Positions 1 to 21,592 of a DNA stretch of 21,592 nucleotides are shown piece by piece. The stretch is from a bacterium. GTDB taxonomy: Bacteria > Orphanbacterota > Orphanbacteria > Orphanbacterales > Orphanbacteraceae. Location: assembly GCA_025782575.1 (NCBI GenBank), contig JALGYY010000026.1, positions 1-21,592 of the forward strand. The letters are read 5' to 3'. The position numbers and the translations under genes are program-made. Below the pieces are notes generated by a model. The model did not search any database. It had not been told where the DNA came from and saw only the letters and a program-made list of their open reading frames with translations. The stretch's first letter is position 1. The number at the start of each line of letters is the position of its first letter.

Positions 1-96
1 TGGCGGCCGATGACTCTATTGGCTCCCGACCTGAAGAAGCACCGAGCGAATCTGCTAGACAATTCCGACGGCCGTGTGGATTGTGCAGAAGAATAA
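1..96 (+). CDS. Possible 3' end of a protein running in from the left edge
   Basis: Frame 1 is open from the first base to a TAA at 94-96, giving 31 residues that end in 'NSDGRVDCAEE'. The composition is plausible for a protein end, but 31 open codons also occur by chance, and no family is recognisable. The stop lies only four bases from the stop of the convergent hybrid kinase at 101, so the two genes would be tail to tail. No terminator hairpin is visible between them. Low confidence. Confidence 0.3.
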   Translation, partial: WRPMTLLAPDLKKHRANLLDNSDGRVDCAEE

Positions 97-100
97 ATCC

Positions 101-2113
101 TCAAGCAATGCTGGCACTCTGCAGCCATCGCTGCAGGACATCAACGAGGTCCTGGATTTGAATCGGTTTGGTGACATAGTCATCCATTCCCGCTTCGAGG
201 CACTTCTCCCTCTCCCCCTCAAGGGCACTAGCAGTTAGAGCTATGATTGGCGTTCTAGTCCCGGTGACCTCTTCAAGTCGTCGAATCTCCGCAGTCGCTT
301 CATACCCGTCCATCGCTGGCATTTGGCAATCCATCAAGATAGCGGCAAAGCGCTCTCTTCGGACGGCCGCGACCGCTTCCCGTCCATCGCGGGCGATCAC
401 GACTTGGAATCCGAGTCGCTCCACTATCTTCGCGGCGACAGTTTGGTTTACGACGTTGTCGTCGGCGATCAGTACGGGCAGGCCTACTGCCGTGAAGCCA
501 GGGGATTCCTTCTCTGGCTCTACTATTCCGGACCCTGTCCTGGGATTGAGGGCACGTTCAAGAGCTTTGGATAGTACCAATTCACGCGCCGGCTTCGTTA
601 TGACGGCCGAGATGCCAAGGTCGCGAGCCAACTCTGTCTGGCCAGTTTTACGGATCGATGTGAGCAGGACGATTTGAATACCGGAGAGGCTGGAGTCACT
701 CTTTAAAACCCGAGCAACCTCGAACCCATCCATGCCGGGCATCTGGAAGTCGAGGATCGCGAGGTCGAATGGTTGATTCGCATCTGCTGCCGCTCGGGCC
801 GCTCGAATGCCAGCCGGGCCATCCACGGCCTCCTCTGCGACCATGCCCCACCGCGCCGCTCGATGAAGAAGAATGCTACGGTTCGTTTCGTTATCATCCA
901 CAATGAGGAGTCGCACCCCTGCAAAACAGTCGGGGCACTTCACGTGATCTTGTTTTCCCACAGGAAAGGAAACCGTGAACGAGAATGTTGATCCGCGCCC
1001 TGGTTGACTCTTTACCCCGATACTCCCACCCATCAACTCGGTCAATTGCTTCGAAATCGCCAGCCCGAGGCCCGTGCCACCAAAGCAGCGGGTTGTAGAG
1101 TTGTCAGCCTGAGAGAACGATTGAAAAAGACGTTCTTGAGCGGTTACAGAGATGCCAATGCCGGTGTCGAGCACGTCGAATCGGAGGGTCACCTCCTCGC
1201 CCTGCCGGTGAACTGGCTGAACGAATATCGACACTTCGCCTCTCTTGGTGAACTTAATCGCGTTCCCGACCAGGTTCGCCAATATCTGCCGAAGACGATT
1301 CGGGTCACCGATGAGATGACGGGGCACTTCGCTGGCTATGTGAGGCAATAGTTCCAATCCCTGTTTCTGCGCCTTCTCCGCGAACAATTCAGCTACGCCC
1401 TCTACCGTTTCGATAATGTCGAAGTCGATCGACTCCAGTTCCACTTTTCCGGCTTCGATCTTGGAGAAGTCAAGAATGTCATTTATCAGTGATAAGAGCG
1501 ATTCCCCTGAGTGGCGCAGCATGACTGCGAACTCTCTTTGTTCCGAGGTAAGGGTTGTGTCGAGAAGCAGATCAGTCAACCCAATAACGCCGTTCATGGG
1601 CGTGCGTATCTCGTGACTCATAGTTGCGAGGAAATCACTCTTAGCTCGGTTCGCCGACTCGGCGCTCTGCTTTGCAAGAAGGAGCTCATCCCTCGACTGC
1701 CTTCGCTCGGTTATGTCATCAAAGAGGGCAACGAAATGGCCCGGGCAAGGTCTGTATGCGGTAACCTCATACCACCGACTCAGGGGTTCGGAATACTGTT
1801 CAAATCGCTTTTTCTCTCCGGTTTGAACAACGTCTCCATACGTACCAATCCAGTCGAAGTCCCCTCGTTCGATTCCAGGGATTACTTCAGTGACTCTTCT
1901 CCCAACCACCTCGTCTCGCTTGAGACCAGTGAGCCTTTCGAAGGCGGGGTTGATTTCGATGAAGATGTAATCGATGGGACGGCCAGCGTCATCCAGTACT
2001 ATCCGGTGATAGGCAGCCCCGCTCAACATGTTGTCGAAGATTTGACGCAGTGTGACGGCGTCCAATGTCGGCTTCGATGTAGCAGTTTTGCGTGGACCGG
2101 CAGCGGGCGGCAT
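101..2113 (-). CDS. Soluble hybrid sensor histidine kinase, PAS-HisKA-HATPase-REC-REC
   Basis: This is a 670-residue BarA/RpfC-style hybrid kinase without any membrane segment, so it should sense a cytoplasmic signal. In order it has a PAS domain (about 25-135), a HisKA dimerisation domain with the phospho-acceptor H167 in 'MSHEIRTPMNGVIG', and a HATPase_c domain (N-box near 280-288, 'DTGIGIS' at 316-322, 'GGTGLGLAIS' at 345-354). Two receiver domains follow, with D455 in 'LAILDFQMPGMDG' and D595 in 'ILMDCQMPAMDG'; the second ends in the usual 'TKP' at 648-650. There is no HPt domain, so a separate phosphotransfer protein is expected elsewhere. The ATG at 2113 is chosen because an AGGGAGAGAG purine stretch lies just before it. 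The gene stands alone on the minus strand and converges on whatever ends at 96. The domain call is secure; the ligand is unknown. Confidence 0.95.
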   Translation of the reverse strand: MPPAAGPRKTATSKPTLDAVTLRQIFDNMLSGAAYHRIVLDDAGRPIDYIFIEINPAFERLTGLKRDEVVGRRVTEVIPGIERGDFDWIGTYGDVVQTGEKKRFEQYSEPLSRWYEVTAYRPCPGHFVALFDDITERRQSRDELLLAKQSAESANRAKSDFLATMSHEIRTPMNGVIGLTDLLLDTTLTSEQREFAVMLRHSGESLLSLINDILDFSKIEAGKVELESIDFDIIETVEGVAELFAEKAQKQGLELLPHIASEVPRHLIGDPNRLRQILANLVGNAIKFTKRGEVSIFVQPVHRQGEEVTLRFDVLDTGIGISVTAQERLFQSFSQADNSTTRCFGGTGLGLAISKQLTELMGGSIGVKSQPGRGSTFSFTVSFPVGKQDHVKCPDCFAGVRLLIVDDNETNRSILLHRAARWGMVAEEAVDGPAGIRAARAAADANQPFDLAILDFQMPGMDGFEVARVLKSDSSLSGIQIVLLTSIRKTGQTELARDLGISAVITKPARELVLSKALERALNPRTGSGIVEPEKESPGFTAVGLPVLIADDNVVNQTVAAKIVERLGFQVVIARDGREAVAAVRRERFAAILMDCQMPAMDGYEATAEIRRLEEVTGTRTPIIALTASALEGEREKCLEAGMDDYVTKPIQIQDLVDVLQRWLQSASIA

Positions 2114-2341
2114 CTCTCTCCCTCATCACTTCATTCGTAGCAGCGCCAACGCAGATCCCTCTGCAATGTCGCGTCTCGGTTTTGTCATCCTGGAATGGCC
2201 GGGGGGCATTCCGAGTTCTGCTTTCCTACAAGGTTATCGGCGTTTCCCCTACATGCTTTATGATAGAGGTGAAACATTGGGAAAATGCAGTAATCTTGGG
2301 CTACGCAGAGACGAACCTGGGTATGGATTTCCAGTAGGTAT

Positions 2342-2970
2342 CCTCCGGCAAAGTCGGGGGCTTTATTTGTGAGCCGCTCAAAGCGGTCATGAACGTGCCC
2401 GCAAACGGGCATTTGAACCACCTGAATGTCGTGGGCTTTAGTCCAAGCGCAGTTGTCCTAACCGCACTTCCTCTGTTTCTTGCTGGCGGATGTATTGACG
2501 GATTACCGTTTCGTCCCGCCCTATATGTTGATACGGAATAGCCGCGCGCCCAGAAATTCTGACCAACAAAATTCCGCGATCGCCCGACAAATTCCGGCGC
2601 AATTATGAATCGCACTCTTCCCCTTGATATACTCGATCACCTGGGCTAAAGAGTATTTGGGCGGGATGGAAATCAGCATGTGCACATGATCCGACATCAG
2701 GTGTCCTTCTTCGATCTCACTTTCCCGCTGCTCGGCCAACTTCCGGAATACCGAGCCAAGGTGTTGTTTGATCTGGCGGAAAATCCGCTTCTTACGGTAT
2801 TTTGGAGTGAAGACAACATGATACTTACATTCCCATTATGAATGCTGTAAACCACGGTAGCTCGACATGGGGCTTCCATTCGCAATGCTTTAAGCGGCTC
2901 ACGTTAGGAAGTCCCCATAATCTTCCCGCAAATGTCAAACTCTGAGTGCCTCCCCGGCAGAGCCGGGGGG
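2342..2970. mobile_element. Decayed IS200/IS605-type insertion sequence with hairpin ends
   Basis: The element is defined by a broken Y1/HUH transposase gene flanked by imperfect palindromes. A 'CCTCCGGCAAAGTCGGGGG' stretch lies at 2342-2360 and a similar 'CCCCGGCAGAGCCGGGG' hairpin at 2952-2968. Inside these, a 10-bp inverted pair (GTGAGCCGCT at 2369-2378 and AGCGGCTCAC at 2893-2902) brackets the gene. IS200/IS605 elements are known to use subterminal hairpins in place of terminal inverted repeats, which fits. The length of about 630 bp matches a tnpA-only IS200 element. The exact cleavage sites cannot be placed by eye. Confidence 0.6.
2438..2842 (-). pseudogene. tnpA: IS200-family transposase TnpA, broken by frameshifts
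   Basis: Read on the minus strand, three frames join into one IS200 transposase. The start of the similarity, 'WECKYHVVFTPKYRKK' (from about 2835), leads to the HUH motif in 'MSDHVHMLISIPPKYS' and on to 'IKGKSAIH'. Near 2605 the reading moves to another frame giving 'FVGRSRNFVGQNFWARGYS'. Near 2520 it moves again to 'RDETVIRQYIRQQETEE', the tail that carries the catalytic tyrosine in this family, ending at the TAA in 2438-2440. A further shift or stop near 2836 cuts off the usual N-terminus. HUH transposases act on single-stranded DNA in a peel-and-paste manner. With at least three disruptions this copy cannot make an active enzyme. Its identity is clear from the order of the motifs. Confidence 0.85.
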
Positions 2971-2975
2971 TCTCC

Positions 2976-3896
2976 CATTTATGCTAGAACACCTTTCCGG
3001 GATCGATGTCCTCGATCCGATCGTTTGACCCCTCGGCCTCCTCTCACCCAACGTTCCTCGGCTGCCCCGGCCTCGCGAGCCGCCAGCCGACTCTCTTCCG
3101 CCTGCCGGCGGATGCTCGGGCATTCAACCAAAGAGCGGACGCCGACCCGAGGATGAGAGGCGCGATAAGGATCTCCACGGGACTCCTTTTCGTAGGGTGT
3201 AACGAGCTGACTCTTGCGTGTATCTTGCCTATATTCTGTAGGAATACAGGTCGAACGGCAAGAAGATATACATACCAACAACTTAGCTTCAAACGCTGGT
3301 CCCAACTATATGCGTCAAGACTAATATAAAGTTTCTGGGCCGGCCTCGGCATGGCCCGCCCTCCGTGCTCATCGGTTCAGGCCGAACTTCAGGTCTCTTT
3401 ACCCAAGATACGCGCGGCTCTAGTGTCTCACGTCCGCAGGAGATAGACGGTCTCGGCGCCTTAGTTAACGGAGCTGACTTGGTGTAGCAGTGTCGCCTCC
3501 CCATGGCTAGAAAGACCTCCTCATGCAACACTGCGGAGGACTAGGCGACCACGCTGGCCTTGACCCCTTCGGCATTCTCATGAAGGGGCAATGGACTACC
3601 GCCAGATCCCTCGATCCGTCCTTTAAGATATCGAGACTGTACCGTCAGAGGGTGAAGTTCTCCGTGGATAGAGCCTAATTGAAGAAGCCTAAAGATGTAA
3701 CTCTCGGTCGAAAGCATCCGGATGCTCAAGAACGAGGACAATCCTGCCGATACTGATAAAAGAAATTTCCAGTGGTGCCGCCGAAACCTGAGTCCACCAA
3801 GGAGCCCGGTCAAGGAGAGAAAGCGTCGATGCCTGCTGTGACTATCCACGGAGACAGTGAGACAGCTGATCCCTTCGAAGCCCAGAGGGCGCTGAA
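2976..3896. other. Intergenic stretch with no convincing gene
   Basis: About 920 bases separate the IS200 remnant from the haem kinase. Short open frames occur on both strands (for example 3541-3906 on the minus strand), but they overlap each other, have no recognisable domains and lack clear ribosome binding sites. A weak promoter-like pair, CTGACT then 17 bases then TATATT, lies around 3208-3236. A small CTGTA/TACAG stem with a GGAA loop follows at about 3236-3249. The stretch probably holds the promoter of the downstream operon, but I cannot place it firmly. Confidence 0.4.
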
Positions 3897-5963
3897 ATGA
3901 GAGCAATCTACCCCCGGCTCGGTGGTCGTGCGCGCGAAGCCCTTCGAATACTGAAGGACAGATCCGTTCTGGCGCTCATAGGGTGTTTCGTCACCGCCGT
4001 TGCGAGTGTTCTATGGCATCAGGTACACACGCATGACCAAGCTGTCCGATCCGCTGCCGTCCAGGAAGCCGCCAACCAGATACACGTTCTCAGGGAGTTT
4101 CGCACTCTCTACACTTCGGAAGTCGTCTCAAGGCTCACCGGCCAGGGGATTGAGGTAACGCACGACTATGCCGAGAAAGAGGGAGCCATTCCGCTTCCAG
4201 CAACTCTTAGCATGCTTCTCGCCACCCGGATCTCGGCCAGGAATCCAGAACGTGAAACAAGGCTCTACAGCCCATATCCGTTTCCCTGGCGAGGAGCCAC
4301 AGGAGGATTGCTCGACGGATTTGCGCATGAAGCCTGGGATCATCTGACGCTGAACCCGGATCACCCGTTCATCCGTTATGAAGAGTCCGTGAACGGCCTC
4401 ATCGTTCGATATGCCGCTGCGGATCGCATGCGTCCAAGCTGCGTCAGTTGCCACAACAATCACCCGGAATCACCGAAGCGCGACTGGAAAGTCGGGGACG
4501 TTCGTGGCGTGCTCGAAGTCAGTTTGCCAGTACCTACGGCTGCCGCGGGCAGTATCACCGCCCTCAAGCGCTCGTCTCTCCTGGTTTCCCTGCTGTGTGT
4601 CCTGGCCGCTGTCTGCCTTTGGATCGTGACGGCCAGACTACGTAGAGAAGCCACGCTTCTCGAACAGCGTGTCGAGGAGCGCACGGCGGAATTGAAGGAG
4701 GAATACCTTGAGCGCAAACGAGCCGAGGAGCATCGTAGGGAGGCAGAGGGCTTTGCGCAAGAGATCCTAGAGCACGTGGCAGACCCAATCATTGCGATCA
4801 ACGACAAGGGCGCGATCCTGAGTGCGAGCACGTCTGTTGAATCTGTCTTTCAATGGACGCCGCATGATCTTTTAGGACAGAATATCTCAATTCTTATGCC
4901 TGAGCCCCACCGCTCGAAGCACGACGATAATCTCCGCTCCCATAAGGCGACGGGGTGGGCTAGGGTGCTTGGGCAAGTCAGGAGGATGGATGGTCAACGC
5001 AAAGATGGGACAGTCTTCCCGATCGAGCTTGCCGCGTCACGCGTGACGACCGCTATCGACCCCCTATTTGTGGGAATCATCCGGGATCTTTCTGTCAGGA
5101 TGAAACTTGAGCAGGAGCTTGAGCAGGCGCGTCGCCTGGAGTCCATCGGGCAGCTCGCAGCTGGCATCGCCCACGAAATCAATACACCCACGCAGTACGT
5201 TGGCGATAACACGCGCTTCCTCGAAGAGAGCTTTCGTGAGATTACTCCGTTTTTGGTGAAGGCCAACGAGCTTGCTGCCGCCGTTTGCGTGGGCACGGGG
5301 TCCTCCGAGCTTGCCGACGAGTTGAAGGCCGCCTTCGAGAAGGCTGATGTTGAGTACATGGTCAAGGAAATCCCGCGCGCCATCGAACAGTCTTTGGAAG
5401 GAATCGACCGCGTGAGGAAGATCGTCCGATCGATGAAGGAGTTCTCCCATCCCGGTGTGGAGGGGATGACCAGCATCGATCTCAACCACGCAATCGAGAA
5501 CACGATCACAGTCGCTACCAACGAGTGGAAGTACGTGGCCGAGTTGGAGATGGATTTCGATCCCGAGTTGCCCCTCGTGAAGTGCCTGCCGGGCGAGATC
5601 AATCAGGTCGTTTTGAACATGATTGTTAACGCTACGCACGCCATCACCGACGTGGTAGGCGATGGCGATAACGGTAAGGGGACGATCAGGATCAGCACCC
5701 GTCGGGACGGCGAGTTCGTGGAGATACGTATCTCCGACACTGGGGCGGGAATTGCTGAGGAGGTTCGGAACAAGGTTTTTGATCCTTTCTTCACCACCAA
5801 GGGAGTTGGCGAGGGCACCGGTCAGGGACTCACGATCGCGCGCGCCATAGTTGTCAAGAAGCACGGCGGGGCGCTCAACTTCGAAACTGCGATCGGCAAG
5901 GGAACGACCTTTGTTGTCCGACTGCCTCTTGAAGGGCCGTGCGTCGAGGAGCCTGTGTCATGA
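3897..5963 (+). CDS. Membrane sensor histidine kinase with periplasmic haem-binding (Tll0287-like/DUF3365) domain
   Basis: This is a 688-residue inner-membrane kinase. A first membrane helix (about 23-40) and a second (about 226-247) bracket a periplasmic domain of about 185 residues with a c-type haem motif, C182-V-S-C185-H186, followed by 'VGDVRGVLEVSLPV'. This layout is typical of the Tll0287-like/DUF3365 sensor family. A coiled coil (about 248-285), a PAS domain (about 286-400), and a dimerisation domain with H426 in 'AAGIAHEINTPTQYVGDN' follow. The ATPase domain has its N-box at about 568-580, 'DTGAGIAEE' at 614-622 and 'GEGTGQGLTIA' at 638-648. Covalent haem suggests redox or gas sensing. 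The ATG at 3897 has AGAGGG about 8 bases upstream. The stop overlaps the start of the next gene (ATGA at 5960-5963), so kinase and regulator are translationally coupled. Family and topology are confident; the signal is inferred. Confidence 0.93.
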   Translation: MRAIYPRLGGRAREALRILKDRSVLALIGCFVTAVASVLWHQVHTHDQAVRSAAVQEAANQIHVLREFRTLYTSEVVSRLTGQGIEVTHDYAEKEGAIPLPATLSMLLATRISARNPERETRLYSPYPFPWRGATGGLLDGFAHEAWDHLTLNPDHPFIRYEESVNGLIVRYAAADRMRPSCVSCHNNHPESPKRDWKVGDVRGVLEVSLPVPTAAAGSITALKRSSLLVSLLCVLAAVCLWIVTARLRREATLLEQRVEERTAELKEEYLERKRAEEHRREAEGFAQEILEHVADPIIAINDKGAILSASTSVESVFQWTPHDLLGQNISILMPEPHRSKHDDNLRSHKATGWARVLGQVRRMDGQRKDGTVFPIELAASRVTTAIDPLFVGIIRDLSVRMKLEQELEQARRLESIGQLAAGIAHEINTPTQYVGDNTRFLEESFREITPFLVKANELAAAVCVGTGSSELADELKAAFEKADVEYMVKEIPRAIEQSLEGIDRVRKIVRSMKEFSHPGVEGMTSIDLNHAIENTITVATNEWKYVAELEMDFDPELPLVKCLPGEINQVVLNMIVNATHAITDVVGDGDNGKGTIRISTRRDGEFVEIRISDTGAGIAEEVRNKVFDPFFTTKGVGEGTGQGLTIARAIVVKKHGGALNFETAIGKGTTFVVRLPLEGPCVEEPVS

Positions 5964-6373
5964 AGCAAATACTATTAGTTGACGATGACGCGGACCTGCT
6001 GGAAGCCCTGACGCGGCAATTTCACCCCTATCGCCACGAATGGCGAGTGGCCACCGCAGTAAATGGCGTAGAGGCGCTCCGTTTGGCCCGTGAGCAATCT
6101 CTCGATCTACTCATCACCGACATCTTGATGCCGAGGATGGATGGCATTGAGGTGGTTTTAGCTTTCCGGCGCGACTATCCCAGGGTGAAGATTGTTGTGA
6201 TGTCCGGTGGGGGCCGGCATGTGGGCAAAGAGCCCCTCAAATACGCCCGCATGTTCGGTGCTCATGCCGCCATCGAGAAACCCTTCGATTTTCTTGTTAT
6301 GCGTGACACAATCCGATCCTTGCTCGAACCGGAACCCAACATTACCTCATCTCTCAAAGGAATCGACTCATGA
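5960..6373 (+). CDS. Single-domain response regulator (REC only)
   Basis: This 137-residue protein is one receiver domain: 'ILLVDDDADLL' at the start, phospho-acceptor D54 in 'LLITDILMPRMDG', and the conserved lysine in 'AAIEKPFDF'. No output domain follows, so it must act through protein contact, like CheY or Spo0F. The start at 5960 is preferred over an in-frame ATG at 5939 inside the kinase gene. GAGGAG lies 8 bases before 5960, and the protein then begins directly with the first receiver strand. Its ATG overlaps the kinase stop, and its own TGA overlaps the ATG of the next gene. It is the likely first phosphate acceptor of the adjacent haem kinase. Confidence 0.92.
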   Translation: MKQILLVDDDADLLEALTRQFHPYRHEWRVATAVNGVEALRLAREQSLDLLITDILMPRMDGIEVVLAFRRDYPRVKIVVMSGGGRHVGKEPLKYARMFGAHAAIEKPFDFLVMRDTIRSLLEPEPNITSSLKGIDS

Positions 6374-7572
6374 AGCGTATCCTTTTTGTTGACGATGAAA
6401 CTATGATACTCGATGGACTAAAACGGTCGCTGCATTCTCAGCGCCAAGCGTGGGACATGAAATTCGTCACCTCCGGGAATGACGCCCTCTCGGCGATGGC
6501 TGTGGAGCCGTTCGATGTCGTGGTAACCGATATGAAGATGCCCAATATGAACGGGGCGGAACTCCTCGGGCACATCAAGGACCGTCATCCCAGGACTGTG
6601 CGCATCGTACTTTCTGGTCACGCCGATATGGAAGCGGCCATGCGGAGCGTATCCGTGTCTCACCAGTTCCTTGCCAAGCCATGCGATGCGGGGGCGCTAA
6701 TAAGCGTCGTACACCGGGCATGCAATCTCGAATCGCTCTTGAGAGAGCCGAGTCTCCAAGAAGCCCTGGGCTCCATTGTCGAGCTTCCTGTACTCCCTCG
6801 AGTGTACAAGGCACTGACGGTGGCGTTGGCTAAGGAGGACGTGGATATTCGGGAAGTCGGAGGTATCGTTGAGCAGGATGCCGCTATTGCCGCCAAGATC
6901 CTGCAGCTTGTCAACTCGGCCTTTTTCGGCCTCGGTCGAGAGATCGTCGACTTACGTCAAGCAACTGCGTACCTCGGCGCTACAACCATTCGAGACCTTG
7001 TTCTCTCCTTCGAGATGTTCCGAGAGTTCGAGGGTGCCGTGAAATATTCGGGCTTTTCCGTTGAGCGCGAGCAGAGCCACTCCCTTCTGACCGCACGTGT
7101 CGCTCGAAGGCTCCTTGATGACAAATTGGCAGCGGATCAGGCCTTTCTCGCCGCCATGCTTCACGACGTGGGAAAACTCGTTTTAGCGACTCGTCTTGGG
7201 GAACCATTCCAAAAGATCCTTCGGGCGGGAGCCGGAATCGAGCGCCCCTTCCACAAGGTGGAGGAGGAGATTCTTGGCGTGAGCCACGCAGAGATTGGTG
7301 CCTACCTTCTTGGGCTTTGGGGGATGTCCTATCCGGTAGTCGAGGCCGTGGCTTATCACCACCACCCCGGACGCGTTGAAGGGCAATCAGAGTTCGGCGT
7401 CCTCGGAGCTACCCATGTCTCGGATTTTCTTGTCCGGGAGCACGATGAGAGCTTGTCAGATGCTGTTGAGCTCGACGAGCAGTTCTTACAGGCGCTTGGA
7501 GTTGCAGAGAAGCTTACCGAGTGGCGCGCGATTGTTGCAGAGGAGGTCGGTGCCGAGCATGAAATCGCATGA
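6370..7572 (+). CDS. Response regulator with HDOD output domain
   Basis: This 400-residue cytoplasmic protein has an N-terminal receiver domain with D54 in 'VVVTDMKMPNMNG' and 'FLAKPCD' at about 100-106. An HDOD domain follows from about 127 to 335. Recognisable HDOD stretches are 'LPVLPRVYKAL', 'IVEQDAAIAAKILQLVNSAFFG' (about 166-187, partly quoted) and 'YLGATTIRDLVLS'. It keeps the H265-D266 pair in 'AAMLHDVGKLVLA' and 'AVAYHHHPG' near 327-334, residues usually linked to metal binding in HD superfamily enzymes and variable in HDOD proteins. HDOD proteins are known in signalling networks for motility, development and c-di-GMP control, often without proven catalysis. Its start overlaps the stop of the preceding regulator (ATGA at 6370-6373), so it belongs to the same operon. 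Domain calls are secure; the output is not known. Confidence 0.92.
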   Translation: MKRILFVDDETMILDGLKRSLHSQRQAWDMKFVTSGNDALSAMAVEPFDVVVTDMKMPNMNGAELLGHIKDRHPRTVRIVLSGHADMEAAMRSVSVSHQFLAKPCDAGALISVVHRACNLESLLREPSLQEALGSIVELPVLPRVYKALTVALAKEDVDIREVGGIVEQDAAIAAKILQLVNSAFFGLGREIVDLRQATAYLGATTIRDLVLSFEMFREFEGAVKYSGFSVEREQSHSLLTARVARRLLDDKLAADQAFLAAMLHDVGKLVLATRLGEPFQKILRAGAGIERPFHKVEEEILGVSHAEIGAYLLGLWGMSYPVVEAVAYHHHPGRVEGQSEFGVLGATHVSDFLVREHDESLSDAVELDEQFLQALGVAEKLTEWRAIVAEEVGAEHEIA

Positions 7573-7599
7573 CCTACAAATCCACCTAGGGAGATAAAA

Positions 7600-8766
7600 A
7601 TGACCACGAACCTCGACCGCATTCTTCTCGTCGATGATGAGCAGTCTGTCCTCGATGGCCTGATTCGGCAGTATCGTAAGTACTACAACCTGGTGGCAGC
7701 GTGCGGTCCCGACGAGGGCCTTCGGGCCATTGTGGAGGACGGCCCCTTCGCGATCGTCGTCACTGACTTTAGGATGCCGGGCATGAACGGCACACAGTTT
7801 CTTGCTAAGGTAAGGGAGCATAGTCCCGACATGATCCCGATCATGCTCACCGGGCAAGCAGACCTACAAACAGCGATCGATGCTGTCAACCTCGGCCACG
7901 TATTCCGCTTCTTAACCAAACCGTGTGAGCCAGAGATCCTGCGTGGGTGCCTCGATGCAGCCCTTGAGCAGTATCGCCTGCAAAATGTTGAGCGGGACCT
8001 CTTGGAACAAACAGTGCGAGGGAGCGTTGAAGTACTGGCCGACGTCCTGGCTCTAGCCAATCCAGCTGCTTTTGGAAGGGCGATCAGAATCCGTGGTCTT
8101 GTCCGGCACATCGTGAATCACCTGAAGCTGGCAGATGGGTGGCAGTACGAAACGGCGGCGCTTCTCTCTCAGATTGGCTACGTCGCTATACCCGACGACT
8201 TGATCGAGCGTGTGCTGACCGGCGAGGAGTTGCCGGCCGATCAGATGGCAATGATTGATCGCCACCCAGAGGTTGCCCGGGATCTCCTCATGAGGATTCC
8301 GCGCCTGCAAGTTGTTGCCGAGATGGTGTACCATCAAGATTCCATGGCCAAGCCATCTGACAACCGTTTGGTTGTAAAGGGCGGACGGATGCTTGCCGCT
8401 GCATTGGACTTTGAAGAGTACCTCTCGATTGGTGCTGAACCCGATCAGGCACTGGAAGCCCTCCGGGCAGCGGGAAACAAGTACGACAAGGACGTCCTGG
8501 AGGCCCTCGCGACGGCGAAGATGCCAAGCGCCAAAGACTCGGCTCAGCTAGTACCGGTCCACGAATTCCGTGTAGGGATGGTGATACAGGAGGATGTGCG
8601 CAACACCGGCGGCAGCCTGATTGTTAGCCATGGGCACGAAATCACCGAAGGGTCACTACAACGTCTGCAGAACTACGCGAAGCTGGGCCACCTTACTAAG
8701 GTCAACTTTAGAGTCTACGTCCCACAGACAGCGCTTACAAGGTCAAAGGCTGGGGCGGTGGTGTGA
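7600..8766 (+). CDS. Response regulator with degenerate HD-GYP-like domain (RpfG type)
   Basis: This 388-residue protein begins with a receiver domain (D56 in 'AIVVTDFRMPGMNG', 'FLTKPCE' at 104-110). It continues into a helical domain laid out like the HD-GYP c-di-GMP phosphodiesterases. The usual 'LHDIGKIGIPD' is replaced by 'LLSQIGYVAIPDD' (188-200), so the HD pair is S-Q. The early conserved His is also missing ('GRAIRIRGLVRHI'). 'RHPEVARDLLMRIPRL' (221-236) and 'YHQDS' (244-248) are retained. A C-terminal module of about 70 residues ('FRVGMVIQEDV', 'SHGHEITEGSLQRL') resembles the tail found on some HD-domain regulators. Without its metal ligands it is probably a binding protein, not an enzyme. 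AGGGAG lies 6 bases before the ATG. It is the last gene of the operon, 27 bases after the REC-HDOD gene. Confidence 0.88.
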   Translation: MTTNLDRILLVDDEQSVLDGLIRQYRKYYNLVAACGPDEGLRAIVEDGPFAIVVTDFRMPGMNGTQFLAKVREHSPDMIPIMLTGQADLQTAIDAVNLGHVFRFLTKPCEPEILRGCLDAALEQYRLQNVERDLLEQTVRGSVEVLADVLALANPAAFGRAIRIRGLVRHIVNHLKLADGWQYETAALLSQIGYVAIPDDLIERVLTGEELPADQMAMIDRHPEVARDLLMRIPRLQVVAEMVYHQDSMAKPSDNRLVVKGGRMLAAALDFEEYLSIGAEPDQALEALRAAGNKYDKDVLEALATAKMPSAKDSAQLVPVHEFRVGMVIQEDVRNTGGSLIVSHGHEITEGSLQRLQNYAKLGHLTKVNFRVYVPQTALTRSKAGAVV

Positions 8767-8995
8767 ACGACGGGTTTCGCAGCAACCTGCCCGCTAACGC
8801 TTGATCATCGCCTGGATCCGGGTCAAGTAGTTCTTGGATTACCCTTAAGGATGAGACCTGGGATCTACTTGTATAATTCACAAATCGGTGTCCCAACCCT
8901 GTAACCCTTTGTGTTGTGTTTCATTCCGGACCCAGTGAGACAGATTTTACATCATTTTGGAAGACTGAGTCTCCTCGGTTTCTCCGGAGACCCAG
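8767..8995. other. Operon-end spacer and boundary of IS3 debris
   Basis: After the TGA at 8766 no strong rho-independent terminator is visible. A TATAAT hexamer at 8872-8877 has no acceptable -35 box at 16-18 bases. The stretch 8966-8995 ('CTCCTCGGTTTCTCCGGAGAC' region) resembles the noncoding tail that usually follows orfB in IS3 elements, fitting the OrfB remnant that begins at 8996. Confidence 0.35.
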
Positions 8996-9124
8996 TCATG
9001 AGAGTACCGGTTCCTCGGCCTCTTTGGCCCGACTTCGCCAGTACTCTGCTTCGAATTCCACAGGTGGAATCCATCCGATTGATCCGAGTAATCGACGAGT
9101 GTTGAACCAAATGAACCAATGCTC
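8996..9124 (-). pseudogene. C-terminal remnant of an IS3-family OrfB transposase
   Basis: On the minus strand, 42 codons ending at a TGA (8996-8998) read 'HWFIWFNTRRLLGSIGWIPP' and then 'VEFEAEYWRSRAKEAEE'. This matches the C-terminal signature of IS3-family integrases, typically 'W..WFN.RRLLE.IG.IPPAE.E..YY'. The upstream part of orfB, including the DDE residues, is not readable in any frame beyond about 9130, so the gene is a fragment. It points away from the IS3 OrfA start at 9432, so the two pieces come from different copies or from a rearranged one. No function is expected. Confidence 0.75.
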
Positions 9125-9261
9125 CCCCGCATCAGCTCCTTGATCAGGCCCCATGCAAATCGAAAATCCAAAGGAACATGTTCCCGGGCCGGTCCAGAGC
9201 GAAACCGATTCTGGTTGCCTTCTTAGGGAGAGGGGAAACTCCTTGTGCCAATAATCCTTGA

Positions 9262-9276
9262 AAAGTGCGGCACTTT
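9262..9276. promoter_or_regulatory. Perfect 15-nt palindrome, operator-like
   Basis: AAAGTGC-G-GCACTTT is a perfect 7+1+7 palindrome, followed at once by TTGTACAA (9278-9285), another palindrome. It lies in IS debris upstream of the secreted-protein genes. It could be a protein-binding site or chance; nothing links it firmly to a gene. Confidence 0.25.
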
Positions 9277-9431
9277 GTTGTACAATTCATTCTTGCATTT
9301 TTCAACAGCTCCTCATCTTGCTGCGCAACAGCTCTGCATCGCCGAACCTGAGAGCCAGTATGGTCTGTCGGGTTCTCCCCCGATTTGCTGGACATCGAGA
9401 AAAGGTGGGATACTCTTCCAGGAAGCGTCTG

Positions 9432-9578
9432 ATGGGACGAAGAAAGTTCACTCAAGGGTTCAAGCTTGAGGCGGTGACCCGCCCCTATTGGATCGATGCT
9501 TGTGCGGCGGGGCAGGACCAAGTCTCCGACAACAGGGCCGTAGTGGGGGTTGCCTTGCCCCCCTTCGACAGTCACTAG
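9432..9578 (+). pseudogene. Chimeric remnant: IS3 OrfA start fused to a piece of a secreted-protein paralogue
   Basis: A 48-codon frame from ATG 9432 to TAG 9576 joins two unrelated pieces. The first 16 codons, 'MGRRKFTQGFKLEAVT', are the start of an IS3-family OrfA. The preceding bases (about 9365-9431, 'GGTCTGTCGGGTTCTCCCC' onward) look like the IS3 left end with its usual leader. From about 9478 the frame reads 'PYWIDACAAGQDQVSDNRAV', which closely matches 'PHWVDNCVAGQDAVSNSGAV' of the secreted protein at 10515-11282, and then stops. This is therefore an IS3 deletion that removed the 5' end of an older paralogue and left only about 30 codons of it. AGGAAG sits in front of the ATG, so the chimera might still be translated. 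Confidence 0.7.
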
Positions 9579-9624
9579 AACGTAAGTCTTAATGGGATGG
9601 ACGTAGAGAATTAGGAGACTCACC

Positions 9625-10188
9625 GTGACTGACGGAAAAATGATGAGTATCAAAGTGATTATGGTTTTGTTGTTTCTGTTCGTGGTAGCAGCAGCCGACG
9701 CACAGCAATTCGACGGGTTTCAAGATGGGACATCAGACGGGACCAACACTACGATTCAGGTAAAGATTAAGAATGGAACGCCGTTTGAGAAGCTTACAAT
9801 CCAATTCTCCATCCAAGGCGGTGGTGCTCAGGTTAGGGTAATCTTTCTCGACGAGAACGGTAATTTCAATGGTCCTGTGTTGTTTCTTGTAGGCGCACAG
9901 CCGGGCGACTTTGACACGCTGGAATTATGGGATGACGGAGCGCCGCCTGTGCGGAAAGACATACAACAAGCATGTTGGGGTAATGGCATAGTCCTTGCCG
10001 GACGATCCGGCGAATGTGTTGGTGCTTGCTGTTTTGGCCAGGACTTCTGTCAGATTCTTACAGAATCTGAATGCGATTTGACCGGGGGGTTATTCCAGGG
10101 CGAGGACACTATCTGTGACCCGGACCCGTGTTCGGGAACGTCAACAGATAACAATAGCTGGGGCGGGGTCAAGAAGCTATTCCGGTAA
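9625..10188 (+). CDS. Small secreted protein with cysteine-rich module and shared C-terminal SWGGxKxxFR signature
   Basis: This 187-residue exported protein has no family I can name. The GTG at 9625 is chosen because AGGAG (9613-9617) lies 7 bases upstream; later ATGs at 9640 and 9643 are worse placed. Residues 8-26 form a signal peptide ending 'ADA', probably cut before 'QQFDGF'. The middle part is beta-rich and polar. Residues 131-169 form a cysteine module ('CVGACCFGQDFC' then 'ICDPDPC', seven cysteines in all) that probably forms disulphides outside the cytoplasm. The last ten residues, 'SWGGVKKLFR', are nearly the same as the end of the next gene's protein although the bodies differ, which suggests a common sorting or anchoring tag. 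No enzyme motif is visible. Confidence 0.8.
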   Translation: MTDGKMMSIKVIMVLLFLFVVAAADAQQFDGFQDGTSDGTNTTIQVKIKNGTPFEKLTIQFSIQGGGAQVRVIFLDENGNFNGPVLFLVGAQPGDFDTLELWDDGAPPVRKDIQQACWGNGIVLAGRSGECVGACCFGQDFCQILTESECDLTGGLFQGEDTICDPDPCSGTSTDNNSWGGVKKLFR

Positions 10189-10514
10189 ACGCCCCTCGTC
10201 CCCCTGGCAATAGCATGGGGACATCTGACTACTCGGGTGGATGCTTCGCAATGGTCCTTCTGCCCGTAGGAACAGGTAAGCGGTCTTTTATCGGCAGAAT
10301 TCTGGTGTGGAGCGGTTCAGCGAACGTGAGACAGAATCAAGCGAAGAGTTAAAAGACAGATCACAAGTGCTCTACCAGGGAAAGGAGACGTCCGCGAACT
10401 CTAAACCCGGCTCGGAGAAACTTCAATCAGAATAGTAGGAGAGTGATGCGTGGATACTGGAAACTGCGACGGTCACGAAGTGAGTTTGTGGATTGAGCAT
10501 AGGAGGCAGGAAAC
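10189..10514. other. Leader region of the second secreted-protein gene, with a possible 16-residue upstream ORF
   Basis: A GTCCCC/GGGGAC stem with a 13-base loop (10198-10222) follows the upstream gene, but it lacks a T-run. A tiny frame, ATG 10446 to TGA 10496, encodes 'MRGYWKLRRSRSEFVD' and has AGGAG just before it. It ends 18 bases before the next gene's ATG and could be a translated leader or chance. GTAAGCGGTC at 10276-10285 is identical to the first ten bases of the IS66 ends further on, with nothing else to support an insertion sequence there. Confidence 0.3.
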
Positions 10515-11282
10515 ATGAAAAACAGAATTGTGGGATCAGTAGGTATCGTAGCTCTGTTTGCCGGGTTCCTCCTGTTTGGGCACCCGCCAGTCAGAGCAGG
10601 AGACGCGCCCTGCGAGGACTGCGGTCCCGGTCCGCATTGGGTCGACAACTGCGTCGCGGGGCAGGATGCGGTCTCCAATTCGGGTGCGGTCGTGGGTATC
10701 GACGCCGATCTTGACTCTAATTGCACAATAGATTTCAATCTAATCATGGTCCCGTGCGGTGCGCCGGATGACAAGCTGCTTATCAACCGGAGCGGTCCGC
10801 TCGATCAGTCGGCGTTTTTTCCCGGGATCGGAACAAACGACGGTCACCTGGATGTGATCGATACAGAGATCATCTCAATGTGTCTGGTAGGCGGAGGCGT
10901 TACTCTTAAAGCCGGACTAGGCTCCGGGAGCGGTGTGATCTTTCCCTCAAATGGCGTCATAGAGGAAAACTCCGTCGACCCTAACAAGGCCCTTAGCTTC
11001 TTCGACGTGTTCTTCGAGGTGTCGGGACCAGTGCCGGGCGGTGGTCCACTTTACAACCATGAGCCGCTCCGGATCCAGGCCGACCCGGATATAACTTGTG
11101 TTCCTCCGAAGGCGAACTACTTCCATCCGACTGGCATATGCATCGATCTTTGGGACGATCCAAACCCGGGCCAAGGAACGGTTTGGGCCCGTTTGGTGGA
11201 AGCGGAGCACATGGTGAATCCTGACACCACCAATAGCACGGAGAGCGAGTCGTGGGGTGGGATCAAGAACATGTTTCGGTGA
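10515..11282 (+). CDS. Secreted protein of unknown function with shared C-terminal SWGGxKxxFR signature
   Basis: This is a 255-residue exported protein. A perfect AGGAGG (10501-10506) lies 8 bases before the ATG. Residues 1-28 form a signal peptide with a long hydrophobic core ('IVALFAGFLLFG') and a likely cut after 'VRA'. The mature part starts with 'CEDCGPGPHWVDNCVAGQD' and holds several acidic, glycine-rich segments, with cysteines suited to disulphides. It ends in 'SESWGGIKNMFR', matching the end of the protein encoded at 9625-10188. The segment 'PHWVDNCVAGQD' recurs in the truncated copy at 9478-9575, so this gene was once at least duplicated here. I do not recognise a catalytic motif or named family. 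A surface or matrix role is inferred only from export and the shared tail. Confidence 0.8.
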   Translation: MKNRIVGSVGIVALFAGFLLFGHPPVRAGDAPCEDCGPGPHWVDNCVAGQDAVSNSGAVVGIDADLDSNCTIDFNLIMVPCGAPDDKLLINRSGPLDQSAFFPGIGTNDGHLDVIDTEIISMCLVGGGVTLKAGLGSGSGVIFPSNGVIEENSVDPNKALSFFDVFFEVSGPVPGGGPLYNHEPLRIQADPDITCVPPKANYFHPTGICIDLWDDPNPGQGTVWARLVEAEHMVNPDTTNSTESESWGGIKNMFR

Positions 11283-11381
11283 GTGCCCGCTAAGGGTGAG
11301 CACTGTCAAGTATGGACACAGGTACGACCCTACACATCCAAGGCCCTATGAAGCGCGACGGATTGGTTTGCGCTGTACAGA

Positions 11382-11528
11382 GGTGGACCCCGGATTTTTC
11401 GGACAGCATGCTAAGGTGGACTCTCCCACATGGGGAGGAGAGACCGTGGCAAAGCGCCGCAGATCAGCTGAGTTCAAAGCCCGTGTAGCCCTAGAGACCT
11501 TGGATGGAGATCGGACGCTGGCCGAACT
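11382..11528 (+). pseudogene. Left end of an IS3-family element with the first codons of orfA
   Basis: The bases from 11382, 'GGTGGACCCCGGATTTTTCG' onward, look like an IS3 terminal repeat and leader. A GTG at 11446, preceded by GGGGAGGAG, starts 'MAKRRRSAEFKARVALETL' followed by 'DGDRTLAEL'. This is the helix-turn-helix start of OrfA from another IS3 subgroup than the fragment at 9432. The similarity stops after about 28 codons near 11528. The sequence beyond belongs to the minus-strand DUF2278-like gene, so the IS3 body has been deleted together with the 3' part of that gene. Confidence 0.75.
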
Positions 11529-11663
11529 CGACGACACGCCACTCTACACCGTTCTGTTGCCCCTGACTGTCAACATCGATTGCACAATGGAACACGCTCG
11601 TTCCCGTATCAACGTTGACGTTTCCGTGAAAGTACTGGCAGTAGTTGTTGATGGGATCGCGCT

Positions 11664-11671
11664 CGTAGTGA
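11664..11671. repeat. Left target-site duplication of the IS66 element
   Basis: CGTAGTGA directly precedes the IS66 left end and is repeated exactly after the right end at 13973-13980. Eight-base duplications are the norm for IS66-family insertions. Confidence 0.95.
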
Positions 11672-11682
11672 GTAAGCGGTCA
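11672..11682. repeat. IS66 left terminal inverted repeat
   Basis: GTAAGCGGTCA, the perfect inverse of the last 11 bases of the element. Similarity weakens further inward. Confidence 0.93.
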
Positions 11683-11696
11683 GTGCTCGACGCCCT

Positions 11697-13253
11697 TCAC
11701 TTGGCCCGAATCTCGCTTGCTCTAAGCCGATCGAGAAGAGACCGCATCGGATTCTCGGCAAATCGTTCTTTCCAAAGCCTCGGCGTCAGTTGTTCGACAT
11801 CCTTTGCCGGATGCGTTTCGATCCGTTGCAGCACATCGACGAGATACGCGTAAGGATCGACTCCATGCAACCGGCAGGTGAACAGCAGGCTCTGAGCAAT
11901 GCCGACATAGAGCGCGCCCACCTCCGTCGAACAGAATAGCCAGTTCTTCCGGCCCAAGGCGATCGGCCGGATGGTGCGTTCGATGTGGTTGGTATCGATA
12001 GGCACGTCGGGATATTCCAGAAAAACGCGGAGTGACTTCTCTCGGCTGAGCGCGTAGCGTGACGCTTTCGTAAACGGATTCTTCGGGAGGAGAATTTCCT
12101 CATCCAGCGTCGATCGAAGATGCTCGAAGAATGAATCGACCACACTCTTCATGTGCTCGCCGCGCCAGGCCAGTATTTTTTCGGGAGTGAGCGTTTTCGC
12201 CTTCAGCTTCGTGTCCAGCTGATAGAGTTCTCCGATCAGATCCAAAGCTCTTCCGGCCTGCCTCGGCTCCGCCGACTCCGCCTTTTCGAAATGCCGCCGC
12301 GTATGCGACCAGCACTGCGCGTGCACGATGCCGTTCACCGACTTCACATAACGATCGTACACCTCGTACCCGTCGGTCAGCAGCTTTCCCTCGTAACCGC
12401 GGAGCAGTTCTCGAATGAGTGTGCCCCCCCGGGAGTTCGAGAAGGGAAAGACAACTTCATCCCGGTCCCCATAGATCGGCCAGAAATAGCCGGTCTTCAT
12501 TTTCCCGGGCGGCGGTCTCTTCTTCCGTCCCGCTTTGATCGGAGTCTCATCCATCGCAAGGACATCACTCGAGAGGATCGAGCGCACTTGCGCCTGATAC
12601 ACAGGCTCAAGCAGCGCCGCGGTCCGATGAAACAGGTTGGTTAGAGTCGATCGCGCCAGGTGAACTCCACAGGCGGAAAGCCGTTGATGCTGGCGATAGA
12701 GCGGCAGGTGATAGGTCAGCTTGTCGATCAGAAGTCCGGCAAGAAAACTCACATCCGCGCAGCTCTTCTCCAGAACGGCCGGCGGTGCCGGAGCACGGTG
12801 GATCGTCTCATCTGACTTCATCTTGTATACAGGGCGGACAAAGCGAAGGACGACGTACGATCCAGGTCGCTGAGCCAGGCGAGAGGTGATCTTCTCGCCG
12901 ATCTGTTCGTAATTCTCGCGATCCGCCTCGTCCCAGCCCTCTGGTTGCAGGACGATCTCCTGAACCGGAACGGAAGGATCGAAACGGAGCTTTTCCTTTA
13001 CTGCTGTTCCGACGTTCCGGCGACGACGCCGGTGAGCGGGAACTTCGATTACAGCGTTGTCCAGCTCTTCGGCCCTTGACAGCTCCCCAAGAGTCAGCTG
13101 CCGGCCATCGGAATCACAGATCCGCCGCTCCGACTTCCGGCCGAAAAGCTGGCGCTTCAGCCACTCTAACTGCTGGGAAAGTTCTTCGTGGGAGGCGAGA
13201 AGTTCGGCGACTTCCTCGGTACTCATCGATGATGCTTGCGCCTGAAACTTCAT
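11697..13253 (-). CDS. tnpC: IS66-family transposase TnpC (DDE)
   Basis: This 518-residue catalytic transposase is a usual length for IS66 TnpC. A leucine-rich N-terminal coiled coil ('ELSQQLEWLKRQLFGRKSE', 25-43) precedes a central region and an RNase H-like DDE domain. The catalytic triad is likely D235 in 'LAMDETPIK', D294 in 'LLTDGYEVYDRY' and E425 in 'NHIERTIRP'. 'HAQCWSHTRRHFEKA' (311-325) and 'LGRKNWLFC' (433-441) are strongly conserved family blocks. It is the last of the three element genes and starts 12 bases after tnpB stops. The reading frame is intact, so it should be functional. Confidence 0.97.
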   Translation of the reverse strand: MKFQAQASSMSTEEVAELLASHEELSQQLEWLKRQLFGRKSERRICDSDGRQLTLGELSRAEELDNAVIEVPAHRRRRRNVGTAVKEKLRFDPSVPVQEIVLQPEGWDEADRENYEQIGEKITSRLAQRPGSYVVLRFVRPVYKMKSDETIHRAPAPPAVLEKSCADVSFLAGLLIDKLTYHLPLYRQHQRLSACGVHLARSTLTNLFHRTAALLEPVYQAQVRSILSSDVLAMDETPIKAGRKKRPPPGKMKTGYFWPIYGDRDEVVFPFSNSRGGTLIRELLRGYEGKLLTDGYEVYDRYVKSVNGIVHAQCWSHTRRHFEKAESAEPRQAGRALDLIGELYQLDTKLKAKTLTPEKILAWRGEHMKSVVDSFFEHLRSTLDEEILLPKNPFTKASRYALSREKSLRVFLEYPDVPIDTNHIERTIRPIALGRKNWLFCSTEVGALYVGIAQSLLFTCRLHGVDPYAYLVDVLQRIETHPAKDVEQLTPRLWKERFAENPMRSLLDRLRASEIRAK

Positions 13254-13265
13254 GTCGGAATTGTA

Positions 13266-13589
13266 CTACGGGCGCCCGTTCGCTCCAAGAACAATCCCAT
13301 CTAAAATCAAACGAAATGCTTGTTCGCTCAGTTCGAACGTGTCGGCTTCTCCAGGGAGCACAAATCGGCCACGCTCGAGCCGCTTCGCGAACAGACAGAA
13401 CCCGGTGCGATCCCAGAACACCAGCTTCACGTAGTTCCGGCGGCGGTTGATAAACACGTAGAGGCTGCCGGAGAGGGGATCTTCTCGAAGCTCGTTACGG
13501 ACGATCGACACCAGTCCATCAAACTGCTTCCGCATGTCGACCGGGTGACGGTAGGCCAGGATCCTTCGGACTTCTTGTTGGAAAAGCAC
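13266..13589 (-). CDS. tnpB: IS66 accessory protein TnpB (Orf2)
   Basis: This 107-residue protein has the classic IS66 Orf2 sequence, with 'RHPVDMRKQFDGL', 'GSLYVFINRRRNYVKLVFWD' and 'GFCLFAKRLERGRF'. The family is needed for IS66 transposition, but its biochemical role is unknown. It lies 3 bases after tnpA and 12 bases before tnpC, so the three are almost certainly cotranscribed. Length and motifs are complete. Confidence 0.96.
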   Translation of the reverse strand: MLFQQEVRRILAYRHPVDMRKQFDGLVSIVRNELREDPLSGSLYVFINRRRNYVKLVFWDRTGFCLFAKRLERGRFVLPGEADTFELSEQAFRLILDGIVLGANGRP

Positions 13590-13592
13590 GGA

Positions 13593-13862
13593 TCAGCCTT
13601 GCAGTCGCAGCGAAAGCCCGTCGGGAAGGGTGATCTCCAGGGTCCACGAGGAAGAAGGTAATAACTCCGACGTGACCGGAACAAAGGCGCTCTCTTGCGT
13701 CGCTGAGTTCAACTTAATCCGCCAACGCCGTAAGCTCTCGAGGCTGATCCCTTCCTTCTTGCAGAATTCCCGGGTGGCCTGACCGTTCTTCTCGAATCGC
13801 GAGATCAACTCCTGCCAGTCCGACGCATTACGGCGAATCCTCTTGCTCGACGTGACCTTCAT
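13593..13862 (-). CDS. tnpA: IS66 accessory protein TnpA (helix-turn-helix)
   Basis: An 89-residue small DNA-binding protein of the IS66 OrfA type. A helix-turn-helix runs through 'DWQELISRFEKNGQATREFC' and 'KKEGISLESLRRWRIKL'. The ATG at 13862 is preferred over an in-frame ATG at 13889 because GGAGG lies 5 bases upstream of it (complement of 13868-13872), and the protein then begins 'MKVTSSKR'. It is the first gene of the element, about 110 bases inside the right end, where its promoter should lie. It probably binds the element's ends or assists TnpC. Confidence 0.9.
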   Translation of the reverse strand: MKVTSSKRIRRNASDWQELISRFEKNGQATREFCKKEGISLESLRRWRIKLNSATQESAFVPVTSELLPSSSWTLEITLPDGLSLRLQG

Positions 13863-13961
13863 TCTTGCCTCCGCATGAAATAGACACAAACCGATCGACG
13901 CCTCCCTGGCGTCTCGATCTGTTGTAGCTCATGCGGGGATCAAATGAAATCCGCCGATTAT

Positions 13962-13972
13962 TGACCGCTTAC
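13962..13972. repeat. IS66 right terminal inverted repeat
   Basis: TGACCGCTTAC, the perfect inverse of 11672-11682. The element stops at 13972, directly before the second target duplication. Confidence 0.93.
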
Positions 13973-13980
13973 CGTAGTGA
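13973..13980. repeat. Right target-site duplication of the IS66 element
   Basis: CGTAGTGA, identical to 11664-11671. Removing the element and one copy restores a continuous reading frame in the interrupted DUF2278-like gene, which confirms the borders. Confidence 0.95.
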
Positions 13981-14172
13981 TCCAAATTCCCAATGACAAC
14001 GCCGTATCCGTCATCCAGTGGCATGGAATGTCCTCTAGGCTAGAAGTGTAGGGGCTACGGTCAGGGACAGCCCAAAGCTGCATCCATCTGATGACTCCTG
14101 CGCGATCTTATTTGAACCGTTCTCGCCTGTCGATTGGAAATATACGCCGACCACAGCAGTACGGGGCTGGAC

Positions 14173-14193
14173 GACAATCCATGGTGGATTGTC
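14173..14193. repeat. Compact 9-bp hairpin in the intergenic region
   Basis: GACAATCCA (14173-14181) pairs perfectly with TGGATTGTC (14185-14193) around a 3-base loop. It lies about 150 bases upstream of the DUF2278-like start on its strand. It could be a regulatory stem, a binding site or an insertion-sequence scar. The rest of 14025-14387 shows no gene I can support. Confidence 0.45.
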
Positions 14194-14387
14194 CGTTCAG
14201 GAACAAGTAAACACTCACCGGACCATTTGATGGGCTAGCTATCGTGCGTATTCTAGGTCATCTTTCAGGCCATTTCGTTCTCGTAGGACGGCGCCGACAC
14301 AAGTACCTTATTGCGAGAAGGGGGGGAGGGGCTTTCGGGAAGGCGAATACTCAACCGGGATACGGCTCTCCCCGTCGGGCAGCAGGC

Positions 14388-14418
14388 GGGGATCGGGCTC
14401 CATCAGAGCCCGATCCCC
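14388..14418 (-). terminator. Strong 13-bp perfect hairpin after the FlgD-domain gene
   Basis: GGGGATCGGGCTC pairs perfectly with GAGCCCGATCCCC around the loop CATCA. It lies 28 bases past the stop of the minus-strand gene at 14446, where a transcription terminator belongs. It has no T-run on either strand, so it is not a textbook rho-independent terminator. It may protect the mRNA end or block readthrough. Confidence 0.5.
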
Positions 14419-14445
14419 CCACAAGAGCGCTTCAATCAAGTGTTG

Positions 14446-15369
14446 CTACCGGAGGAGCACCATCTTTCTGGCGATGGCGAGGCGCTCACCCCCTAACCTT
14501 GTGAAGTAGACTCCGCTAGGCGCATTCCTCCCATTGTTGTCCTTCCCATCCCACACAACGGTGTGGTCACCGGCTTCAAGCATTCCGGAATGGAGCGTCC
14601 GAACGAGTTTGCCTGAAGCATCATAGACCTGAATCTCAACAGGGGCCTTTTCCCGAAGCCGGAACTTGATGGAAGTGGTCGGATTGAACGGGTTCGGCAC
14701 GTTCTTCAGATTGAGCTCCAACCCAGGAACTTGGTTGTCACCGGTCATGACGCCGGTCGCGATCGTGTCATTCATGCCAATCGTGACGGGAATGTGAAGC
14801 TCCGTCGTCAGATTCCAGCCGTTCACGGAATCCCCAAGAGCAACCCACAATTCGTGTTGTTCGCCATCAGGACAATAGGGCGGCGCGATGATATTGAAGT
14901 GGACGGTGCCACCGGCAAGTGAATCAACCAGCTCGGAGCTATCGATCATCCGGCTATCCCACGCATTCCAGTAGGCGTCCGGGCCACTTGGTAAGGCGTT
15001 CTCCAGGCTGAGCGCGAGGTCCTTCCGATACTTACCCCAAATCGTATCAGTCGGAGCGCTCATCGGAAGAAGATAGGCCCCTTCGTCTTCTGAAACATTG
15101 AGAGGATCATATTCTCCTCCAGCCAGCCAGCCATTGGGAGCCGCTACCCCCAACCAGAGACAATTGTCTGGCTCACCTTGCGTATCAATGATCGCCCACC
15201 AGTAGTCGATAACGACGATCACGCAACGCTCATAGAAGAAGGCCTCGTACCAGAAGACCCAAACACTGTGGACTTGAACAACGATCCAGACACAACCGAG
15301 CCCGAGCAATGGAAGGAGCGCCAGGGCCAACAGCGCCCGATTCTCCCTCAAGATATTCAGAAGACTCAC
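14446..15369 (-). CDS. Secreted protein with C-terminal FlgD-like/T9SS-like Ig domain
   Basis: This 307-residue protein has an N-terminal hydrophobic run at 12-33 ('LLALALLPLLGLGC') that acts as signal peptide or anchor. A second hydrophobic, aromatic stretch lies at about 35-62. The middle portion (about 63-215) has no family I recognise. Residues 223-307 form a FlgD-like Ig domain: 'NVPNPFNPTTSIKFRL', 'VEIQVYDASGKLVRTL', 'GDHTVVWDGKDNNGR', 'APSGVYFTRL'. In FCB bacteria this domain sits at the end of exported proteins, and related domains act as type IX secretion signals. The GTG start at 15369 has GGAGG 6 bases upstream (complement of 15376-15380). The gene stands alone on the minus strand, with a strong hairpin after its stop. 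The C-terminal domain is confident; the function is unknown. Confidence 0.87.
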   Translation of the reverse strand: MSLLNILRENRALLALALLPLLGLGCVWIVVQVHSVWVFWYEAFFYERCVIVVIDYWWAIIDTQGEPDNCLWLGVAAPNGWLAGGEYDPLNVSEDEGAYLLPMSAPTDTIWGKYRKDLALSLENALPSGPDAYWNAWDSRMIDSSELVDSLAGGTVHFNIIAPPYCPDGEQHELWVALGDSVNGWNLTTELHIPVTIGMNDTIATGVMTGDNQVPGLELNLKNVPNPFNPTTSIKFRLREKAPVEIQVYDASGKLVRTLHSGMLEAGDHTVVWDGKDNNGRNAPSGVYFTRLGGERLAIARKMVLLR

Positions 15370-16142
15370 GTCAAACCTCCAAAGAAAGGGACGTCACTTA
15401 CAATATGGGAGCCGCCGAGCTCTTTAGAGGGAGGCGCACGGCTGTTGGCAGACTGCTTGCGCAGCGTGGTTTGGATTCGGGACTTGTGTACGTCCTGACG
15501 AGGCAAGGCAATGTCGTAATTCCGGACGGTGGAGCCGGGATTTCAAACGGAATCGCCTAGCGGCGGAGTTCCTTCGCCGGATGTCAGTCTCAGAAGACAG
15601 GATCAAGAACCAGACGATTGGACGCTTAGTAAATCATTATGCGGACCCAAGGCATGCATAGGCTACACATGAATGGGACAGTGTGTCAAGGATATATCCG
15701 AATGAAATGCTGAACTACGCGACTGTCGGCAGTCCCAGGGAAAAATCCCGGCTTTCGTCAGTCGCATAGTTCAGCATTTGTGGATAATTCCAATTGCGTT
15801 TGTGGGCGAAGAGGGTGAGCCCTGTCCGAATCTGCCTGTCGCAATCCGCGCCAGCTCCTTCCAGTGCTAACGGATTATTCCATGTGGAATTGGCCATTCC
15901 GACCCAACGGCTGCTCTAGCGCTCGCTCAACCATCTGGTTAATCCGAAGGTGAAGTACCGAGAGATGGCGAGGCTCTTGACCGGTGGGAACCCAGAATCG
16001 GCGCACCCTTGAACCCCCTCACTAGAGGAATAGAGGTATCAGCAAACCGCGGGCGGTTCCGTTTGCCTGTCGACATTTGCTGTGCTAGCTTTGGTACTGA
16101 ATCAGCTGTGGGTATATCCCTTCAACTCATGGGAGGTGAGCA
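15370..16142. other. Intergenic region with a long hairpin and no supported gene
   Basis: Between the two divergent genes there is no frame with a good ribosome binding site and recognisable protein. A 60-codon minus frame at 15715-15897 ends inside the long hairpin and matches no family I know. A plus-strand stretch around 15926-16012 ('LNHLVNPKVKYREMARLLTG') is protein-like and may be a decayed fragment. TTGGTA (16091-16096) and TATATC (16113-16118), 16 bases apart, could be the promoter of the nuclease-fold gene at 16143. Confidence 0.4.
15705..15779. repeat. 75-bp hairpin with 21-bp arms, possible miniature mobile element or insertion-sequence scar
   Basis: The arms 15705-15725 and 15759-15779 are inverted copies with a single C/T difference, which becomes a G-U or A-C pair depending on the strand. 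They start AAATGCTGAACTA and end TAGTTCAGCATTT. The 33-base centre contains a smaller GGGA/TCCC stem. The RNA or cruciform would be very stable. It is unlike a rho-independent terminator because no T-run follows, and it is far from any supported stop codon. Joined terminal repeats of an excised element would look like this. Confidence 0.75.
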
Positions 16143-17099
16143 ATGCCCCCGTTTCCGAAGCCCAACTACACTCACCCATTCAATACCCAATCCGAGATCC
16201 AGGGACTCCGCAACTACAGAGACACGGAGCCAGGTCGCGGGATCCCGGCAAAGAAGAACAATCGACTCCTCGTCGCCACATGGAACATTGCCAACCTCGG
16301 CCAGCAGAAACGAACACCGAAACACTACAAGCTCATCGCAGAGATCATCAGTTGGTTCGATATCGTGGCTATTCAAGAAGCCAAGGACGATCTTTCGGGA
16401 CTTTGGGGAATTCAGGATGAGCTATCCAACACTTACCAAGTCCTGTTCTCCGATCGAGGCGGAAACGATGAGCGCATGGCTTTTCTCTACGATGCGCAAA
16501 AGGTCTTCCCGCTGGAAAAGGTCGGTGAGATCGCGATCCCTGTCGCGCACCAGAAGCACATCAAAGTGCCCGGCATTAATATTCGTTTCAAGGGTTTCGA
16601 TCGGAATCCCTATCTTGCGGCCTTTGCCGCGGGCAGCCTGGAGTTCCTTCTCGTGAACGTCCATCTCTTCTTTGGAAAGGACAAGTGGCAGGATCGACAT
16701 CGCCGTGCGCTAGAGGCGTACGCGACCGCAAGGTGGGCCAACAATCGAAGGAAAGACAAGGATGCCTACGTAGAAAACATCCTTGTTCTGGGAGACTTCA
16801 ATCTCCCCAAAGAAGGATCCGGCAATCAAGTACTGGCGGCGCTGCAGGGTAAAGGGCTCCAGAAACCGTCTCATTCGACCCAGATCGCTTCCAGCATCAG
16901 CACGGACAACCAGTATGATCAGATCTTCTTCTTTCCCGGCTCAACGAAGGACAGCTATACAGGCAAGACAGGAATCTTCGACTTTGACGGGGCTCTTTTT
17001 CGCAGCCTTTGGAATAGTAAGACCGAAAAGCAATTCAATGCATATATGCGTTACTTCATCTCAGACCACAGGCCTCTTTGGGCCGAGTTTCGCATTTGA
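16143..17099 (+). CDS. Endonuclease/exonuclease/phosphatase (EEP) superfamily protein
   Basis: This 318-residue enzyme carries the full DNase I-like set of motifs: N48 in 'VATWNIANLG', E79 in 'IVAIQEAKDD', H174 in 'LVNVHLFFG', D218 and N220 in 'LVLGDFNLP', D259 in 'QYDQIFF', and D308-H309 in 'FISDHRPLWAEF'. Such enzymes cut phosphodiester bonds in DNA or RNA, or phosphoester bonds in lipids and signalling molecules, using a divalent metal. The substrate cannot be told from the sequence. There is no signal peptide, so it should be cytoplasmic. GGAGGTGA (16132-16139) forms an excellent ribosome binding site for the ATG at 16143. A plus-strand alpha/beta hydrolase gene follows after 155 bases, and the two may form an accessory module. 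Confidence 0.92.
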   Translation: MPPFPKPNYTHPFNTQSEIQGLRNYRDTEPGRGIPAKKNNRLLVATWNIANLGQQKRTPKHYKLIAEIISWFDIVAIQEAKDDLSGLWGIQDELSNTYQVLFSDRGGNDERMAFLYDAQKVFPLEKVGEIAIPVAHQKHIKVPGINIRFKGFDRNPYLAAFAAGSLEFLLVNVHLFFGKDKWQDRHRRALEAYATARWANNRRKDKDAYVENILVLGDFNLPKEGSGNQVLAALQGKGLQKPSHSTQIASSISTDNQYDQIFFFPGSTKDSYTGKTGIFDFDGALFRSLWNSKTEKQFNAYMRYFISDHRPLWAEFRI

Positions 17100-17254
17100 C
17101 GCTGGATGAACTTCTTACGCCGAATCTCTGGCTTGCGCGGCCGAAGCAGCAAGAATGAATGCTTCTTCTCCACCCGAGCCAAAGAAGGCCTCTTATCCCG
17201 TCGTCTGAGGGGCAGATTGACTTAATCAAGAACCGGTAGCTACGAGGAGGGGTC

Positions 17255-18205
17255 ATGCCCGAGTATTTGCTTGTAGTACGGAATATCAGGAAAGGGAACT
17301 TCGGTAGCGAACCAGGACGAACACGATTCCTGAAGACTCCGACCAATTCAAAGGAGCCAAAGATCTCGCACGCGATTGCGGAGAGCACTTGGCGCAGGGA
17401 AGTGATGAAAATCGCCGAATCGGGGACGAATCCCGAGACGGGAAAGCCGTGCGGTGATGTACTGATCTTCATCCACGGCTATAACAACTCGCCGCGTACT
17501 ATTCTGGGCCGACACCAAAAGATTCGTAAGGGCCTCGAGCAGCTCGGATACAAGGGTGCGGTCGTGAGCTTTGATTGGCCCTGCGATACGACGCCGCTTA
17601 ACTACTTGGAAGATCGAAGCGATGCAAAACAGACAGCTATTCGACTCGTAGATCATGGGATCAAGCAATTCGCCCGCATCCAAAGCGATCGCTGCGAAAT
17701 CAATGTGCATCTCTTGGCGCATTCGACCGGGGCCTACGTGATTCGCGAAGCGTTCGACGATGCCGATGATCGGTCCAACGTGGCCAGTTTCAACTGGACC
17801 GTCTCCCAGGTCATGTTCATCGGTGGTGACGTTTCATCGAAATCTATGCGCACGGGAGACTCAAAATCAAGTTCTCTCTATCGGCACTGTGTGCGGCTCA
17901 CGAACTACAGCAACCCGTTCGATTCCGTACTCAAGCTCTCGAACACCAAGCGAATAGGTGTTGCCCCACGAGTGGGCCGGATTGGATTGCCAGATGAGAT
18001 CCCTCTTAAGGCCGTAAATGTCAACTGCGGGCCCTATTTTGAGAAGCGCTACAAGACGGACCTCCTGAGTACTAAAGGCCACTCCTGGTATCTTGATGAT
18101 CCTGGATTCATGAAAGATCTATTCTATACGGTTTCCGGTGATCTCGACCGAGAGGTCATTCCGACGCGGTCGAAATCGTCAGAGGGGTTGCTGCTCAAGG
18201 CGTAG
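17255..18205 (+). CDS. DUF900-like alpha/beta hydrolase
   Basis: This 316-residue cytoplasmic protein has an alpha/beta hydrolase core like the DUF900 family. 'LIFIHGYNNS' (70-79) gives the oxyanion loop. 'VHLLAHSTGAYV' (151-162) holds the nucleophile elbow with S157. 'LTNYSNPFDSVLKLS' (215-229) offers a likely acid at D223, and 'KGHSWYL' (274-280) a likely histidine at H276. The family is expected to hydrolyse ester or amide bonds, but its substrates are unknown. The elbow reads A-H-S-T-G, close to the A-H-S-M-G usual for this family. No signal peptide is seen. GAGGAGG lies 4 bases before the ATG. It follows the EEP-fold gene on the same strand, in a region scarred by insertion sequences, which suggests horizontally acquired cargo. 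Confidence 0.87.
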   Translation: MPEYLLVVRNIRKGNFGSEPGRTRFLKTPTNSKEPKISHAIAESTWRREVMKIAESGTNPETGKPCGDVLIFIHGYNNSPRTILGRHQKIRKGLEQLGYKGAVVSFDWPCDTTPLNYLEDRSDAKQTAIRLVDHGIKQFARIQSDRCEINVHLLAHSTGAYVIREAFDDADDRSNVASFNWTVSQVMFIGGDVSSKSMRTGDSKSSSLYRHCVRLTNYSNPFDSVLKLSNTKRIGVAPRVGRIGLPDEIPLKAVNVNCGPYFEKRYKTDLLSTKGHSWYLDDPGFMKDLFYTVSGDLDREVIPTRSKSSEGLLLKA

Positions 18206-18484
18206 CGAATCACGAGGGAGTCCAGTGGGCGTCAGGTTCGGTGGACGTGTCCTTTAAGTCATAGGCGCAGGTGAGAGTAGTTTGTCACGGACCTAGCCGC
18301 GCCGAACGACAACGCGCTGGCAGAGACGTTCTCCTCCCTGGTGTCTCTATCGGGTGGAGAAATCTCTTTTACAAACGGAGTGGGGTGGGATCCATTATGA
18401 ATTCAGAAGTGAACCGCGCCTAGAGGCCAAGAAGAGGGATTCGCTAGGCGGCCTGGATTCATGTGGATTTTCACCGTGCTGGCC
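18206..18484. other. Spacer with a possible IS3 OrfB scrap
   Basis: The plus-strand frame near 18291-18345 reads 'DLAAPNDNALAETFSSL'. This recalls the 'P.DNA..E.F...L' block around the catalytic glutamate of IS3-family OrfB proteins. Only this block is recognisable, and the frame then drifts into unrelated sequence, so the match may be chance. No other gene is seen here. Confidence 0.3.
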
Positions 18485-18513
18485 TTGACGATTGAGAGTT
18501 AAGAGCTTATTGT
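18485..18513 (+). promoter_or_regulatory. Sigma70-like promoter for the lipoprotein gene
   Basis: TTGACG (18485-18490) and TATTGT (18508-18513) are separated by exactly 17 bases, close to the TTGACA/TATAAT consensus. Transcription would start near 18520, about 45 bases before the GTG start at 18566. FCB-group consensus sequences can differ, so this is a sequence-only call. Confidence 0.5.
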
Positions 18514-18565
18514 GTTTAAAGGCCCCGGCCCTGACAATCAGCTATCCTGAGCGAGGGCGTGTCTC

Positions 18566-19750
18566 GTGTTAGAAGCGATCCCAAGGCCAGTTTGGCGCAA
18601 TACCCTACAAGTCTTCGCCTCTCCCGTACTTCTCTGTACACTGCTCCTCTCCTGCAGTATTGACGCTCCCAATCAGCCCAAGCAAGAAGACGATCCCCCG
18701 ATCCCCGGCACGGATGGAACTGTCCGAGTGTTGGAAGTGATCGATGGACTGCTTGTCATGGGCGGTGACTTCTCGAGAGTTGGGAGTGAAGTCGCTGAAA
18801 AGATCGCCGTTTGGGATGGCAGCGCCTGGACCGGATACGAGGGATCGCCACGGTTCCCCGTCACGGCAATTACTGGTCACAATGGTCGCTTAGTGGCCGG
18901 CTCAAACAAAGGCGGGCTATTAAAACCGCTCAGTTTCCTCATGCAGCTGAACGGAAATCAGTGGGAGCTACTTGAGGACCGACAAATGCCCGTAAATGCC
19001 CTGACTTCAGTGAACGGAAAGCTATATCTGGGCGGCCCTGCAAGTTGGGCCCTTGAGGGAATATGGGTCGATGCCTTCGGCGTGCGGCCCCTGGTAATGA
19101 ATTCAGAAGGAGTGTGGAGCCCAGTGGGCGGCCCCCTGCTCGGCGGCGCGGGTTCAATCCTCAACTTCCACTCTTATCAAGGTGATCTCATGGTCCTTGG
19201 AGCATTCAGGGATACGTACGACGGCTCTGATCTTGATTATTATGCCTATGTACCCGATCGAGTCCTAAATGGAATCGCCGTACTTGAAGGCGAGCGATGG
19301 TTCCCTCTTGGGGAGGGATTTCCGGGAGGTGCTATTACCGCCCATGAATACCTGGGCATTCTCTACGTGGGAGGCGGGATTCGCCAACCGGATTCGAGCC
19401 CTTTGCGTAGGTGGGACGGAGAGCAATGGACGCATATCCAGGGGATAGATGGAATCGTTACAGCCCTGACTACTTATGAAGAACACCTAATTGTCGGCGG
19501 TCAAATATCGGTTAACGGTTTCGCTGCCAATATCGGAGCTTACAATGGGACTCAGTGGATTCAATTTGGCGATCTTGCTGGTGGTCTGTTCCCACTCGTT
19601 AGAGATCTTGCAGTCTTCAATGGAAAGCTCTTCGTGGGGGGGCAGTTTGAATCAGCCGGTGATGTAGAAGCGCACAATGTGGCCATTTGGGACGGCGAGT
19701 CCTGGGATTCAATCCTACAAGGAACTGGCAAATGGAAAAGGCACTTTTAG
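18566..19750 (+). CDS. Surface lipoprotein with repeated beta-propeller-like blades
   Basis: This 394-residue protein starts at a GTG with a GAGCGAGGG purine stretch about 8 bases upstream. Its signal peptide ends in a lipobox, 'LLLSC', with C30 as the acylated residue, so the mature protein begins 'CSIDAPNQ' and is membrane-anchored. The rest consists of repeated units of about 45-60 residues built on 'NGKLYLGG...', 'AIWDG..W' and 'GG.F...G', for example 'VAEKIAVWDGSAWTGYEG', 'LRRWDGEQWTHIQG' and 'AHNVAIWDGESWDSIL'. Such repeats usually fold as a beta-propeller for binding proteins or sugars; no catalytic motif is seen. Its last 19 bases overlap the start of the M43 protease gene, so the pair is translationally coupled. 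The C-terminus 'GTGKWKRHF' is short and basic and may have been reshaped by this overlap. Confidence 0.83.
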   Translation: MLEAIPRPVWRNTLQVFASPVLLCTLLLSCSIDAPNQPKQEDDPPIPGTDGTVRVLEVIDGLLVMGGDFSRVGSEVAEKIAVWDGSAWTGYEGSPRFPVTAITGHNGRLVAGSNKGGLLKPLSFLMQLNGNQWELLEDRQMPVNALTSVNGKLYLGGPASWALEGIWVDAFGVRPLVMNSEGVWSPVGGPLLGGAGSILNFHSYQGDLMVLGAFRDTYDGSDLDYYAYVPDRVLNGIAVLEGERWFPLGEGFPGGAITAHEYLGILYVGGGIRQPDSSPLRRWDGEQWTHIQGIDGIVTALTTYEEHLIVGGQISVNGFAANIGAYNGTQWIQFGDLAGGLFPLVRDLAVFNGKLFVGGQFESAGDVEAHNVAIWDGESWDSILQGTGKWKRHF

Positions 19751-21507
19751 GGCTTGCTATTGCAATGGGACTCCTGTCGGCTACCCTCGCTCGCGCGGAG
19801 GAGGCTAGCTGCAATACTGAGTGGTCTTCGGGATCATGTGGCGGGTCGCTCTGTCCCCCGGCGGGATTGTGTGATGACCCAGGCGCGCGCGACGCCGTGA
19901 ACAAGGGATTGACTAAGTGGATCCGGCTGGAAGTGCACAATGTAGATAATGCCGTGAGCACATCAAATATTGCGGATATCGTCAATCACCTGAACGCCAG
20001 CTATGCTCCCCATGGAATACAGTTTAAACATATCGGCACCTCCAATCCTACCTCCGGTTTCGCGCCTGTGGACGACGATCCTGAGGCTGCGTATCTGATC
20101 GGCGATGTCGTCTATGATACGACCGACCGTGTAAATTTGGTAATTTCAAAAGTCGGAGGATTTACCAACTTGACGGGTAAGGGGACGTTTCCATGGCACA
20201 CAGGACTTATCAGTATGAAAAACTCGTGTTGGGTAGGAAATATTTTCGCGATCCACCATTCAAGTGATAGGGAATCGCCTGTGCATGAGATTGGCCATGT
20301 TTTGGGCTTAGTGCATCCAAGCACGGGCACGGTTGCGCCCCCGGTGCCACTGAATTGCCTCGATTGTTGCAATGAGTCCGTTGTTGGAAATGACAGAGAC
20401 CGATCCGGTGACTTCTGCTCTGATACACCACCAACTAGGGAGGTCGATCAAACGGGTTTGGACTGTAACGCGACCGGATATTCAGACCAAGATTGCAGTG
20501 GGAGTGATTACGATTTTAGCGCGGCCTTTGCGAATTACATGTACAAGTCCGTAGTAAAGGAGGGAACTGTCGAGTGCGCCAACCACTTCACTCCGCAGCA
20601 GGCGAGCAGAATGCACTGCTGGATCATGGCCACAGACCTAGCCGCCGGGCTGGGATTCGGCGAGGCGGTGTTTGAGAACAGCTACAAGGCTAACATTCCA
20701 AGCCCAACAGAGAAGAACAATAGCAGGGCGATATCCTGGGCAGACTACGACAACGATGGGGATGATGATCTCTTCATACTTCGCGAGAGTGAAGCGAGCG
20801 GGGGTATCAGCGACAATCAGATGTATAGGTATAATGCCTCCACGGGCAATCTAGAACCTGTCTCCATACCGGAGCTTGAAGGGTCAACTGGGTCGGGTCG
20901 AGCCGCAACGTGGGGTGACTATGACAACGATGGTGATCTTGATCTCTATGTTGCGAGTTGGACAATGAATAAGAGCCGACTCTTTCAGAATGAGGGCAAT
21001 GGTAATTTTACCGACGTGACAATGACACCACTATCCAACCCGAATGGCGCAGCAGGAGGTGCCACTTGGGTTGACTACGACTGTGATGGTGATCTAGACC
21101 TATTCATCACGCGCGAGGCCGGGACGGCACCGTACAATAATTTGTTTCAGAACAATGACGGCGTTTTTACCGATGTGACGCCTCCAGAGCTTCAGACTAC
21201 TGCGGGATCTTTCACGTCGGACTGTGCCTGGGCAGATTACGATGGAGACGGAGATCCCGACGTCTGTCTTGTCGTTATTGGATCTGGATCCAAGCTCTTA
21301 AGAAATACAAACGGCAGCTTCACGGACGTAACGCCCACGGCCCTCTCTGGAATCTCAGGCTTAGGCGCGAACTGGGTGGATGTGGATAACGACGCCGACC
21401 TCGATCTCTTTCTATTCGGAACGGGTTCGACCAAAACGCTTCTGCAAAATGACGGTGGCGATAACTTCTCCGATATTACGGTGAGTGTCAACATAGTTGC
21501 CGCCTGA
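19732..21507 (+). CDS. Secreted pappalysin-type (M43) metalloprotease with FG-GAP repeats
   Basis: This 591-residue exported protease starts at ATG 19732, not at an earlier in-frame codon at 19687. GGAA lies 7 bases upstream, and a signal peptide then begins at once ('MEKALLGLAIAMGLLSATLA', cut near 'RAEEA'). The zinc site is H185-E186-x-x-H189-x5-H195 in 'VHEIGHVLGLVHP'. 'GDFCSDTPP' (226-234) and the Met-turn 'NYMYKS' (M270) followed by 'FTPQQASRM' are hallmarks of family M43. From about 330 to the end there are five FG-GAP/VCBS-like repeats with calcium-type loops ('WADYDNDGDDDLF', 'WGDYDNDGDLDLY', 'WVDYDCDGDLDLF', 'WADYDGDGDPDVC', 'WVDVDNDADLDLF'). These usually build a propeller for adhesion or substrate binding. 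The protein stops soon after the fifth repeat with no sorting domain, so the end may be truncated. Confidence 0.92.
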   Translation: MEKALLGLAIAMGLLSATLARAEEASCNTEWSSGSCGGSLCPPAGLCDDPGARDAVNKGLTKWIRLEVHNVDNAVSTSNIADIVNHLNASYAPHGIQFKHIGTSNPTSGFAPVDDDPEAAYLIGDVVYDTTDRVNLVISKVGGFTNLTGKGTFPWHTGLISMKNSCWVGNIFAIHHSSDRESPVHEIGHVLGLVHPSTGTVAPPVPLNCLDCCNESVVGNDRDRSGDFCSDTPPTREVDQTGLDCNATGYSDQDCSGSDYDFSAAFANYMYKSVVKEGTVECANHFTPQQASRMHCWIMATDLAAGLGFGEAVFENSYKANIPSPTEKNNSRAISWADYDNDGDDDLFILRESEASGGISDNQMYRYNASTGNLEPVSIPELEGSTGSGRAATWGDYDNDGDLDLYVASWTMNKSRLFQNEGNGNFTDVTMTPLSNPNGAAGGATWVDYDCDGDLDLFITREAGTAPYNNLFQNNDGVFTDVTPPELQTTAGSFTSDCAWADYDGDGDPDVCLVVIGSGSKLLRNTNGSFTDVTPTALSGISGLGANWVDVDNDADLDLFLFGTGSTKTLLQNDGGDNFSDITVSVNIVAA

Positions 21508-21517
21508 AGCCGTCTCA

Positions 21518-21592
21518 TTACGCCGCTCTTTCCTCTGCCGTTATCTCTTGATCCGGATTCAGAACCACCTCCTTGATGTGTGACCAGTTTCT
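21518..21592 (-). CDS. Possible 3' end of a minus-strand protein running off the right edge
   Basis: From the edge to a TAA at 21518-21520 the minus strand encodes 24 residues, 'RNWSHIKEVVLNPDQEITAE' and then 'ERAA'. It is charged and protein-like, but 24 codons are too few to name a family or to exclude chance. If real, it converges on the M43 protease with only 10 bases between the stops. Confidence 0.3.
   Translation of the reverse strand, partial: RNWSHIKEVVLNPDQEITAEERAA

Follow-up and report, generated by a model that had tools for sequence, protein, structure and literature searches.

SprA is the outer-membrane translocon of the type IX secretion system (T9SS), and the sorting signals described for this system are C-terminal domains at least about 100 residues long. 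The type A signal, of about 100 amino acids, uses PorV as its shuttle, and the type B signal, of 150-235 amino acids, uses PorP/SprF (PMC12618676). The type C signal (ChiA-type) is a C-terminal region of about 100 residues with motifs of its own (PMC10202324). Type A C-terminal domains (CTDs) tolerate extension at their C-terminus, and the last 22 residues of the HBP35 CTD, comprising motifs D and E, were reported to be sufficient for T9SS export, with a lysine being required (PMC11285876). Here we describe a much shorter conserved C-terminus on exported proteins, and compare it with these signals and with the PEP-CTERM type of anchor.

Two exported proteins with a common C-terminal tail

The window, by which we mean the whole stretch of 21,592 nucleotides analysed, encodes two exported proteins on the forward strand. 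Protein A (9625..10188, 187 aa) begins with the signal peptide MMSIKVIMVLLFLFVVAAADAQ and ends in STDNNSWGGVKKLFR, with its stop codon at 10186-10188; protein B (10515..11282, 255 aa) also has a signal peptide and ends in STESESWGGIKNMFR, with its stop codon at 11280-11282. The tails, SWGGVKKLFR in A (10156..10185, +) and SWGGIKNMFR in B (11250..11279, +), directly abut the stop codons, and both conform to the codon pattern that we searched genome-wide. Each tail is preceded by a linker, TSTDNN in A (Ser/Thr/Asp/Asn; 10138..10155, +) and TTNSTESE in B (Thr/Asn/Ser/Glu; 11226..11249, +). In a logo of 201 tails, Thr, Ser and Glu are enriched in the preceding linker, Glu being most frequent at position -13. 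Pairwise BLASTP aligned A and B over their final 21 residues only, leaving the bodies unmatched, and profile searches of Pfam and NCBIfam returned no match for either body. Because the bodies can be neither aligned nor assigned to a family, body homology does not account for the common tail, in agreement with the preliminary description of this DNA, which had reported two unlike secreted proteins with a common C-terminal tail.

Other features of the window were also noted. Just upstream of protein A, positions 9480-9575 (+) encode a peptide, YWIDACAAGQDQVSDNRAVVGVALPPFDSH, that is similar to HWVDNCVAGQDAVSNSGAVVGIDADLDSN of protein B, a resemblance that makes this stretch a likely relic of a decayed paralogue. 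Directly after protein B lie three ORFs (11697-13889, -) resembling an IS66-type insertion (TnpC/TnpB/TnpA-like). A dense signalling cluster (101-2113, -, and 3897-8766, +) contains two kinases, one of them a hybrid histidine kinase, and three response regulators; by eye, two of the regulators appear to have HDOD/HD-type outputs.

Abundance and conservation of the tail

The tail has the consensus [ST]-W-G-x-[IV]-K-x-[LM]-[FY]-R-COOH, a length of about 10-17 residues and no transmembrane helix. We searched for it at the codon level as W-G-x-[hydrophobic]-K-x-[hydrophobic]-[FY]-R-stop, with the reversed pattern as the control. The genome of the window (G000, 4.88 Mb) contains 39 matches, and 49 when one mismatch is allowed, as opposed to none for the reversed pattern in either search. 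In the additional matches Gly is replaced by Ser in three, the hydrophobic position at -3 is altered in two, the stop codon in two, and the last Arg in three (Lys, Lys and Gln); the Trp and the Lys are altered in none, so that W, K and R are conserved more than the pattern itself imposes. Every synonymous codon for Gly (four) and Arg (six), and each of the three stop codons, occurs in the tails, and this free synonymous variation indicates selection on the peptide, not a DNA repeat. The tail is found in all seven genomes of the phylum (G000-G006), with 10 to 39 copies in each. A genome-wide search of this kind had been proposed in the preliminary description, which understated the extent of the tail.

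Similar ends on several proteins could also arise by chance, by recent paralogy or from a mobile DNA repeat, and some of the body clusters are indeed tandem paralogues, as in the five genes at G000:C21:223729-226221. This explanation is refuted by the controls, and we give it practically no weight: the reversed pattern gave no match in G000, in the phylum genomes or in a set of 50 genomes, the bodies are highly divided among clusters (see below), and synonymous codon variation is complete. The five tandem genes (L017-L021), spaced at about 615 bp, represent the recent expansion of a single body family.

Proteins that carry the tail

By a simple and liberal heuristic rule, a signal peptide was called in 174 of the 190 tail ORFs with a closed frame, as opposed to about 27% of the remaining ORFs in the same loci, which served as the background. 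The 16 tail ORFs with no called signal peptide are short fragments, a few ORFs that the rule overlooked, or chance matches. The bodies of 201 tail proteins fall into 77 clusters, with 54 singletons. These patterns bear out the earlier proposal of a C-terminal sorting signal on varied proteins with signal peptides; the tail is neither restricted to two paralogous families nor attached to bodies that are homologous throughout, the two outcomes that had been named as contradicting it.

The folds recognised among 70 representatives include beta-helix, NHL, lamin-tail (LTD), cohesin, laminin-G (LamG), FG-GAP and MAM-like, together with the NCBIfam 'choice-of-anchor' domains W, J and X. As the naming of these last families conveys, the sorting tag that follows a choice-of-anchor domain differs by lineage. 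None of the 70 representatives matches a T9SS type A (TIGR04183/PF18962/FlgD_ig) or type B (TIGR04131/CHU_C) domain, none of the 228 tail proteins matches our local profile of the type-A-like CTD, and the tail itself matches no Pfam or NCBIfam model. In the literature on C-terminal signals in these phyla we found no description of the tail, and the tail peptide strings that we tried were not found in print.

A few tail carriers (L023, L024, L163 and L167) are probably lipoproteins. Two of these, L023 and L024 (G000:C24:26575 and 27777), are adjacent and each contains a duplicated body, in which a degenerate tail (SWTAVKMLFR-W, TWTAVKSVFR-W) persists at the internal junction and a canonical tail stands at the C-terminal end.

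Distribution across genomes

Scanning 84,980 species genomes yielded at least 116 stretches with the tail, and the 80 stretches listed belong mostly to Eisenbacteria, Krumholzibacteria, Latescibacteria, Zixibacteria and their relatives. We counted tails in 50 of these genomes, with no match for the reversed control in any of them, and most Eisenbacteria- and Krumholzibacteria-type genomes carry from several to 62 (from a few to 62 when the Latescibacteria type is included). The Bacteroidota in the GTDB sense among the 50 (Hymenobacter, Ignavibacteria, Kapabacteria) carry exactly one each. Two genomes of the phylum, labelled Candidatus Eisenbacteria, occur under two handles with the same coordinates (OFTM309 as G002 and G035, Dive96_bin2.117 as G004 and G011). 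Matches in Nocardia, Pantoea, Bacillus, Butyrivibrio and Pedobacter were rejected as chance, as they lie in very short frames or have TGG in place of the stop codon; the first three of these genomes are among the 50 counted.

In a sample of 296 Bacteroidota genomes the tail is present in 73, almost always as a single copy, and the reversed control gave two matches. The single-copy loci examined form one orthologous family (L121, L099, L173-L202), with the exception of L198, a chance match. Members of this family, which is found in about one quarter of the Bacteroidota genomes sampled, have about 130 aa and consist of a signal peptide, one Ig/FN3-like domain and then [KR]-[TS]-W-G-S-I-K-[AS]-[LM]-F-R or close variants. 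With a protein of this family as the query, a PDB sequence search found nothing, and a fold search returned generic FN3/Ig matches, which are uninformative about the tail. AlphaFold2 predicted the Ig-like domain with high confidence, followed by a low-confidence linker and then, at modest confidence, the tail as a separate helix of 7 residues. A short helix standing apart from the Ig-like domain would also suit an amphipathic docking element that holds the protein non-covalently to a membrane or a partner, for example on the periplasmic side of the outer membrane, and that is not a secretion signal. We consider this improbable, because the one-mismatch search finds W, K and the C-terminal R too invariant for generic membrane binding.

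Co-occurrence with SprA

The preliminary description had predicted that a transport gene would accompany the tail, and SprA is present in 53 of the 57 genomes examined (in G000 at C21:304609-308952), as opposed to none of 14 controls. The 57 labels include four duplicates with identical coordinates, leaving 50 distinct credible carriers, of which 49 have SprA. The four genomes lacking it are the three with chance matches (Nocardia, Pantoea and Bacillus) and one assembly, G046. Within the Bacteroidota, SprA is found in 73/73 tail carriers and the tail in 0/67 genomes that lack SprA [hypergeometric P = 2.9e-10, a value that ignores phylogeny and overstates the evidence because the Bacteroidota lineages are not independent]. 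PorV-family matches number 13 in G000 and 8-27 per genome in most carriers, reflecting an expanded family. Similar to T9SS cargo, tail proteins combine a Sec signal peptide with a conserved C-terminal signal in genomes that have SprA and the PorV family. The co-occurrence with SprA may, however, merely mirror common FCB ancestry.

Beside the tail genes we found no conserved neighbour and no dedicated reader gene apart from promiscuous repeat families, and the neighbours of the Bacteroidota family are housekeeping genes that differ from group to group. Exosortase (PF09721) is absent from all seven phylum genomes and from most other carriers. The earlier suggestion that a dedicated recognition protein may exist is refined accordingly: with no conserved neighbour and no exosortase in the phylum genomes, the likely reader is the existing T9SS and not a new dedicated gene. 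An anchor of the exosortase, rhombosortase or PEP-CTERM-like kind would follow the same logic, in which C-terminal tags are placed on choice-of-anchor domains. It is largely refuted, and we consider it very improbable, since exosortase is absent from the phylum genomes and most other carriers and the tail has neither a transmembrane helix nor the arrangement of a hydrophobic C-terminal helix with a basic stretch behind it.

A different explanation is that a separate envelope receptor, such as a surface or peptidoglycan anchor, reads the tail as a sorting or retention tag independently of the T9SS, with the link to SprA arising from shared ancestry. The lack of a tail-specific neighbour or component agrees with this, as do the carriers that resemble lipoproteins, a tail sequence unrelated to Por_Secre_tail and CHU_C, and the 11 tails in G046, but the absence of the tail from SprA-less Bacteroidota argues against it, and so does the exchange of the tail for a type-A-like T9SS domain in at least six families, with the two never found together (see below). 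We regard a separate receptor as unlikely, while giving it more weight than the other alternatives. The G046 assembly (QNAI01 MAG, labelled Verrucomicrobia; loci L110, L269-L279) has its tails on contigs C129 to C304, no SprA and a weak PorV match. Some of those contigs bear type-A-like CTD proteins (L110, L273, L276, L279), for which reason we suspect that the assembly is mixed; a mixed, incomplete or mislabelled assembly, or a binning error, is likely, though unproven.

Exchange of the tail with type-A-like domains

The window itself contains a protein for comparison (14446..15369, -), whose C-terminal domain, at residues ~225-307 (~14449-14697), is of the FlgD_ig / T9SS type-A-like kind and has the terminal sequence RKMVLLR [PF13860, 56.1 bits; TIGR04183, 27.6 bits, above the cut-off of 23]. 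This protein is one of at least 110 to 149 FlgD_ig matches per genome in G000-G006. When a beta-helix body from G000 was searched in these seven genomes, its homologues were found to end either in the tail (L239, L244, L246, L247, L251, L259, L267, including the variants SWTEVKEMFR, SWSEFKEMFR and TWGAVKRLWQ) or in a FlgD_ig domain (L241, L245, L254, L258, L262, L264, L268 and others). For example, L244 and L241 align over 447 columns at 38% identity; the alignment breaks off roughly 20 residues short of the C-terminus in the tail protein and roughly 20 residues ahead of the CTD in its partner.

Across all loci, 35 of the 228 tail proteins, in five body clusters, match bodies that carry a type-A-like domain. 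L110 provides a sixth case, in which two adjacent convergent genes (2126-2698, +, and 2772-5021, -) have bodies that are 41% identical, one ending in the short tail and the other in a FlgD_ig domain. At least six body families thus end alternatively in the tail or in a FlgD_ig/type A T9SS domain, and none of the 228 tail proteins carries both. Exchange on homologous bodies shows that the two endings are equivalently placed, and is not proof of a common receptor. The two endings also have comparable termini: of the 102 type-A-like domains in the loci, 71 have R and 22 have K as the last residue, two hydrophobic residues come before it, and K/R stands at -6; the tail ends in L/M-F/Y-R, with K at -5.

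Comparison with known C-terminal signals

Similar to type A CTDs, the tail occupies the extreme C-terminus of Sec-exported proteins in the same genomes, takes their place on homologous bodies, and has two hydrophobic residues and a basic residue at its terminus with a further conserved basic residue upstream. It differs in being about 10-17 residues long and predicted to be helical, in its W-G-x-I-K sequence, in the aromatic residue at -2 and in matching no model, whereas the type A CTD is an Ig-like beta-sandwich of about 80-100 residues. At about 15 residues the tail is too short for the seven-strand Ig-like fold of the type A signal, and its predicted structure, modelled at modest confidence for the Bacteroidota family, does not have it. 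Since type A CTDs tolerate C-terminal extension, the tail would stand further apart from them if it strictly required its terminal Arg to be free. Type B (TIGR04131) and type C (ChiA-type) CTDs resemble the tail in being alternative, non-type-A C-terminal T9SS signals, but they span 100-235 residues and have other motifs, type C having been compared by its description only.

The last 22 residues of HBP35, like the tail, are a short C-terminal peptide with a lysine, although they normally form the final strands of an Ig domain and are unrelated in sequence to SWGxIKxLFR. By this precedent, the T9SS could be addressed by a short C-terminal peptide that contains a critical Lys and has a basic terminus. 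PEP-CTERM, GlyGly-CTERM and MYXO-CTERM are, like the tail, short C-terminal tags on unrelated exported proteins, choice-of-anchor domains included, but unlike the tail they contain a transmembrane helix, and each depends on a protease dedicated to it. The preliminary view that the tail, having no hydrophobic helix, does not fit known sorting signals has to be qualified by its exchange with T9SS tails on homologous bodies and by the similar terminal chemistry.

Proposed mechanism and implications

We infer, with near certainty, that the tail serves as a C-terminal sorting tag. The T9SS is its likely, though unproven, reader, and our best reading is that the tail represents a compact T9SS sorting signal that has no Ig fold and belongs to none of types A, B and C. 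We assign a rough probability of 0.62 to the tail being a compact sorting signal of Sec-exported proteins that is read at the outer membrane by the T9SS or its shuttle. Counting against a T9SS reader are the probable lipoproteins among the tail carriers, which are atypical of T9SS cargo, the tails of G046 in the absence of SprA, and the lack of an Ig fold, unlike known type A CTDs. More broadly, we think it probable that the tail defines either a further minimal class of T9SS signal or a C-terminal sorting pathway entirely of its own, based on an amphipathic helix of about 10 residues with invariant Trp, Lys and C-terminal Arg and not on an Ig domain, and used by dozens of proteins per genome in several FCB phyla and, in some of the Bacteroidota, by a single conserved family present in one copy.

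Under the T9SS reading, the N-terminal signal peptide would direct the protein to the periplasm and then be removed, and the body would fold there. The flexible Ser/Thr/Glu linker would display a short amphipathic helix with a free carboxylate, in which W, I/V and L/F would lie on one face and K and the C-terminal R elsewhere. A PorV/PorP-type shuttle or SprA would then bind the end of the tail, and the protein would be exported to the surface or the medium.

If the T9SS reads the tail, this label is about ten times shorter than is usual for that machine, and an exchangeable signal of ten residues would reveal the minimal need of the machinery. Which component reads the C-terminus can be tested in cultured Hymenobacter through its single-copy cargo. 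Such a tail would also be useful as a very short tag with which to secrete proteins or display them on the surface. The T9SS type of cargo logic would extend far beyond the Bacteroidota, and the exported proteome of several uncultured phyla would become predictable.
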